Shown here piece after piece: positions 1 through 64,000 of a stretch of DNA of 64,000 nucleotides (the first letter of the stretch is position 1; each line of letters starts with the position of its first letter). The stretch spans positions 62,001 to 126,000 of the forward strand of contig JANQYI010000009.1 of the NCBI GenBank assembly GCA_030728985.1, written 5' to 3'. The notes beneath the pieces were generated by a model. That model ran no database searches. It was not told where the DNA came from and saw only the letters and a program-made list of their open reading frames with translations. The position numbers were made by a program, and so were the translations under genes. The DNA comes from Burkholderiaceae bacterium. Its GTDB lineage: Bacteria; Pseudomonadota; Gammaproteobacteria; Burkholderiales; Burkholderiaceae_B.

Positions 1-2
1 TG

Positions 3-821
3 CGACTCCACAACGAACAAAAATCTAAGCTTGAAGGCCAAATCATCGTAGGCGATCAGGATGTGGTCAGTTTATCCAATGCGGATCTGTCTGCATTTAG
101 GGGGAAAGTCGCTTCCATGATTTTTCAAGAGCCCTTGCTAGCCCTTGATCCCGTCTATACCGTAGGCGAACAAATCATCGAAGCCATTTTGCGTCACGAG
201 AACATTGGTAAAGAGGCTGCGCGGGCCCGCGCCCTGTCGCTGTTTGAGCGTGTCCGCATTCCAAGTCCAGAGCGCCGGCTAGATGCCTACCCGCATGAAA
301 TGTCCGGCGGGATGCGACAGCGCGCCATGATTTCTTTGGCCTTAGCTAGTCATCCACAGCTCTTGCTTGCGGACGAACCCACGACGGCGCTTGATGCCAC
401 GGTGCAAATTCAGATTCTGCTGCTGTTGCGCGAGCTTCAGCGCGAGCTTGGCCTCTCCGTGATTTTTGTGACCCACGACATCGGCGCAGCGGTCGAGGTC
501 GCGGATCGTATTGCTGTCATGTATGCGGGTCGTATCGTTGAGGAAGGCACGACGCGTACACTGATGCGCACACCGAGGCATCCCTACACACGCGCGCTAC
601 TCAAGAGCTTGGCGCATGGGAATGTGGCAAAAGGCACTCGACTTGAGACGATCTCGGGATCGCCACCTGATCTGAGTAATTTGCCACCGGGTTGCGTGTT
701 TGCGGATCGCTGCAGCTTGGCACTTGACTCTTGCCGTGAAAGCGTCCCTGAGATTATCAAGATCACACCTGACCACAGCGCACGCTGCCACCGTACGGAT
801 CAGACAGCCGTCGCAGTTTAG
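3..821 (+). CDS. Peptide/nickel ABC transporter ATP-binding protein (5' truncated by window edge)
   Basis: ATPase subunit of an OppD/DppD-type importer that powers peptide uptake across the inner membrane. The frame is open from base 3, so the first GTG at 63 is not the true start; roughly 50 N-terminal residues with the Walker A loop lie outside the window. Visible in order are the Q-loop (MIFQEP), the ABC signature (MSGGMRQRA), Walker B (LLLADEPTTALD), the H-loop (VTHD) and the C-terminal oligopeptide-family extension with HPYTRALL and a Cys-containing CVFADRC segment. Its permease and binding-protein partners would be upstream, off the window. Substrate cannot be told from this subunit. 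The family call is firm. Confidence 0.9.
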   Translation, partial: RLHNEQKSKLEGQIIVGDQDVVSLSNADLSAFRGKVASMIFQEPLLALDPVYTVGEQIIEAILRHENIGKEAARARALSLFERVRIPSPERRLDAYPHEMSGGMRQRAMISLALASHPQLLLADEPTTALDATVQIQILLLLRELQRELGLSVIFVTHDIGAAVEVADRIAVMYAGRIVEEGTTRTLMRTPRHPYTRALLKSLAHGNVAKGTRLETISGSPPDLSNLPPGCVFADRCSLALDSCRESVPEIIKITPDHSARCHRTDQTAVAV

Positions 822-891
822 AGACGCTCTCAGGAATGAGGCGAAATGCTCGAGCGTCACCCGCCTCATCCCTGAGCCTGATTACTAGCGT

Positions 892-3486
892 TTATTGCAG
901 GGTACGTTCAAACACGAACTTACCTTCGCGCCAATCGACGGGGACGACGTCTTTTGGACCAAATTTGCCCTGAAGGATCAGCTTGGCAATTGGATTTTCC
1001 AACTGCTGCTGAATCGAACGCTTGAGCGGCCTTGCACCAAATACGGGATCAAAGCCCTCCCGAGCGAGTTCGGCCAGTGCGGCATCCGACACCTCAAGAC
1101 GCATTTCCTGCTGCTCCATCCGCCGCGCCAAACGATTGATCTGAATCCCTGCGATTTTTTCAATATGCTGGCTTTGCAAAGCGTGGAAAACAACAACTTC
1201 ATCGATCCGGTTCAAGAACTCTGGTCGGAAGTGCTGTTTGAGCTCCTCCCACACGACTTCTTTGACGGCCTCGTAAGGCTTACCGACCATCGCCTGGATA
1301 TACTGCGAGCCCAGATTCGATGTCATCACGATCACCGTGTTGCGAAAGTCCACCGTACGTCCTTGACCGTCGGTGAGGCGACCATCATCCAACACCTGCA
1401 ATAGGACATTAAATACATCCGGATGCGCTTTTTCCACCTCGTCAAGCAAAATCACACTATAGGGCTTGCGACGCACCGCTTCAGTCAGATAACCGCCCTC
1501 TTCGTAGCCGACATAACCTGGAGGCGCTCCGATCAAGCGTGCGACAGAGTGTTTCTCCATAAACTCACTCATGTCGATCCGAATCAGATGCTCATCAGAA
1601 TCAAACATAAAGTCCGCGAGCGCGCGGGTGAGCTCAGTCTTACCCACCCCTGTTGGCCCCAGAAACAGAAATGAACCATAAGGTCTTGACGGGTCAGACA
1701 AACCCGCACGGGAGCGACGAATCGCATCCGCGACCAAGCCGACGGCCTCGTCCTGTCCGATCACGCGCTCGTGCAAGCGCTCTTCCATTTTGAGCAACTT
1801 ATCACGCTCACCTTGCATCATTTTCGAGACAGGAATACCGGTCGCGCGAGATACCACCTCGGCGATTTCCTCCGCGCCAACCTGAGTACGCAGAAGCTTG
1901 GGTCGTTCACCTGGAGCCTTCGCGTCAGCAGAGCCCTCTGCAGCTTTGAGTCGTGACTCCAGGTCTGGCAAAGTGCCATACTGAATCTCAGCGAGCTTAT
2001 CGAACTGGCCTTTGCGCTGAAGCTCCGCCATCTCAGCCCGAGCCCGCTCGATTTCCTCTTTGATGGACTGCGTGCCTTGAACAGCGGCTTTTTCGCTTTT
2101 CCAGATCACCTCAAAATCGTTGTACTCACGCTGCAGCTTTTCAAGCTCTTCCTCAATCATCTGGAAGCGACGTATCGACCCCTCATCCGTTTCCTTTTTA
2201 ACAGCTTCACGCTCGATCTTGAGCTGGATAATGCGACGATCGAGTTTGTCCATCACCTCAGGCTTGGAGTCAATCTCCATGCGGATGCGCGAGGCGGCCT
2301 CATCGATTAGATCAATGGCCTTGTCCGGTAAAAAGCGATCTGTAATATAGCGATGCGAGAGCTCAGCGGCCGCCACAATCGCAGGGTCTGTAATTTCCAC
2401 GCCATGGTGCAACTCATAGCGCTCCTGTAAACCACGCAAAATCGCAATGGTTGACTCTACGTTGGGCTCATCGACCAATACTTTTTGAAAACGGCGCTCA
2501 AGCGCTGCGTCTTTTTCAATATATTTACGATACTCGTCTAGCGTCGTCGCACCGATACAATGCAACTCACCTCGGGCTAACGCGGGCTTGAGCATATTGC
2601 CTGCGTCCATTGCCCCCTCGGCTTTGCCGGCACCGACCATCGTATGGATTTCATCAATAAAAATAATGGTGCTGCCATCGTCCTGTGAGAGCTCCTTGAG
2701 TACCGCCTTGAGACGCTCCTCGAACTCTCCACGAAACTTTGCACCGGCTAGCAAGCTTGCCAAATCGAGCGACAGCACGCGCTTGCCACGCAAGGACTCC
2801 GGGACTTCATCATTGATGATGCGTTGCGCTAAGCCCTCAACGATGGCGGTTTTACCTACACCAGGCTCACCGATCAAGACGGGATTATTTTTAGTCCGCC
2901 GCTGCAAAATTTGAATCGCGCGGCGTATCTCATCGTCACGACCGATCACGGGATCAAGCTTTCCTTGACGTGCTCGCTCCGTGAGATCCATGGTGTATTT
3001 GGAAAGCGCCTCGCGATTGGACTCACCTTCTTGATCCTGCATAGGCGAACCGCCCCGCACGGCATCAATCGCAGCATCTAGAGCCTGACGCTGCAGCCCA
3101 GCCTCCTTGAGTGCGCGACCGACAGCACCCTTATCCTCGGACAACGCAAGAAGGAATAATTCGCTTGGAATGTAGGTATCGCCTCGTTTCCCAGCCTCTT
3201 TGTCTACACGTGTAAAAACGGATTGCAAATCACGGCTGACTTGAATGTTGCCATCTCCACCCTTAACTTGGGGAAGTCCTTTGACAATGCTGTCCAGGGC
3301 AGGCTGAAGACGATTAATCGCCACCCCTGCGCGCGCCAGAAGGCTACCCGCACCACTCTCGCCGTCCGCAAGTAGCGCCGACAAGACGTGGGCGGGCTCG
3401 AGATAGGGGTGGTCATGACGGGCGGCTAGGCTCTGGGCATCAGCCAGAGCCTGTTGAAACTTGGTTGTTAATTTGTCAAAACGCAT
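892..3486 (-). CDS. clpB: ATP-dependent disaggregase ClpB
   Basis: Hexameric AAA+ chaperone that extracts polypeptides from aggregates together with DnaK in the cytoplasm. The 864-residue product has the N-terminal Clp repeat domain (about 1-145), NBD1 with GEPGVGKTA and the Walker B IIFIDEIH, a long charged coiled-coil middle domain (about 400-530) that marks ClpB rather than ClpA/ClpC, and NBD2 with GPTGVGKTE and [12 protein letters not shown] chose the ATG at 3486 ([10 protein letters not shown], the usual ClpB N-terminus) because AGGAG sits about 8 bases upstream; an in-frame start 13 codons earlier has no such support. It is monocistronic, facing the ABC gene, and has a heat-shock-type promoter upstream. 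Confidence 0.97.
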
Positions 3487-3542
3487 GGTGTTGCTCCTAA
3501 CATGATGTGAGTGGCTTGTGGCCAATATCCGTTAATCGGTAC

Positions 3543-3568
3543 ATATGGGCGTTTCACCAAATTTCAAT
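3543..3568 (-). promoter_or_regulatory. Predicted sigma-32 (RpoH) promoter of clpB
   Basis: Read on the minus strand, ATTGAAA is followed after 11 bases by GCCCATAT. This closely matches the RpoH consensus CTTGAAA / CCCCATnT, with a spacer slightly shorter than the commonest one. It ends about 57 bases before the clpB ATG. RpoH control of clpB is established in proteobacteria, so position and function agree. No convincing sigma-70 promoter is visible beside it. Confidence 0.75.
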
Positions 3569-3629
3569 GGCTGAGCGAAGAAATGATCTTCTTTGATCCT
3601 GAGGCTAACCTGCGCCAAAAGAACTTAGC

Positions 3630-3643
3630 TTGACTTATATCAA
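3630..3643. promoter_or_regulatory. FNR box upstream of fnr
   Basis: TTGAC-TTAT-ATCAA matches the FNR consensus TTGAT-N4-ATCAA at nine of ten half-site bases. A -10-like TACAAT lies at 3663-3668, so the box is centred near -38 to -40 of the likely start. That spot fits either class II activation or occlusion of the -35 region. Because it precedes fnr itself, autoregulation is the simplest reading. Confidence 0.65.
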
Positions 3644-3719
3644 GGATGACAGCTAAGAGAGATACAATAGACGGGTGGCGCTCACTTTTTACCGCCCAAG
3701 CTCAAGGAGTATGGAGCTC

Positions 3720-4445
3720 ATGCTTAAACGTGTGCCGGTCACCTCGGAATCAACGCACTGCTCAACATGCATGATGGGAAGTGTTTGCCTTCCCGTTGGC
3801 ATGCCCGCAAGTGAAGTCGCCAAGCTCGATGAGCTCGTCAAGGAACGGCTCCGTATCGCAAAAGGTCAGCCTCTTTTTCTGCACGGCACCTCCCTTGATG
3901 CGCTTTTTAGTCTGCGCACAGGCTCAATTAAATCGCAAATCGTCGAAGCTTCCGGTCATCACCAAATTACCGGTTTTTACCTACCTGGTGAAATTGTAGG
4001 CCTGGACGGCATGTTTGATGGCATGCATAGTTCGACCTCCATCGCCATGGAAGACTCAGAAGTCTGTGTAGTCAAGCTTGACGATATCGATGAGGTCAGC
4101 CGCTACGTACCCACTTTGCAGCATCAGGTTCGACGCCTCATGAGCAAGGAGATTGCGCGCTCTCATCAGGTTTTACTCGCACTGGGCTCTATGCGCTCGG
4201 AGCAACGGCTTGCCGCATTTTTGATTAATCTCTCCCAGAGATTGGCTGCGCTAGGCTACTCATCGACAGACTTCATCATGCGCATGGGTCGCGAAGAAAT
4301 CGGCAATTATCTCGGACTGACCTTGGAAACAGTGAGTCGACTGTTTTCAAGATTTGCCCGAGACGGAGTGATCCGGGTGAACCAACGCGAAATCAAGATC
4401 TTGGACATGGCAGCGCTCAACGAGCTTGTCGGCAAGCCCTGTTAA
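3720..4445 (+). CDS. fnr: Oxygen-sensing regulator FNR (Crp/Fnr family)
   Basis: Global anaerobic transcription regulator that binds DNA as a dimer when it carries an oxygen-labile [4Fe-4S] cluster. Starting at the ATG at 3720 (AAGGAG ends 10 bases upstream) the protein has 241 residues. Cluster ligands are visible as Cys14, Cys17 and Cys23 near the N-terminus and Cys116 in the cyclic-nucleotide-binding-like fold. The C-terminal helix-turn-helix contains ETVSRLFSRF, whose E-xx-SR contacts are those that read TTGAT half-sites. An ATG nine bases earlier (3711) is too close to the ribosome binding site. It is divergent from clpB, with an FNR box in front of it. Bordetella workers call the homologue Btr. 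Confidence 0.93.
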   Translation: MLKRVPVTSESTHCSTCMMGSVCLPVGMPASEVAKLDELVKERLRIAKGQPLFLHGTSLDALFSLRTGSIKSQIVEASGHHQITGFYLPGEIVGLDGMFDGMHSSTSIAMEDSEVCVVKLDDIDEVSRYVPTLQHQVRRLMSKEIARSHQVLLALGSMRSEQRLAAFLINLSQRLAALGYSSTDFIMRMGREEIGNYLGLTLETVSRLFSRFARDGVIRVNQREIKILDMAALNELVGKPC

Positions 4446-4472
4446 ATCCGCATTCCTGTGGATTTCGTCAGG

Positions 4473-5486
4473 TTATTTTCCTTCTAGAAACAACTCGGAC
4501 CGAATGAAATCGAGCGTGATCTGTTTCGAGGACAATACTTCCTGACCGAGTTGCTGTGCCCAATAGGCATGGCCTCCTCCCGCCCGCGCCCACTCATTGA
4601 GTCTACGCGTAAACAACTGTAAGTCATACTCTTGCGTCACCCCAATCGCGCCGTGAACTGCATGCGCAACGGCCGTCACGCGGGCAACAGCCTGACTTGT
4701 TTGAGATTTCGCTAAAGCAGACAGCATCGGCGTGGGCTGCCAGTCATTGCTACGGCAAGCCATCTCAGTGGCCATACGCGCGCCAAAGACAAGCTCTGCC
4801 ACTTCGCTGATTTGCTGTTGCAAGGCCTGGAAGCGACCAATCGGCTTACCAAACTGCTCGCGTTGATTCGCATGCGCAAGCGTCATTTCAAACACGCGAT
4901 CCGCGGCGCCTGCGATCAGGACTGCCGCAGAAAGGGACATTAAAGATTCAAACTGTGGGCTGTCCCACTTGCCAAGCAAACATCGGTCTGCCACTGACGC
5001 AGACCAATGTAAATCAGCATCCAGTGTTCCATGGCCTCCCGACGGCGTGACTGTGGCCTCTGCGGACGGTAACAGCCAGACCTGTTTGCCTTGTTGCGCC
5101 AACACCCAGTCCGAAACGAGACCAAAATTCACAGCATGCGTAGTCAGTCCAGCGCTCGTGACACTCACTTGAAACGGTGCGAAAGTCAGTGGGCCTTGTG
5201 GAAGTGTTTTATCATGGTGATTCAACCAGGCACGTGCCAACATGGTGTGCGCATAGGGCAAGGGCAAGGCATGGCGCCCCATACAAAACATGATGGGCCA
5301 TACTTCGGCAAGGGTCAATCCAGCACCACCTGCACTCTCAGGAAGCAAGGCATCGGCAAAGCCGGCAGTTAACAAGGTCTCCCAAAGGGGCTCGGGATCA
5401 TGTCCCTTTTCAATCTGACGTAACTGAGCCGGTGTGCATTCTTGTGCGAAAAAACGGTCCGCTGAATCGTAAAAAGAATTTTCCAT
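4473..5486 (-). CDS. Acyl-CoA dehydrogenase, small partner subunit type
   Basis: FAD-dependent acyl-CoA dehydrogenase-fold protein of 337 residues, shorter and more divergent than typical family members (about 380). The C-terminal half is the best conserved: AHANQREQFGKPIGRFQALQ and the VHGAIGVTQEYDLQLFTRR region, which resembles the partner subunits of heterotetrameric steroid-type dehydrogenases. It follows the 383-residue dehydrogenase by only 5 bases, in the same operon. In such pairs the two chains share FAD and active sites, so neither may work alone; that is inference from the gene pairing. The substrate is unknown; no steroid genes are visible nearby. Confidence 0.85.
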   Translation of the reverse strand: MENSFYDSADRFFAQECTPAQLRQIEKGHDPEPLWETLLTAGFADALLPESAGGAGLTLAEVWPIMFCMGRHALPLPYAHTMLARAWLNHHDKTLPQGPLTFAPFQVSVTSAGLTTHAVNFGLVSDWVLAQQGKQVWLLPSAEATVTPSGGHGTLDADLHWSASVADRCLLGKWDSPQFESLMSLSAAVLIAGAADRVFEMTLAHANQREQFGKPIGRFQALQQQISEVAELVFGARMATEMACRSNDWQPTPMLSALAKSQTSQAVARVTAVAHAVHGAIGVTQEYDLQLFTRRLNEWARAGGGHAYWAQQLGQEVLSSKQITLDFIRSELFLEGK

Positions 5487-5491
5487 GTCAA

Positions 5492-6643
5492 TTACCTTAA
5501 GCCCAAACCGCGGGCGATGATGCCACGCAAAATTTCACGCGTACCACCGCGCAGAGAAAACGTAGCGCCCATCTGCTCGAGATAACCCAGCGTCTGCAAT
5601 AAGTCAGGACTCGCAACGACATTAGGATGCGCGCCGAGCCAAGCACTAATCAGACGAATCAATTTTTGTTCAAAATCGGTACCGTAGTCTTTGACTACCG
5701 AAGCGTCGGTCGCGGGGCTTTCACCATCCACCAGCTTTTGGGTGACCGCCAGTGACAAAGCTCGCAAAACAGCCATTTCTGCGACAAGCGAGCCCACCAG
5801 CGCGGAGGTCTCAGCATCCGTGATATTTTGTTCGCGTAGACAAGACATCCAGCTGTCGAGCAGCGCAATGCTGGAATAAATGCGCTCGGGACCGCTGCGT
5901 TCAAACGCAAGCTCAGCCGTGCACTGATCCCAGCCCTGGCCTTCCACGCCAACCAACGCATCGGGACCCAGAACGACATTGTCGAAAAAAACCTCGGAAA
6001 AATGCGCATCTCCGGCCATATCGTGAATAGGCCGAACGGTCACACCGGGGAGTTTCAGATCGATGATGACTTGCGAAAGACCCTTTTGTCGGTCTGAGGT
6101 TTCCCCCGACGTACGCACCAAGGCGATCATGTAGTGACAGCCATGCGCATTGGTCGTCCAGATCTTGCTGCCGTTGAGTAGCCACCCCTGCGCCGTCTTT
6201 GTGGCTCGGGTGCGGATACTGGCCAAGTCTGAACCAGAACTGGGTTCGCTCATGCCAATACAGAAAAACGCCTCACCACGACATATTTTTGGGATATAAA
6301 AGCGCCGCTGCTCTTCGGTGCCGAAATTTAAAATCAGCGGTCCACTCTGTCGATCAGCAATCCAATGCGAGGCGACGGGCGCGCCAGCAACCAAGAGCTC
6401 CTCCGACAAGACAAAACGCGAAAAGAAGCCTTTCCCCGAACCGCCGTACTCTTTGGGGATCGTGAGGCCAAGCCAGCCTTTTTTTGCGAGACTTTTACTA
6501 AAAGACTCACTTGTCCCCATCCAGGAACGGGCCTTGATGTGGTTGGGCACGCCTTGCATTTCATCATTCAAAAATGCACGAATTTCTGCCCGAAAAGCGC
6601 GCTCATTCTGAGGAACTTCAGTAAATTCAAGTGCTGTCAGCAT
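5492..6643 (-). CDS. Acyl-CoA dehydrogenase, large partner subunit type
   Basis: FAD-dependent acyl-CoA dehydrogenase (383 residues) that would introduce an alpha-beta double bond into a CoA thioester and pass electrons to ETF. The middle beta-domain signature CIGMSEPSSGSDLASIRTRA and GWLLNGSKIWTTNAH are clear. In the C-terminal part RGGTREILRGIIARGLGL replaces the common YEGT-type segment, so the usual catalytic glutamate of medium-chain enzymes is not at that spot. It is the promoter-proximal gene of a two-gene operon with the small dehydrogenase at 4473-5486 and divergent from a MaoC-like gene, suggesting one short pathway. Substrate not determinable. Confidence 0.9.
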   Translation of the reverse strand: MLTALEFTEVPQNERAFRAEIRAFLNDEMQGVPNHIKARSWMGTSESFSKSLAKKGWLGLTIPKEYGGSGKGFFSRFVLSEELLVAGAPVASHWIADRQSGPLILNFGTEEQRRFYIPKICRGEAFFCIGMSEPSSGSDLASIRTRATKTAQGWLLNGSKIWTTNAHGCHYMIALVRTSGETSDRQKGLSQVIIDLKLPGVTVRPIHDMAGDAHFSEVFFDNVVLGPDALVGVEGQGWDQCTAELAFERSGPERIYSSIALLDSWMSCLREQNITDAETSALVGSLVAEMAVLRALSLAVTQKLVDGESPATDASVVKDYGTDFEQKLIRLISAWLGAHPNVVASPDLLQTLGYLEQMGATFSLRGGTREILRGIIARGLGLR

Positions 6644-6690
6644 ATTTAACCTGTCTTGGGAGACCTCACAGAAAGGCTGATGAGTCTCGA

Positions 6691-6719
6691 TTACGGCAAA
6701 TTTTTTATCGTCTTATACT
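6691..6719 (+). promoter_or_regulatory. Predicted sigma-70 promoter of the MaoC-like gene
   Basis: TTACGG and TATACT are separated by 17 bases, in the divergent region between the acyl-CoA dehydrogenase operon and the MaoC-like gene. The expected start of transcription is near 6726, giving a leader of about 45 bases. Confidence 0.5.
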
Positions 6720-6739
6720 CAAACTATTGTATTTGTTTG
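6720..6739. promoter_or_regulatory. Inverted repeat CAAAC-N10-GTTTG, possible operator
   Basis: Five-base arms CAAAC and GTTTG surround ten A/T-rich bases directly downstream of the predicted -10 element. The location over the likely transcription start would suit a repressor such as a TetR-family fatty-acid regulator. The arms are short, no regulator gene is in the window, and this is only a candidate. Confidence 0.3.
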
Positions 6740-6770
6740 TAACGATAACAGCCAATCCACAGAGGAAAAC

Positions 6771-7232
6771 ATGACGGAAACTAAGCTTTTAGGCTCAGGA
6801 TATATCTGGCAAGAACTCGCGGTCGGTCAGAAATTCAGAACCTATCGACGCACAGTGACTGAAACCGACATCATCAACTTTATCAGCGTGACGGGGATGC
6901 TGGAAACGATCTTTATCGACAAAACGTTTTCACATGGCGCCATGCAAGGACGTCCCGTTCCAGGCGGACTGACATATGGCTTGATCGAAGGATTGCTCAT
7001 GCAGGGTATGGTGCAAGGAACGGGCCTTGCCTTGCTCGAAGTTCATAAAAAAGTCCTCAAACCTGTGCTGGCAGGAGATACCATCTGGGCGGAGGTCGAG
7101 GTTACAGCGATCAAACCAACCTCCAAGCATAATCGTGCGGTCGTGACGTCACGCGTCGATGTTAAAAACCAGGATGGTGTGGATGTCATGACCTACACGG
7201 CCGTCAGGATGCTGGCTGGCGAGAGACATTGA
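6771..7232 (+). CDS. MaoC-like hot-dog protein with altered active site
   Basis: 153-residue single hot-dog domain protein of the MaoC family, whose best-known members hydrate enoyl-CoA. The start has AGAGGAA seven to eight bases upstream. Family landmarks are the TETDIINFISVTG helix region, the GGLTYGL glycine-rich turn and the VLAGDTIWAEVEV strand. However the hydratase motif (Gly-Asp-x-Asn-Pro-x-His-x-Asp) reads GMLETIFID here: the catalytic Asp and His positions are Met and Phe. The protein may therefore bind or act on a different acyl thioester. It is divergent from two acyl-CoA dehydrogenases and probably serves the same route. Confidence 0.82.
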   Translation: MTETKLLGSGYIWQELAVGQKFRTYRRTVTETDIINFISVTGMLETIFIDKTFSHGAMQGRPVPGGLTYGLIEGLLMQGMVQGTGLALLEVHKKVLKPVLAGDTIWAEVEVTAIKPTSKHNRAVVTSRVDVKNQDGVDVMTYTAVRMLAGERH

Positions 7233-7291
7233 ACGGTCTGTTTTAAAAACTGACGCCATTTTGATCTTTATTGTCCTTGGGTGACATAAAA

Positions 7292-7310
7292 ACTGTCAGC
7301 AAGCGACAGT
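7292..7310. other. Short perfect inverted repeat ACTGTC-N7-GACAGT
   Basis: Six-base perfect arms around AGCAAGC, midway between the MaoC-like gene and queF. There is no T-run, so it is not an obvious intrinsic terminator. The CTG and CAG are eleven bases apart rather than ten, so it is not a standard LexA site. Function unknown. Confidence 0.3.
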
Positions 7311-7358
7311 CAGTGCAAGACTAGCCCAATTCATCAGGAAAATGGGTGTATCTCCGCT

Positions 7359-7372
7359 TTGATCTAAATCAA
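7359..7372. promoter_or_regulatory. Perfect FNR box upstream of queF
   Basis: TTGAT-CTAA-ATCAA matches the FNR/ANR consensus at all ten half-site bases. Its centre is about 43 bases before the queF ATG at 7409. With a TATTTT element at 7390-7395 the site would sit close to the -35 region. If translation instead began at a GTG at 7346, the box would be inside the coding region. Confidence 0.6.
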
Positions 7373-7408
7373 CTAGGTAAAATTGAGTTTATTTTCTTGT
7401 GCGATTCG

Positions 7409-8260
7409 ATGAAACTTCCCGCGCGTGATCTTCCTCTTGGCCAAGAGGTTGCCTATCCAACCTCCTACGATCCGAGTTTGCTGTTTCCCATTGCGCGTCA
7501 TCAGGGACGCGAACAGTTTGCTTCTGCCATGGCTCTACCTGCACTGCCTTTTTCAGGTTGGGATTTATGGAATGCCTACGAAATGTCGTGGCTGACTCCG
7601 CAAGGCATGCCGCAAGTCGCGATATTGCGCCTCATCGTTGATTGCACCAGCCCCCACATCATCGAATCCAAATCCCTGAAGCTTTATCTCAACAGTTTCA
7701 ATCAGACCGCCTTTGCATCAACTGATCAGATGCTTGAAACCATCTGCAAAGATCTCTCTGCAGCCGCGGGCACTCCCGTTTCGGTCGAGCTCATCCCGAC
7801 ACGTGATTTTGCGAACTTGCAGATCGAGGAATTCAACGGCTTGGATCTTGATGCACAAGCACTCACGATCGATTGTTACGAGCCCAATGCAGAGCTGCTT
7901 TGTTTGGCGGCTGCAACGAATGGCTCCACATCAAGCGTGAGCGAGTCTCTTTTTTCTAGGCTGTTAAAGTCCAACTGCCCAGTGACCTCTCAGCCCGATT
8001 GGGCGTGTGTGCAAATTGACTACACCGGTCCAAAAATCGATCCTGCCGGACTGCTGAAATATATTGTCTCGTTTCGCATGCACAACGGTTTTCACGAGCA
8101 ATGCGTTGAAACGATCTTTATGGATATTTTGACCCGGTGTAAACCTCAAGCCCTATCCGTCTATGCACGCTACACCCGACGCGGCGGTCTAGATATTAAT
8201 CCTTGGCGCGCGACGCCAGGCATGCTTGCGCCCTCGCTGCACAGAAGTGCGCGTCAATAG
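7409..8260 (+). CDS. queF: NADPH-dependent 7-cyano-7-deazaguanine reductase QueF
   Basis: Reduces preQ0 to preQ1, the last free-base step before tRNA insertion in queuosine synthesis. The bimodular long-form enzyme (283 residues here, near the 282 of E. coli) shows ESKSLKLYLNSF (substrate/NADPH binding), the catalytic cysteine in LLKSNCPVTSQPDW and the SFRMHNGFHEQCVE segment, ending in ARYTRRGGLDINPWR. The ATG at 7409 gives the N-terminus length usual for the family but has no clear ribosome binding site. A GTG at 7346 with AGGAAAA upstream would add 21 residues, so the start is uncertain. It is a single gene, convergent with pgsA. Confidence 0.94.
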   Translation: MKLPARDLPLGQEVAYPTSYDPSLLFPIARHQGREQFASAMALPALPFSGWDLWNAYEMSWLTPQGMPQVAILRLIVDCTSPHIIESKSLKLYLNSFNQTAFASTDQMLETICKDLSAAAGTPVSVELIPTRDFANLQIEEFNGLDLDAQALTIDCYEPNAELLCLAAATNGSTSSVSESLFSRLLKSNCPVTSQPDWACVQIDYTGPKIDPAGLLKYIVSFRMHNGFHEQCVETIFMDILTRCKPQALSVYARYTRRGGLDINPWRATPGMLAPSLHRSARQ

Positions 8261-8261
8261 A

Positions 8262-8840
8262 TTAGTTTTTTGAAGTTTTTTCGCGAATGACGGGCATCGC
8301 GCGACGTAGGTAATACAGCATCGACCAGACCGTCAGGATGGCTGCGATGACGATCAGGACTTGCCCGATTTGCGCAAAGGGGATGCCAAACAGCGTGTCG
8401 TAGTAAAGCAAGCACGGTATCGCAATCATCTGAGCAGCCGTCTTGAACTTGCCGAGCCAATGCACGGCAACGCTTGCGCTCGCGCCCATTTGCGCCATCC
8501 ACTCTCGCAGGGCGGAGATCGTGATTTCACGTCCAATAATCACCAGTGCAATCATGACGTCTACACGATCGAGATTGAGCAAAACCAATAAGGCCGCGGA
8601 CACCATCAGCTTGTCCGCCACCGGGTCTAAAAAAGCACCAAAGGACGAAGTCTGATTCCAACGACGGGCCAGCCAACCATCAAACCAATCCGTCAAGGCA
8701 GCAAAGATAAAGGCAAGACTCGCGGTCAGGTCACGCACAGGCACGCTCATCCAAGACTCAGGCAAATAATAAAGCCCGACCAGGAGCGGGATCATGGCGA
8801 TTCGAAGCCATGTCAGGACGATGGGGATATTTAAAGGCAT
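8262..8840 (-). CDS. pgsA: CDP-diacylglycerol-glycerol-3-phosphate 3-phosphatidyltransferase
   Basis: Inner-membrane enzyme committing CDP-diacylglycerol to phosphatidylglycerol. The 192-residue protein has the CDP-alcohol phosphotransferase motif D-x2-D-G-x2-A-R-x8-G-x3-D-x3-D, seen from DWFDG through FLDPVADK at about residues 51-74, and several hydrophobic segments. The ATG at 8840 gives the usual MPLNIPIVLTWLRI N-terminus. It lies 17 bases downstream of uvrC, the last gene of the pdxJ-acpS-nagZ-uvrC-pgsA run. The uvrC-pgsA neighbourhood is common in proteobacteria. Confidence 0.95.
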   Translation of the reverse strand: MPLNIPIVLTWLRIAMIPLLVGLYYLPESWMSVPVRDLTASLAFIFAALTDWFDGWLARRWNQTSSFGAFLDPVADKLMVSAALLVLLNLDRVDVMIALVIIGREITISALREWMAQMGASASVAVHWLGKFKTAAQMIAIPCLLYYDTLFGIPFAQIGQVLIVIAAILTVWSMLYYLRRAMPVIREKTSKN

Positions 8841-8857
8841 ATGTAATGCTAACCTAG

Positions 8858-10693
8858 TTAGCGCAAGGCAAAGTAAATACGCTCGGCCAACTCGGGGGAG
8901 ATCCCTTCCACGGAGGTCAAGTCCTCAATACTGGCATTGGCCACGCCGCTAAAGCCGCCAAAGCGTGCAAGCAAACGCTGGCGCCGTTTAGCGCCGATGC
9001 CGTCGATATCCTCCAAACGAGAAACGTTTCTGGCTTTGGCGCGCTTGGCACGCATCCCGGTGATCGCGAAACGGTGTGCCTCGTCCCGAATTTGTGCGAT
9101 CAGCATCAACGCGGCGGAAGTTTCGCCCAAGACTAAAGGGGCTCTCTCATCAGGAAAAATTAACGTTTCCAAGCCAACCTTGCGTCGATCTCCTTTCGCC
9201 ACACCCACTAAAACCTCGGTCTCTAAGCCAAGTTCGACGAAAACTTGACGGGCAATTTCCACCTGCCCTTTGCCACCATCAATCAAGACTAAACTCGGCA
9301 TCAGCGCTTCTCCATCTGCCACCTTTCCAAAGCGTCGCGTCAACACCTGCCTCATCGCCGCATAATCATCGCCCGGAGTAATGCCCGCAATGTTGTAGCG
9401 ACGATATAAGGAAGGCTGCATGGCATGCTGGGCATACACCACGCAAGAAGCTTGGGTCGCCTCTCCCGCGGTATGACTAATGTCAAAGCACTCGATATGC
9501 AAAGCGTCGAGAGCGGCCGGGTCGGTCTCAAGATCTAGGGCCTCGGCCAACGCCAACGTTCGTGCATTGCGGGCTCCCGACTCCAACAAGGCACTGCCGA
9601 GCGCCATTTCCGCATTGCGCGTCGCTTGTTCGAGCCAAGCGCGGCGCACCCCTTGTGGACGACTCATAAAACGTGCTTTAGTGGAGGACGACTCCGCAAT
9701 CAAATCGATCAGCGCAGGGTCCGGTAACGCGTGCGAACCCACAACGACAGCGGGCAAAGGATGATCCACATAATGCTGCGCGATAAAAATTTCGAGTACC
9801 TCTGCGCTTGAATCACCGTCGGTATGCGTGGGGAAAAATGCACGATCTCCCAGATGACGCCCTCCCCGCACCATCGCCAAATTGACACAGACCTTGCCTC
9901 CAAGAGAGGCCACCACGATGACATCGGTATCGCTTTGGTCCGAATCCTCCATGGTTTGTTGATGCAATACCTTGGCAAGCGCCCCCATTTGATCGCGCAA
10001 CAGCGCGGCCTGCTCAAACTCAAGTGCCTCGGCGGCGCTTTGCATGCGACGCTCAATATCGCCCATGATTTCCTGCGTTTCACCGTTCAAAAATCGAGCG
10101 GCACGCGCGGCGTCTGCGGCATAGTCCTCTAATGAGATTTCATCGACACAGGGCGCAGAACAACGACCAATCTGGTGCAGCAAACAAGGTCTGGAACGAT
10201 TGGCGTAAACCGTATCCTCGCACGTTCGTAATCGAAAAACCTTTTGTAAGATCTGTATGGTTTCTCTGACGGCCCAGGCGCTCGGATAGGGGCCGAAAAA
10301 CTGACCTTTTTTTTGTGTCGAGCCGCGGTAATACGCGATGCGCGGAGCCACATGTCCAGAAAGCATCAAGTAGGGGTAGGACTTGTCATCGCGAAACAGA
10401 ATGTTGTAGCGCGGGCGCAGTGTTTTAATCAGATTGTTTTCGAGAATCAGCGCCTCGGCCTCGGAGCGTGTGACCGTGACCTCGATACGGACCACGCGCG
10501 CCACCATATGACCGATACGAGGGCTCGAGGGTGTCTTTTGAAAATAAGAGGACACCCTCTTTTTTAAATCGCGTGCTTTACCAACGTATAAAACCTCATC
10601 AGCCGCATCGATATGCCGATACACACCAGGCAGATGTGGCAATTGCGCAAGAAACGCCTTGATATCGAAAGCGTTTGGCTCAGACTCGCTCAT
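8858..10693 (-). CDS. uvrC: Excinuclease ABC subunit C
   Basis: Dual-incision nuclease of nucleotide excision repair, acting with UvrA/UvrB. At 611 residues it is full length. Order of domains: GIY-YIG nuclease at the N-terminus ([20 protein letters not shown], about 19-38), the Cys-rich segment around [13 protein letters not shown], the UvrB-binding helix pair ([17 protein letters not shown]), the RNase H-like 3' nuclease domain (FDISHTAGE and [10 protein letters not shown]) and tandem helix-hairpin-helix units at the C-terminus ([18 protein letters not shown]). Its ATG overlaps the end of nagZ by 14 bases, implying translational coupling. No LexA box is visible upstream; transcription probably comes from pdxJ. 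Confidence 0.97.
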
Positions 10694-11759
10694 GGAGTGC
10701 TTGGACCGATTTCAAAGCCTCAAGATAGGCTAATTGCTTTTGTAAAGATTTCCAGTCGGGCGCAGCAGACTTCGGTATCAAGCGCTCGATTCTCTCTTGG
10801 GAGCGACGGGTCGATTTCCAAGAAAGTCGTTGCAGCAAGTCATCCGCGAGATCTGGTCGGTTACATACCAAAGCCATGTCACAACCTGCGTTGAGTGCAG
10901 CGCGTGCGCGTCCCAAGATATCCCCTGCGACCGCGGCGCCTTCCATCGTGAGATCATCGGAAAACACCACGCCGTCATAGCTCAATTTTTTGCGCAAAAT
11001 TTCCTTAATCCAAATGGGTGAAAAACCAGCCGGCATCGCATCCACTTTCGTGTAGATGACGTGAGCAGGCATGACGGATGGAATCACTTGATCACCGAGC
11101 CACTGGTATGGTGCGGCATCATGTTCAAGAATTTTTTTCAAAGATCTCGAATCGCGGGGGATCGCATGATGCGAGTCGGCCGAGACTGCGCCATGTCCGG
11201 GGAAGTGCTTGCCGCAAGCGCCCATCCCCGCTTGCGCCAAACCTTGGGCCAAGGCACGCGCCAACATCCCAACTACACGAGGATCACCATCAAAAGCGCG
11301 ATCTCCAATCACGCTGCTCACGCCAAAATCCAGATCCAACACAGGCGTAAAACTGAGATCGACACCACAAGCACGCAGCTCGGCGCCCAACACAAAGCCT
11401 AGGTCGGTGGCCATGCGCATCGCACGCATCGGATCCTTGGTCCACTCCACACCTAAGCGTCGCATCGAGGGTAGCGCTGTAAAGCCATCCGTCTTGAATC
11501 TTTGGACACGACCACCTTCGTGATCGACTGCGATTAATAGGCTTGGCGAACGCAACTGGTGGATACGCTGCGTCAACGCAACAAGCTGTTTACGGTTGGT
11601 GAAATTACGGGCAAATAGAATTACTCCACCAACAAGCGGATGAAGTAAGCGGGCTTCTTCGGCAGGGGTCATTTTTAGACCCGCGACATCCACCATCAAA
11701 GGACCGCGTGGAATCACGGGAATGGTGATTTGGGCTTGGCTCGGTTCGTACATGGTCAT
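10680..11759 (-). CDS. nagZ: Beta-N-acetylhexosaminidase NagZ
   Basis: Family 3 glycoside hydrolase of the cytoplasm that removes GlcNAc from anhydromuropeptides during peptidoglycan recycling; its product is a signal for beta-lactamase induction in species that carry AmpR. The 359-residue protein shows [12 protein letters not shown], the [14 protein letters not shown] loop that supplies the catalytic His/Asp pair, and [14 protein letters not shown] with the nucleophilic aspartate. Its ATG shares four bases with the acpS stop (ATGA), and it overlaps uvrC by 14 bases downstream. No signal peptide is present, as expected. Confidence 0.95.
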
Positions 11760-12193
11760 GCTCCTTCATTAATATGCGAAGTGGGCGGGGTCTCCGAGAG
11801 CGTCTCAACCACAACATACGCGGCTCCGTATTCGGACTCGTCGGTTAAGGAGACATGGGCAGCACCAAAACGCGTCTCGTACCATTGCGCCAATTGGCCG
11901 GAGAGTACTACTGTGGGTCGCCCACCCTTCAAATTGAGCGTTTGCATCCGTGTCCACCACATCGGCATACGCATTCCTAAGCCAACCGCTTTAGAAAATG
12001 CTTCTTTTGCGGCAAAACGCGTTGCGAGATATCGCACGCCACGTCCACGATCGCGCGCTGCACGTGTTTTAAACACACGCAATTCATCCTCGCCGAGAAT
12101 TTTTTCCGGAAAGCGCTCAGGATGGCGTTGCCAAGCCCGCTCAATACGCTCCATCTTGACGAGGTCCATACCAATACCAGCGATCGCACCCAA
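11756..12193 (-). CDS. acpS: Holo-[acyl-carrier-protein] synthase
   Basis: Transfers 4'-phosphopantetheine from CoA to acyl carrier protein. The 145-residue protein carries the family signatures [13 protein letters not shown] at the N-terminus (Mg-binding Asp) and [15 protein letters not shown] in the middle, then a C-terminal [18 protein letters not shown]. It is slightly longer than the E. coli protein because of an insertion around residues 45-55. It lies 11 bases after pdxJ, an arrangement (pdxJ-acpS) widely conserved in proteobacteria, and ends in an ATGA overlap with nagZ. Confidence 0.95.
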
Positions 12194-12204
12194 GTCAGCC
12201 GCCT

Positions 12205-12969
12205 TTAATGTTTACGAGGTTGTAACAGCGCGCCTCGCTGCGCCTTGAGTCGCGCTTCGATCATGCAGGCTTTCATATTGCGGATGGTATTTTCCCAGCC
12301 ATCGAAAATTGCTTGCGCCACCAGCGCATGCCCAATATTGATCTCGGCGATTCCATCAAGTGCGGCGATCGGCGCCACATTACCGAAATGCAAACCATGT
12401 CCGGCATTGGTGCGCAAGCCTTGAGTAACCGCGACGGCGATCGCTGTTTTCAAACGATTTAACTCAGCGGCAGCTTGCTCTTGCGAAGTTGCTTCAGCAT
12501 AAGCGCCTGTATGCAACTCGATCACCGTCGCACCCGTGTCGACTGCCGCGGCGATTTGACGCGCATCGGGATCGATAAACAAAGACACTCGGATGCCGCT
12601 CGCCTGCAATTGCTGGACGGCGGCTTTGACCGACGAAAAACCCCCGATGACGTCCAGACCACCCTCGGTTGTGAGCTCCGAGCGTTTTTCAGGGACTAAA
12701 CATACATCCTGAGGCACAACTTTACACGCGATCGCCAGCATTTCAGGCGTGATGGCACACTCCAAATTCATACGCGTACGCAACTGAGGACGCAAGGCAA
12801 AAACATCCACATCCTGAATATGACGACGGTCTTCGCGCAAGTGCAAGGTGATTAGATCGGCACCCGCGTCTTCGGCGAGTAATGCCGCCGCAATCGGATC
12901 GGGATAAGCCGTATGGCGCTGCTGACGCAGCGTTGCGACGTGATCAATGTTGACGCCAAGATCAATCAT
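12205..12969 (-). CDS. pdxJ: Pyridoxine 5'-phosphate synthase
   Basis: Condenses 3-amino-2-oxopropyl phosphate with deoxyxylulose 5-phosphate to form pyridoxine phosphate in the DXP-dependent vitamin B6 route. The 254-residue TIM barrel shows [44 protein letters not shown] and [14 protein letters not shown], all typical. It is the first gene of the five-gene leftward operon, so the promoter should lie in 12970-13085. Confidence 0.96.
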
Positions 12970-13020
12970 GGTGGCTCTCTCTGTGGTGTGAATCTATTTG
13001 AAACATGGCAGCCCCATCAC

Positions 13021-13049
13021 TGAGTGCTTACCTAATGAGTGCTTACCTA
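13021..13049. repeat. Two direct copies of TGAGTGCTTACCTA
   Basis: Two exact 14-base copies with a 15-base period, in the leader or promoter region of pdxJ. They could be a chance duplication or a two-site operator. No function is known to me. Confidence 0.6.
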
Positions 13050-13085
13050 TAAAGCGAGATTATCACGCAGTGCGAGTCAGATTCC

Positions 13086-14087
13086 CTATTTGGCGGCGGG
13101 ATTGACCGTTGGTTTTGCATCAACCCGCACAAGTGGACGCACAATTTTCAATAATGCGGCGCTAAAAGTCACGGACTGCTTTGTCGCCGCTTGCATATTG
13201 ACGTAGACAGGCGGATGCGCAATGATTTCCGGAGCAATCGCACCAGGCTTGACACCCCTTAGCACTCTGAGGGCTAAGCGACCAGCGGCAGAACCGAGGT
13301 CGTGCGCCGTTAAATCAAGCGCCGCGACTGCGCCCGCTTTCACGTCTTTGGTGTCCCAACCGAGCAAAGGTATGCGGGCATCATTAGCCACCTGGGCCAA
13401 CGCGACATAGGCTTGATTAACCGTCGGATCCAAAAATGTTTGAAAAACATCGACTTTTTCGATCAAACTTCGGGCGGCCGAGCCCACCTCGAGTGGTCTC
13501 AAGACGGTCAATTCAATTGCGATGAGACCCGAACCGCTCAAACTTTCCTGAAACTCTTTGACCGCAGCCACCGAACTCGCATCGGTGGGGTTATAAATCA
13601 CGCCTACACGGCGGGCCTGAGGAGAAATTTGTTTAATGAGCGCAACTCTTTTTTGCAAAGGCAGTGCATCGGTCACACCCGTGACATTAGAACCCGACGG
13701 CCCCCATCCCGACACCACCTCGCTCGCAACCGGATCCGTGATGCCCGCGAATACAACCGGAATGTGTGTCGTGTACTTCATCACCGCTTGGGCGGCGGGC
13801 AAAGATAAAACAATCACCACGTCCGGTTTTCCTCGGACTGTATCAAGGGCAAGCTGCAGCGCTCGCTCAGAGGAGCCTTGCGCATCGACGAGTCTAAGCC
13901 TCAGATTGCGTCCCTCACGAAATCCTGCGGTACGCAAAACCTCGCGGATCCCTTCGGTCATCTCCGCCGTGACTTCATCTTGCTGATAAGAGAAAATGGC
14001 GACCGACTTCGTCTGCGCAGAGGCCCCGGCACTACCCATTAGCAGGCCAAAGGCAAACAGCCACACGCCGAATATATTTATTTTCAT
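13086..14087 (-). CDS. ABC transporter substrate-binding protein, TrpX/PF04392-like
   Basis: Periplasmic binding protein of 333 residues with an N-terminal signal peptide (hydrophobic stretch to about residue 24, cleavage near ASA-QT). The body shows the two-lobed pattern of the PF04392 family (KPDVVIVLSLPAAQAVM, IPVVFAGITDPVASEVV, RVGVIYNPTDASSV, RIPLLGWDTKDVKAGAVAALDL), the group often paired with a permease and ATPase for amino-acid-like solutes. Here there are no permease or ATPase genes next to it, so it is an orphan. It is followed by pdxJ and preceded at 16 bases by the spermidine-synthase-like gene, with which it may be co-transcribed. Ligand unknown. Confidence 0.8.
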   Translation of the reverse strand: MKINIFGVWLFAFGLLMGSAGASAQTKSVAIFSYQQDEVTAEMTEGIREVLRTAGFREGRNLRLRLVDAQGSSERALQLALDTVRGKPDVVIVLSLPAAQAVMKYTTHIPVVFAGITDPVASEVVSGWGPSGSNVTGVTDALPLQKRVALIKQISPQARRVGVIYNPTDASSVAAVKEFQESLSGSGLIAIELTVLRPLEVGSAARSLIEKVDVFQTFLDPTVNQAYVALAQVANDARIPLLGWDTKDVKAGAVAALDLTAHDLGSAAGRLALRVLRGVKPGAIAPEIIAHPPVYVNMQAATKQSVTFSAALLKIVRPLVRVDAKPTVNPAAK

Positions 14088-14103
14088 TAAAGCTAAACAC
14101 CGA

Positions 14104-14880
14104 TCAAACAGTCAATATGCCATCGTTGGAACGCCCAATCATCGAGCGTACCCATTTTTTAGCGGGCAATCCGTATTGTGACTCAACCACCTCGGCGCGT
14201 GCGAGCAATTGCTCGATATCAATGGCAATCAGCGGTCCTTTGAACGCCAAGACAATCTGATTACCCGCATCGATCTGAGGCAAGCTCAGCAAGCGACCTT
14301 CAAACGCCTCGCTTAAACGCCGGATATTCTTTTCAAAACTGGCATGGGCGCCAAAGAGGTTGACCGTCATGACACCGATTTCGCCCAGCACATCACGGCA
14401 GTTCTGATAAAACGCCAGTGAGTCCCGAACCGGCCCGGCAGCCTCGCCATCATAAACATCGACCAGCAAAACCGCACATTGGTCATGCTGACTTGGATCG
14501 GCGACCCAGACCCCTGCATCCAAGTGCTCGATCAACATTCTCTCAGGTCTGGGTAATTTGAAATACATCTCGCAGGCCGAGGTCACAAGAGGATTCCACT
14601 CGATCACTCTAAGCTTGCAAGGGGTTTGTTTTAAACAAAAACGTGCCAGCGAGCCCGCGCCTAGGCCAAGCATGCCGATTGTCTGCTGGCGTCCTGGCGC
14701 TAGAAAAAGAAGCCACGCCATCATTTGAGCCGTATATTCAAGCACGAGCTCAGCGGGCTTGGAGACCCACATCGCGCCCTGAACCCACTCCGTACCAAAA
14801 TGCAGGTAACGAATGCCGCCTCCCTCTGAAATTGTGGGGACTTCATGTCGCGGTTGTGACACACTTTTTTTCCAAGCCAT
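14104..14880 (-). CDS. Spermidine-synthase-like methyltransferase-fold protein
   Basis: 258-residue protein with the SpeE-type Rossmann fold: a nucleotide-binding GLGAGSLARF near residue 73, the acidic strand-end LRVIEWNPLV, and an LLVDVYDG segment in place of the DxxDP-type catalytic region of true spermidine synthases. Proteins of this kind are common and poorly characterised in Betaproteobacteria; the actual substrate may not be a polyamine. It lies directly upstream of the orphan binding-protein gene and is divergent from rpmE2. Family is reasonably clear, activity is not. Confidence 0.7.
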   Translation of the reverse strand: MAWKKSVSQPRHEVPTISEGGGIRYLHFGTEWVQGAMWVSKPAELVLEYTAQMMAWLLFLAPGRQQTIGMLGLGAGSLARFCLKQTPCKLRVIEWNPLVTSACEMYFKLPRPERMLIEHLDAGVWVADPSQHDQCAVLLVDVYDGEAAGPVRDSLAFYQNCRDVLGEIGVMTVNLFGAHASFEKNIRRLSEAFEGRLLSLPQIDAGNQIVLAFKGPLIAIDIEQLLARAEVVESQYGLPAKKWVRSMIGRSNDGILTV

Positions 14881-14933
14881 TGTAAAAAAACACCTTTTTT
14901 GTCATTGACTGCTTGCAGAATAGCATTGTCACA

Positions 14934-14962
14934 TTGCGAAATCCCACCTTTACCTGTAGAAT
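14934..14962 (+). promoter_or_regulatory. Predicted sigma-70 promoter of rpmE2
   Basis: TTGCGA and TAGAAT are separated by 17 bases, leaving about 64 bases of leader before the L31 start codon. No Zur-like palindrome was seen near it. Confidence 0.6.
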
Positions 14963-15032
14963 TACGAGCTTGACTTAGGATACGTGGTCACTTCACTGTG
15001 GCTGGCGACCCGACCAACCGAAAGGATTTAAT

Positions 15033-15299
15033 ATGAAAGCCGAGATTCATCCAAACTACCGTGACGTGGTCTTTGTTGACTTGCAGACTGGCAACAAATT
15101 CATTACGCGTTCGACCCTCAATAGCCGCGAAACCATTGAACTGGAGGGCAAAACCTATCCATTGTTCAAATGTGACGTGACCTCTGAATCTCATCCTTTC
15201 TACACGGGCGCTCAAACACGCATCGTCGAAACAGGTCGCGTGGAAAAATTCCGCGCCCGTTTCGCACGCACGACTGGCACCAAAAAGGCGGCTGTCTGA
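15033..15299 (+). CDS. rpmE2: 50S ribosomal protein L31 type B
   Basis: 88-residue large-subunit protein of the zinc-independent (C-minus) L31 type: it begins MKAEIHPNYRDVVFVD, contains KCDVTSESHPFYTG, and lacks the CxxC zinc knuckle of type A. AAAGGAT lies about 7 bases before the ATG. It is monocistronic, with a sigma-70-type promoter upstream and a strong intrinsic terminator downstream. In many bacteria the type B paralogue is induced by zinc limitation, but in this lineage it may be the only copy. Confidence 0.96.
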   Translation: MKAEIHPNYRDVVFVDLQTGNKFITRSTLNSRETIELEGKTYPLFKCDVTSESHPFYTGAQTRIVETGRVEKFRARFARTTGTKKAAV

Positions 15300-15331
15300 T
15301 CCGAATTTTTCAGGTCAGTTTTCGTTTAAAG

Positions 15332-15358
15332 AGGCGGCCCCCTGGCCGCCTTTTTTTT
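15332..15358 (+). terminator. Intrinsic terminator after rpmE2
   Basis: Eight-base G/C-rich stem (AGGCGGCC / GGCCGCCT) with a four-base loop, running into eight T residues. The T-run ends only four bases before the ATG of the next gene. Confidence 0.9.
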
Positions 15359-15362
15359 GGTA

Positions 15363-17144
15363 ATGTCCCCCTTGCCCTCCTTACATGAAGCTTTGAGTCC
15401 GAGCGTGTCGCCCTCTGCCAGCCAATCCACTCCGGCAAGATTAACTGCCAACGCATCCACCAAGCTACCTCGGGTCGTCTTGCTGGTGTTGGCACTCGCC
15501 TATGTATTCGCAGGTCTTTACGGAAGAGATCCCTGGAAGAACGATGATGTCGTGAGCTTGGCGACAATGCTGTCTGCCTTGCAATCCCAAGGGGTCGACT
15601 GGCTGATTCCACATATGGGTGAGCTCGAGCTGACCCAGGGCGGGCCAATGGTGATGTGGCTTGGCGCGCTGATGATTCATCTTTTCGGTCCCTGGATCGG
15701 AGACATCGCCGCCTCTCGCCTTGTCAACCTGCTCTGGTTTGGGGTCACGTTAGGCTCCATCTGGTATGGCACGTATTTGCTTGGTCGACGAACCGAAGCC
15801 CAGCCACTCGCCTTGCCCTTTGGCGGCGAACCCACCGTCAAAGACTACGGCCGACTGATCGCGGACGTCGCAGCACTCCTATTTCTTGCAACCGGAGGCG
15901 TCCTGTTACGCTTCCACGAAACTTCCGATGTTCCAGCCAACCTTGCATTTCAAGCTCTGGGTTTCTATGCGCTCGCCAGGATGATGGACAAGCCCAAAAT
16001 GGGCGCAATGATGTTGACACTCGCCCTAGTGGGTGCTTTTTTAACGCGCGCTTGGCCAGGCGTCGTCCCATTACTCTTTATCCTTCCTATTGTCTTGATC
16101 AAACGTTCAATTCTTTGGTCTGCGCGTGGCTATGCAATCGGCTCAGTGCTGCTCGCTTCGGCTCTCATCGCCTGCTGGTGGGTGCCAACCATGTATTTTC
16201 ATCCCGACTGGATGAAAGGCTGGATGCACTGGAATCGCCTCAGCTTTGGCCTGCCTGATCACCTCAATGTGCTGAGACCTTTTCGCGACCTACTATGGTT
16301 TGTGTGGCCGACATGGCCTTTAGCACTCCTTGCACTCTGGCAATGGCGGCGCTGGACGACGGCGCCCCACATCTGGCTCCCCTTCGCCGTTGTGCTAGGT
16401 GCTCTCCTGACGATCTTGATTTCACCTCAAGCGGACGAGGCGGAGTATGTGCTGTTAACAGTTCCGCTTGCCGTCTTGGCGGCCTTCTCTATCCCCACGA
16501 TGCGAAGGGGTGTGATCAACACTCTCGATTGGTTTGCCCTGATGTGCTTTTCCGTCACGGCGGCTTGTGTCTGGGTTGGATGGTTTGCGCTTCACTTTGG
16601 GATCCCCAAACAAATCTCCCTCAACATCGCCCGTCAAACTGCCGGCTATGAACCACACATTGTCGGCTGGAGTGTGGCTCTTGCTGTCGTTTGCACCCTA
16701 GGCTGGGTCGCCATGATTATCTGGCGCGTCAAAACAAATCCCAATGCACTTTGGCGCGGCTCGTTACTCGCTGCAGGCGGGCTGACGACTTCCTGGCTCT
16801 TGTTGGTGTTGCTTTGGCTGCCGGCGATTGATTATGTTCGAAGTTACCGTCCGATGTCCGCCGAGATTCGCAAAACGCTGGAGGGTTTATCCTCAACACC
16901 TGGAGAGCTGGCCTGCCTGAAGAGCCAGGGGCTGGGGTTGGGTCCTCGGGCTTCGCTTTATGTGTTTGATCATATCGAGCTGGTTTACGAAACTGATTGT
17001 CCTTTCTTACTTCAACAAACCACCCGAAAGAAACTAGAAAGAGGCGAGGCAGGCTTTAGCGACAATGCCGAGGTTCTATGGCAAGGCTCACGAGGCGCGG
17101 ATCGCTTCGATCGATACCAAATTTTGCGTCTGCCGAAACAATGA
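15363..17144 (+). CDS. ArnT-like membrane glycosyltransferase (PMT/GT-C fold)
   Basis: 593-residue polytopic membrane protein of the dolichyl-phosphate-mannosyltransferase/ArnT group, which moves a lipid-linked sugar onto an acceptor on the periplasmic side. A first hydrophobic helix (LPRVVLLVLALAYVFAGLYG) leads into the periplasmic loop GRDPWKNDDV, which carries the acidic residues expected of GT-C enzymes; about ten more hydrophobic segments follow, then a soluble C-terminal tail. The ATG at 15363 has no Shine-Dalgarno sequence and follows the rpmE2 terminator immediately; a later start is possible. It overlaps the MATE gene by four bases (ATGA). No aminoarabinose genes are nearby, so the sugar and acceptor are unknown. 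Confidence 0.75.
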   Translation: MSPLPSLHEALSPSVSPSASQSTPARLTANASTKLPRVVLLVLALAYVFAGLYGRDPWKNDDVVSLATMLSALQSQGVDWLIPHMGELELTQGGPMVMWLGALMIHLFGPWIGDIAASRLVNLLWFGVTLGSIWYGTYLLGRRTEAQPLALPFGGEPTVKDYGRLIADVAALLFLATGGVLLRFHETSDVPANLAFQALGFYALARMMDKPKMGAMMLTLALVGAFLTRAWPGVVPLLFILPIVLIKRSILWSARGYAIGSVLLASALIACWWVPTMYFHPDWMKGWMHWNRLSFGLPDHLNVLRPFRDLLWFVWPTWPLALLALWQWRRWTTAPHIWLPFAVVLGALLTILISPQADEAEYVLLTVPLAVLAAFSIPTMRRGVINTLDWFALMCFSVTAACVWVGWFALHFGIPKQISLNIARQTAGYEPHIVGWSVALAVVCTLGWVAMIIWRVKTNPNALWRGSLLAAGGLTTSWLLLVLLWLPAIDYVRSYRPMSAEIRKTLEGLSSTPGELACLKSQGLGLGPRASLYVFDHIELVYETDCPFLLQQTTRKKLERGEAGFSDNAEVLWQGSRGADRFDRYQILRLPKQ

Positions 17145-18559
17145 GCATCGTTGATACGTCGGCCCGTTCGTTCGGCGCGACACTTCGAGCAATCTTCAAA
17201 CAAGCCTGGCCGATCTTAATTAGTCAATGGGCCAGCATGGCCTTTGGCGTAGTGGATACAGCAATGACAGGCCATGCCGGTCCCATCGATCTCGCCACCA
17301 TGGCGCTTTCGATCTCGATTTACATTACCGTTTTCATTGGTCTAACAGGGGTCATGCACGCGCTGATTCCCATACAAGCTCAATATGTCGGTGCAGGCAA
17401 ACTCGAACGCGTTGGACAAACTTGGGGCCAAGGAATTTGGGTGGCTCTTCTGCTATCCGTACTGGGTGGCGCGGTCTTGTTATTTCCTGATGTCTGGCTG
17501 AGCTTTTCCGGTGACCTCGACCCCGTCGTGCGCGCCAACGTCAAAAATTATCTGCTCGCCCTCGCTTGCGCCCTTCCCGCCGCACTGATGTTTCGGACGG
17601 TTTACTCGCTCGCGAATGCCGTCTCACGCCCAAAAATGATCATGGCGATCAATCTTGTCGGCATCGCGCTCAAGATATTTTTTAACTGGCTACTCATTTT
17701 TGGTAACTGGGGTTTGCCCGCGCTAGGAGCGACTGGAGCAGGCATCGCTTCAGCCATCGTTTTTTGGATCAATCTCGCGGTTGGACTTTGGATTGTCACG
17801 CGCACGCCTTTTTACAAACAGTTTCATTTAAAACTGGGTCGCCCGCAGTTGGGCGAGCTTTGGAATATCTTGCGTCTCGGCATTCCCATGGGCGGATCCT
17901 ACTTGGTCGAGGTCAGCGCCTTTACTTTTATGGCGCTCTTGGTGGCCCAAGAGGGCACGATAGTCATCGGCGGCCACCAAATCACCTCAAACTTGGCCGC
18001 CCTTGCCTACATGATGCCAATGGCCATTGGGGTCGCGACGGCGGCACTCACGGCCCAGGCCATCGGTGCGGGGCAGCTCAATCAAGCACATCGAACAAGC
18101 ATGATGGGACTCGTCGTGGGAATGGTTGGCGCGCTGATCACCGCCTGCGCCCTTTACTTTGGCCGGGATGTCATCGTAGCTCTCTACACCAACGACCCGG
18201 CGGTCGCCGCAATCGCCTTGTCATTGCTTGTTCTCTTGCCGTTCTTTCATGTTGTTGATGCCATGCAGTGCATCAATAGCTACATCCTACGCGCCCACAA
18301 AATTGCTTTTGTTCCACTATGTATGCAAATTTTCGCAATGATGGTGGTTGGCTTGCTAGGCGGCTGGTGGCTCGGCTTCGGACCAGGCCGAGGGCTGATC
18401 GAACCGTTGCGCAATCAACTTTTAGCGGGTTCGCCCGTGGGTGCTGGCAGTATGTGGCTGATGGCGACCGTGGGCTTGGCCATATCAGCCATACTTCTGC
18501 ACGGTTGGTACCGTCACATCATCAAGGACCTCAGGCTCAATCAACTCAAGAAAGCCTGA
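17141..18559 (+). CDS. MATE family efflux transporter
   Basis: Twelve-helix inner-membrane antiporter that exports drugs or metabolites using an ion gradient. The 472-residue product shows the two-fold MATE repeat: [27 protein letters not shown] in the first half and [18 protein letters not shown] in the second. The start at 17141 forms an ATGA overlap with the glycosyltransferase stop, so the pair is translationally coupled. Its last 14 bases overlap convergently with orn. Coupling to a GT-C enzyme may indicate transport of a related lipid or drug, but that is inference. Confidence 0.9.
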
Positions 18560-19139
18560 TAAAGGTATCCCGATAGTATTTCAACTCGTCAATCGATTCG
18601 TAGATATCCGCTAGCGCTTCGTGTTTACTGCGCTTTTCAAACCCTTTTAATAACTCTGGCTTCCAGCGACGGGCGAGTTCTTTGAGTGTGCTGACGTCGA
18701 TCGTCCGATAGTGAAAAAACTGCTCGAGTTTGGGCATGTAATTGAACATGAAACGCCGATCCTGACTCACGGTATTGCCACACAGTGGTGACTTACCTGC
18801 CGGAACATATTTGGATAGAAACTCGATCAGGGCAAGCTCGGCCTGCGCCTCGGTCAGGGTCGAGGCCTTTACCCTGTCTGTCAGGCCACTTTTTCCATGG
18901 GTGGAGCGATTCCAGCTATCCATTGCGTCGAGTAATGCATCAGGTTGATGAATCACCAACACAGGCCCTTCTGCCACTATGGTCAAATCCGGCTCAGTCA
19001 CGACGACCGCCACCTCGATGATGCGTTCCTTTTCGGGGTCCAGACCTGTCATCTCCATATCCAACCAAACCAGGCGGAACTCGTTTGGAATCGTTTTTCC
19101 AGTTTGGGCAGAAGCTGTCTGAGAGGGTGTCTTGGCCAT
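18546..19139 (-). CDS. orn: Oligoribonuclease
   Basis: Essential 3'-5' exonuclease that degrades RNA dinucleotides, including pGpG from c-di-GMP turnover. The DEDDh catalytic set is visible: Asp and Glu in [13 protein letters not shown] at the N-terminus, an Asp in [12 protein letters not shown], and the C-terminal His/Asp in [14 protein letters not shown] chose the ATG at 19139 (MAKTPSQ), giving 197 residues; an in-frame start at 19172 would add 11 residues and would overlap the region in front of the divergent M48 gene. The 3' end overlaps the MATE gene by 14 bases. Confidence 0.95.
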
Positions 19140-19198
19140 ATAATCAATCCAATTAAAACGTGATTTTCTCACATGCTGCCATAAGGCTCTACAGACTC

Positions 19199-20443
19199 AT
19201 GCTTACGATACTTTTTATCGCCTTTCTTCTTGCGACAATCGGAACCCGACTGTGGTTGGCCAGTCGTCAGCTTCGCCATGTCGTGAGCCATCGCGAAACC
19301 GTTCCGGCGGAATTTGCTTCTCGCATCGGCTTAGTGAGCCACCAGAGGGCCGCCGACTACACAGCGGCCAAAGTAAAGCTAGGGATGATTGAATTGGTCT
19401 TTGACGCAGCCGTACTGATTGGCCTGACCTTGTTGGGAGGGCTGCAACAAATCGATCTGTGGGTCAGTACGCTCACCACTCATGACCTATTGCGTCAAGT
19501 TCTTCTGATTGTCGCCGTCATGACACTGCTCGGCGCACTTGGCATTCCCTTTTCCATCTATCGACAGTTCAAACTTGAGGCCCAATTCGGCTTTAACCGA
19601 ATGACGCCCAAGCTTTTCATTGCAGATACGATCAAAGGTATCTTAATTGGCACCGTGCTCGGTCTGCCTCTGATCGCGGCGGTGCTTTGGTTGATGGCCG
19701 AAGCAGGAGAGTTTTGGTGGGTATGGGCCTGGGGCTTGTGGTCTGTTTTCAACCTATTGGTGCTTTTCATCTTTCCGACCTGGATCGCACCCCTTTTCAA
19801 TAAATTTACCCCTCTCGAAAACAAAGAGCTCGCTCAACAAATTCAAGCACTTGCACAGCGCTGTGGCTTTTCACTCAATGGTCTGTTCGTGATGGACGGC
19901 TCCAAACGCTCCGCGCACGGCAATGCTTATTTCACTGGGTTTGGTCGGGCGCGCCGGATTGTCTTTTTTGACACCCTGCTTGCTCGCCTTAGTACCGAGG
20001 AAATCATTGCAGTGCTGGCCCACGAACTCGGCCATTTCAAACATAATCACATCTTTAAGCGCTTGGCGATGAGCTTTGCTGGCGCTCTGATTTTCTTTGC
20101 TATTCTGGGCTGGTTGGCTCAGCAAGTCTGGTTCTACACTGACTTGGGGGTTTTACCCCAGCTTGGTGGTCGCAACGACGCCATGGCACTTATTTTGTTC
20201 TTTATGGTGATACCCGTCTTTACCTTTGGCCTGACACCGCTGTTTAGTTGGTTTTCACGTAAAGACGAGTTTGAAGCTGACCGTTTCGCCAGCGAGCAAA
20301 GCTCCGCCGATCAGCTCGTTTCCGCCCTCGTCAAGCTCGTGGATGACAACGCCTCTACCCTGACACCGGACCCGCTTCACTCGGCTTTCTATGACAGCCA
20401 TCCTCCGGTAGCCGTTCGTATTCGCCAACTGCTCGCCTCATGA
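19199..20443 (+). CDS. M48 family (Ste24/CAAX protease-like) membrane metalloprotease
   Basis: 414-residue zinc endopeptidase anchored in the inner membrane. The catalytic HExxH is in LAHELGHFKHNH and the third zinc ligand in KDEFEADRFASEQ, as in Ste24-type enzymes. Five to seven hydrophobic helices surround it, and the N-terminal PF16491-like region is present. The ATG at 19199 has TAAGG 12 bases upstream; an earlier in-frame start exists at 19160. It overlaps rsgA by four bases (ATGA). In E. coli-type bacteria related proteases act in membrane quality control; the substrate here is unknown. Confidence 0.9.
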   Translation: MLTILFIAFLLATIGTRLWLASRQLRHVVSHRETVPAEFASRIGLVSHQRAADYTAAKVKLGMIELVFDAAVLIGLTLLGGLQQIDLWVSTLTTHDLLRQVLLIVAVMTLLGALGIPFSIYRQFKLEAQFGFNRMTPKLFIADTIKGILIGTVLGLPLIAAVLWLMAEAGEFWWVWAWGLWSVFNLLVLFIFPTWIAPLFNKFTPLENKELAQQIQALAQRCGFSLNGLFVMDGSKRSAHGNAYFTGFGRARRIVFFDTLLARLSTEEIIAVLAHELGHFKHNHIFKRLAMSFAGALIFFAILGWLAQQVWFYTDLGVLPQLGGRNDAMALILFFMVIPVFTFGLTPLFSWFSRKDEFEADRFASEQSSADQLVSALVKLVDDNASTLTPDPLHSAFYDSHPPVAVRIRQLLAS

Positions 20444-21339
20444 CCGAACGCCTTCAGGGTCGTGTCATTGCGGCGCATGGCCGCCACTACAGTGTCGAAA
20501 TCGAAGGCGGCACGCTGATTAAATGCTTTCCAAGAGGCAAAAAAAACGATGCCGCAGTGGGTGATTACGTCCTTATTTCTCGACAAGGTCAGGATGAGGG
20601 TGCACTTGAAACGATTCTCGAAAGAAAAAATTTATTATTTCGCTCTGACGAGTCTAAAAGTAAGCAGTTCGCCGCCAACGTCGATCAACTGTTGATTGTC
20701 ATCGCGGTAGAGCCTGCCTTTTCAGACGATTTGTTAGGTCGCTCCCTTGCGGGCGCATGGTCAGCCGACATCACGCCGACCATTTTGCTCAATAAAGTTG
20801 ATCTGATCGAGGGCATGCCCGCGGCCCAAGCAAGACTTGCGCCCTTTCGCTCATTAGGTGTCCCCATCATTGAAATTTGTGCGCGTGACCCTGAAAGCGT
20901 CCGCAACCACTTACTACCTTTACTCAAAGGCAAAACGTCACTGCTTTTAGGGCAAAGTGCAATGGGTAAGTCCACCTTGCTCAACACCCTCGCGCCTTTG
21001 GCCCAAGCCGCCACGCGAGAGCACTCGGTGGCTCTGGGCGCGGGACGACACACCACGACAAGCACCCGCCTCTATCATTTACCCGAAGGTGCGGGAGATC
21101 TGATTGACTCCCCTGGCTTTCAAGGCTTTGGTCTAATGCATTTAAGCAGAGAGGATATCGAAAGAGGCTTTCCAGAGTTCAGTGCGCCCCGCGAGCACTG
21201 CCGCTTTTACAACTGCACACACCAGCACGAACCTGGCTGCGGAGTCCTTGCTGCTTTGGCGCGTCAAGACATCAATCCTGCTCGCCACGCACTCTACGTC
21301 AGGCTCATAAAGGCGAAAGACGACCACGAGAGCTTTTAG
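20440..21339 (+). CDS. rsgA: Ribosome small-subunit GTPase RsgA
   Basis: Circularly permuted GTPase that aids late 30S maturation. The 299-residue protein has an OB-fold N-terminus, then the G motifs in permuted order: G4 (LLNKVDLI), G1 (GQSAMGKSTLLNTL) and G3 (DSPGFQGFGL). A C-terminal zinc-binding region shows Cys and His ligands in HCRFYNCTHQHEPGC. The usual GQSGMGKS reads GQSAMGKS here, a conservative change. It is translationally coupled to the M48 protease gene by an ATGA overlap; M48-rsgA or orn-rsgA neighbours are common in Burkholderiales. Confidence 0.96.
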   Translation: MTERLQGRVIAAHGRHYSVEIEGGTLIKCFPRGKKNDAAVGDYVLISRQGQDEGALETILERKNLLFRSDESKSKQFAANVDQLLIVIAVEPAFSDDLLGRSLAGAWSADITPTILLNKVDLIEGMPAAQARLAPFRSLGVPIIEICARDPESVRNHLLPLLKGKTSLLLGQSAMGKSTLLNTLAPLAQAATREHSVALGAGRHTTTSTRLYHLPEGAGDLIDSPGFQGFGLMHLSREDIERGFPEFSAPREHCRFYNCTHQHEPGCGVLAALARQDINPARHALYVRLIKAKDDHESF

Positions 21340-21353
21340 CTCGTCAATCGGCG

Positions 21354-22040
21354 TTAATCCGATGCGGATAAGGCTGCGGCTGCGGCAGCTTCAGACAAAA
21401 TTTGGCACATCCCCAACAGCATGGCAGCCGTCGCCCCCCATATAAAATACTGATTCCAAGGTATAGAGTAGTACTGGCGGACACGTCCGTCCGCAAGCTC
21501 GACCCGATGAAATCGATAATTGGCTGGGTCCGTTAAAAATGACAGTGGTACCTCAAAAATCTCAGCGACTTCGAACGTATCCGGATTGAGATCGAAGCCT
21601 GGCCGAACCAAAGCCGTGATAGGACTGACCGCAAAGCCCGTCCCTGTCACATAGCGCGGCAAGCCGCCAAGACACTCTATGAAGGACCGAGAGAGCCCCG
21701 TCTCCTCCTCCGTCTCTCTGAGCGCAGTGGCTTGGACATCGGCATCTGTGGACTCAACACGTCCGCCGGGAAAACTGATTTGCCCGGCATGGTCATTCAG
21801 GTGTGCAGTCCGTTGGGTCAGCAAGACCGTCAAACCTTCTGGTCTTTGCACAATTGGTACCAAGACAGCCGCCTCCACAGGCGTGCCCTCGCGCCCAGGC
21901 ATTCTAATTAAAGACTCGTTGGGGATGTCTAAGGGGCGTTGGATGGATCCGGTCAGCACGCTGCGTAACGCCATGGGTGTTAGGCGATGTTCAGGAACCG
22001 CCCCAAACGGCAACACGGACGCAGTCCAAGGCTGGGTCAT
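21354..22040 (-). CDS. CoA pyrophosphatase (Nudix hydrolase, NudL-like)
   Basis: Hydrolyses CoA and its derivatives to 3',5'-ADP and 4'-phosphopantetheine-type products. The CoA-type signature LLTQRTAHLNDHAGQISFPGG precedes a clear Nudix box (GGRVE ... RETEEETGL). I place the start at the ATG at 22040 (MTQPWTASVL, 228 residues): longer readings run through the rplS terminator and into rplS. It follows rplS on the same strand but behind a terminator, so it is at most partly co-transcribed. Confidence 0.85.
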   Translation of the reverse strand: MTQPWTASVLPFGAVPEHRLTPMALRSVLTGSIQRPLDIPNESLIRMPGREGTPVEAAVLVPIVQRPEGLTVLLTQRTAHLNDHAGQISFPGGRVESTDADVQATALRETEEETGLSRSFIECLGGLPRYVTGTGFAVSPITALVRPGFDLNPDTFEVAEIFEVPLSFLTDPANYRFHRVELADGRVRQYYSIPWNQYFIWGATAAMLLGMCQILSEAAAAAALSASD

Positions 22041-22101
22041 TGGATCGAAAGAAGGCCGAACAGGAGGACGGCTGGGGCGCAGTCTATCGGGGGGAGCGGA
22101 T

Positions 22102-22128
22102 AAAAAAGCACCCCGTAGGGTGCTTTTT
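22102..22128 (-). terminator. Intrinsic terminator after rplS
   Basis: On the minus strand an A-rich/G-C stem (AAAAAGCACCC / GGGTGCTTTTT) with a four-base loop ends in a T-run. It lies 28 bases after the rplS stop codon. Confidence 0.9.
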
Positions 22129-22155
22129 CCTGACTTGTCACGCATTGTCAAACGC

Positions 22156-22533
22156 TTAGGCAGCGACAGTCTTGCGAACCAGCTTTTCCTTGATACGCGC
22201 GGACTTGCCCGAACGATCACGCAGGTAGTAGAGCTTGGCGCGGCGGACATCACCACGGCGCTTGACTTCGATGCCAGCGATCTGTGGGGAATACAATTGG
22301 AATGTGCGCTCAACAGCCTCACCTGAGGAGATCTTGCGAACGATAAAGGCAGAGTTCAGACCACGATTGCGACGCGAGATCACGACACCTTCGAAAGCCT
22401 GGGTACGCTTGCGGGTACCTTCAACCACGTTCACGCTCACAACGACGGTGTCGCCTGGAGCAAATTCAGTGATAGGCTTGCCGGCCGTCAAACGAGCAAT
22501 TTCTTCTTGCTCAATGATTGCGATTAAATTCAT
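22156..22533 (-). CDS. rplS: 50S ribosomal protein L19
   Basis: 125-residue large-subunit protein at the 30S-50S interface. It starts [15 protein letters not shown] and carries the diagnostic [33 protein letters not shown] and [29 protein letters not shown]-type segments. GGAG lies 8 bases before the ATG at 22533. In most proteobacteria rplS closes the rpsP-rimM-trmD-rplS operon; here the upstream 232 bases contain no gene and a divergent permease follows, so those partners are elsewhere. It must have its own promoter. Confidence 0.97.
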
Positions 22534-22578
22534 ATAAAACTCCAAGTCATCATGCTCTCGGTCAATGTTATTTGGCTG

Positions 22579-22601
22579 GATCTCCGACCTATTCGGGGAT
22601 C
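22579..22601 (-). promoter_or_regulatory. Hairpin in the rplS leader
   Basis: A nine-base-pair stem (GATCTCCGA / TCGGGGATC, one G-U pair) with a five-base loop sits about 46 bases upstream of the rplS start. A possible promoter (TTTGGG-N16-TATAGT on the minus strand) lies further upstream near 22640-22667. The hairpin could be a protein- or ribosome-responsive leader element, or a remnant of the trmD-rplS spacer. Confidence 0.4.
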
Positions 22602-22765
22602 TGCTACCGGGCAGAGGATGCGATAAAAAGCTATTGATTCTACTATATTTTTAGCCAGTATGCCCCAAATAAATGAATGCACATGTACTTGCCAAGACGC
22701 GAATAAACACAAGCGTTTTAAAAAAATGCTTCAATGGGTTGAATTTCTTTCCTAATTAGCCTCTG

Positions 22766-23638
22766 ATGACACTCTTCGCCCTGCTGCTCGTCATTGTCGC
22801 GGCGATTTGTCATGCCTCATGGAATTTGCTTGCCAAACGCGCGGCTAATGTCGGACCTGCCTTTGTTTTTGCTTATGGGCTTTGCTCCGCGATTCTGTTC
22901 GCGCCTTGGGTTCTCTGGGTCTTGATCTTTGAGCAAAACGACTGGAACTGGAGCATTTTAGGGTGCATCCTTTTGTCTGGAACGCTGCATCTGGCCTACA
23001 GCTTGAGTTTGCAACGCGGCTATCAGGTCGCAGACCTCTCTGTGGTTTACCCGATCTCGAGGGGGACCGGACCCTTTTTAGCCACGCTAGGCGCAATTCT
23101 TTTTATTCGAGAACCCGCCACACTCCTGGGATTAGGGGGGATGTTAAGTGTGGTGGCTGGCGTCTTGATGATCGCTACACAGGGGCAAATAAAACGTTTG
23201 CTCAAACCGGAGGCGATGATCGGCGTGCGATGGGGGCTACTCGTAGGCCTGCTAATCGCCGCTTACACCTTGGTCGACGCCTATGGCGTCAAAGTTCTCG
23301 CCATTGCCCCCGTATTGCTTGACTGGTCTACCACGGTCTCTAGGACCGTCATGATGCTTCCCCATATGGCTAAGCAACCTAAGCGCTCTTGGCAAGCCAT
23401 GCGTGGTTATTGGCCAGTGGCATGGGCGGTTGGTTTGTTATCGCCGCTGGGCTACATTTTGGTTTTGTATGCGCTGCGCGATGGCGCTCCCGTCAGTCTA
23501 GTCGCGCCTGCCCGAGAGATGTCGATGCTGCTTGTCACACTGGGAGGGCTATATATCTTGCGCGAACCTGTTGGCTGGGGCAGACTAGTCGGATGCTGTT
23601 TTATTGCCTTGGGTGTTGTCATGTTGGCGGGTAGTTAA
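22766..23638 (+). CDS. EamA/DMT-superfamily permease
   Basis: 290-residue inner-membrane protein with about ten hydrophobic helices arranged as two EamA repeats; the second half ends REPVGWGRLVGCCFIALGVVML, matched by REPATLLGLGGMLSVVAGVLM in the first half. Members export amino acids, metabolites or drugs. The ATG at 22766 lacks a strong ribosome binding site. It is divergent from rplS and convergent with the small LexA-controlled gene, 11 bases apart. Substrate unknown. Confidence 0.85.
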   Translation: MTLFALLLVIVAAICHASWNLLAKRAANVGPAFVFAYGLCSAILFAPWVLWVLIFEQNDWNWSILGCILLSGTLHLAYSLSLQRGYQVADLSVVYPISRGTGPFLATLGAILFIREPATLLGLGGMLSVVAGVLMIATQGQIKRLLKPEAMIGVRWGLLVGLLIAAYTLVDAYGVKVLAIAPVLLDWSTTVSRTVMMLPHMAKQPKRSWQAMRGYWPVAWAVGLLSPLGYILVLYALRDGAPVSLVAPAREMSMLLVTLGGLYILREPVGWGRLVGCCFIALGVVMLAGS

Positions 23639-23667
23639 AACCTGCAGCACTAAAAACCTGCAGCACT
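23637..23667. repeat. Tandem 15-base repeat AAAACCTGCAGCACT
   Basis: Two exact copies with a 16-base period at 23637-23651 and 23653-23667. They span the gap between the stop codons of the convergent EamA gene and the small membrane-protein gene. The second copy encodes the last residues (SAAGF) and stop of the small protein on the minus strand, so the first is a duplicated gene end. Confidence 0.8.
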
Positions 23668-23814
23668 TCCGACCCACATCGACACGGGGACCATGGCGAT
23701 CCAAAATGCGAGTAACAGTGCATCAGACAGCATGTTTTTGGCACTAGGCGTGCGGTCATCAGCACCATAGGCTGCAAAGTTCTGTGGGTAGTTGTGGCGG
23801 ACTTCGCGTGTCAT
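23650..23814 (-). CDS. Small single-pass membrane protein, predicted LexA-regulated
   Basis: 54-residue protein that I do not recognise. Residues 1-30 are polar and contain a Tyr/Pro/Asn-rich part and GADDRTPSAKN; residues about 32-52 form one hydrophobic helix (LLLAFWIAMVPVSMWVG) with an internal proline; it ends in SAAGF. The gene is real by context: AAGGAG stands 7 bases before the ATG at 23814, a TTGCAA-N17-TACAGT promoter precedes it, and two LexA boxes cover that promoter. Known SOS-induced proteins of this size and shape include membrane toxins and division inhibitors (TisB, SidA), but I see no sequence similarity and the function is unknown. Confidence 0.75.
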   Translation of the reverse strand: MTREVRHNYPQNFAAYGADDRTPSAKNMLSDALLLAFWIAMVPVSMWVGSAAGF

Positions 23815-23845
23815 GTTGTAACTCCTTGTCGTCATCAATTAGCGA

Positions 23846-23865
23846 TACTGTATATTAAAACAGTA
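23846..23865. promoter_or_regulatory. LexA box A (TACTG-TATATTAAAA-CAGTA)
   Basis: A perfect match to the gamma/betaproteobacterial SOS box TACTG-N10-CAGTA with an alternating A/T core very like E. coli umuD. It covers the -10 region of the small membrane-protein gene and lies 31 bases before its start codon, so bound LexA should block transcription. Confidence 0.9.
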
Positions 23866-23875
23866 CTGGTTGCAA
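23847..23875 (-). promoter_or_regulatory. Promoter of the small membrane-protein gene
   Basis: Minus-strand TTGCAA (23870-23875) and TACAGT (23847-23852) are separated by 17 bases; an overlapping TATACA (23849-23854) is an alternative -10. The start would be near 23840, giving a leader of about 26 bases with AAGGAG in it. Both elements lie inside LexA boxes. Confidence 0.65.
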
Positions 23876-23883
23876 CAACAGTA
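23864..23883. promoter_or_regulatory. LexA box B (TACTG-GTTGCAACAA-CAGTA)
   Basis: A second perfect TACTG-N10-CAGTA site sharing two bases with box A, so the two dyads are 18 bases apart. It contains the TTGCAA -35 element of the small gene. Two adjacent sites favour cooperative LexA binding and tight, late induction, as at E. coli colicin or tisB-like promoters. Confidence 0.88.
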
Positions 23884-24000
23884 TTTTAGAGTTTTGTCTT
23901 TTTACAACATTGCGCTTTATGCTAATTTCTTTCTCGTCATTTCCGCTGATAAAAACAAATATTTTTCATAAATCATAAAATTAACTTAGCAACTTATCCG

Positions 24001-25632
24001 ATGAACGCATTCACCTCAAGCCACGCACTCTTCCAAGTTTTTGCTGACAATGGCATGGATCGTATTTTTCTGGTTCCTGGAGAAAGCTATCTTGGCTTAC
24101 TGGACGCAGTTGTAGACTTTCCTCAAATCGACGTTGTGACTTGCCGGCACGAGGGTGGTGCCGGCTACATGGCAGTGGCAGACGGCCGCTTAACGGGGCG
24201 CCCAGGCGTTGCACTTGTCAGCCGAGGCCCCGGCGCCTCCAATGCTGCTATCGCCGTGCATACCGCCCAGCAAGACGCCGTTCCAATGATTCTGATTGTG
24301 GGACAAATCGCCGCTCGTGATTTGCGTCGTGAAGCTTTTCAAGAAATCGACTATCAGCATATGTACGGCTCCATTGCCAAATGGGTCTTCGAATGCCAAA
24401 CCCCCGAGCAACTCGGCGAGGCCGCCTTCAAGGCGATCCGCATGGCCACCTCAGGTGTTCCCGGCCCTGTGGTACTGGTGATCCCAGAGGACATCCAGCA
24501 ACAGACGGTTGTCAAGCCCACCTTCAGAAACCATGCGCAGATTTATGGTTTGCCAGAACAGTCCGTCATGGATGACATCAGTAAGCGCCTGGCGGATGCC
24601 AAAAGGCCGGTCGTGATCGCTGGTGGCGTCTTTGATTGCGCTGGTGGTCGCGAAGCACTCAGCGCCTTTGTTCATCACTGGCAAATCCCGACTATGGTGT
24701 CGTTTCGCCGTCACGATATCTTTGCCAATGACGATCCGCTTTTCGTCGGCGACTTGGGTCTGTCCAATCAAGCTGCCCAGATGGCCACACTTCAGGAAAG
24801 TGACTTCATCCTGGCACTCGGCACCCGCTTGGGCGACATCACGACTCAAAATTTTCGGTTTCCACGCTATGCACAAGCCTCGCAGAAGCTATTGCACTGC
24901 TACCCGGATTCGCGCATTGTGAACTGGGATACGGTCGCGGACTATCCTCTTGTGTGTGATCCCGTTGCCCTGGTGCGCGCCCTCACACAAGCGAATGCCA
25001 TTCAGCCGGGTACCGCGCGTCAGGAGTGGCTCAAGTCTCTACGCCAACACGCGCTGCCTTATGCCGCCTGGCCTAACCGTCAAGCAAAAAAAGGGGTCAA
25101 CTTCACCGATGTTGTCAGGGCCGTGGCCGACAATGCCAGCCGTGACACGACGATTTGTCTGGACGCCGGCACATTTGCCGCCCCCGTCTATCGGCACTTT
25201 AATTTCAAGTCTGGTCAACGCTTGATGGCACCTTTGGCCGGTGCGATGGGTTACGGTACACCCGCAGCACTGGCCTGCGCTCTGCGTAACCCTGAGCGCA
25301 CCACCGTCTGTATGGTGGGGGATGGTGGCTTTCTGATGACAGGCAATGAAATGATTCTTGCCGTGGAGCGCAAGCTCCCCATCATTTTTATTGTGTCAAA
25401 CAACAGCAGCTATGGCTCGATTCGACTGCATCAAGAGCATGGCTACCCTGGGCGCGTGAGCGGCACCTCGCTGTTCAATCCTGACTTTTACACCCTGGCG
25501 ACAAGCTTCGGCATGAAAGCAGCACGCATTGAAAACAAGTCTGACATTGATGGAGCGATCAAGGCTGCATTGTTATCGCGCGAACCATTATTGATCGAGG
25601 TCAATACAAGCCTCGATGCAATTTTGCCTTGA
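24001..25632 (+). CDS. Thiamine-pyrophosphate-dependent enzyme, acetolactate-synthase-like
   Basis: 543-residue member of the acetolactate synthase/benzoylformate decarboxylase superfamily. The N-terminal domain has the catalytic glutamate in CRHEGGAGYMA, the central domain is the FAD/NAD-like fold, and the C-terminal domain has the TPP-Mg motif from GDGGFLMTGNEM to the terminal Asn pair of IFIVSNN. Start ATG 24001 has no good ribosome binding site. It stands alone, with no small regulatory subunit gene, so a catabolic decarboxylase or lyase is as likely as branched-chain biosynthesis. It is divergent from the LexA-controlled small gene; its own weak promoter (TTGTCT-N18-TATGCT, 23894-23923) lies beyond the LexA boxes. 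Confidence 0.85.
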   Translation: MNAFTSSHALFQVFADNGMDRIFLVPGESYLGLLDAVVDFPQIDVVTCRHEGGAGYMAVADGRLTGRPGVALVSRGPGASNAAIAVHTAQQDAVPMILIVGQIAARDLRREAFQEIDYQHMYGSIAKWVFECQTPEQLGEAAFKAIRMATSGVPGPVVLVIPEDIQQQTVVKPTFRNHAQIYGLPEQSVMDDISKRLADAKRPVVIAGGVFDCAGGREALSAFVHHWQIPTMVSFRRHDIFANDDPLFVGDLGLSNQAAQMATLQESDFILALGTRLGDITTQNFRFPRYAQASQKLLHCYPDSRIVNWDTVADYPLVCDPVALVRALTQANAIQPGTARQEWLKSLRQHALPYAAWPNRQAKKGVNFTDVVRAVADNASRDTTICLDAGTFAAPVYRHFNFKSGQRLMAPLAGAMGYGTPAALACALRNPERTTVCMVGDGGFLMTGNEMILAVERKLPIIFIVSNNSSYGSIRLHQEHGYPGRVSGTSLFNPDFYTLATSFGMKAARIENKSDIDGAIKAALLSREPLLIEVNTSLDAILP

Positions 25633-25642
25633 ATCTTAAACC

Positions 25643-27484
25643 TTAATGCATCAAGGTGGAGTGTTCGACGGCTTGCGTTAACACAACACCTTGATGAATT
25701 GCATCCGCAAGCGCTTGTGTGCGAGGCAAGATGACACCGGCGTAAAAAACGGCAGTGGCGAATTTGTTTTTCATAAAATCAGGTGAAAGCCCTGCTTTGA
25801 AGGCTTCTGTTTCAGCATCCATACACGCCAACGCGGCACGCGCCATCAGCCAGCCACTCAGGACATATCCCGTGAGCATTAGGTAAGGCACGCTACCCGC
25901 ATACACCGCGCGAATATTTTCCTTTGTCTGTTCGAGCACATAGCAAACCACCGCATCGTAGTGCGTGACTGCACGCAAAAGATGATCAGCAATCAGATGT
26001 AAGCCTGCGCACTCACTGACGTCCGCTCGGGCGGCACGATCACGCAAGGCAGCTGCGGTTTGTTTCATCGACTGACTCAGGCGCTGCGCTGTCGCACCAC
26101 CATCACGGAGCGTCTTGCGACCGATCAGATCATTCGCCTGTATCGCTGTCGTCCCTTCATAAATGGTCAAAATACGCGCGTCGCGATAAAACTGCGCGGC
26201 ACCCGTTTGCTCAATAAATCCCATTCCACCATGGACCTGCACACCCAAAGAAGACACCTCGAGCGAGCACTCTGTCGAAAATCCTTTGACAACAGGCACC
26301 AAATAATCATAAAGCGCATGCTGCTCGCGTCTCACCTCAACATCTGGATGCTCAAGACTAAGATCGTCCGCCGCAGCGGCCACGCAAGCAATCGCTCGCG
26401 CACCTTCTGTCAATGCACGCATCGTCATCAGCATGCGCTGCACATCAGGGTGTTGAATAATCGCCACAGGCCCAGCAGACCCCTCAATCGCCCGACTCTG
26501 CACACGATCGCGTGCATAAGTCAGTGCCTGTTGGGTCGCAGCCTCACTCACACCGATGCCTTGTACACCTACGGCAAAGCGCGCGGCGTTCATCATGATA
26601 AACATATATTCGAGGCCACGATTCTCCTCGCCTACTAGCGTACCAATCGCGCCTTGCCCAACCTCACCTTTATCATCACCATACAACAGCACGGCGGTCG
26701 GGCTGCCATGGATACCTAGCTTATGTTCAATCGAGGCACACCAAACATCATTACGCGCACCCAGCGAACCGTCCGCATTGACCAAAAACTTTGGCACGAT
26801 AAACAGCGATAAGCCTTTGACACCAGGAGGGGCATCCGCCGTGCGCGCCAACACGAGATGCACGATATTTTCAGCGAGATCATGTTCGCCGAAGGTGATG
26901 TAGATTTTCTGGCCGAACAAGCGATAAGTACCATCGGTCTGCGTGACGGCTTTGGTCGAGACGAGCGACAAATCCGATCCAGACTGAGGCTCGGTCAAGT
27001 TCATTGTCCCGGTCCACTTGCCACTCACCAAGGGCTCAACATAGGTCTTTTTCTGAGTATCTGAACCCGTGAGCAGCAAGGCTTCAATCACGCCATCGGT
27101 CAACATCGGACAGAGTGAAAAAGCGACATTCGCGGCATATAGGTTTTCAGTCGTCGCGGTCGCAAGCAGCTTCGGTAGCCCCTGCCCCCCCCACTGCTCC
27201 GGATGCCGTAGACCCTGCCAGCCACCATCGACAAAACGTTTAAATGCTAAATGAATGGGATCGGGCATGCGTACATGACCCGCTTGGCAGATGGGGGGGT
27301 ACTGATCACTGATCCTGTTAGTCGGGGCGATCGCTTCAGCGGTGAATGTTGCGTTTTCTTCGAGAACCGCATCGACTAAATCGCATTCGACTCCGGCAAA
27401 AGCGGATAAACGCAACAGACCCGGCATATCCGCTAGATAATGAAAGACAAACTTAAAATCATCAACGGGCGCGCGATATGCCAT
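25643..27484 (-). CDS. Acyl-CoA dehydrogenase, long form (DmdC/AcdB-like)
   Basis: 613-residue FAD-dependent dehydrogenase of the long subgroup with N- and C-terminal extensions, as in 3-methylmercaptopropionyl-CoA dehydrogenases and broad-range fatty acyl enzymes. Seen in order: LTEPQSGSDLSLVSTKA, the KLGIHGSPTAV loop, and ARILTIYEGTTAIQANDLIGRK, where the Glu of YEGT is the usual catalytic base. It lies 16 bases downstream of etfA on the same strand, so dehydrogenase and its electron acceptor ETF are made together. This etfB-etfA-acd order is common in Burkholderiales. Chain-length preference cannot be read from sequence. Confidence 0.93.
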   Translation of the reverse strand: MAYRAPVDDFKFVFHYLADMPGLLRLSAFAGVECDLVDAVLEENATFTAEAIAPTNRISDQYPPICQAGHVRMPDPIHLAFKRFVDGGWQGLRHPEQWGGQGLPKLLATATTENLYAANVAFSLCPMLTDGVIEALLLTGSDTQKKTYVEPLVSGKWTGTMNLTEPQSGSDLSLVSTKAVTQTDGTYRLFGQKIYITFGEHDLAENIVHLVLARTADAPPGVKGLSLFIVPKFLVNADGSLGARNDVWCASIEHKLGIHGSPTAVLLYGDDKGEVGQGAIGTLVGEENRGLEYMFIMMNAARFAVGVQGIGVSEAATQQALTYARDRVQSRAIEGSAGPVAIIQHPDVQRMLMTMRALTEGARAIACVAAAADDLSLEHPDVEVRREQHALYDYLVPVVKGFSTECSLEVSSLGVQVHGGMGFIEQTGAAQFYRDARILTIYEGTTAIQANDLIGRKTLRDGGATAQRLSQSMKQTAAALRDRAARADVSECAGLHLIADHLLRAVTHYDAVVCYVLEQTKENIRAVYAGSVPYLMLTGYVLSGWLMARAALACMDAETEAFKAGLSPDFMKNKFATAVFYAGVILPRTQALADAIHQGVVLTQAVEHSTLMH

Positions 27485-27500
27485 GGGTCACCTCACCATA

Positions 27501-28427
27501 CTATAGGGTAGTGACTAGCTCGGGAACCGCCGTGAACAAGTCCGCGACCAGGCCATAATCGGCCACACCGAAAATAGGCGCCTCTCCGTCTTTGTTCACC
27601 GCCACGATCACCTTGGAGTCTTTCATCCCCGCCAAGTGCTGAATGGCGCCGGAGATGCCAATGGCCACATACAACTGAGGTGCAACGATTTTACCGGTCT
27701 GCCCGACCTGCCAATCGTTCGGCGCATAACCAGCATCGACGGCGGCGCGGGAGGCACCCAGTGCGGCCCCGAGCTTATCGGCTAACGGGTCAAGGATCTT
27801 AAAGTTTTCGGCACTCCCCATTCCACGTCCACCCGACACCACCACCTTGGCGCCAGCGAGTTCTGGTCGATCGCTTTTCGCAACTTCGCGCCCAACGAAA
27901 GTGGACAGCCCAACAGCGGCCGCAGGGCTAACAGACTCAACGGCGGCACTTCCACCCTCGGGCGCCGCGTCAAAGCCGGTGGTACGCACCGTGATCACTT
28001 TGACGGGATCGACAGACTGCACTGTCGCCACGGCATTGCCGGCATAGATCGCACGTTCAAAGGTATCTGCAGACAGGACGGATTGGATTTCAGAAATCTG
28101 TGCCACATCAAGACGAGCCGCCACGCGGGGAGAAACGTTTTTACCCGATGCGGTCGCAGCAAACAGAATATGGCTGTAAGCAGGCGCCAACGCCAAGACT
28201 TGCTCGGCGACGTTTTCAGCCAAGCCATCAGCCAATGCGGGAGACTCCGCCAACAAAACTTTGGAAACACCTGTAATCTTGGCAGCGTGCTGCGCGACAG
28301 CCGCGGCATTTGCGCCGGCGACGAGGATATGAATATCACCGCCAATTTTGGAGGCGGCTGCTACGACGTTAAGCGTCGCGGCTTTCATTTGGACATTATC
28401 GTGTTCAGCAATAACAAGAATAGACAT
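27501..28427 (-). CDS. etfA: Electron transfer flavoprotein alpha subunit
   Basis: 308-residue FAD-binding subunit that receives electrons from acyl-CoA dehydrogenases and passes them to ETF-ubiquinone oxidoreductase. The C-terminal FAD domain shows VVSGGRGMGSAENF, GASRAAVDAGYAPNDWQVGQ, GKIVAPQLYVAIGISGAIQH and VAVNKDGEAPIF. I chose the ATG at 28427 (MSILVIAEHDN) with AGGTGG upstream inside etfB; two bases separate it from the etfB stop. Confidence 0.97.
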   Translation of the reverse strand: MSILVIAEHDNVQMKAATLNVVAAASKIGGDIHILVAGANAAAVAQHAAKITGVSKVLLAESPALADGLAENVAEQVLALAPAYSHILFAATASGKNVSPRVAARLDVAQISEIQSVLSADTFERAIYAGNAVATVQSVDPVKVITVRTTGFDAAPEGGSAAVESVSPAAAVGLSTFVGREVAKSDRPELAGAKVVVSGGRGMGSAENFKILDPLADKLGAALGASRAAVDAGYAPNDWQVGQTGKIVAPQLYVAIGISGAIQHLAGMKDSKVIVAVNKDGEAPIFGVADYGLVADLFTAVPELVTTL

Positions 28428-28429
28428 GA

Positions 28430-29179
28430 TCAAACCACCTTGGCTTCGTTCTTGAGTTTATCGACAAGTGCAGCGACATCGGGAACCTTGACACCCGCGG
28501 AACGCGCAGAAGGCTCTGCTACCTTGAGTGTCTTGAGGCGAGGCGTGACATCGACCCCTAAATCCTGAGGAGTCACCGTATCGAGCTGCTTTTTCTTGGC
28601 CTTCATAATATTGGGCAAGGTCACATAGCGAGGCTCGTTTAAGCGCAAATCTGTCGTCACAATCGCGGGCAACTTGAGCTCCAAGGTTTCTAGACCGCCG
28701 TCGACTTCGCGCGTGACCCGTGCGACACCCTCGCCCAGCTCGACTTTGCTGGCGAAAGTCGCTTGTGACCAACCCAGCAATGCAGCCAACATCTGACCTG
28801 TTTGGTTGGCATCGTCATCGATTGCCTGCTTACCAAGAATCACCAGTTGCGGCTGCTCTTTTTCAACCAAGACCTTGAGAAGCTTGGCAACAGCCAGAGG
28901 CTGGAGTTCAACATCGGTCTGGACAAGAATGCCACGATCTGCGCCAATCGCCATCGCTGTGCGCAGCGTTTCCTGACACTGGGCGACGCCACAGGAGACC
29001 GCGATGATTTCGGTCACTACACCTTTTTCTTTGAGACGGGTGGCTTCCTCGACCGCGATTTCATCAAAAGGATTCATCGACATCTTGACATTCGCGATAT
29101 CGACACCCGACTGATCCGATTTGACGCGTACTTTGACGTTGTAATCAACGACACGTTTTACAGGCACAAGCACCTTCAT
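28430..29179 (-). CDS. etfB: Electron transfer flavoprotein beta subunit
   Basis: 249-residue AMP-binding partner of EtfA. It starts [17 protein letters not shown], contains the ETF-beta signature around [25 protein letters not shown], and ends with the typical Lys-rich recognition region [19 protein letters not shown] is a plausible ribosome binding site. It is the first gene of the etfB-etfA-acyl-CoA dehydrogenase operon, with its promoter in the 200-base region shared with mltB. Confidence 0.97.
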
Positions 29180-29380
29180 CCAACCATCTCCAAAGATAAA
29201 ACAAGCATATAAAGTCTATTTTCACTTTCGATTTTACCGGATATAGGTGCCCAAGCCCTGACTAGCCCCTATGCGATTGTGAAACGATGCCTATGCCATT
29301 TTGAAAGAAACGCCACATGGGATGCAAAAAACAGGAGTATGACTAGGTATCATGTGGGTTACCCTCCATAAGGAAAATTT

Positions 29381-30529
29381 ATGTTTGCGCCACGTCGCCT
29401 GATATTAATGAGCTTGACGATCGCCGTCCTGAGCGGCTGCTCGGGCACGGTTGTTTCACCCAGTCAAAGCGCTGATGCTGGCTCGGCTAACAAGGCCTCG
29501 CCAAAGACGCCAGAAATCAAGCTCCCAGACGCGGCCAAACCAAGCCAAGCCCCAACCATTCCGGTCGGTGGACATACACAGGCGTCAAGACGCACTGCCC
29601 TAAAAGAGTTTGGCGTTGAACTCGCCGCCTCGCGCCAACTTTCAGAGGCACGCGTGCTTAAGCTGATCGACGAGGCGCGCTACAACCCCACCATCATCCG
29701 TATCGTGACGCCGCCCGCGGCGGGGCAGCCTCGCGTGCCACGCAGTTGGGCTAACTATCGAGGACGCTTTGTCGAACCCATTCGCATTAACCAGGGTCGC
29801 GCGTTCATGCAGCAATATGCCAATGAACTCGACCGCGCCACAAAACGTTATGGCGTGCCACAAAATATCATTGCCGCCATTATCGGCGTTGAAACTCTCT
29901 ACGGAAAAAGTCAGGGCAACTTTCGTGTGTTGGATGCCCTCGCTTCCCTGGGCTTTGACTATCCCAATCCAAAACGCCCAGACCGCGCAGCCATGTTTCG
30001 TGGCCAACTTGCCGATCTCATCGAACTAGACTTAACTGGCAAGCTCGATGCCCGCGCGATCAAGGGTTCCTATGCCGGAGCAATTGGTATCCCTCAATTT
30101 ATGCCGGGTAGCATCAAGCGGTTTGCCGTCAGCGCGACAGGCTCAAACAGCATTGATCTCTCGAACAACATGTCGGATGCCATCATGTCAGTGGCGAACT
30201 TTTTAATTGAACACGGCTGGCAGCGAGGCTTGCCGGTCTTTGCGCCCGTGACCCTTCCCGCCTCCGCAGATAAGCTCGTTGATGGTGGCCTCAAAGCGAA
30301 TTTGGACTGGCCGCAGCTGCGGGCTGCCGGTGCCAAGCTCGCACCCGGCGCCAAAGAGACTGCTTGGGCGCGCGCACCCCTGGGGGTGATTGACCTCCCT
30401 GAGGAGGCGTCTGGCCGCGTGGAGTTGCGCACCGCGACCCCAAATTTCTTTGCGATCACGCAATATAACCGCAGTTATTTCTATGCCGCCTCAGTCGCTG
30501 ATTTAGCGCAAGCACTGGAAACCCGTTAA
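29381..30529 (+). CDS. mltB: Lytic murein transglycosylase B
   Basis: Outer-membrane lipoprotein that cleaves peptidoglycan glycan strands with formation of 1,6-anhydromuramic acid. The N-terminus is a lipoprotein signal with lipobox LSGC (Cys near residue 20), followed by a Ser/Pro/Lys-rich linker. The catalytic glutamate is in IIGVETLYGKSQG, and GAIGIPQFMPGS is the typical SLT-family segment. AAGGAA precedes the ATG by about 5 bases. At 382 residues it is full length. It converges with cysM, 12 bases apart. Confidence 0.95.
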   Translation: MFAPRRLILMSLTIAVLSGCSGTVVSPSQSADAGSANKASPKTPEIKLPDAAKPSQAPTIPVGGHTQASRRTALKEFGVELAASRQLSEARVLKLIDEARYNPTIIRIVTPPAAGQPRVPRSWANYRGRFVEPIRINQGRAFMQQYANELDRATKRYGVPQNIIAAIIGVETLYGKSQGNFRVLDALASLGFDYPNPKRPDRAAMFRGQLADLIELDLTGKLDARAIKGSYAGAIGIPQFMPGSIKRFAVSATGSNSIDLSNNMSDAIMSVANFLIEHGWQRGLPVFAPVTLPASADKLVDGGLKANLDWPQLRAAGAKLAPGAKETAWARAPLGVIDLPEEASGRVELRTATPNFFAITQYNRSYFYAASVADLAQALETR

Positions 30530-30541
30530 GTGCTTGAGTGA

Positions 30542-31456
30542 TTAACCCTGTTCATCAAACAGGCCCGTCGATAAATAACGATCGCCGCGATCGCAAACAA
30601 TGAACGCGATTGTGGCATTGCGGGCCGTTTCTGCAACGCGCAATGCAGCCACCAACGCACCCGCCGCGGAGACGCCTGCACAAATGCCCTCTTCGGCCGC
30701 CAGTCTGCGGGCCATGTTTTCAGCGTCCTTTTGCTCAATTTGCTCAAACTGATCCACCAGCGATGGATCATAGATCGAGGGCAAATAGGCCTCAGGCCAC
30801 TTGCGGATACCCGCGATCTGCGAGCCCTCCGCAGGCTGAGCACCCACAATCGTAATCGCAGGGTTGCGACTTTTTAAATATCGCGAAACACCCATGATCG
30901 TACCCGTCGTGCCCATCGCACTCACAAAGTGCGTGATGCGCCCCTCTGTTTGCTCCCACAACTCGGGTCCCGTTGTTTTGAAGTGGGCCAGCGGGTTATC
31001 AGGATTGGAGAACTGGTCAAGTACCTTACCTTCACCTTGCGCTTGCATGCGTGCGGCAAGATCTCGTGCATGCTCCATCCCACCCTGATTGGCAGGTGTC
31101 AAAATTAATTTGGCGCCGTACGCGGCCATTGAGGCACGTCGCTCGACAGACAAGTTGTCCGGCATGATCAAAATCATCTTGTAGCCGCGCATGGCGGCTG
31201 TCATGGCTAATGCAATCCCGGTATTGCCACTCGTCGCCTCGATCAGCGTATCGCCAGGTTTGATTTCACCGCGCGATTCAGCCCCCAAGATCATCGATAA
31301 TGCCGGACGGTCCTTGACAGAACCAGCGGGATTATTACCCTCTAGCTTGCCAAGAACAGTATTGCCGCGCTCACGCGCAAGAGCGCCCGGCAGTCTCTGC
31401 AGTTTTACAAGCGAAGTATTGCCAACGGTATTTTCAACGGTAGGGTATGTTTTCAT
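30542..31456 (-). CDS. cysM: Cysteine synthase B
   Basis: PLP enzyme making cysteine (or S-sulfocysteine with thiosulfate) from O-acetylserine. The 304-residue protein carries the PLP lysine in NPAGSVKDRPA, the substrate loop EATSGNTGIALA and the phosphate-binding GTTGTI. Size and the RRLAAEEGICAGVSAAGAL segment favour CysM over CysK. It lies 64 bases after the ComEA-like gene. Confidence 0.95.
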   Translation of the reverse strand: MKTYPTVENTVGNTSLVKLQRLPGALARERGNTVLGKLEGNNPAGSVKDRPALSMILGAESRGEIKPGDTLIEATSGNTGIALAMTAAMRGYKMILIMPDNLSVERRASMAAYGAKLILTPANQGGMEHARDLAARMQAQGEGKVLDQFSNPDNPLAHFKTTGPELWEQTEGRITHFVSAMGTTGTIMGVSRYLKSRNPAITIVGAQPAEGSQIAGIRKWPEAYLPSIYDPSLVDQFEQIEQKDAENMARRLAAEEGICAGVSAAGALVAALRVAETARNATIAFIVCDRGDRYLSTGLFDEQG

Positions 31457-31520
31457 ATTGACCGATCATACTCAAAAGTTTGAAAAACCGCCCTTAAAGT
31501 CCCTCGCGACGCACTAACAA

Positions 31521-32003
31521 TTAAGGCAAGACGATTTCCGGCTTGGCGCTCAAGTCAGGACTTTTACGCCGAGCAGCGCGCACACCCGCTGGTTTATGCT
31601 GGCCTGAAGCGATAACCTCCACTGAAGGTGACATTTCCGTCTTGAATGACTTCACTTCAAGGCCCGCTTGGCGTAGGGCGCGAACGCGTCGCTCACCCAG
31701 GCCTCTCACACGATCAGAAAGATCCTCCATCGATTCAAAAGCACCCGCACGAGCACGCTCATGCACAATCATTTTTGCGGTGCGAGGACCAATTCCCCGC
31801 AAACTCTCAAGTTGTCCGGCAGATGCAGTATTGACATCCAACGCTTGTGAGGGTGTCGCCGCCACTAATCCTGCGGCGATCATCGCCATACTGGCACGCC
31901 GAGTGGATCGACTCGCCCGAGGCCGTGCCACAGCAGTATGCCAAGGCTCTGCGTCTTGGACGCTGAGAGGTTGCGCTACTGGGTCTTTAATAAAAGGATT
32001 CAT
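31521..32003 (-). CDS. ComEA-like helix-hairpin-helix protein
   Basis: 160-residue protein whose middle (about 54-115) is a ComEA-type helix-hairpin-helix domain: LDVNTASAGQLESLRGIGPRTAKMIVHERA, followed by a second HhH half. A hydrophobic stretch (MAMIAAGLVAATPSQA, about 39-54) preceded by arginines looks like a signal peptide, but it starts nearly 40 residues in, so the true start may be an internal Met (near 31889). ComEA homologues bind incoming DNA in the periplasm during natural transformation. No other competence genes are here, and in this lineage the gene commonly sits between rfaD and cysM. Confidence 0.8.
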   Translation of the reverse strand: MNPFIKDPVAQPLSVQDAEPWHTAVARPRASRSTRRASMAMIAAGLVAATPSQALDVNTASAGQLESLRGIGPRTAKMIVHERARAGAFESMEDLSDRVRGLGERRVRALRQAGLEVKSFKTEMSPSVEVIASGQHKPAGVRAARRKSPDLSAKPEIVLP

Positions 32004-32032
32004 GAACAGTTTGCTCCAAGAGTGTGGATCAT

Positions 32033-32058
32033 AAAAAAAACAGACCCAACGTGGGTCT
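32033..32058 (-). terminator. Intrinsic terminator after rfaD
   Basis: Minus-strand stem AGACCCA / TGGGTCT with a three-base loop, then a T-run of eight (the A-run at 32033-32040). It closes the lapA-lapB-rfaE1-rfaD transcription unit before the ComEA-like gene. Confidence 0.8.
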
Positions 32059-32105
32059 ATTCACAGATCGCTATCTTGGCGGTCAAACTGCGTCTTGGAT
32101 GGCTC

Positions 32106-32133
32106 AAAACAAGCATTCATCCATGCGTGTTTT
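32106..32133. other. Second hairpin after rfaD
   Basis: Imperfect inverted repeat AAAACAAGCAT / ATGCGTGTTTT with a six-base loop and A/T-rich feet, 33 bases beyond the rfaD stop. It could be an additional, weaker terminator working with the one at 32033-32058. Confidence 0.45.
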
Positions 32134-32165
32134 ACACAATCAACCATTAAAATCTAAGAAAAAAT

Positions 32166-33158
32166 TTAAGTACGAACCGCGTGAAGTTGATGGACATATT
32201 CGGAGACGCCAGTTTCCACGTCACGCATCGGGGCCGTAAAGCCTGCAAGACGCAAGGCCGAGACGTCAGCCTGGGTATAGCTCTGATAGCGGCCCTTTAA
32301 GTCGTCAGGAAAACTGTCGTAGCGCAACAAGCCCTGTTTGACCAAATCCTCAAGAGACAAATTCGTCTTACCCTGGATATTACGCATCGCGTTCACGACG
32401 GCAGCGGCCACCTCATTAAAAGGCTGAGCGCGTCCCGTACCACAATTGAAAATCCCAGAGGTCTCAGGGTGCTCGAGGAAATGTAGATTGACGTCAACCA
32501 CATCATGTACGGAGATAAAGTCGCGCATTTGGCCACCATCGCCGTAACCATCCCAGCCACCAAACAAACGCACATAACCCTCGGCGAGGAATTGATTCAT
32601 GTTGTGAAAAGCAACAGAAGCCATTCGTCCCTTGTGCTGCTCTTGCGGACCATAAACATTGAAATACCGCAAGCCGACCACTTGGGCTGTCAGCGATTGA
32701 AAACGCGCGCGTACGACCTGGTCAAACAAAAATTTTGAGTAACCGTAAACATTAAGGGGGCACTCATTTTCTAGACTCTCGACATACACCGGACCCGCGC
32801 CGTAAACAGCCGCCGAGGAAGCATAGATCAGCGGTACTTTATGCGTTTGACAATAATCGAACAACTCGAACGTCACACGATAATTGTTATCCATCATGAA
32901 ACGGCCATCGCGTTCGGTCGTATCTGAGCATGCGCCCTGATGAAAAACCGCGCGTATGCCTGGCAAAAAGCCCTCTAACACTCTCCGGCGAAAATCATCC
33001 TTGTGCATATAGTCGGAAATATTTGTGCCCACCAGGTTCACGAATTTGTCGCCATCCGTGAGATCGTCCACCGCCAAGATGTTCGTGATCCCTTTGCGAT
33101 TTAAACCGCGCACAATATTGCTACCGATAAAACCTGCCGCGCCTGTGACGATAATCAT
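32166..33158 (-). CDS. rfaD: ADP-L-glycero-D-manno-heptose 6-epimerase
   Basis: Short-chain dehydrogenase-type epimerase (330 residues) that makes ADP-L-glycero-D-manno-heptose for the LPS inner core. NAD(P) is bound by [10 protein letters not shown] at the N-terminus; the [10 protein letters not shown] segment holds the catalytic Tyr and Lys. Also called hldD. The start overlaps the rfaE1 stop by four bases, so the two heptose genes are coupled. Confidence 0.96.
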
Positions 33159-34084
33159 GAAAGCTCTCCTGCGGTGACGATAGACGTTCCTAGTTTACCA
33201 ACCACGATCCCGCCAGCCCGATTTGCCCAGCGCATCGAACTCGGCCAATCCACGCCAGCAGCGCGCATCACGGCCAGCGTTGCCAACACCGTGTCGCCCG
33301 CGCCCGAAACATCGAAGACCTCGTGGGCTTGCGCATCGACATGCTCGCGACCATCCTCTGTGAAAAGCGTCATCCCTTGCTCTGAACGCGTCACAAGCAA
33401 TGCTTCAAGACTAAGCTCTTGACGCAGCCCCTGCGCGCGCTCCGTGAGCGACTCCTCTGAACTCCACACACCCGCGGCTTGCTGCATTTCACTTCGGTTT
33501 GGCGTGACCAGCGTCGCGCCACGGTAACGCTGATAATCCGTTCCCTTCGGATCCACCAAAATAGGCAAGCCTTTTTTCCGCGCCAACGCGATGAGTTGTT
33601 CAACCTGGGCGAGCGCCCCCTTGGCATAATCGGAAAGCACCACAACATCATGAGCCGCCAAAAGCTTTTCAACCTGAGCACCCAAAGACTCTAACAATGC
33701 TTGCGTGGGCTTTTCCTCGAAATCAATACGTAACAGCTGCTGCTGTCGACCCAGCACACGCATCTTCAATGTGGTCGGATGTGCATAATCTGCGAGCAAG
33801 TGTGCTTCGACAGATGCTTCGGCTAAGAGTTCGCGTACGCATTGAGCGGCTTCATCTTGACCCACTAGACCCACAAGCGTGGCGTGCGCACCCAGCGCCA
33901 CAATATTGCGCGCAACATTGGCGGCACCACCCAGTCTGTCTTCACGTTTGACCACGCGTACAACCGGGACCGGGGCTTCTGGAGAGAGGCGTTCAACCTC
34001 ACCAAACCAATAACGATCTAACATGACGTCCCCCACCACGAGGACACGGGCACCTGCAATAGCATCTTTGGGAAACGCGCTCAT
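33155..34084 (-). CDS. rfaE1: D-glycero-beta-D-manno-heptose-7-phosphate kinase
   Basis: PfkB-family kinase (309 residues) phosphorylating heptose 7-phosphate at C1. Visible are [23 protein letters not shown] and the C-terminal anion hole [13 protein letters not shown] with the catalytic Asp. Unlike E. coli HldE it has no C-terminal nucleotidyltransferase domain, so that activity (rfaE2) must be encoded elsewhere. It shares four bases with lapB upstream and four with rfaD downstream. Confidence 0.95.
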
Positions 34085-35304
34085 TCCAATTCTTCCAATC
34101 GACGTGGTTTATAGGTTTCCCACGCGTTACAACCTGGACATTGCCAGTAAAAGCGACGCGCCTGAAAACCACAGTTGCTGCACACATAACGGTCCAAGCG
34201 TTGTGTATGTCGGTTAATAAGACGGCGCAACAAAGTCAAGTCTGCGCCAGGGATCGGACTGCCCGCACCGGCTTGCTCAGCGGCCGGTTTTTGCGCGAGC
34301 TCCGCCTCAAGCAAACGATCCAAACCCAGCAAAGAGGGATGCGACTGCAAGGCTTGTCTCGCAAACCTCCAAGCCTGCTCGACGCCTTGCTGCGTCCGTA
34401 AACCTCGAAAAACCACATTAAACAGATCCAAAGAGGGATATTGTTGGTAGTGCTCCTGCAAGCGTGACAAGCCCGCCACAGCCTGGCCATGGGTACTGTA
34501 AAGATTGAAAAGCTCTTGGGCGATCAAGCCTGCGAACTCTGGTGCCTGAGTCAGTACGGCTTCAAGGTAACGCTGCTGGGCAGCAACCTCCTGGCACGAA
34601 GCCGCGATACTAGCGCTGAGCATGGAGACGCGTACCATGGCATGTGAGCTGCCGCTTTTTTGAGCGGCATCCACGGCACGCTCTGCCAAGCTGAGTGCTA
34701 CGCGAGCCTGCTCGATATTTGGAGGCTTCTGAGCCAAAGAAAATTGAGCCTGTTCGCAGTGGTAATGCACAAGTTGTGGCACAGGCTCATTGACAATCTT
34801 ACCCAAGTTTTGCACCGCCGCAATGGCCCGTGGCCAATCGTGCTCAGACTCATAGATACGGATCAAAGCACGTAGTGCTGACAAAGCAAAACTGGTCTCT
34901 TTGAGCACCGCGAAGGCCTCTTCGGCTCGATCCAGCATGCCGGCTTTCAGATAGTCTTGGGCCAACTCATGCTGAGCATGATCGCGCTGCGCAAGAGGTA
35001 AATCTTCTCTGAATAATAAACTTTGATGGACACGAATGGCCCGCTCCATCTCTCCACGTCGCCGGAACAGACTCCCCAACGCGAAATGCAACTCAGTCGT
35101 TTCCGGGTCTAGTTTGGCCACTTCAACAAAAGCATCGATCGCGCGATCCGGCTCTTCGTTCAAAAGAAAGTTTAAACCGCGAAAATAAGAATCTGGCAGA
35201 TTACGTGTCTCGGACAGCATCTGCTTGATATCAAAGCGAGCCGCCATCCACCCCAAAGCGAACAGTAACGGCAAGAAAATCAGCCACCAAGCTTCAAAAT
35301 CCAC
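34081..35304 (-). CDS. lapB: LPS assembly protein LapB
   Basis: Membrane-anchored TPR adaptor that helps FtsH degrade LpxC and so tunes LPS synthesis. An N-terminal helix (WWLIFLPLLFALGWMAA) is followed by TPR repeats (for example ELHFALGSLFRRRGEMERAI) and a C-terminal rubredoxin-type metal site CSNCGF ... CPGC. I chose the GTG at 35304 (MDFEAWWLIF by family comparison, 407 residues); a TTG at 35319 is also open. Coupling with heptose genes by ATGA overlaps fits its LPS role. Confidence 0.93.
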   Translation of the reverse strand: MDFEAWWLIFLPLLFALGWMAARFDIKQMLSETRNLPDSYFRGLNFLLNEEPDRAIDAFVEVAKLDPETTELHFALGSLFRRRGEMERAIRVHQSLLFREDLPLAQRDHAQHELAQDYLKAGMLDRAEEAFAVLKETSFALSALRALIRIYESEHDWPRAIAAVQNLGKIVNEPVPQLVHYHCEQAQFSLAQKPPNIEQARVALSLAERAVDAAQKSGSSHAMVRVSMLSASIAASCQEVAAQQRYLEAVLTQAPEFAGLIAQELFNLYSTHGQAVAGLSRLQEHYQQYPSLDLFNVVFRGLRTQQGVEQAWRFARQALQSHPSLLGLDRLLEAELAQKPAAEQAGAGSPIPGADLTLLRRLINRHTQRLDRYVCSNCGFQARRFYWQCPGCNAWETYKPRRLEELE

Positions 35305-35358
35305 GACTATATTCCACAAAAATTCATTCGGCGTACGACCAGTTTGGCGCGACGTGAT

Positions 35359-35676
35359 TTATAACGGTGATAAGGGCACTAAAGCCTCGGGCGATACGCC
35401 CGCATGTCCTTGTGAACTGGCTACCGGCTGCAGCTTTTCCACTTCTTTACGAAGTCGTGAAAGTTCCCGCCGCCGCCTAAGCGCAGACGGTATCGTCAGC
35501 AACAATCCAAAAACCGTACCGAGCACAAACGTCGACAGCATCACCACGATCAGGGGAACATTGGGGATAATCACTCCCTCAACAAACGTCACCGAGACAG
35601 GGTTGGTATTTTTGAGTGCGAACAGCAGCACAGCAAGAAAAACGATCAGGCGCAGGGCCCAGACTAAGTAGCGCAT
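35359..35676 (-). CDS. lapA: LapA-domain inner-membrane protein
   Basis: 105-residue protein with two hydrophobic helices (about 5-22 and 42-66) and a basic, coiled tail (RRRRELSRLRKEVEKL), as in LapA/YciS, which works with LapB. The start is the ATG at 35676 (MRYLVWALRL) with GGAGG 8 bases upstream. It lies after the ihfB terminator and 54 bases before lapB. Confidence 0.88.
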   Translation of the reverse strand: MRYLVWALRLIVFLAVLLFALKNTNPVSVTFVEGVIIPNVPLIVVMLSTFVLGTVFGLLLTIPSALRRRRELSRLRKEVEKLQPVASSQGHAGVSPEALVPLSPL

Positions 35677-35730
35677 GGCTGATCCTCCAAAGCAAAATTT
35701 GATTGTAAGCGCGTCGAGTGATACTCGCAT

Positions 35731-35756
35731 AAAAAAACCGCCTAACGGCGGTTTTT
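35731..35756 (-). terminator. Intrinsic terminator after ihfB
   Basis: Minus-strand stem AAAAACCGCC / GGCGGTTTTT with a four-base loop and T-run, directly after the ihfB stop. It separates the rpsA-ihfB unit from lapA-lapB. Confidence 0.9.
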
Positions 35757-35760
35757 CATC

Positions 35761-36069
35761 CTAGCCGGGGACGACTCCGGCCTGATCGTCATTTAAATCC
35801 ACACGCTCACGCAACTCCTTGCCCGCTTTAAAGTGGGGAACCTGTTTCCCAGGCACCAGCACTTGCTCACCGGATTTGGGGTTACGCCCGACTCTTGGCG
35901 CACGTTCGGACAAAGAAAAGCTACCGAAACCGCGAATCTCAATACGCTGACCTTCGGCCAAGGCCTGGGTCATCGCATCAAGGACGGTTTTAACAGCGTA
36001 ATCTGTGTCACGTGCGGCCAGCTGGGAATAGCGGGCCGCCAGTGCTGCGATGAGTTCTGACTTGGTCAC
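35761..36069 (-). CDS. ihfB: Integration host factor beta subunit
   Basis: 102-residue HU/IHF-family DNA-bending protein that pairs with IhfA. Diagnostic are [11 protein letters not shown], the [12 protein letters not shown] helix, [10 protein letters not shown] and the flexible arm [15 protein letters not shown] with its intercalating proline. It follows rpsA by 5 bases, an arrangement conserved from E. coli to Bordetella, and ends at a strong terminator. Confidence 0.97.
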
Positions 36070-36074
36070 AGGGT

Positions 36075-37787
36075 TTAATCAGTGTCGCGCGCTTGATCGA
36101 GCTTGGCCTTGAGCAAAGCGCCCAAGTTCGTGGTGCCCGAAGAAGCACTCGCTTCAGTCATACGCTGCATAGTGTCAGCGGTGTCAGCGGTGTCGCGTGC
36201 CTTAATCGACAATTGGATCGAACGTGTCTTTCGGTCAACGTTGATGATCATGGCTTCGATGTTGTCCCCAACCTTCAGTGCTGTCGTGGCATCCTCAACA
36301 CGGCCTGTCGCGATCTCGGAAGCGCGAAGGAAACCTTCAACCTCATGAGACAACGTCACAGTCGCGCCCTTGGGCTCAACAGCCTTGACGGTACCGGGCA
36401 CGACAGCACCCTTGTCGTAGGTACCGACGAAGTTATTGAAGGGGTCACCTTCGAGTTGCTTAACACCCAAGGAGATACGCTCCTTGTCTGTGTCAATGCC
36501 CAGAACAACCGCATCAAGCTCATCGCCCTTCTTGAAGTTGCGAACAGCTTCTTCGCCTGTGTCTGTCCATGACAGATCGGAGAGGTGCACCAAACCATCG
36601 ATACCGCCTGGCAATCCAACGAAGACGCCAAAGTCAGTGATCGACTTGATCGCACCGCGGACCTTGTCGCCACGCTTGAAGTTGGACGCAAACTCTTCCC
36701 ATGGGTTCTGACGGCACTGCTTCATACCCAGAGAGATTCGGCGACGGTCTTCGTCAATCTCGAGAACCATGACTTCGACTTCTTCGCCGAGCGTCACAAC
36801 CTTGCGGGGATCAACGTTCTTGTTGGTCCAGTCCATTTCGGACACGTGAACCAAACCTTCGATACCGGCCTCGACTTCAACGAACGAGCCGTAGTCGGTG
36901 AGGTTGGTGACCTTGCCGAACAGACGTGTGTTCTGTGGGTAACGACGTGCGAGACCCACCCATGGATCTTCGCCGAGCTGTTTAACGCCCAAGGAAACGC
37001 GGCTTTTTTCCTGATCGAACTTGAGGACCTTGGCTTCGACTTCTTGACCAACCGTCAACACCTCTGAAGGGTGACGCACGCGACGCCATGCCATGTCGGT
37101 GATGTGCAACAGACCATCGATACCGCCGAGGTCCACGAATGCACCGTAGTCGGTAATGTTCTTGACGACGCCTTTAACGATGGAACCTTCTTGGAGGTTT
37201 TCCAGAAGTTTCTGACGCTCTTCGCCCATGCTGGCTTCAAGCACGGCACGGCGCGACAACACAACGTTGTTACGCTTGCGATCAAGCTTGATGACCTTGA
37301 ATTCCATGGTCTTGCCTTCGAAAGGCGTTGTGTCCTTGACGGGACGCAAATCAACCAATGAACCTGGCAAGAAGGCCCGGATGCCTGCAGTCATGACGGT
37401 CAGACCGCCTTTGACTTTACCTGTGATGGTACCTGTCACGAGTTCGTTCTTGTCGAGCGATTGCTCAAGCGACAACCAAGCCGACAGGCGCTTTGCGCGA
37501 TCACGGGACAGCACGGTATCACCGTAGCCGTTTTCGAGCGAATCAATCGCGACCGACACGAAGTCGCCCGGTTTGACTTCGAGCTCGCCCTGATCGTTGA
37601 GGAATTCTTCGAGGGGAATCAGTGCTTCTGATTTCAGACCAGCGTTGACCACGACAAAGTTGTGGTCGATACGAACGACTTCGGCGGAAATAACTTCGCC
37701 GGATTTCATATCCTGTTTTTCGATACTAGCGGCAAACAGCGCGGCAAAACTTTCGCCGGCTTGGGTTGAAGTTTGTTGAGTTGACAT
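36075..37787 (-). CDS. rpsA: 30S ribosomal protein S1
   Basis: 570-residue mRNA-binding protein of the small subunit with six S1/OB-fold repeats; repeats 3-6 show the classic [39 protein letters not shown] and [21 protein letters not shown] segments. I chose the ATG at 37787 (MSTQQTST). There is no Shine-Dalgarno sequence in front of it (GGATCTTCCTTAC), which matches the known unusual initiation and autoregulation of rpsA in E. coli. It lies 59 bases after cmk, with a small hairpin in the leader. Confidence 0.97.
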
Positions 37788-37824
37788 GTAAGGAAGATCC
37801 AGATGGCCTTTGGAGCCGGTAACA

Positions 37825-37839
37825 CACCCTAATAGGGTG
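37825..37839 (-). promoter_or_regulatory. Hairpin in the rpsA leader
   Basis: CACCCT / AGGGTG with a three-base loop, between the cmk stop and the rpsA start. In E. coli the rpsA leader folds into hairpins that replace an SD sequence; this one is in the corresponding place. It lacks a T-run, so it is unlikely to be a terminator. Confidence 0.4.
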
Positions 37840-37846
37840 GAGTTGG

Positions 37847-38506
37847 TTAAACCCTTGACCACAGGTCAAGGATGCTTTGCACAGTTTGTTCAATCGTCAA
37901 CGTCGACGAATCAACGACATGCGCGTCCTGTGCAGGTAATAAAGGCGCGACCGCGCGTTTGATATCTCGCGCATCTCGCTCCCGCATATCGGCAAGCAGG
38001 TCTTCTAGATTAGCAGAAAATCCCTTGTCGATCAATTGCTTACATCTTCTCTGGGCGCGCGCACGCACATCCGCAACTAAAAATATCTTTAGATTGGCGT
38101 CCTGAAAAACGATTGTCCCCATGTCACGGCCATCCGCAACTAAGCCCGGGGCCTGCCGAAACGCCCTCTGACGTTCGAGCAAAGCCGCCCTGAGTGCGGG
38201 ATTTGGCGCTAAGCGTGAGGCTAAATTACCAACCTCTTCCTGGCGGATGAATGCAGAAACCTCGCACCCCTCAAGAAGTACGCCGGTGGAGTGAAATGCG
38301 ACATCCAGCGACTCGGCGACCTGGGCAACAGCCCGTGGATCAGCCGGATCAATTCCTTTTTGCAGCACCGACAGGGCTGTTAAACGATACAGCGCGCCAC
38401 TGTCAAGGACACCCCAACCCAAGGTTTGCGCGACGCGATGCGCAACAGTGCCCTTGCCCGAAGCGGTTGGACCATCGATCGTGATGACGGGTACTGAATT
38501 TTTCAT
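37847..38506 (-). CDS. cmk: Cytidylate kinase
   Basis: Phosphorylates CMP and dCMP. The 219-residue protein has the P-loop [18 protein letters not shown] and the [12 protein letters not shown] segment typical of bacterial Cmk. Its ATG overlaps the aroA stop by four bases, and it is followed by rpsA, a pairing (cmk-rpsA) conserved across proteobacteria. Confidence 0.97.
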
Positions 38507-39819
38507 CTCAACAAACCACTGAGCACGTCAAAATAAGTAGGGAATGTTTTGCTCACGCAACCAGGATCCAAGATACGCACGCGGGACTGACCAAACGCTG
38601 CGAGAGAAAAACACATCGCGACGCGATGATCATCGTAGGTATCAATCACCGCATCCTGCCATTGACCAAGTTCGACAGGATAGACGCGCAACCAGTCCGG
38701 GCCACTATCTACATGAGCGCCCAGCTTGCGGAGCTCGGTTTCCATCGCATGAATTCGGTCTGTTTCTTTGACACGCCAGCTGGCGATATTGCGTAAAGTG
38801 CAAGGGCCATCCGCAAACAGAGCAAGCGCAGCCGCTGTCATGGCGGCATCCGGGATCAAATTAAAATCCGTATCAAACGCCTTCAGTTTTTGACCCGCAG
38901 CCACATTGATCCCCGTGACTTCGATCGAAGACTCCTCCCGACGTACCTGTGCCCCCATTGCTTCGATCACCTCCGCAAAGGCAATGTCACCCTGAATGCT
39001 TTGCGCGCCGACTCCAATCACCTTGACCGGACCGCCACCTATTGCCCCCAAGGCGAGAAAATAGGAAGCCGAAGAGGCATCACCCTCGACAATAATCCGA
39101 TTAGGTGACTTGTAAACGGCATCAGCGTGTATGACAAATTGTTGCCAACCTTGGCGCTCGACTTTTACGCCAAATCGCGCCATCAAATTCAGCGTGATCT
39201 CGATATAAGGCTTCGAGATCAGTTCACCGATGACTTCCACGGTAAGTGTGCGCCCCGAGCGCGCCACGGCAAGCGGTGCCGCCATCAGTACGGCTGTCAA
39301 AAACTGGCTGGATACAGACCCTTGCACACGGACAAGGTCATTGAGCTGCTCAGGCACCAGGATTTCGATGGGGGGATAACCCTGTTGATCCATATAGTTG
39401 ATGCGCGCCCCCATTTCGCACAGGCCTTGAACTAGGTCACCAATGGGTCGCTCATGCATGCGCGGCACGCCCGAGAGCGTGTAATGCCCGCCCATGACAG
39501 CGAGCGCCGCGGTCAGTGGACGAATCGCTGTCCCTGCGTTTCCCATGAAAAGTGCAGCCTGCATCACCGGGAAACGCGAGACGCCTGTCACGCTCACCGA
39601 ATCCGATGAATGTGCATGCACCTCAACGCCGAGCTGCTTGAGCGCCGCTAACATCACGGCGGTGTCATCAGACTCCAATAGCCCGTCAATGCGTGTTGTG
39701 CCCTGAGCCAGGGCAGACAACAGCAGGACACGGTTTGAAATACTTTTCGAGCCTGGAAGTGTCACCATGCCTTGCGCAGCGTTGGCAGGCGGAAGGTCTA
39801 AAAAGTCGGCACGGCTCAT
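38503..39819 (-). CDS. aroA: 3-phosphoshikimate 1-carboxyvinyltransferase (EPSP synthase)
   Basis: Sixth step of the shikimate pathway, joining PEP to shikimate 3-phosphate. The 438-residue protein shows [30 protein letters not shown], and the [15 protein letters not shown] signature with the catalytic region. GNAGTA with alanine rather than a substituted form and the overall spacing are of the class I type. It is coupled to tyrA upstream and cmk downstream by ATGA overlaps. Confidence 0.97.
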
Positions 39820-40691
39820 GACCCAAGATCCTGCCAGTCACGACGCGCTTTCGACGCATGATCCAGCATGTCTTCTAACCAATTCGCATCATTTTCACGC
39901 AGAGCATGTTCAGCGCGTTCAAAAACAGCTTTCATCGCCTGTAACTCCGCGAGCATGGCTGAACGGTTGGCAATAAAAATATCACGCCACATTTCTGGGG
40001 AGCCTTGAGCCACACGCGTGAAGTCTCTGAAACCAGAACCCGCTATTTGAAGCTTCAACGCAGCATCATCGCTGTGCGTGATGTACTCCATAAACAAGGC
40101 AGCGACCCAATGAGGTAGATGACTGATCGCGGCTACCACGCCATCATGCTGCGAGGGCTCGATCGACACCACATTGGCGCCACAGGCCAGCCAGGCGGCC
40201 CGAACAGTTTCTACGTCCAAAGGATGATTTTCAACCAAGGGAGTCAACATGACACGCCGGCCCGCGTACAGCTGGGGATTGGCGGCCTGAGGGCCTTTTT
40301 CATGCGAGCCCGCCATGGGATGTCCTGGAATAAACTGCCCAATCCGAGACTTCAGACCGACGCGAGCAGCTTCGATGACATTTTGCTTGGTACTACCACC
40401 ATCCGTGATAATTGTTTTAGCGCCCAGCCACGGCGCAAGCTCTTTAAAAATGGCTTCAAAAGCACCCACAGGTGCCGCGACGAAAATCAAGTCCGCACGC
40501 TGTGCGGCCTCTCTGTAACTCACAATCTCGTCGATCAGCCCAAGCTTTGCGGCCTCATGCAAGGTTTCAGGACGTCGCCCTGCGCCGAGCACGGTACCAA
40601 CAGCGCCAGCCTGTTTAAGCGCCGCAGCGAAAGAGCCCCCGATCAGGCCTACGCCGATCACAGCAACCGTATCGATCTTGAAGGCGCTCAT
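39816..40691 (-). CDS. tyrA: Prephenate dehydrogenase
   Basis: NAD(P)-dependent conversion of prephenate to 4-hydroxyphenylpyruvate for tyrosine (or of arogenate; specificity not determinable). The 291-residue protein has the dinucleotide-binding [16 protein letters not shown] at the N-terminus, GGSTKQNVI and [17 protein letters not shown], all typical. It lacks a chorismate mutase domain; that is in PheA. ATGA overlaps join it to hisC and aroA. Confidence 0.96.
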
Positions 40692-41818
40692 TCGGCCGAC
40701 TGCTTCATAATCGCTGTCAACGCCTCAATGAACGTTTGATTTTCATGCGGCAAGCCAATGGAGACACGTAACCACTCAGGTAAACCATCACCCTTGACGG
40801 GACGAACAATCACGCCTCGCTTGAGTAACTCCAGATTGACCTGCGCCGCGTCTCCGACCTTAACTAAAACAAAATTTGAATAACTTGGGACGTAGGTCAA
40901 ACCAAGTTTTTCAAACGCACTTTGCAGTTGCTCTTTACCAGCACGATTCACCTCGAAACTTTCTTTCAAAAATGCAGTGTCTCCCAGCGCTGCAATGGCA
41001 GCGGCTTGCGCCAGCGAGTTCACGTTGAACGGCTGTCGAACTCTATTGAGCAAATCAGTCAATACTGGCTGAGCCACACCAAAACCAACTCGCAAGCCTG
41101 CCAAACCATAGGCTTTAGAGAAGCTTCTGGACACTAACAAATTGGGGTACCGTTTGACCAAACCAATACTGTCGACACGCAATTCGGGCTCGAGAAACTC
41201 GTTATAGGCCTCATCAAGCACGACGGTGACACGAGAACCGTAACGCTGAGCAACCTCGGCAAGAAATGACTCGATCGCTTCATTGGATAAATACGTCCCT
41301 GTCGGATTGTTCGGATTGGCAATAAACACCAATCTTGTGTTGTCCTTAATCGCGTCAAACATGGCTGGCAAATCATGTCCATGATCCTTTGAGGCAACCA
41401 CTCGGTGTTCGGCACCCCGCGCCTGAGTGGCTAGGCGATACACCACAAACGCGAACTGTGAATACACAACCGAACTTCCCGGCTCTAGCAGCGCAGAGGC
41501 CACCAACTCAAGAATATCGTTCGAACCGTTACCCAACGTCAACCAGTTCTGGGGTACGTCAAAACGCTCGGACAGCGCTTTTTTCAGATCAAAACCAGCT
41601 GGATCAGGGTAGCGGCCCAAATTAGCCACAGCCTCTGCGACCGCACGTTTTGCGGACTCCGGCATTCCAAGGGGATTTTCATTTGAAGCCAGTTTCACAA
41701 TCCCAGCAGGATCCAATCCAAACTCACGGGCAAGCTCCTCGATGGGCTTGCCGGCTTGATAAGGAGCGATCGCGGCGATATGCGGCGGCGGAATCAACAC
41801 AGAGTCTTGAGCGGACAT
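40688..41818 (-). CDS. hisC: Histidinol-phosphate / aromatic aminotransferase (HisC family)
   Basis: PLP aminotransferase of 376 residues. LASNENPLG near the N-terminus and the Schiff-base lysine in SRSFSKAYGLAGLRVGFG are typical of HisC. Located between pheA and tyrA, it probably also works on phenylpyruvate and 4-hydroxyphenylpyruvate, as shown for hisH/hisC paralogues in aromatic supraoperons; a second hisC in the histidine operon is likely. The ATG at 41818 (MSAQDSV) is preferred over a start 12 codons upstream. It follows pheA by 87 bases. Confidence 0.92.
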   Translation of the reverse strand: MSAQDSVLIPPPHIAAIAPYQAGKPIEELAREFGLDPAGIVKLASNENPLGMPESAKRAVAEAVANLGRYPDPAGFDLKKALSERFDVPQNWLTLGNGSNDILELVASALLEPGSSVVYSQFAFVVYRLATQARGAEHRVVASKDHGHDLPAMFDAIKDNTRLVFIANPNNPTGTYLSNEAIESFLAEVAQRYGSRVTVVLDEAYNEFLEPELRVDSIGLVKRYPNLLVSRSFSKAYGLAGLRVGFGVAQPVLTDLLNRVRQPFNVNSLAQAAAIAALGDTAFLKESFEVNRAGKEQLQSAFEKLGLTYVPSYSNFVLVKVGDAAQVNLELLKRGVIVRPVKGDGLPEWLRVSIGLPHENQTFIEALTAIMKQSAE

Positions 41819-41905
41819 GATAAGGACACCAACAAAGCTAGTTAAAAAACTCAACCATCGGGATCAACACTGGATACTCGCGATCATCACCGTTCGAGGC
41901 AGAGC

Positions 41906-42991
41906 CTATTGCGCTGGATAAGAGCCTAACAATTTGTAAAAAGCACATTGAGACTCAAGCGTAATTAATGCTTTTTTGACGCGCGCGTCGTCACAGTGCC
42001 CTTCGAGGTCAACATAAAAATAGTATTCCCACTGTCCCGTCCGCGCGGGTCGAGACTCAAAACGAGTCATTGACACACCATTTTCAGACAAGGGCGACAA
42101 CATCTGGTACACAGCGCCCGCGCGGTTAGGGACAGCAAGTATTAAACTTGTTTTATCCCGTCCGCTTGGGGGAATATCTAGTTTTCCGATCGCCAGAAAA
42201 CGTGTCTTGTTTTGAGAATCATCTTGAATCCCGAGCGCGATCACTTCCAAGCCCCAAGTCTGCGCGGCAACATCACTGGCAATGGCAGCGATAGACGGAT
42301 CGAGAGAAGCAAGCCGTGCCGCCTCGGAATTGCTTGAGACAGGCTCGCGGACAACACCCGGATACTCTCGGTTGAGCCAGTTTTGACATTGCGCCAACGC
42401 TTGTGGGTGGGCCAAGATTTTAGTGATGCCCTGCATATTGCCAGACTTCGTGAGCAGGCAATGACGAATCAACAGGGAGCGCTCACCCAATATTCGCAAA
42501 GAAGAGCCTAACAATAAATCAAGAGTACGATTCACCGCCCCTTCGGTAGAATTCTCAACCGGCACCATGCCGACTTGGGCAGCGCCCGCCTCAACCGCCC
42601 TAAACACCTCGTCAAAAGAGGGGCATGGCAAGCTTGTAACAGAGCGTCCGAAATGTTCCAGAGCCGCCTGTTCCGAAAAAGAACCGGCTGGTCCCAGAAA
42701 GGCTACCGTCAGCGATTGCTCCAGACCACGGCAAGCAGAGATAATTTCGGTCCATACGGAAGCGACAGCCTCGGCGGGGAAAGGTCCGCGATTGAGTGTT
42801 TGCAGCCGCCGAATGACTTGCGCCTCTCGCTCGGGTCGCAGCACGGGACCCTCGGCATGATGCGCATGTTTGACCTCGCCGACCTCCTGCGCCGTTTTCG
42901 CGCGCTTGTTCAGCAGATCAAGGATCTCGGCATCAATCTGATCGATGCGCTGCCGAAGCGGTAATAGCTGGGCTTGCAATGACTCATCCAT
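41906..42991 (-). CDS. pheA: Bifunctional chorismate mutase/prephenate dehydratase (P-protein)
   Basis: Converts chorismate via prephenate to phenylpyruvate. The 361-residue chain starts with an AroQ chorismate mutase domain ([20 protein letters not shown], about 1-95), then prephenate dehydratase ([35 protein letters not shown]) and a C-terminal ACT domain with [24 protein letters not shown], the phenylalanine-feedback site. The ATG at 42991 overlaps serC by 8 bases, implying coupling; longer readings would run deep into serC. Confidence 0.96.
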
Positions 42992-44114
42992 GAGAGCGCT
43001 CAAAGTCCTTGAGATAGTCAATAAGTGCCACCACACCTTGAAGTGGCATAGCGTTATAAATAGAAGCGCGCATCCCACCTACGCTCTTGTGTCCTTTTAA
43101 CTGCATCAAACCGCGCGCCTCAGCACCTGCAAGAAAAGCAGACTCGAGTGCGACGTCCGGCAAGTAAAAAGGAGCATTCATGCGTGAGCGTACTGAGGGG
43201 TGAACCGGGAGCGTATAAAAATCACTCCGATCAAAATAGTCGTAAAGGAGAGACGATTTGGCCATATTTTGCTGTTCGATCGCCGCAAGTCCACCTTGAT
43301 CCTTTAACCATTTAAACACTAAACCAGCGATATAAATCGCGAAGGTTGGTGGGGTATTAAACATCGACTTTTCGCGGTCGACATTGGCATAATCAAAGGC
43401 TGAAGGGCAAATTGGCAAGGCATGACCAATTAAATCGCGTCTGACGATCACAACCGTCAAACCCGCAGGACCGGCATTTTTTTGAGCACCCGCAAAAATC
43501 ATCCCTGCAGTGGAGACAGGCATTGGGCGAGATAAAAAATGAGAGGACGCATCCACCACCAATGGCACCTCTGGCGCATCCAGATCAGCCATCTTGGGCC
43601 AGTTCATCGTTTCAACGCCACCAATGGTTTCATTACTGCATAAATGTAAATATGCGGCGTCGGGGCGAACCTGCCAAGCGTGAGTCTCAGGCAGCCAGGT
43701 TCCTGGCATCAAACGATGACCATCCATCACCGTCTCAACGGCATTGGTGGCTGCGATCTGAGCGTCGCCATAGCGTTGGCACTCTTGGAGCGCTTTTTTA
43801 GCCCAGATGCCGCTGATGACAAAGTCAGCCTTAGGCTGCCTGACCCGACCGAGTAAGTTGAGAGGAATAATGGCATTTTCGGCAGTGGCCCCGCCCTGCA
43901 TAAACAAGACAGAGTAAGCCTGGGAGATATCGAGTAAATCACGCAAATCTGCCTCAGCCTGAGAACAGATTTCCACGAACTGCTTGCCGCGATGACTCAT
44001 TTCCATCACAGACATGCCCGAGCCATGCCAATCCAACATTTCCTCCGCCGCCTGCCTGAGCACGGACTCGGGCATTGCGGAGGGCCCTGCTGAAAAATTC
44101 CAGGGACGCGACAT
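42984..44114 (-). CDS. serC: Phosphoserine aminotransferase
   Basis: PLP enzyme of serine and pyridoxine synthesis (376 residues). [19 protein letters not shown] at the start, the PLP lysine in [18 protein letters not shown], and a C-terminal [16 protein letters not shown] are characteristic. The ATG at 44114 is separated from the gyrA stop by a single base, so its ribosome binding site lies in the gyrA end. gyrA-serC-pheA-tyrA-aroA is the standard Burkholderiales order. Confidence 0.96.
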
Positions 44115-44115
44115 A

Positions 44116-46803
44116 TTACGACTCCGTTCCAGCCTCGCCAGTGTCACCCGTGGCCGCATCAGGCTTTGCGGAAGCATCAGAAGCACTAGAATCAGTCGAG
44201 GCTGAAAGATCTGCGTCAACTCCATCAACATCATCGTCGACGTCGCTCTCGACCACTCGGCGAACACCAGACAACTCGCTGCCATCATCGACGCTGATCA
44301 GCGTCACACCCTGCGTCGCACGACCCATTTCGCGAATCTCAGCAACACGCGTGCGAACCAATACTCCGCCCGTCGTAATCAGCATGATCTCGTCGGTCGC
44401 ATTCGCAAGAACAGCCCCCACAACCTTACCGTTGCGGGCTGAAGTCTGAATCGCAATCATGCCTTTGGTGCCACGTCCATGGCGGGTGTATTCTGCGATC
44501 GGAGTGCGCTTGCCAAAACCATTTTGCGTTGCGGTCAAGACAGTTTGTGTTTCGTCTCCCGAGACCAACATCGCAATGACTTGCTGGCTTTCTTCGAGCA
44601 TCATGCCGCGCACACCGCGCGCGTTGCGACCCATCGGACGCACATCATTTTCATCGAAACGCACTGCTTTACCTGAATCGGAGAACAACATGACATCATG
44701 CTTGCCGTCCGTCAGTTCGGCACCGATCAAAAAGTCACCCTCATCGAGGTCGACCGCGATGATACCGGCCTTGCGTGGATTGGAGAAATCAGACAAAGGA
44801 GTCTTTTTAACCGTCCCGCGCGAAGTGGCCATAAAGACGGTCTGATCTTCGCTAAAGGCTTTAATCGGCAACACGACGGTTATTTTTTCGCCATCGATCA
44901 GCGGGAACATATTGACGATTGGCTTGCCGCGAGAAATACGCGTTCCCTGTGGCACTTCCCAAACCTTGAGCCAATACACCCGTCCTCGATCAGAGAAGCA
45001 CAATAGATAATCGTGCGTATTCGCAATAAAGAGCTGATCAATCCAATCGTTCTCTTTAGTGGCTGTCGCTTGTTTGCCGCGTCCACCACGCTTTTGCGCA
45101 CGATACTCAGACAGCGGTTGGCTCTTGATATAACCACCGTTCGACAAGGTCACCACCATATCGGCGGGGGTAATCAAATCCTCCGTATCGAGCTCAGTGG
45201 CATTTAACTCAATATCCGAACGTCGGGCGTCTTTGGCATTGATTGAGAACTCAGTCTTGATCGCCTGAAGCTCGTCACTAATGATGACCGTAATGCGCTC
45301 CGGTTTTGCCAAAATATCTAAGAGATCCAAGATCGTATCCATCACGGACTTGTACTCGCTGACGATCTTGTCCTGCTCAAGCCCCGTCAAGCGTTGCAAA
45401 CGCATGTTCAGGATTTCTTGAGCTTGTGTTTCGCTCAAGCGATACAAACCATCCGCCTGCAAACCAAACGCTTCGGGCAAATTATCTGGGCGATAGGCTG
45501 CTCGGCCACCCACCGCCTCGGTATCCGCGCGAGAAAGCATTTCACGGACCAGCGAAGAGTCCCACGTTTTGTCCATCAAGTCTTGGCGCGCCACGGGAGG
45601 CGTAGGCGCAGCCTTGATAATGGCAATAAAATCGTCGATGTTGGCCAAGGCAACAGCCAGACCCTCAAGTACATGACCACGCTCACGGGCTTTGCGCAGC
45701 TGAAATACTGTGCGGCGCGTGACAACCTCCCGACGATGGGATAAGAAATATTCCACCATTTGTTTCAGGTTGAGCAGACGCGGCTGGCCGTCGACCAGCG
45801 CGACCAAATTCATACCAAAGGTATCCTGCAATTGCGTGTGCTTGTAGAGGTTATTCAGAATAACTTCGGGCACTTCACCGCGCTTGAGCTCGATGACCAG
45901 ACGCATACCGTCTTTGTCGGACTCATCGCGAATATCGGAGATGCCTTCGACCTTCTTTTCGTTGACAAGCTCGGCGATGCGTTCTTGCAAGGTTTTTTTA
46001 TTGACCTGATAAGGCAAGGCATCCACCACGATGGACTGGCGGTTGTTACCAATGTCCTCGAAGTGTGTTTTGGCACGCATAATCACGCGACCGCGCCCTG
46101 TACGATACCCCTCGCGCACGCCCACAATCCCGTAAATAATGCCGCCGGTTGGGAAGTCTGGTGCGGGGATCAGCTCAATCAGCTCGTCGATCGTGCACTC
46201 TGGATTGCGCAAGCAATACAAGCAGCCATCAATGACCTCGGCCAGATTGTGAGGCGGAATATTGGTGGCCATGCCGACCGCGATACCGGAGCTGCCATTG
46301 ACCAACAGATTAGGCAACCGTGAAGGTAACAACAATGGCTCGTGTTCGCTACCATCATAGTTAGGACCGAAATCAACCGTTTCCTGATCGATATCAGCCA
46401 AAAGTTCATGGGCGATTTTAGCCAAGCGAATTTCGGTATATCGCATCGCCGCTGCGCTATCGCCATCGACAGAGCCAAAGTTACCCTGACCATCCACCAA
46501 CATATAGCGCAGTGAAAAATCCTGTGCCATGCGAACGATTGTGTCGTAGACAGCTTGGTCACCATGGGGGTGATACTTACCAATGACGTCGCCAACGATA
46601 CGCGCAGATTTTTTATAAGCGCGATTCCAATCGTTGTTGAGCTCGTGCATCGCGAACAGGACGCGACGGTGAACGGGTTTGAGACCATCCCGGACATCCG
46701 GGAGGGCGCGCCCCACGATCACGCTCATTGCGTAATCGAGATAACTGCGGCGCATTTCTTCTTCGAGTGATATCGGAAGAGTTTCCTTGGCAAAGGAATC
46801 CAT
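44116..46803 (-). CDS. gyrA: DNA gyrase subunit A
   Basis: 895-residue breakage-reunion subunit of gyrase. The ATG at 46803 ([17 protein letters not shown]) gives numbering identical to E. coli: catalytic Tyr122 in RYTEIRL, and the quinolone-resistance region [10 protein letters not shown] at 78-87. Position 83, Ser in E. coli and Thr or Ser in most relatives, is Gln (codon CAA at 46557-46555), while Asp82 and Asp87 are kept. The C-terminal beta-pinwheel has the GyrA box (KRGGRGKQ), and the chain ends in a long acidic Asp/Ser/Ala tail of about 45 residues. An alternative start lies seven codons upstream. Confidence 0.97.
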
Positions 46804-47370
46804 AAAGTTCGCAACAAATGACAACGGTTGAAAACCCGAGACGGGGTCGAAATGATAAAAAGCAACTACATAAGATCAACCTATCATTCTACACTGGCAC
46901 TTGCCCGAGGGTTGTGGTCACTGTCTGCGCTTCTATATGGCTAAATTTACGAACATCGCAGACGTCACCAACAGACATAAAAAAAATTCAAAAAATCTGA
47001 ACTTTTTTAAATCCAGCCGGTCAGAACTCAATCTTCTCCTGGAGAGGTCTAGTTCTACTCGCTAAACTCTTAAGGTTTTCTGACCGAAAATCTTATTAAA
47101 TTGCGTCCAAACGTAAATTTTTGTTGCCAAAAACCAACAAGAAAGCCCTGTTGAGCGTATAAATACGCATATCGGCGCCAGAAACGTGCCAGATGAGTGA
47201 CTTAACCTCATTAAATGCTTTAAGATTCGTTCAGCACACAGGAAACCCAGCGAGTATTTAATTGTGCTCACTGTGTTGCTATACTGGACCCGTTTCCTGA
47301 TGTATTTTTTATTTGCGGCGGGGGTTCGCTGCGAGTCACTTATCCAGCTTCAAGCTCAACGAGGAGAAAT
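46804..47370. other. 567-base divergent intergenic region between gyrA and ompA
   Basis: No credible coding sequence: the open frames here are short, AT-rich and without ribosome binding sites. It must hold the gyrA promoter (a TAGAAT-like minus-strand -10 at about 46884-46889 is a weak candidate) and the ompA promoter. Small inverted repeats are present (for example ATGAG-N9-CTCAT near 47195-47213). An unannotated small RNA is possible but I see no specific evidence. Confidence 0.6.
47257..47285 (+). promoter_or_regulatory. Candidate ompA promoter
   Basis: TATACT at 47280-47285 with a poor -35 (TTTAAT) 17 bases upstream. The leader would be about 80 bases and ends in GAGGAGA, a strong ribosome binding site 3-9 bases before the ompA ATG. 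Confidence 0.45.
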
Positions 47371-47937
47371 ATGAACAAACCCTCCAAATTCGCTCTGGCA
47401 CTCGCCTTTGCTGCTTTCACAGCAACTGGCGTCGCTTCCGCGCAAACGGTAGACAATTGGAAGAACGGCTCAAATGAGCTCATTTGGAAGAACGGTTCCA
47501 ATGAACTCTGCTGGCAGGACAACTTCTGGACCCCAGCTACGGCTGCAGCCGAGTGTGTCAAAAAATCTTCTGCCAAGCCTACGGCTGACAAGATTTCGAT
47601 CAAAGCAGAAGCTTTGTTCGACTTTGACAAGGCCATCGTCAAGCCAGAAGGTCGTAAGTTGCTCGACCAGGTTGCTGCTCGCCAAGCTCAAATCAAACTC
47701 GAAACTATCATCGCAGTCGGTTACACAGACTCGATCGGTACTGATGCTTACAACATGGCTCTCTCGATCCGTCGTGCAGATGCTGTGAAAGCATACTTGG
47801 TTTCGAAGGGCGTTCCAGCCAACCGTATCACTGCATCCGGCAAAGGCAAGGCTAATCCAGTCGCTGACAACCGTACAGCAGCTGGTCGTGCTAAGAACCG
47901 TCGTGTTGACGTTGAAATCATCGGTAGCAAGAAGTAA
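47371..47937 (+). CDS. ompA: Outer membrane protein OmpA, short barrel-less type
   Basis: 188-residue abundant envelope protein: signal peptide to about residue 24 (cleavage at ASA-Q), a short Trp/Asn-rich N-terminal region instead of a beta-barrel, then an OmpA peptidoglycan-binding domain (GYTDSIGTDAYNMALSIRRA with the conserved Asp and Arg, and NRRVDVEI at the end). The first mature residues contain two nine-residue units in tandem, WKNGSNELI (30-38) and WKNGSNELC (39-47), which I take as a local duplication. Codon use is strongly biased as for highly expressed genes. Two terminators follow. Confidence 0.95.
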   Translation: MNKPSKFALALAFAAFTATGVASAQTVDNWKNGSNELIWKNGSNELCWQDNFWTPATAAAECVKKSSAKPTADKISIKAEALFDFDKAIVKPEGRKLLDQVAARQAQIKLETIIAVGYTDSIGTDAYNMALSIRRADAVKAYLVSKGVPANRITASGKGKANPVADNRTAAGRAKNRRVDVEIIGSKK

Positions 47938-47956
47938 TTCTTGACGCTGACTAGCT

Positions 47957-47976
47957 AAGCCGTTTATTCGGCTTTT
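47957..47976 (+). terminator. First hairpin terminator after ompA
   Basis: Stem AAGCCG / CGGCTT with a six-base loop followed by four T. It is a modest terminator placed 20 bases after the ompA stop. Confidence 0.6.
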
Positions 47977-47984
47977 GTTAGGTT

Positions 47985-48013
47985 AAAAGACCTCGTTCGC
48001 GAGGTCTTTTTCT
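47985..48013 (+). terminator. Second, strong terminator after ompA
   Basis: Eleven-base stem AAAAGACCTCG / CGAGGTCTTTT capped by a TTCG tetraloop and followed by T-rich sequence. Tandem terminators suit a highly transcribed gene. Confidence 0.9.
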
Positions 48014-48125
48014 TTTGGGGACTTCATTTGTTTGCCGTCCAAAATTTGGTACTGTGTATCCAAGCACCATATCAATGACTTCGCTTCCGGATCTCTCTCC
48101 TCGCCAAACTTTTAAAAGAAACGCC

Positions 48126-48854
48126 ATGAACTCTGAGCTGCCCAAGAGCCCTAGCAATGTTGATCAAGCTGAACTCGACAAATTTAGCGCCCTCGCCTCA
48201 CGCTGGTGGGACCCAAACAGCGAGTTCAAGCCCTTGCACGCTATTAATCCCTTGCGCCTGGACTGGATCAAAGGGATGACCGGTGGCCTTCAAGGCAAAA
48301 AAGTCTTGGATGTTGGCTGTGGTGGCGGCATTTTGGCTGAAAACATGGCTAAAAATGGTGCTGATGTCACCGGTATTGACTTAGCAGACAAATCTCTCAA
48401 AGTAGCGCATTTACATGGACTGGAGTCGGGTGTACCAGTCGCCTACCGCAGCATCAGTGCTGAGGACTTAGCACTGGAGCAACCTGCTCAGTTTGATGTC
48501 GTGACTTGCATGGAAATGCTTGAGCACGTACCCGATCCAAGCTCAATCGTTCATGCATGCTCAACGCTGGTCAAACCGGGTGGCTGGGTCTTCTTTTCGA
48601 CCATTAACCGCAATCCCAAATCATTTTTATTTGCCATTGTCGGTGCTGAGTATATTTTGCGCCTGCTGCCACGCGGCACACATAGCTGGCGCAGTTTTGT
48701 ACGCCCAAGCGAGCTCGCGCAAGCCGCACGCGCAGCCAACCTCACGACACACCAAGTTATCGGCATGGGCTATAACCCTCTGACCGAACATTACTCGCTC
48801 AATCAAGACACGAGCGTCAACTATCTTATGGCCACACGCAAAGGCGACCTGTAA
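48126..48854 (+). CDS. ubiG: Bifunctional ubiquinone O-methyltransferase
   Basis: SAM-dependent enzyme carrying out both O-methylations of ubiquinone synthesis (242 residues). VDQAELDKFSALASRWWDP, the SAM motif VLDVGCGGGILAENMA, and CMEMLEHVPDP are typical of UbiG. I chose the ATG at 48126 (MNSELPKSP); the open frame begins earlier, inside the ompA terminator. It is joined to gph with no spacer, as in Bordetella relatives. Confidence 0.96.
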   Translation: MNSELPKSPSNVDQAELDKFSALASRWWDPNSEFKPLHAINPLRLDWIKGMTGGLQGKKVLDVGCGGGILAENMAKNGADVTGIDLADKSLKVAHLHGLESGVPVAYRSISAEDLALEQPAQFDVVTCMEMLEHVPDPSSIVHACSTLVKPGGWVFFSTINRNPKSFLFAIVGAEYILRLLPRGTHSWRSFVRPSELAQAARAANLTTHQVIGMGYNPLTEHYSLNQDTSVNYLMATRKGDL

Positions 48855-49520
48855 ATGACTGCACTCGTATTGTTTGATTTTGATGGAACACTGGCTGACA
48901 CGGCACCGGACTTGGCCGCGGCCGCCAACAAGCAACGCGAAAGAGTTGGCTTAGAACCTTTACCTATCGATGTGCTGAGGCCCTACTCTTCTGCTGGTGC
49001 GCGCGGCCTGCTGCGCTGTGCGTTAGATATGACACCAGATCACCCTGAGTACGAACAACATCGCGTTCAATTTCTAAAAGACTACGAAGCTGCGATGAAT
49101 GTGGATACGCGCTTGTTTGATGGCGTACCTGAGTTGCTCGAAGATATTTCGCGCAAAGGCTTAACTTGGGGCATCGTGACCAACAAAGCCACCTATCTCG
49201 CTCAGCCTTTGGTTGTTGCGTTGGGACTTGATCAAGATTGCGCGGTCTTGGTGTGCGGTGATACGACAGCGCACTCCAAGCCACACCCCCTGCCCTTGTT
49301 GCACGCCGCTCAACAAGCAGGCTTTGGCACGGACCGCAGCATTTATATTGGCGACGATATCCGAGACATACAGGCGGCGCGCGCGGCAGGCATGGGATCG
49401 ATCGCTGCAGGCTACGGCTATTGCGGCCCAGATCATCCGGTCGAAACTTGGCAAGCAGATCATTGCGTCCACTCAGTCCGAGAAATGTGGCCTGTTATCA
49501 GAAAGCTGTTAAATACTTAA
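48855..49520 (+). CDS. gph: Phosphoglycolate phosphatase
   Basis: HAD-superfamily phosphatase (221 residues) that removes 2-phosphoglycolate formed during DNA-end repair or oxygenase side reactions. HAD motif I is LFDFDGTLADTAPDL with both Asp, motif II includes IVTNKA, and motif III/IV is KPHPLPLLHA ... YIGDDIRDIQAARAAG. The start codon directly follows the ubiG stop. Confidence 0.94.
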   Translation: MTALVLFDFDGTLADTAPDLAAAANKQRERVGLEPLPIDVLRPYSSAGARGLLRCALDMTPDHPEYEQHRVQFLKDYEAAMNVDTRLFDGVPELLEDISRKGLTWGIVTNKATYLAQPLVVALGLDQDCAVLVCGDTTAHSKPHPLPLLHAAQQAGFGTDRSIYIGDDIRDIQAARAAGMGSIAAGYGYCGPDHPVETWQADHCVHSVREMWPVIRKLLNT

Positions 49521-49574
49521 ACATGTGTTGAACTCTTTTACATGTAAAGAGTCTGAATCAATAGATTGTTCGTC

Positions 49575-49580
49575 TACAAT
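49575..49580 (+). promoter_or_regulatory. -10 element (TACAAT) of ssrA
   Basis: TACAAT lies 10 bases before the mature tmRNA 5' end, so transcription would start at or a few bases before it. The -35 region (TCTGAA, 17 bases upstream) is weak. Just upstream, ACTCTTT-N7-AAAGAGT (49532-49552) forms a hairpin that may end gph transcription. Confidence 0.5.
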
Positions 49581-49589
49581 CTAACAACT

Positions 49590-49952
49590 GGGGCCGATCC
49601 GGATTCGACGTGGGTCGCGAAACAGTGCAGGGCATGCCGAGCACCAGTTCGCTCGTAAATCCACTGGAAACACTATAAACGCCAACGACGAGCGTTTCGC
49701 TCTGGCCGCTTAAGCGGTGAGCCGCTGCACTGATTTGTCTTTGGGTCAGGTGGAGAAATCCACAGCAGCGTCATTTACAAAGAATCGGGGTTTGCCGGGT
49801 CACTCGTCAAATTCTTAAATCCAAGTGAATCGCCAAGGTCCGGCCTGTCGGTTGGCTAAGTCCAAGGTTAAACAAAAAGTAAATCGACTACGCATGTAGA
49901 ACTGCCTGCAGAGGGCTCGCGGACGGGGGTTCAATTCCCCCCGGCTCCACCA
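49590..49952 (+). ncRNA. ssrA: Transfer-messenger RNA (tmRNA)
   Basis: About 363-base RNA that rescues stalled ribosomes by trans-translation with SmpB. The 5' GGGGCCG pairs with 3' CGGCTCC, followed by encoded ACCA; the TPsiC arm reads GGGGGTTCAATTCCCCC. The tag reading frame (GCC AAC GAC GAG ... TAA, about 49681-49713) encodes ANDERFALAA, the tag typical of Betaproteobacteria. It is one-piece, unpermuted. A terminator follows at once. The 3' end of ssrA is a frequent integration site, and an accessory patch lies right after it here. Confidence 0.97.
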
Positions 49953-49958
49953 AACCGC
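49947..49958 (+). repeat. Direct repeat copy 1 (CCACCAAACCGC), at ssrA 3' end
   Basis: Twelve bases overlapping the last six bases of tmRNA. An identical copy is at 50571-50582. The pair brackets the decayed toxin-antitoxin remnant, as target-site or att-like repeats would. Confidence 0.5.
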
Positions 49959-49960
49959 AC

Positions 49961-49991
49961 AAGACCATCCTTTCGAGGATGGTCTTTTTTT
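49961..49991 (+). terminator. Intrinsic terminator of ssrA
   Basis: Stem AGACCATCCT / AGGATGGTCT with a TTCG tetraloop, followed by seven T. It begins nine bases after the tmRNA CCA end. Confidence 0.92.
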
Positions 49992-50000
49992 GTCTACAGA

Positions 50001-50261
50001 TTAGCTGGAGCAGTTGGCACCAAATCTGTCGTGGCACAATAAAGTCGGGGCGGGACCAGAACCTTGGTCGCGACAAATATGAGAAACCGATGGATTTTTG
50101 TGCACGGTTTTGAAAAAAATGACCGCGCAAATATTTCAGATGGTGAACTGGAAGCGTTTAAAGATATTGCAGCAGAACTCTTGGGGAGGACTGTTAAACA
50201 ACTGGACGAAGCCTTGAATGACGGATCCTTAACGGAGATATGCAATGACCAAAAAAATCTA
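50001..50261 (+). pseudogene. Remnant of a RelE-family (PF06296-like) toxin gene
   Basis: The frame from 50043 (SRGGTRTLVATNMRNRWIFVHGFEKNDRANI as a whole pattern, then DGELEAFKDIAAELLG and KQLDEALNDGSLTEICND) matches the C-terminal two thirds of RelE-type toxins usually followed by an HTH antitoxin. About 40-50 N-terminal residues are missing; in the same frame a TAA at 50040-50042 interrupts a degenerate LAGAVGTKSVVAQ upstream. The normal stop is also lost: with one A fewer in the A7 run at 50251-50257 the frame would end QKI-stop. Both defects mean no functional toxin is expected. Confidence 0.7.
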
Positions 50262-50605
50262 AGGCCAAGAGCCTCATTTTTGAAGCTGTTCATGAAACTG
50301 CAAGCGATCTTCATCGCCTCGGCTTCATTGATAAACGAAAAATGCGCAAATTTGATCTGCTTTGTCTGGATCCCATTCCGGCGTACGATAGTGAAAAAAT
50401 TCGAGCGCTGAGGCTCCACCTTAAACTAAGCCAAGCTGTTTTGGCTTCGGTATTGAATACAAGCCTGTCAACAGTGCGCAAGTGGGAAGTAGGCGATAAG
50501 CATCCAAGCGGTCCCTCGCTAAAGTTGCTTAACCTGCTAGATCGCAAAGGCCTAGAGGCTGTAATTTCCACCACCAAACCGCGAAGGGGTTGGGCTTACG
50601 GGTAG
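50245..50605 (+). pseudogene. Frameshifted HTH antitoxin gene (RelB/HigA-like partner)
   Basis: From the ATG at 50245 the zero frame stops after five codons (MTKKI), but removing one A from the A7 run gives a continuous 119-residue antitoxin: KAKSLIFEAVHETASDLHRLGF and MRKFDLLCLD, then an XRE-type helix-turn-helix (LKLSQAVLASVLNTSLSTVRKWEVG). The ATG overlaps the toxin end in the usual toxin-first arrangement. A shorter product of 87 residues from the ATG at 50342 would keep the HTH. So it is a pseudogene unless slippage on A7 restores it. Confidence 0.7.
50571..50582 (+). repeat. Direct repeat copy 2 (CCACCAAACCGC)
   Basis: Identical to 49947-49958 and lying in the 3' end of the antitoxin frame. 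The distance between copies is 624 bases. Confidence 0.5.
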
Positions 50606-50694
50606 GCGCAGCCCCTGCTCTATATAAATCAAGGGGTTATGAGAAAGAGGTATTTCGCAGAAAATGACAGAGAAGCATCCTCATTCATAAAAGC

Positions 50695-50738
50695 CATATG
50701 AAAGAATTTTTTTATATTTGCAAATCATATTAAAGAAT
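50695..50738 (+). promoter_or_regulatory. Twin 13-base repeats (CATATgAAAGAAT / CATATtAAAGAAT) at the fic promoter
   Basis: Copies at 50695-50707 and 50726-50738 differ at one base and are 31 bases apart, about three helical turns, so both face the same side of DNA. One lies upstream of the -35 and one within the promoter spacer, a layout that suits repression by a dimer or by looping. Confidence 0.5.
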
Positions 50739-50746
50739 GGTTTAAT
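50718..50746 (+). promoter_or_regulatory. Predicted sigma-70 promoter of fic
   Basis: TTGCAA (50718-50723) and TTTAAT (50741-50746) with a 17-base spacer, in a markedly AT-rich stretch. The leader would be about 22-25 bases without a clear Shine-Dalgarno sequence. Confidence 0.6.
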
Positions 50747-50775
50747 TTTATTATTTCAACAAAAGCGAACTTTAA

Positions 50776-51927
50776 ATGGCTCGAGACACTGGGACCTATG
50801 TCATTACCACGACGCTGAGTGAGTCAGTCAGGGCGTTCGTACCCCACCCCTTAACTCCAACGGAACCAGATTTGGCTTCTGGAGTTTATGCTGAGCTCAG
50901 TCGACAAGCCGAATTGGCGCTCGCGCGCCTTGCTGGCGTATCTGGTTTGGTTCCGTCAGTGGACTGGCTTCTGTACAGCGCCATCCGCAAGGAAGCGTTA
51001 TTAACGTCACAGATCGAGGGCACGCAAGCCACCCTTACCGATTTGTTCGATAAAGAGGCTGGATTCAAAGTTAGCAACACCGACGATGTTGAGGAAGTCA
51101 CCAATTACTTGCGAGCCTTCCGCTTAGTCCAAAGTCAATTACGCGATGATCAAGGACTACCCATCAGCGTACGATTGCTGTGTGACGCCCACCGTCTGCT
51201 ACTTGATGGGGTCAGAGGCGCAGGCAAACAGCCTGGAGAGTTGCGTCGCTCACAAAACTGGATCGGCGGCACGCGGCCTGGCAATGCTGCTTTCGTGCCC
51301 CCACCTCCGGAGCACGTGCCTGTCTTGCTAGCCAACATGGAGCATTTCATTCATGACGACGAGGCGACGATGTTGCCGCCTATGGTCAAGATCGCGCTTA
51401 TCCATGCTCAGTTTGAGACCATCCATCCTTTTCTGGACGGCAATGGGCGAATTGGGCGCCTACTGATCGCAGCTTTGTTCGAGCACTGGGGATTGCTAGC
51501 CGAGCCGCTGATGTACCTCAGTGGTTATCTCAAGAAACACCAAGCCGAATACTACCGACGCCTCTCCGCCATCCGTACCGAGGGTGACTGGGAATCCTGG
51601 GTGATGTTCTTTCTAGAGGGCGTGTGCGTGGCGGCTGGGGATGCAGAGCGCAACATCATTGAAGTGGCCAGTCTGGTGACGGCTGACCGCAAGCGCCTGC
51701 TTCAGTCACCTAAAGCAGGTCCAGCGAGTTACCGACTCTTTGAAATGCTTCCGATGATGCCGCGCTTCACGATCGAGCGAGTGCGCCAACAACTCGACAC
51801 CACGTTCCCGACAGCAACAGCAGCGGTCAAAATGCTTGAAGATCTGGGTATCGTGACAGAAATGACCGGGCAGAAAAAGAATAGAAGCTACAGTTACCAG
51901 AACTATGTGGAGCTGCTATCACCCTGA
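50776..51927 (+). CDS. Fic family protein (predicted AMP-transferase) with own inhibitory helix
   Basis: 383-residue Fic-domain enzyme predicted to transfer AMP to hydroxyl side chains of target proteins. The catalytic motif HPFLDGNGRIGR starts at His217 and is complete (His, Asp, Gly-Asn-Gly-Arg, Arg). An inhibitory helix motif (S/T)xxxE(G/N) is present as T77-S-Q-I-E81-G82, N-terminal to the Fic core, so this is a class II, self-inhibited Fic like SoFic. The C-terminal 90 residues form a winged-helix domain (FTIERVRQQLDTTFPTATAAVKMLEDLGIV). It follows the decayed toxin-antitoxin remnant and looks acquired. Targets unknown. Confidence 0.93.
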   Translation: MARDTGTYVITTTLSESVRAFVPHPLTPTEPDLASGVYAELSRQAELALARLAGVSGLVPSVDWLLYSAIRKEALLTSQIEGTQATLTDLFDKEAGFKVSNTDDVEEVTNYLRAFRLVQSQLRDDQGLPISVRLLCDAHRLLLDGVRGAGKQPGELRRSQNWIGGTRPGNAAFVPPPPEHVPVLLANMEHFIHDDEATMLPPMVKIALIHAQFETIHPFLDGNGRIGRLLIAALFEHWGLLAEPLMYLSGYLKKHQAEYYRRLSAIRTEGDWESWVMFFLEGVCVAAGDAERNIIEVASLVTADRKRLLQSPKAGPASYRLFEMLPMMPRFTIERVRQQLDTTFPTATAAVKMLEDLGIVTEMTGQKKNRSYSYQNYVELLSP

Positions 51928-52008
51928 CAAATAAGGATTCGTCAAAATAAAATTTAGTTAACATGGCATACGCCTAAAAATGCAACCCTCACGTTCAAGA
52001 TTCTCGCT

Positions 52009-52665
52009 ATGCCCAAACACCCTCACAAAACCATCACTCTGTTCTGGTCCTTCAGAAGCCCCTACTCCTATCTTGCGCTACCTAGGCTCCAGTCCTTAAG
52101 CGAATCAACAGGCGTTGCAATTGATATGCGTGTGGTGCATCCAAATATTTTGCGTAATCCTAATTACTTTAAAACCATGAATGCGCTGGCTCGTCTGTAT
52201 TTCATGCGAGATACGGCACGTACGGCAGAGTTTCTGGGCATGCCCTTTCGCCGCCCTGTCCCCGATCCCATCCAGCAAAATCCTACAACCTTAGAAGTCT
52301 CCGCGGACCAACCACTGGCTCGTTGGTTGGGTCATCTAGGGATTGCCGCCACCGAAGCGGGGCGGGGGTTTAATTTTTGCCTCGAAGTTTCTCGCTTGCT
52401 CTGGGATGGCGCGGTCGATCAGTGGCACGAGGGCGATCATTTAAAAAATGCCTGTCACCAAACAGGCCTGGACTGGTCTGAGCTGAGCGCTCAGGTCAGT
52501 GCGCACCCTGACTATTATGAACAGCAACTGCAGGCTAATGCAGACGCTCTGACCGCAGCGGGTCACTGGGGTGTGCCGACGATGGTTTATGGAGAGGAAA
52601 CGTTTTTTGGGCAAGACCGCATCGATGTGCTTGCTTGGTGCATTCAAAAAGACACTACCACTTAG
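52009..52665 (+). CDS. DsbA-family 2-hydroxychromene-2-carboxylate isomerase-like protein
   Basis: 218-residue cytoplasmic thioredoxin-fold protein of the GST-kappa/HCCA isomerase group, which uses glutathione in aromatic ring degradation. FWSFRSPYSYLALPRL at the N-terminus has the catalytic Ser and the SPYSYL signature in place of a CxxC, and the C-terminal GVPTMVYGEETFFGQDRIDVL is typical. No signal peptide. Its end overlaps the enoyl-CoA hydratase gene convergently by 11 bases. The real substrate is unknown; nearby genes suggest CoA-thioester catabolism. Confidence 0.85.
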   Translation: MPKHPHKTITLFWSFRSPYSYLALPRLQSLSESTGVAIDMRVVHPNILRNPNYFKTMNALARLYFMRDTARTAEFLGMPFRRPVPDPIQQNPTTLEVSADQPLARWLGHLGIAATEAGRGFNFCLEVSRLLWDGAVDQWHEGDHLKNACHQTGLDWSELSAQVSAHPDYYEQQLQANADALTAAGHWGVPTMVYGEETFFGQDRIDVLAWCIQKDTTT

Positions 52666-53419
52666 GCTTACGCTTTTCAACGAAGGCCGCGATGCCTTCG
52701 CGTGCCGAAGCACTCATCGCGATGTTGCAAAAGCTGTCCGCGGAGGCAATGACTGACTGTCTGTAGCCATTGTCATTCGCTTGCATAAATGCAGAACGTC
52801 CAAAACGAACCACCTCGGCTGACTTGCCACACATTACCTGCGCCAAGGCTCGTGCCTCCGCCATTTCCTGCCCCTCTGCAACCAGCTTGCTGATCAGCCC
52901 CATCCCCATCGCCTCATCTGCATCAAATGCTCGACCGCTAAATAGCAACTCAAACGCGCGATGACGACCAATGATGCGAGGTAAGTGAGTGAAGTGAATA
53001 GATGGTAATACCCCCGCATCGATTTCAGGGTAGCCAAAAGTCGCTTTGCGCGATGCAACAATCATGTCGCATGAGATGGCCAGTGTCATCCCACCCCCTC
53101 GGGCACTACCACCAATGGCGGCAATAGTAGGTTTACCCATTGCAAACTGGAGATCTGTCATGTTGATATAGAGCCGATCAAGTAGCGAGCGAAATTTAGC
53201 TACTCCCTCTTGATGAACCGCAGCAAGATTTAATCCTGCGCAAAACCTGCCGGGCACATGGCTACCGACAATTACGGCTCGCACTGCATCATCCGCAGCC
53301 GCCTGCGCTAGATAAGATAAGTACTCATCGAGCATCTGCTCCGAGAGCGCGTTCACCGGCGGGTTGTTGAACATGATTTCAGCAACGCTATTGCGCACTT
53401 CATAACTCAGAAATGACAT
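52655..53419 (-). CDS. Crotonase-family enoyl-CoA hydratase/isomerase
   Basis: 254-residue crotonase-fold protein acting on an acyl-CoA. The oxyanion-hole segments are RFCAGLNL and GGSARGGGMTLAISCD. Of the two glutamates used by true enoyl-CoA hydratases, the second is kept (YPEIDAGVLP) while the first, in GGGxE, is Thr (GGGMT). This pattern favours an isomerase or another crotonase-type reaction. The ATG at 53419 (MSFLSYEV) follows AAGGAA by about 6 bases. It is divergent from a class III CoA-transferase. Confidence 0.88.
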   Translation of the reverse strand: MSFLSYEVRNSVAEIMFNNPPVNALSEQMLDEYLSYLAQAAADDAVRAVIVGSHVPGRFCAGLNLAAVHQEGVAKFRSLLDRLYINMTDLQFAMGKPTIAAIGGSARGGGMTLAISCDMIVASRKATFGYPEIDAGVLPSIHFTHLPRIIGRHRAFELLFSGRAFDADEAMGMGLISKLVAEGQEMAEARALAQVMCGKSAEVVRFGRSAFMQANDNGYRQSVIASADSFCNIAMSASAREGIAAFVEKRKPKW

Positions 53420-53515
53420 AATTTTTCCTTGTTCTGGGTAACCATCAATGACACATAAAGGATTTTGCACTGCATAATAGTCCGATATAAATAAACAAGT
53501 GATAGCAAAGCTTAT

Positions 53516-54718
53516 ATGAAACCCTTAAAAAATATCAAAGTCGTCGATCTGAGCAAAGTCCTTGCAGGACCCCTCTGTGCGCAGTTTCTAGGAGAGCTGG
53601 GCGCCGATGTGATCAAGATCGAACCGGTCGGCGCGGGCGATGACACACGCGCATGGCTGCCTAAAGAAAAAGAGCAATCGGCCATTTTCTTGGCCGTGAA
53701 CCACAATAAACGCAGTATTGCCGTCGACCTTAAAGCGCCTGAAGGCCAAGAAATTATTCATGCGCTCGTGGCCCGGGCCGATATTATTCTTCAGGGATTT
53801 GGTTCAGGCACGGCCAAAAAACTCGCGGTTGATTATGAAACGATCAGCAAGATCAATCCCAACATCATTTATCTTGAAATCTCTGGGTACGGGCGTGAAG
53901 GTCCTCTGGGCAAAGAACCTGGATACGACGTGATGCTTCAGGCCTTTAGTGGAATGCTCAGCTCAATGGGCGATCCTGACGGTAGCTTTTCACGCGCCAG
54001 CTTTTCGCCTGTCGACCTAGGGACGGGCTCTTTTGCACTGAGTGGCATACTCGCAGCTTTACTAGAACGACAACAAACCGGCAAAGGCGTATATGTCGAG
54101 GTGTCTCTGCTCGATACTTCGATCTCCCAAATGGGATACATGGCGCAAAATTATTGGCGAACAGGCGCGCCGCCTCGCCGCATGGGGACGGCGCATCCCG
54201 CCATGTCTCCTTATCAGGCCTTTGAAACAGCAGATGGCTATCTCATGCTTGGTGTTGGCAATGATGCCCAATGGAAACGCTTTTGTATCGCGACAAAGTA
54301 TGAAACTTTAATGAACGACCCACGCTTTGCCATGAACGCGGATCGCGTTTCAAATTTTAATGAAACGGTTCGCGTAGTGGGCGAAGTGATGCGCACGCGT
54401 ACGACCGATGAATGGTTAACCTTACTCAGAGCCGCAGGCGTACCCTGCTCGCCAATCAACACACTGGATCAAGCGCTTGAACACCCTCAGCTTGAAGCAC
54501 GTGCGCTCATTGTCGAAACGAATCACCCCGTGCTTGGCACGACTAAAAATGTTGGCTATCCCGTCAAATTCAATCATGAACCCAGACGCGCTTCTCGCCA
54601 TGCGCCGCTTTTAGGAGAGCACACGAAAGAAGTGCTCCAAGAAATGGGCCTATCAAATGAGCGCATCGATGCCTTATTTGAACAAGGCGTCGTTGAGCAG
54701 ACAAAGGTTAGCCATTAA
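53516..54718 (+). CDS. Class III CoA-transferase (CaiB/BaiF family)
   Basis: 400-residue enzyme that transfers CoA between carboxylic acids through an aspartyl-CoA intermediate. LADLSKVLAGPLCAQFLGELGADVIKIEP-type N-terminus (here VVDLSKVLAGP), NHNKRSIAVDLK and GYDVMLQAFSGM with the catalytic Asp are diagnostic. It begins a rightward pair with a MaoC-like hydratase 28 bases downstream, so the likely sequence is activation to a CoA thioester followed by hydration. Related enzymes include mesaconyl-, formyl- and succinyl-CoA transferases; the acid used here is unknown. Confidence 0.92.
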   Translation: MKPLKNIKVVDLSKVLAGPLCAQFLGELGADVIKIEPVGAGDDTRAWLPKEKEQSAIFLAVNHNKRSIAVDLKAPEGQEIIHALVARADIILQGFGSGTAKKLAVDYETISKINPNIIYLEISGYGREGPLGKEPGYDVMLQAFSGMLSSMGDPDGSFSRASFSPVDLGTGSFALSGILAALLERQQTGKGVYVEVSLLDTSISQMGYMAQNYWRTGAPPRRMGTAHPAMSPYQAFETADGYLMLGVGNDAQWKRFCIATKYETLMNDPRFAMNADRVSNFNETVRVVGEVMRTRTTDEWLTLLRAAGVPCSPINTLDQALEHPQLEARALIVETNHPVLGTTKNVGYPVKFNHEPRRASRHAPLLGEHTKEVLQEMGLSNERIDALFEQGVVEQTKVSH

Positions 54719-54746
54719 AGAATAGAGAAATAAATAGAGAAATTTT

Positions 54747-55193
54747 ATGTTTACCTTTAAACAGTATTACTTTGACGACTTTACGCTCGGTGAAGAATTT
54801 CCGATCCCGTCTCGTACGATGACAGAGGCGCTTTTTGCAGCGTTCCAGCTAGCGAGTGCCGACAACCATCCGAGTCATTATGATGTTGAATACTGTCGCA
54901 AACGTGGTATGCCGAACCTGGGCGCGCACGGCTTTCAAATTTTGATTCAAAGCGCCGCGGGTGCGGGATGGTTTCCCCATTATGTAGAGGACTCAATGAA
55001 AGGCTTCATTGAGCAATCCAGCAAATTTCTCAAACCCGTCTATGTTGGCGACACCCTCTATCCAAGTCTAAAAATATCGAAACTAGAGTGCGGCAAGACA
55101 ACGGGCGTTGTCACCCTTGCCTCCACTATTTTGAATCAACGAGATGAATTGGTCATGGAAGGTGAACAAAAATATCTCATCAAACGTCGATAA
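54747..55193 (+). CDS. MaoC-like enoyl-CoA hydratase
   Basis: 148-residue hot-dog hydratase with an intact active site: Asp39 and His44 in ASADNHPSHYD fit the R-specific hydratase 2 motif, unlike the MaoC-like protein at 6771-7232. GAHGFQILIQSAAGAG is the conserved helix and VYVGDTLYPSLKI the following strand pair. It follows the CoA-transferase on the same strand and is convergent with the peroxiredoxin-like gene. Confidence 0.88.
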   Translation: MFTFKQYYFDDFTLGEEFPIPSRTMTEALFAAFQLASADNHPSHYDVEYCRKRGMPNLGAHGFQILIQSAAGAGWFPHYVEDSMKGFIEQSSKFLKPVYVGDTLYPSLKISKLECGKTTGVVTLASTILNQRDELVMEGEQKYLIKRR

Positions 55194-55224
55194 ATATGGA
55201 GGCGGATTCATGCTTCTACAAAGC

Positions 55225-55761
55225 TCAAATCGCGCCGGTGTACTCTCCGCGCGCAGGATAGTCCTTGGTGATCGAATAATCAATCGCCAGCATGAGATCG
55301 CTAAAGGATGGGCGGGCAAACGGCATGGTTTGAACGGCACCGTAATAAAGCGTCTGATCGGGGCGGATTAAAAACAAACCTGGTTCAATAAAAATAGCAG
55401 GCTCTTCGACACCTGCCGAGGTTAACCCTCTGCCAGTCGAGAGATACAAGCCCCAAGCACGCGCAGTCGCCAGTGATAGATCATATCCGAATCGCAGGTC
55501 AGGCATCCCTACCCTATTAGCCATCTCGCGCGCTCTGCCCTCGTCGTCAGACGAAATCGCAATGACATTCACGCCACGCTCTTTGAATTGCGGCAACAAG
55601 GTACCGAGGTCTTTCAGGTACTTGACGCACAAGGGGCAATGCAGACCTCTAAAAAACACCACTAGGGTGAAGGTCTTGGGCTGATCCTTCGCCAAGCTAA
55701 AGGGACCGTGATCGATTGTGGGTAATTCGAGGCTGGGGACGGCTTGACGTGGAATAAGCAT
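55225..55761 (-). CDS. Peroxiredoxin-like thioredoxin-fold protein (AhpC/TSA type)
   Basis: 178-residue AhpC/TSA-domain protein. The usual peroxidatic motif is replaced by RGLHCPLCVKYL, with Cys42 and Cys45 forming a CxxC as in the redoxin subgroup, so a disulfide-exchange or atypical peroxidase role is likely. It lacks a signal peptide. The ATG at 55761 has TAGGAG about 8 bases upstream. It is divergent from the SDR gene across a region containing a palindrome at 55803-55818. Confidence 0.85.
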   Translation of the reverse strand: MLIPRQAVPSLELPTIDHGPFSLAKDQPKTFTLVVFFRGLHCPLCVKYLKDLGTLLPQFKERGVNVIAISSDDEGRAREMANRVGMPDLRFGYDLSLATARAWGLYLSTGRGLTSAGVEEPAIFIEPGLFLIRPDQTLYYGAVQTMPFARPSFSDLMLAIDYSITKDYPARGEYTGAI

Positions 55762-55802
55762 CTGTAGACTCCTAAATACATTAAATGAAGACACTCACAT
55801 CG

Positions 55803-55818
55803 TACAATACGATTTGTA
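55803..55818. promoter_or_regulatory. Palindrome TACAA-N6-TTGTA, candidate operator
   Basis: Five-base perfect arms around TACGAT in the 165-base divergent region between the peroxiredoxin-like and SDR genes. Size and symmetry suit a TetR- or GntR-type regulator, but no regulator gene is nearby. Confidence 0.4.
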
Positions 55819-55926
55819 TCGAATGGTGTAGTAGTCACATTCATTGGCTCAACGCAGGTCACATCACAGTGCACAGATTGTGTTGACGTCATCTTTGAAC
55901 GTTAAACATCAAAATCTGGAGACACG

Positions 55927-56727
55927 ATGACAGCTCGACTACATGGAAAAATTGCACTCATCCTAGGCGCAGGTTCGGTTGGACCTGGCTGGGGAAATGG
56001 TCGGGCGATGGCGGTTCGTTTCGCCGAAGAAGGTGCGAAAGTATTTGGTGTCGATCAGGATCTAGCCCGAATGACCGAGACGGTTGAGCGCATCAAAGCG
56101 ATTGGTGGTGAAATCGAAACTGCTCACTGCGACGTGACTCAAAGCACGCAAATCGCAGACGTTGTGCGTCAGTGCGTAGAAAAGTGGGGACGCATCGATA
56201 TCTTGATTAACAACGTGGGTGGCTCAGCCGCTGGCGGACCGGTCGAACTCGACGAAGACGTCTGGGACGCACAAGTCGACAGCAACCTCAAAAGCGTCTT
56301 TCTGAGCTGCAAACATGTGTTGCCCATCATGGAAAAGCAAGGTAGCGGTGCGATCATTAATATGTCGTCCACCTCGGGTACCCGCTGGACGGGTTCCGCA
56401 CAGGTCGCTTATGCGGCGACCAAGGCTGGGGTGATTCAGCTTTCAAAAGTCGTCGCCATTCAGTATGCCAAGAAAGGGATTCGAGTCAATACGATCGTCC
56501 CTGGTCAACTACACACGCCCATGGTTGAGGTCAGGCTCGCGGGCCAACGCTCAGGCGGAGATGTCGAAAAACTGCTCGAGCAGCGCCAGGCTCGCATCCC
56601 ATTACCTTTTATGGGAGATGGTCGAGATACCGCCAACGCAGCCGTATTTCTCGCTTCGGACGAGGCTAGGTTCATTACTGGTACTGAAATTGTTGTCGAT
56701 GGCGGAATGTCTGTGCGCTGCGGTTGA
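55927..56727 (+). CDS. Short-chain dehydrogenase/reductase
   Basis: 266-residue classical SDR. The cofactor site reads GAGSVGPGWGNGRA (a longer glycine loop than the usual TGxxxGxG), NNVG follows at about 95, and the catalytic Tyr-x3-Lys is in AYAATKAGV with Ser in NMSSTSG. The C-terminal VDGGMSVRCG is typical. It lies 89 bases before the cysteine hydrolase gene. The substrate is probably a hydroxy- or oxoacyl compound, but cannot be named. Confidence 0.9.
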   Translation: MTARLHGKIALILGAGSVGPGWGNGRAMAVRFAEEGAKVFGVDQDLARMTETVERIKAIGGEIETAHCDVTQSTQIADVVRQCVEKWGRIDILINNVGGSAAGGPVELDEDVWDAQVDSNLKSVFLSCKHVLPIMEKQGSGAIINMSSTSGTRWTGSAQVAYAATKAGVIQLSKVVAIQYAKKGIRVNTIVPGQLHTPMVEVRLAGQRSGGDVEKLLEQRQARIPLPFMGDGRDTANAAVFLASDEARFITGTEIVVDGGMSVRCG

Positions 56728-56816
56728 GAGAATCCATTCAGGCACACAGCCTATGACCTTAAACCCCCTAAAATTGCTACGGCATTCAATTGATTTAAAG
56801 TTTTGGAGAGCTCGGC

Positions 56817-57494
56817 GTGACCCAAGAAAGCTGGAAGACCGCTTACCGTTCGTTTTACTACGAGCACGCCCCCACCCCGGAAGAGCTAGATCTCGATCCA
56901 GAGAAAACAGCGCTTCTTGTGATTGATGTTCAAAATGCCTATATGACTGAGTCTTCGGACTCCGCTGAACGCGCGCGCTGGGCGCCATTTATGGCACGCA
57001 TGCACAACCAAGTCATCCCAAACATTCAACGTTTGATCGAGGTATCGCGCTCGAAATCAATGAATGTGATGTTTGCTCGCATCGCCTGTCAGACACCCGA
57101 TGGTCGCGACCGGTCGCTTTCGCAACGCAAACCTGGTTTTAACAACCTATTGTTACCCAAAGACGCATGGGCCAGCCAGATCATCGGTGCGCTGGCGCCC
57201 ATGCCCGAAGAAATTGTGGTGATCAAAACGACCGATAGTGCGTTGACCGGCACAAACCTACGTCTCACGCTGCAAAATATTGGCATACAACATGTCATCT
57301 GCGTCGGCATTTTTACAGATCAATGCGTCTCTAGTACCGTGCGTAGCCTGGCTGACGAGAGCTTTGACGTCATCGTCTGCCACGATGCCTGTGCTGCTGC
57401 GACTGATGCGTTACATGACAACGAACTCAAAACCATCAACTGGATTTACTGTCAGGTGGCCAGTACCGATGAAACTTTAAAATTTATTCGTTAA
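56817..57494 (+). CDS. Isochorismatase-family cysteine hydrolase
   Basis: 225-residue hydrolase with the Asp-Lys-Cys triad: Asp37 in LLVIDVQNAY, Lys in VVIKTTDSALTGTNL and Cys in GIFTDQCVSSTVRSL. The group includes N-carbamoylsarcosine amidase, nicotinamidase and ureidoacrylate hydrolase. The start is a GTG at 56817 with TTGGAGAG about 8 bases upstream. With the SDR it may form a two-gene unit. No carbamoyl- or pyrimidine-degrading genes are close, so its amide substrate is open. Confidence 0.9.
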   Translation: MTQESWKTAYRSFYYEHAPTPEELDLDPEKTALLVIDVQNAYMTESSDSAERARWAPFMARMHNQVIPNIQRLIEVSRSKSMNVMFARIACQTPDGRDRSLSQRKPGFNNLLLPKDAWASQIIGALAPMPEEIVVIKTTDSALTGTNLRLTLQNIGIQHVICVGIFTDQCVSSTVRSLADESFDVIVCHDACAAATDALHDNELKTINWIYCQVASTDETLKFIR

Positions 57495-57582
57495 AAAACT
57501 GTCATCAAACTCTGCTAGCATTGACAAGGTTTTTATTTAACATTTTGTTGAAAATAAAGACATTGCGCTCGGAGCTGCACAG

Positions 57583-59211
57583 ATGTCGACACCTATCAAA
57601 AACACAGGTTATACCGTTCTACACGACTCGCTCGTGAACCACGGTACGGCGTTTACCGCAGCGCAGAGAAAAGAAGCTGGCCTTGAGGGGCTCTTACCTC
57701 CTGGCGTCGATACGCTAGAGCTCCAAGTCGCTCGGGTTCACACGCAACTTGATATGCTGGACACAGATTTGCAGCGCTATTTGTTTTTAATGGACTTGCA
57801 AAGTCGCAATCAGACACTTTTTTATGCCGTGCTGATGTCCGATGCCGCCAAGTTCATGCCTCTTGTTTATACGCCAACGGTTGGCGAGGCCTGTCAAAAA
57901 TTCGATCATATTTTCCGCTCGACACGCGGACTTTATCTGCCGATCAGTGCCAAAGGACGTCTCAAAGATCTCATGTCCAACTGGCCGCAAAAAGACATTC
58001 GTTTTATCGTCGTGACGGATGGCGAGCGCATTCTCGGCCTGGGCGATCTGGGCGTGGGCGGTATGGGCATTCCAATCGGTAAGCTTGCCCTCTATACTGC
58101 GGTCGCTGGCGTTCCTCCTGAGCTCACACTTCCAATCACGCTTGATGTGGGCACTAACAATCAGGCGCTATTAGATGATCCGCTTTATCTCGGTCTGCGT
58201 CAGCAGCGTGTGCGTGGTGATGCGTACCACGCGTTCATCGCTGAGTTTGTCGATGCCGTTCAAACTCTTTATCCGAAATGCTGTTTGCAATGGGAAGATT
58301 TCGCAAACTTCAATGCGGTCTCGATTCTGGAGACATACAAAGACAAAATCTGCACCTACAACGATGACATTCAGGGTACGGCGGGTGTCGCACTGGCTGG
58401 TTTGTATGCTGCCCTGCGCATCACCGGTCAAAAATTGACCGATCAGCGCTTTCTCTTTATGGGCGCAGGCTCTGCCGCGACGGGCATCGCCGAGCTGATC
58501 AGTGAAGCCATGGTGATGGAAGGTCTCACCATCGAAGAAGCGCGTGGTCGAAATTGGTTGTTTGATCTCAACGGGCTGGTGGAATCCACGCGCACCGACT
58601 TGGCGGCTTTTCAAAAACCTTTTGCCCATCAGCATACGCCTTGCAAATCATTTGTCGATGCAATCAACGCTCTCAAGCCAAACGGCATTGTGGGTGTCAG
58701 CACAGTCCCCAAACTCTTTAATCAGGCTGTGATCGAGGCCATGTCCAAGGTCAATGCACAACCCATTATTTTTCCCTACTCCAATCCAACATCTCGCTCT
58801 GAATGTACGGCCGAAGAGGCATACAGATGGTCAAACGGTAAGGCGATATTTGCCAGCGGTAGCCCCTTTGATCCTGTAACATTGGGCGCCAAGACGTTTG
58901 TCCCTGGTCAAGGTAATAACGTATATATCTTCCCTGCAATGGGCATGGCTGTGCTCGCGACACAATCCAAGCGAGTGACACAGCAAATGTTTATTGTGGC
59001 CGCCAAAGCCGTTGCTGAACAAGTCACGCAGGAGGATTTGAATACCGGTCTCATTTATCCGCCTCAGTCACAAATTCTTGCAGCCTCTCTGCATACTGCT
59101 GCGAAAGTAGCGACTTACGTTTTTGATCATGGCTTAGCGGGTGTCGATCGACCCACTGATATTGCTGCGCACATCAAAGATATGGCCTACAAACCTGTTT
59201 ATGGTGACTGA
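57583..59211 (+). CDS. maeA: NAD-dependent malic enzyme
   Basis: Oxidative decarboxylation of malate to pyruvate (542 residues, similar in length to E. coli MaeA/SfcA). The N-terminal domain shows FYAVLMSDAAKFMPLVYTPTVGEACQ, the VVTDGERILGLGDLG signature and the metal/substrate Lys region; the NAD domain has FMGAGSAATGIAELI. The acidic ILETYKDKICTYNDDIQGTAGVALA segment is the malic-enzyme signature. Start ATG 57583 follows GGAG. It stands as a single gene and can feed pyruvate from C4 acids produced by nearby catabolism. Confidence 0.94.
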   Translation: MSTPIKNTGYTVLHDSLVNHGTAFTAAQRKEAGLEGLLPPGVDTLELQVARVHTQLDMLDTDLQRYLFLMDLQSRNQTLFYAVLMSDAAKFMPLVYTPTVGEACQKFDHIFRSTRGLYLPISAKGRLKDLMSNWPQKDIRFIVVTDGERILGLGDLGVGGMGIPIGKLALYTAVAGVPPELTLPITLDVGTNNQALLDDPLYLGLRQQRVRGDAYHAFIAEFVDAVQTLYPKCCLQWEDFANFNAVSILETYKDKICTYNDDIQGTAGVALAGLYAALRITGQKLTDQRFLFMGAGSAATGIAELISEAMVMEGLTIEEARGRNWLFDLNGLVESTRTDLAAFQKPFAHQHTPCKSFVDAINALKPNGIVGVSTVPKLFNQAVIEAMSKVNAQPIIFPYSNPTSRSECTAEEAYRWSNGKAIFASGSPFDPVTLGAKTFVPGQGNNVYIFPAMGMAVLATQSKRVTQQMFIVAAKAVAEQVTQEDLNTGLIYPPQSQILAASLHTAAKVATYVFDHGLAGVDRPTDIAAHIKDMAYKPVYGD

Positions 59212-59410
59212 CCGCATCGCTTGCGTCCTTAGGGCAACCGCTTTCGTGCTCTTGGGGCAAGGAAGCGGAAATCACTTCTGCCAGACCGCTGGCGTTCAAG
59301 TTATGCTTATTTTCATATAAAGAAGAAACATTTGCCTTTGTGTCCATTAATAGTAGACAATAAAAAGTAACAATTCATTACATTTCCCTCTGATTTTGGC
59401 GCTCTTACTC
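59212..59410. other. Intergenic region between maeA and the flavoprotein gene
   Basis: 199 bases with no coding sequence. A short inverted repeat (CCGCTT / AAGCGG, about 59239-59269) lacks a T-run. The last part is AT-rich and presumably carries the promoter of the flavoprotein gene. Nothing else stands out. Confidence 0.5.
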
Positions 59411-60871
59411 ATGCAAGCACACGCTAAAAATGGCCTTGATTTGCTTGAAGCAAGACTTAGGCAAGATCTTTCGTGGCTAGAACTTCCGTCAAAGCCCTGG
59501 ATGATCAAAAAATCGCACGAGGGAAAACCCGTCATCGAAGTCGTCATCATTGGCGCAGGGATGGCAGGACTCACTGCCGGTACAGCATTGAGTCTTCTGG
59601 GCATCCATCCAGTATTGTTTGATCGCGCGCCAGAGGGCTACGAAGGCCCTTGGGTAACCACCGCACGTATGGAAACACTCCGATCACCCAAGCAATTAAC
59701 GGGCCCAGCGCTGGGTTTACCCGCCCTTACCTTTCGCGCCTGGTTTGAGGCACAGTTCGGCGAGCAGGCTTGGATAGATCTCGACAAAATCCCGCGCACG
59801 CAATGGATGGAATATCTACGTTGGTATCGCAAGATCACTAGACTAGAGATTCGCAACGAACACCTCGTCCTCGAGGTCAATCCTAGAGAGGACCAGCTCG
59901 TCGAACTCTTGGTGCAACACCCCAAGGGCATAGAAAAAATATTGGCGAGACGTGTGGTCATTGCTTCTGGTCGGGATGGTCTGGGTGGACCGTCACTACC
60001 TGATTTTGCAAACAAAGTACCGTCGCAACTCCGAGCGCATTCCTCTGATTCCCTGGACTATCACTCACTCAAAGGAAAACGCGTCGGTGTGATCGGCGCG
60101 GGCGCCTCGGCCATGGACAGTGCGGCCACAGCGCTCGAATGTGGCGCCAAGAGTGTCGACATGCTGATCCGACGTGCTGACTTACCTCGCATCAATAAAG
60201 GCAAGGGCGCTGGAAATCCGGGACTGACGCATGGGCATATGGATTTACCGGATGAATGGAAATGGCGTATTCGTCATTACATTCAAGCACAACAAGTACC
60301 CCCACCGCGCGGAAGTACCCTGCGCGTATCAAAACACGGAAATGCACGTTTCAATCTGGGATGTCCCATCAATGACATCACAGTCAGTGCCGAGCGTAGT
60401 TTAACGATTCACACTCCAAAAGGAATATTCGAACTCGACTTTCTGATTTTTGCGACGGGATTCAAAATCGACTGGCTCGCCCGTCCTGAATACGCGGTCA
60501 TTGCCAAACATCTGCGCACTTGGGGTAACCGCTATCAGCATGAAGTCGGCTTAGAGGATATAGAGCTCCAAGATTCCCCTGATCTGGGAGCAAACTTTGA
60601 CTTAAGGGAAAAAATTCCCGGTGAGTGTCCAGGCCTCGAGCGAATTCATGTGTTTTGCTATCCGGCAGCCCTTTCCCATGGCACTGTCTCAGGGGATATT
60701 CCCGCGATCAGTGATGGCGCAAAAAGACTCGCACAAGGTATTGCGAGTCTTTTTTATAGAGAAGATATCGCGGATCACTTTAAAAATATACAGAACTTTT
60801 CAGAACCTGAGATCATGGGTGATGAGTGGTCTGCCAGCCCACCTCCGCAGATTCTGACATCAATTAAATAA
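59411..60871 (+). CDS. FAD/NAD(P)-binding flavoprotein monooxygenase-like
   Basis: 486-residue flavoprotein with two Rossmann motifs: FAD-binding VIIGAGMAGLTAG (Gly48-Gly53) and NAD(P)-binding VGVIGAGASAMDSAA near residue 230, then an ATG motif (LIFATGFKIDWLAR) before the C-terminus. This layout is that of class B flavin monooxygenases, though the full FxGxxxHxxx(Y/F) fingerprint is not obvious (LRAHSSDSLDYHS occupies that place). I chose the ATG at 59411; a TTG at 59396 is in frame and neither has a good ribosome binding site. It heads a rightward group with the CMD, AhpD-like and TctC genes. Confidence 0.82.
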   Translation: MQAHAKNGLDLLEARLRQDLSWLELPSKPWMIKKSHEGKPVIEVVIIGAGMAGLTAGTALSLLGIHPVLFDRAPEGYEGPWVTTARMETLRSPKQLTGPALGLPALTFRAWFEAQFGEQAWIDLDKIPRTQWMEYLRWYRKITRLEIRNEHLVLEVNPREDQLVELLVQHPKGIEKILARRVVIASGRDGLGGPSLPDFANKVPSQLRAHSSDSLDYHSLKGKRVGVIGAGASAMDSAATALECGAKSVDMLIRRADLPRINKGKGAGNPGLTHGHMDLPDEWKWRIRHYIQAQQVPPPRGSTLRVSKHGNARFNLGCPINDITVSAERSLTIHTPKGIFELDFLIFATGFKIDWLARPEYAVIAKHLRTWGNRYQHEVGLEDIELQDSPDLGANFDLREKIPGECPGLERIHVFCYPAALSHGTVSGDIPAISDGAKRLAQGIASLFYREDIADHFKNIQNFSEPEIMGDEWSASPPPQILTSIK

Positions 60872-60904
60872 AGTTCACACGCGATTATTGAACAGGAAAA
60901 AGAC

Positions 60905-61441
60905 ATGACAAATCATGAGACATTGCACCCAACACCGGACACGCTGGATCGCCTACTCGGACTCACTCCTGGCCAACCGACTTATGAGATCAGGCATCAA
61001 CGTACAAAAGTGGTGGATGCGACACAGGCAAGTGAGAATCTGCTGCTTGGTGCTCCAGTAGAGGGGCTGTTGCTCAGTGACCGACTCCTCGTGGCCTTAC
61101 TTGCCTGTGCCCTGACACCGTCACAGGCGTTGAAAAATGAATATGCAAACAGACTTTCGGTATTAGGCGTACCAGACCATACGATCCAATCTGTGGCAAG
61201 CGCTCAACTTGAGGAGCTCAATGACCCGCGTCTCAAACAGATGTTGATATTTACCGCTGCTCTAATAACAGATCCTATCAAAGCAGACAAAGAAGCACTA
61301 CTTACCTTAAAAGCTTCGGGACTCACCACGCCTCAAATTACTGCACTCTCCCAATTAGTCGCCTTTGTGTCTTATCAAGTACGCGTCTACGCTGGACTCC
61401 ACGCCCTCAACCTGTTTCATTCGCAAGGAGCACAGTCATGA
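60905..61441 (+). CDS. CMD-domain protein, Avi_7170-like, without CxxC
   Basis: 178-residue helical protein of the carboxymuconolactone decarboxylase/AhpD superfamily, of the kind always encoded next to an Avi_7169-type AhpD protein. The expected position of the redox CxxC reads LLACALTPSQALKNEY, with one Cys only, so it should not be a disulfide enzyme alone. Its stop overlaps the next start (ATGA). A structural or partner role for the active AhpD-like protein is likely. GGAAAAAG precedes the ATG. Confidence 0.8.
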   Translation: MTNHETLHPTPDTLDRLLGLTPGQPTYEIRHQRTKVVDATQASENLLLGAPVEGLLLSDRLLVALLACALTPSQALKNEYANRLSVLGVPDHTIQSVASAQLEELNDPRLKQMLIFTAALITDPIKADKEALLTLKASGLTTPQITALSQLVAFVSYQVRVYAGLHALNLFHSQGAQS

Positions 61442-62025
61442 GCGAAGTCATCCGCATCAAAGGCTTTACCAACGAAACACTGGATTGGAAAGCATGGCTC
61501 GACGTCGTCAATATCAGCGAAGCGAGCGCAGAGCAGATCGCAATCCTCGAAGAAAGTCACCCCAAGGCAAAAGAATCAGACTATTACCTCTTTCTCGCGC
61601 ACCAGCCTGAGATTTTGCGACAGCGTTCCGCGGCGTTCAATGCCATTATGTATGCGCCTGGAGGCATGCCCCGCGCAGAGCGCGAACTCTCCACCGCAGT
61701 TGTCTCACGCATCAACGGATGTGTATATTGCGCATCCGTACATGCTCAACGGTTCGAGCAGCTCGCCAAAAGAAACGACAGTATCAAACAAGTCTTTACT
61801 GACCCTCATAGCGCCGGTGTCAATGAACGCGAAAAAGCAATTGTCCTATTTAGCATTTTGTTAACAGAAAAACCTGATGCAGTGACTGCTTCAGATATCC
61901 AAGCGCTTAAAAGTGCTGGCCTAACCGATGCTGAAATTTTAGATTTAATTCACTCAGTCGCTATTTTTGCTTGGGCAAATCGCTTGATGCTCAATCTAGG
62001 CGAACCTATCTTTCCCTCAGCTTGA
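61438..62025 (+). CDS. Alkylhydroperoxidase (AhpD)-domain protein, Avi_7169-like
   Basis: 195-residue AhpD-type protein. The complete active-site pattern E-x11-C-x2-C-x3-H is visible as E-LSTAVVSRING-C-VY-C-ASV-H, the proton relay of AhpD peroxidases. It is coupled by an ATGA overlap to the CMD protein without CxxC, suggesting a heteromeric complex. Such pairs usually accompany ABC transporters or flavin enzymes; here a flavoprotein precedes and a TctC-type binding protein follows. Electron donor and substrate unknown. Confidence 0.88.
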   Translation: MSEVIRIKGFTNETLDWKAWLDVVNISEASAEQIAILEESHPKAKESDYYLFLAHQPEILRQRSAAFNAIMYAPGGMPRAERELSTAVVSRINGCVYCASVHAQRFEQLAKRNDSIKQVFTDPHSAGVNEREKAIVLFSILLTEKPDAVTASDIQALKSAGLTDAEILDLIHSVAIFAWANRLMLNLGEPIFPSA

Positions 62026-62047
62026 CATTCTCAATCAGGAGAAATAC

Positions 62048-63031
62048 ATGCAATCCATACTTAAAACACTCACCTGTGCTGCCTTGCTTGCAGCGACATT
62101 CTCATCCCCAACTCTGGCTCAGACATGGCCTGAAACTGGAAAACCTATTCACATCGTCGTCCCAGCACCAGGAGGCGGTGGCACCGGCGACACCATTGCC
62201 AGGATGTTGGCTGAACAATTAGCAACCAGACTTAAAACAAGTTTCATCATTGAAAATAAACCTGGTGCCAATGGCAATATCGGTGCATCCTTTGCTGCCA
62301 AAAGCGCTCCAGACGGCTATCGATTTTTATTTTCATGGGCAGGCACTTTGGCTGTCAGCCCAAAGCTCTACAGCACACCAGGCTTTGACTCGCAAAAAGA
62401 CTTCACGCCTATCGTTTTGATTTGTGATGTCCCGAATATCCTGGTTGTCAATAATGGGCAGCCAGTCAAAACACTCAAAGAGTTTGTTGAGTACGCTAAA
62501 AATAATCCCGGTAAATTGAACTTTGGCTCAACGGGGATCGGAAGCTCTATGCATTTGGCCGGAGAGTTGTTTATGACTCAGACCAGCGCAAAAATGGTTC
62601 ATATCCCCTACAACGCTCCCGGCACAGCCACAACCAACATGATTGCGAACGATATCCAGCTCATGTTCCAGCTCGTCCCCGGTATCGCGAGTCAGGTTAA
62701 GGCGAATAAGGTCAGAGCTCTCGCGATTTTGTCTGATACTCGCTCACCAGCCTTACCCGATGTTCCCACCACGACCGAGCTAGGCTATCCAAAACTGCAG
62801 TCTTCAACATGGTTCGCCATGCTAGCGCCAAAAGGTACTCCCAAACCCATTATTGACAAGATGAATACTGAGATCAATGCCGTTTTAAAGGATCCTAATT
62901 TCCAAAAGAGGCTCGCTGCCATTGGTGCGACCACGCTGGGGGGATCTACAGAAAAGTTATCCTCGCATCTGAGTGCAGAGCTTGAAAAATGGGGCGCAAT
63001 CATTCAAGCCGCAGGTATTAAGGCACAGTAA
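62048..63031 (+). CDS. Tripartite tricarboxylate transporter binding protein (Bug/TctC family)
   Basis: 327-residue periplasmic binding protein. Signal peptide to about residue 24 (TLA-QT), then the Bug-family landmarks IHIVVPAPGGGGTGDTIARML, ENKPGANGNIGASFAAK, DGYRFLFSWAGTLAV and HIPYNAPGTATTNMI. Such proteins are strongly amplified in Burkholderiales and most have no linked TctAB permease, as here. AGGAGA precedes the ATG by about 5 bases. It follows the AhpD-like gene by 22 bases and may be co-transcribed. Ligand unknown, probably a carboxylate. Confidence 0.92.
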   Translation: MQSILKTLTCAALLAATFSSPTLAQTWPETGKPIHIVVPAPGGGGTGDTIARMLAEQLATRLKTSFIIENKPGANGNIGASFAAKSAPDGYRFLFSWAGTLAVSPKLYSTPGFDSQKDFTPIVLICDVPNILVVNNGQPVKTLKEFVEYAKNNPGKLNFGSTGIGSSMHLAGELFMTQTSAKMVHIPYNAPGTATTNMIANDIQLMFQLVPGIASQVKANKVRALAILSDTRSPALPDVPTTTELGYPKLQSSTWFAMLAPKGTPKPIIDKMNTEINAVLKDPNFQKRLAAIGATTLGGSTEKLSSHLSAELEKWGAIIQAAGIKAQ

Positions 63032-63163
63032 TTTTTACTTCGGAAACGAGCGATCTTTTAAAATGCGACACCTATCCATGACATCACTTTTAGTCGCTCG
63101 TGCCCCCCCTGCGTTTGAAGTCTTAGCTTACGCACATTGAAAATGTACAACTCGGTTTGGGTG

Positions 63164-63985
63164 TCATGGAGAGCCGCACGCTGAGTCGCCCAAGTCGGGA
63201 ATACAACTGGTTTTCGTCTGAATGTGTGACCGAAGGGGCACCATCACAAGATCACCCTGCTCATCTGTGAGGCATGACAAACCTACGTTGTACAAATGCT
63301 CCAAGGCGGGTTTTGCCTCCACACCACTTGTCACCGAAGCGAACTCACCGCTTGAATAGACCAGAATAAGTCGCTGGAAATATCTAAGCGCGTGATTGAG
63401 ATCATGCGTCACTGCAATCACAGCATGTCCGCGAATGCATGCAAAATTCATTAGGGTTTGCAACAATTGATCCTGTAGCCCTGGATCGACGGCTGCGATC
63501 GGTTCGTCCATCAAGATAAAGCCTTGCTCAACATCCCAGAGCTGTGCAACGACGCGGGCAAGGTGAACGCGTGCCAATTCGCCACCTGATAAGGTATCGA
63601 TTGATCGCTCTAAAAGACCACTTACCTCGAGAAGCGCAGCGGCCTGAGTCACGATCAGTTCATATTTAGGATCATACTTTCGCGAAATGCGTCCTAAACC
63701 AATCACGACGCCTGTTGGTAGGGCAAAAGAAATATCGTTGGATTGTGACAAAACAGCACGATGTCCGCTTAAAGCCTGAACACTCCATTCGCCAAGCGGT
63801 CGCTGATTGAAGACAATCCGACCGGCACAAGGTTGATGTGTTCCCGAAAGCAGTTTGAGTAGCGTTGATTTTCCAGCACCATTCGGACCTACTATAGCCA
63901 CCCTTTCTGAGTGATGGATGTGAAATGTATAAGGTCCAAAACTGCGCGAACCGAGTTTTTTAACCACGCCCTTGACCATGAGCAT
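63164..63985 (-). CDS. hmuV: Heme ABC transporter ATP-binding protein HmuV
   Basis: ATPase of a heme importer (HmuTUV). Walker A is VGPNGAGKSTLLKLL (about 33-47), the Q-loop lies in RAVLSQSNDISF, the signature is LSGGELARVHLARVVAQLW, Walker B is FILMDEPIAAVD and the H-loop is VTHDLNHAL. The heme-type features are the FALPTGVVIGLGR segment and a total length near 273. I chose the ATG at 63985; a GTG at 63991 is also possible because its TGA overlap (GTGA) would couple it to an upstream gene, presumably hmuU, which is off the window. Confidence 0.9.
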   Translation of the reverse strand: MLMVKGVVKKLGSRSFGPYTFHIHHSERVAIVGPNGAGKSTLLKLLSGTHQPCAGRIVFNQRPLGEWSVQALSGHRAVLSQSNDISFALPTGVVIGLGRISRKYDPKYELIVTQAAALLEVSGLLERSIDTLSGGELARVHLARVVAQLWDVEQGFILMDEPIAAVDPGLQDQLLQTLMNFACIRGHAVIAVTHDLNHALRYFQRLILVYSSGEFASVTSGVEAKPALEHLYNVGLSCLTDEQGDLVMVPLRSHIQTKTSCIPDLGDSACGSP

Positions 63986-64000
63986 CGTCACGCCCGTCCC

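Follow-up and report, generated by a model that had tools for sequence, protein, structure and literature searches.

HigBA pairs with a PF06296 RelE toxin occur in Betaproteobacteria (e.g., L117 and L122) and have the same toxin-first order as the locus described here, with the antitoxin start lying 17 nt upstream of where the toxin stop codon ends. The nearest solved relatives by sequence are the HigB-2/HigA-2 structures of Vibrio cholerae (5ja8, 5jaa, and others). Both relationships are distant: the toxin of the same-genus genome G005 matched the HigB-2 structures over residues 10 to 86 (E = 0.0018 to 0.003), and our antitoxin frame matched the HigA-2 structures over residues 49 to 99 (E = 0.00027). 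Antitoxins without a toxin partner are described in the available part of an Escherichia coli survey of orphan antitoxins (PMC10790755). The tmRNA gene ssrA is a frequent site of genomic islands, according to the accessible text of one report (PMC11915505), and in such islands the tmRNA 3' end is repeated beyond the inserted DNA, as far as the available portions of two reports go (PMC11915505, PMC3146451). No paper on the present locus was among the matches listed for orphan or degenerate toxin-antitoxin (TA) pairs.

The locus lies in a 64,000-nucleotide stretch, the whole of which we refer to as the window. Its HTH antitoxin is 97% identical to that of L117 and 94% identical to that of L122; unlike those pairs, the window has a toxin short of ~56 codons and of its likely promoter, together with an antitoxin whose start is in the wrong frame and whose end has changed. 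Unlike the E. coli orphans, as they appear in the available part of that survey (PMC10790755), the window antitoxin is also broken. Compared with the ssrA islands in the accessible text of the reports (PMC11915505, PMC3146451), only ~0.6 kb separates the repeats in the window. Like such islands, G005 has more cargo at the same place. The features of the locus are as follows:

49590-49952, plus strand: ssrA, the tmRNA gene and island anchor, with tag ANDERFALAA (ARAGORN; Rfam RF00023, 209.5 bits)
49947-49958, plus strand: 12-nt repeat CCACCAAACCGC, first copy, made up of the tmRNA 3' end plus the 6 bases that follow
49961-49986, plus strand: intrinsic-terminator-like hairpin downstream of the tmRNA, with a very similar hairpin in the same place in some relatives within the genus (G016, G026, and G031 among them)
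50006-50036, plus strand: 31-bp stretch across the end of an AEP-TOTE/helicase gene, with one mismatch to relatives; the gene is whole ahead of the same pair in G005 and G011
50037-50041, plus strand: deletion junction, 5 nt compared with 206 nt in G005 (~200 bp missing)
50043-50246, plus strand: what remains of the toxin, its C-terminal half (positions 56 to 120 of 120 in the PF06296 RelE profile)
50245-50262, plus strand: antitoxin start, positioned as in relatives and here reading MTKKI-stop
50249-50605, plus strand: open antitoxin frame (HTH_3, HigA-like), with no start codon before 50342
50251-50257, plus strand: run of seven A, read from the letters, one base above the matching stretch in close relatives
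50342-50344, plus strand: first in-frame ATG of the antitoxin frame, ahead of the HTH, which would give 87 residues
50571-50582, plus strand: second copy of CCACCAAACCGC, just past the place of the relatives' antitoxin stop, an att-like island end
50776-51927, plus strand: open gene for a Fic protein (best PADLOC model SoFic), a neighbor of the island and not part of the pair

An earlier, sequence-only reading had proposed that seven A instead of six stop the antitoxin after MTKKI and let the toxin frame read through, so that a single base would explain both defects. Its description of the site agrees with what we found: ATG 50245 is followed by ACC and exactly seven A, the frame ends after MTKKI with TAA at 50260-50262 (the span originally given, 50245-50261, is one base short of this end), and the toxin frame continues through the run to a stop at 50411. 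The frame of ATG 50245, the toxin frame, and the HTH antitoxin frame all differ at this site. Three same-genus genomes—G005, G011, and G020—carry a whole pair with 93 to 94% DNA identity to the window over ~520 bp, and have six bases (ACAAAA) between ACC and TCT at the site of the seven A. In all three, a 127-aa toxin ends in ...DDHKI-stop and the antitoxin opens at an ATG placed 17 nt ahead of where the toxin stop ends, which is the intact arrangement anticipated for the shorter base count. G023 has six A at the site, and L122 is the same as the window for ~36 bases from the ATG on, minus one A. Since all five are shorter here, the window is one base longer than its closest relatives, and the extra A, judged against them, accounts for the antitoxin being out of frame. 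Seven A per se is not rare in the window, which holds 19 A/T runs of at least 7; 12 of the 19 fall inside ORFs under longest-first picking, two of these (50113 and 50251) in a spurious antisense ORF.

The antitoxin frame matched PF01381 HTH_3 at 35.1 bits (cut-off, 23) over residues 51 to 94, wholly downstream of ATG 50342. No ATG, GTG, or TTG was found in this frame before 50342, and an in-frame N-terminal start is kept in 80 of 80 named-genome homologs. The 3' end of the gene differs as well: in G005, G011, G020, and G023, GTAATTT is followed by AA or AG to form the stop, and in the window it is followed by CCACCACCAAACCGC, making the frame 12 residues longer than in these four close relatives. 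By this comparison, the altered 3' end is a second lesion besides the extra A.

As an explanation of the toxin defect, the single base was rejected: the antitoxin half of the proposal holds, relatives with six bases being open, but the 5' half of the toxin and its likely promoter are separately gone. The remnant matched PF06296 at 65.4 bits and only from profile position 56 on, short of a whole-domain match, and is directly preceded by an in-frame TAA (50040-50042). The G005 toxin matched positions 1 to 120 of 120, and the remnant corresponds to residues 57 to 126 of that 127-aa protein. Missing relative to G005 are a likely -35 box (TTGACA), half of a palindrome, the start codon, and ~56 of 127 codons. 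By eye, the whole toxin in G005, G011, and G020 lies downstream of TTGACA...CACAAT with the palindrome TGCCACTTAGTGGCA; from that promoter, GGCACAAT remains in the window at 50033-50040 (also by eye), and TTGACA is absent. A scan for sigma-70-like sites found TTGACA-18-CACAAT ahead of the intact toxin of L117 (the contig of G011) and no sigma-70-like promoter between 49500 and 50900 in the window, although the latter absence is weak evidence on its own because shuffled sequence averages 1.5 such sites. With the likely -35 box, the start codon, and ~56 codons gone, the frame at the toxin end therefore no longer decides the fate of this gene. A window-only change of K to M at 50079 creates an ATG within the remnant.

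The repeat CCACCAAACCGC is exact over 12 nt; from base composition, the 824 nt that follow the tmRNA would be expected to hold 2.4e-5 copies. It stands both at the tmRNA end and just past the place where the antitoxin of relatives stops, so that the pair is flanked by tmRNA 3' ends on both sides, as in islands that use ssrA. The G005 contig starts with the last 122 nt of a tmRNA. Next comes a frame of 838 codons that encodes AEP-TOTE primase and helicase domains, and the whole toxin of G005 lies ~3 kb from the tmRNA, behind the helicase gene. A frame like that of G005 lies ahead of the pair in G011; the AEP-TOTE/helicase identity comes from Pfam on the G005 copy only. In G004, the tmRNA is followed by CCACCATACCGCGAAGGG, and ~160 bp on, a stretch is identical at 44 of 50 positions to the window just behind the second repeat. 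Copies of the tmRNA end similar to those in the window were recovered in G001 and on the G011 and G020 contigs. No integrase was recognized by eye among the ORFs in the ~0.6 kb between the two repeats, and the repeat that marks the island is no longer than 12 nt. The most likely reading of the window is a collapsed form of a fuller, G005-like ssrA island.

Some observations concern the island's surroundings. The AEP-TOTE primase/helicase gene between the tmRNA and the pair in G005 (L094:1933-4446, minus strand) is possibly defense cargo of the ssrA island. A HigBA-type pair also lies behind a tmRNA match on a contig titled Gammaproteobacteria (L136:1-1166), where the tmRNA match ends at 347 and the pair follows downstream, with the antitoxin at 855; the HigBA family may be a more widespread passenger of ssrA islands. 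A 95% identical copy of the Fic gene was found in G001, between two copies resembling the tmRNA 3' end, and the TA-bearing contig of G020 has a fragment of the same family (82%).

The search for intact homologs that the sequence-only reading had called for yielded an open antitoxin, with an in-frame start and reaching residue 104 or the match end, in 80 of 80 named-genome loci; these are the best 80 of 242 relatives, and the count therefore holds for near relatives only. Openness was scored as an aligned stretch without a stop from residue 8 or earlier to residue 100 or later, with any ATG, GTG, or TTG in the open frame at or before the start of the stretch, or up to 3 codons inside it, accepted as a start; without the residue-104 limit, the count is 65 of 80, with alignments extending beyond the natural stop. 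The loci are partly dependent, as L148 and L150 share an assembly, likewise L157 and L179, and the contigs of G023, G011, G005, and G020 (L116, L117, L119, and L120, respectively) are all among the 80. The toxin beside the same 80 antitoxins was full-length and open at 56 loci, broken or partial at 14, not found at 8, and not assessable at 2. The rule applied was a rough one, in which a single open match had to begin by residue 8 and reach at least residue 115; L195, open from residue 9, therefore scored as partial, and a toxin that was not found may be a diverged one. Open antitoxins accompanied by an incomplete toxin are common among these homologs, and G023 is one case, with its own, different toxin truncation and an open antitoxin.

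We consider it very probable, from these comparisons, that the locus is an ordinary decayed HigB/HigA-type type II TA pair that survives within an eroded genomic island at ssrA. In pairs of this type, the toxin gene comes first and the antitoxin gene overlaps its end. Comparison with relatives shows that the toxin has lost its likely promoter and ~56 codons, that a single additional A in a short run of A puts the antitoxin start out of frame, and that tmRNA 3'-end sequence now stands in place of the antitoxin stop. Loss of an antitoxin before loss of its toxin should be harmful. We infer that the toxin died first and the antitoxin later: loss of the toxin would have freed the antitoxin from selection, and an extra A, gained when replication slipped in the ordinary way on a run of six A, would then have been retained. 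A working form of either protein would not be expected to be produced. The locus is ordinary pseudogene decay, with no new mechanism.

Codon changes on the window branch, counted on a topology entered by hand following a computed tree, were 6 synonymous and 1 nonsynonymous in the antitoxin, compared with 3 and 6 in the toxin remnant (Fisher P = 0.060); the remnant also tended to differ from all other branches (87 and 37; Fisher P = 0.058). An intact toxin, L124, has similar codon changes (4 and 7), and the contrast is only suggestive as a sign of decay. The antitoxin frame seems to have stayed under constraint along most of the window branch, as would be the case if the frameshift is very recent, if expression has continued, or if the assembly is in error. 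Considered together, the codon changes are suggestive of an earlier toxin death with a recent antitoxin break, and also fit an assembly error in the run. Under such an error, the genome would truly have six A, the antitoxin would be an open orphan beside a beheaded toxin, and the seventh A would stem from assembly or sequencing. Homopolymers are a common site of such errors, the source assembly is 86.66% complete in 44 contigs, and both the 6-to-1 excess of synonymous change and the open antitoxin in all of the best 80 of 242 relatives are consistent with a gene that is still whole. Against this, picked ORFs of at least 110 codons cover 92% of the window and contain 57 of its 71 A/T runs of at least 6, so broken genes are not general in the window, with ORF picking favoring open frames and one picked ORF at this locus being spurious. 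If the reads were short, seven A is also short for an error. We regard an assembly or sequencing error as unlikely. No second copy of the pair was found in the same genome at E ≤ 0.001, in an assembly of 86.66% completeness.

Three further alternatives would leave the antitoxin, or part of it, in use. The sequence-only reading had suggested transcriptional slippage on the A run; if RNA polymerase, or else the ribosome, slipped there, some of the antitoxin made would be full length. The frequency of transcript indels within A/T runs does rise with run length in the available part of a genome-wide survey, in which 15 (21%) transcription deletions in Buchnera and 3 (<1%) in E. coli began in uninterrupted homopolymers (PMC5574713), and slippage is named for Buchnera and Blochmannia in the accessible text of a review (PMC5009743). 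However, rescue here would take the loss of one A from the message, or the gain of two, and one-base insertions dominate A/T-run transcription errors in both E. coli and Buchnera, making loss the rarer direction in these published data; in the survey, none of the transcription errors restored a frame (PMC5574713). Because loss of an A is the rarer direction and the likely promoter of the pair is gone, slippage rescue is disfavored, and we give it hardly any chance. A real rescue of this kind would have been noteworthy, but the evidence is against it. A conserved slippery site was rejected as well. No frame break accompanies the site in the antitoxins of G005, G011, G020, and G023, which have six bases at this position and are among the 80 homologs, all with an open antitoxin; L139 has ATGACC, seven A, and ATC with its antitoxin in frame, and L134 has eight A, also in frame. 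Since L139 carries the identical seven A in frame, the run is no conserved shift signal.

A start at ATG 50342 would instead give an HTH-only protein, acting as a DNA-binding orphan regulator. The HTH lies wholly behind this ATG, in an 87-codon ORF, but by eye no clear ribosome-binding site precedes 50342, and the lack of a promoter-like site between 49500 and 50900 also speaks against it, if weakly (shuffles average 1.5). The disordered, neutralizing region of HigA2 is N-terminal. By analogy with V. cholerae HigA2, the product of an internal start would keep the HTH and drop the N-terminal, toxin-binding part; it is a disordered region of HigA2 that neutralizes HigB2, according to the available text of that study (PMC11006873). 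We view such a regulator as highly improbable. It is likewise very improbable that slippage or the internal ATG still allows low-level expression of the antitoxin, and that the protein has been retained since toxin loss for an anti-addiction or regulatory role; if true, this would explain the mostly synonymous codon changes on the window branch.

Alone, the locus means little, being one more worn-out TA pair. The countable pattern lies in the HigBA family, where 22 of 78 assessable relatives had no full-length open toxin beside an open antitoxin, the antitoxin being open in 80 of 80 (best 80 of 242). Besides these, 29 further loci from genus and family searches were compared; the family search gave matches in 97 of 268 genomes, and the best loci were examined. 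Two of the 29 stood out: L013, in which the nearest start is 8 codons before the expected place, and L087 (G103), which is frame-broken. The latter is an independent locus of the same family with both toxin and antitoxin frame-broken, and the window and G103 are loci with both genes broken. Four loci—L119, L122, L130, and L188—are titled Bordetella parapertussis, and their isolate names are patterned like an environmental series in the same list; the species label of these four looks doubtful.
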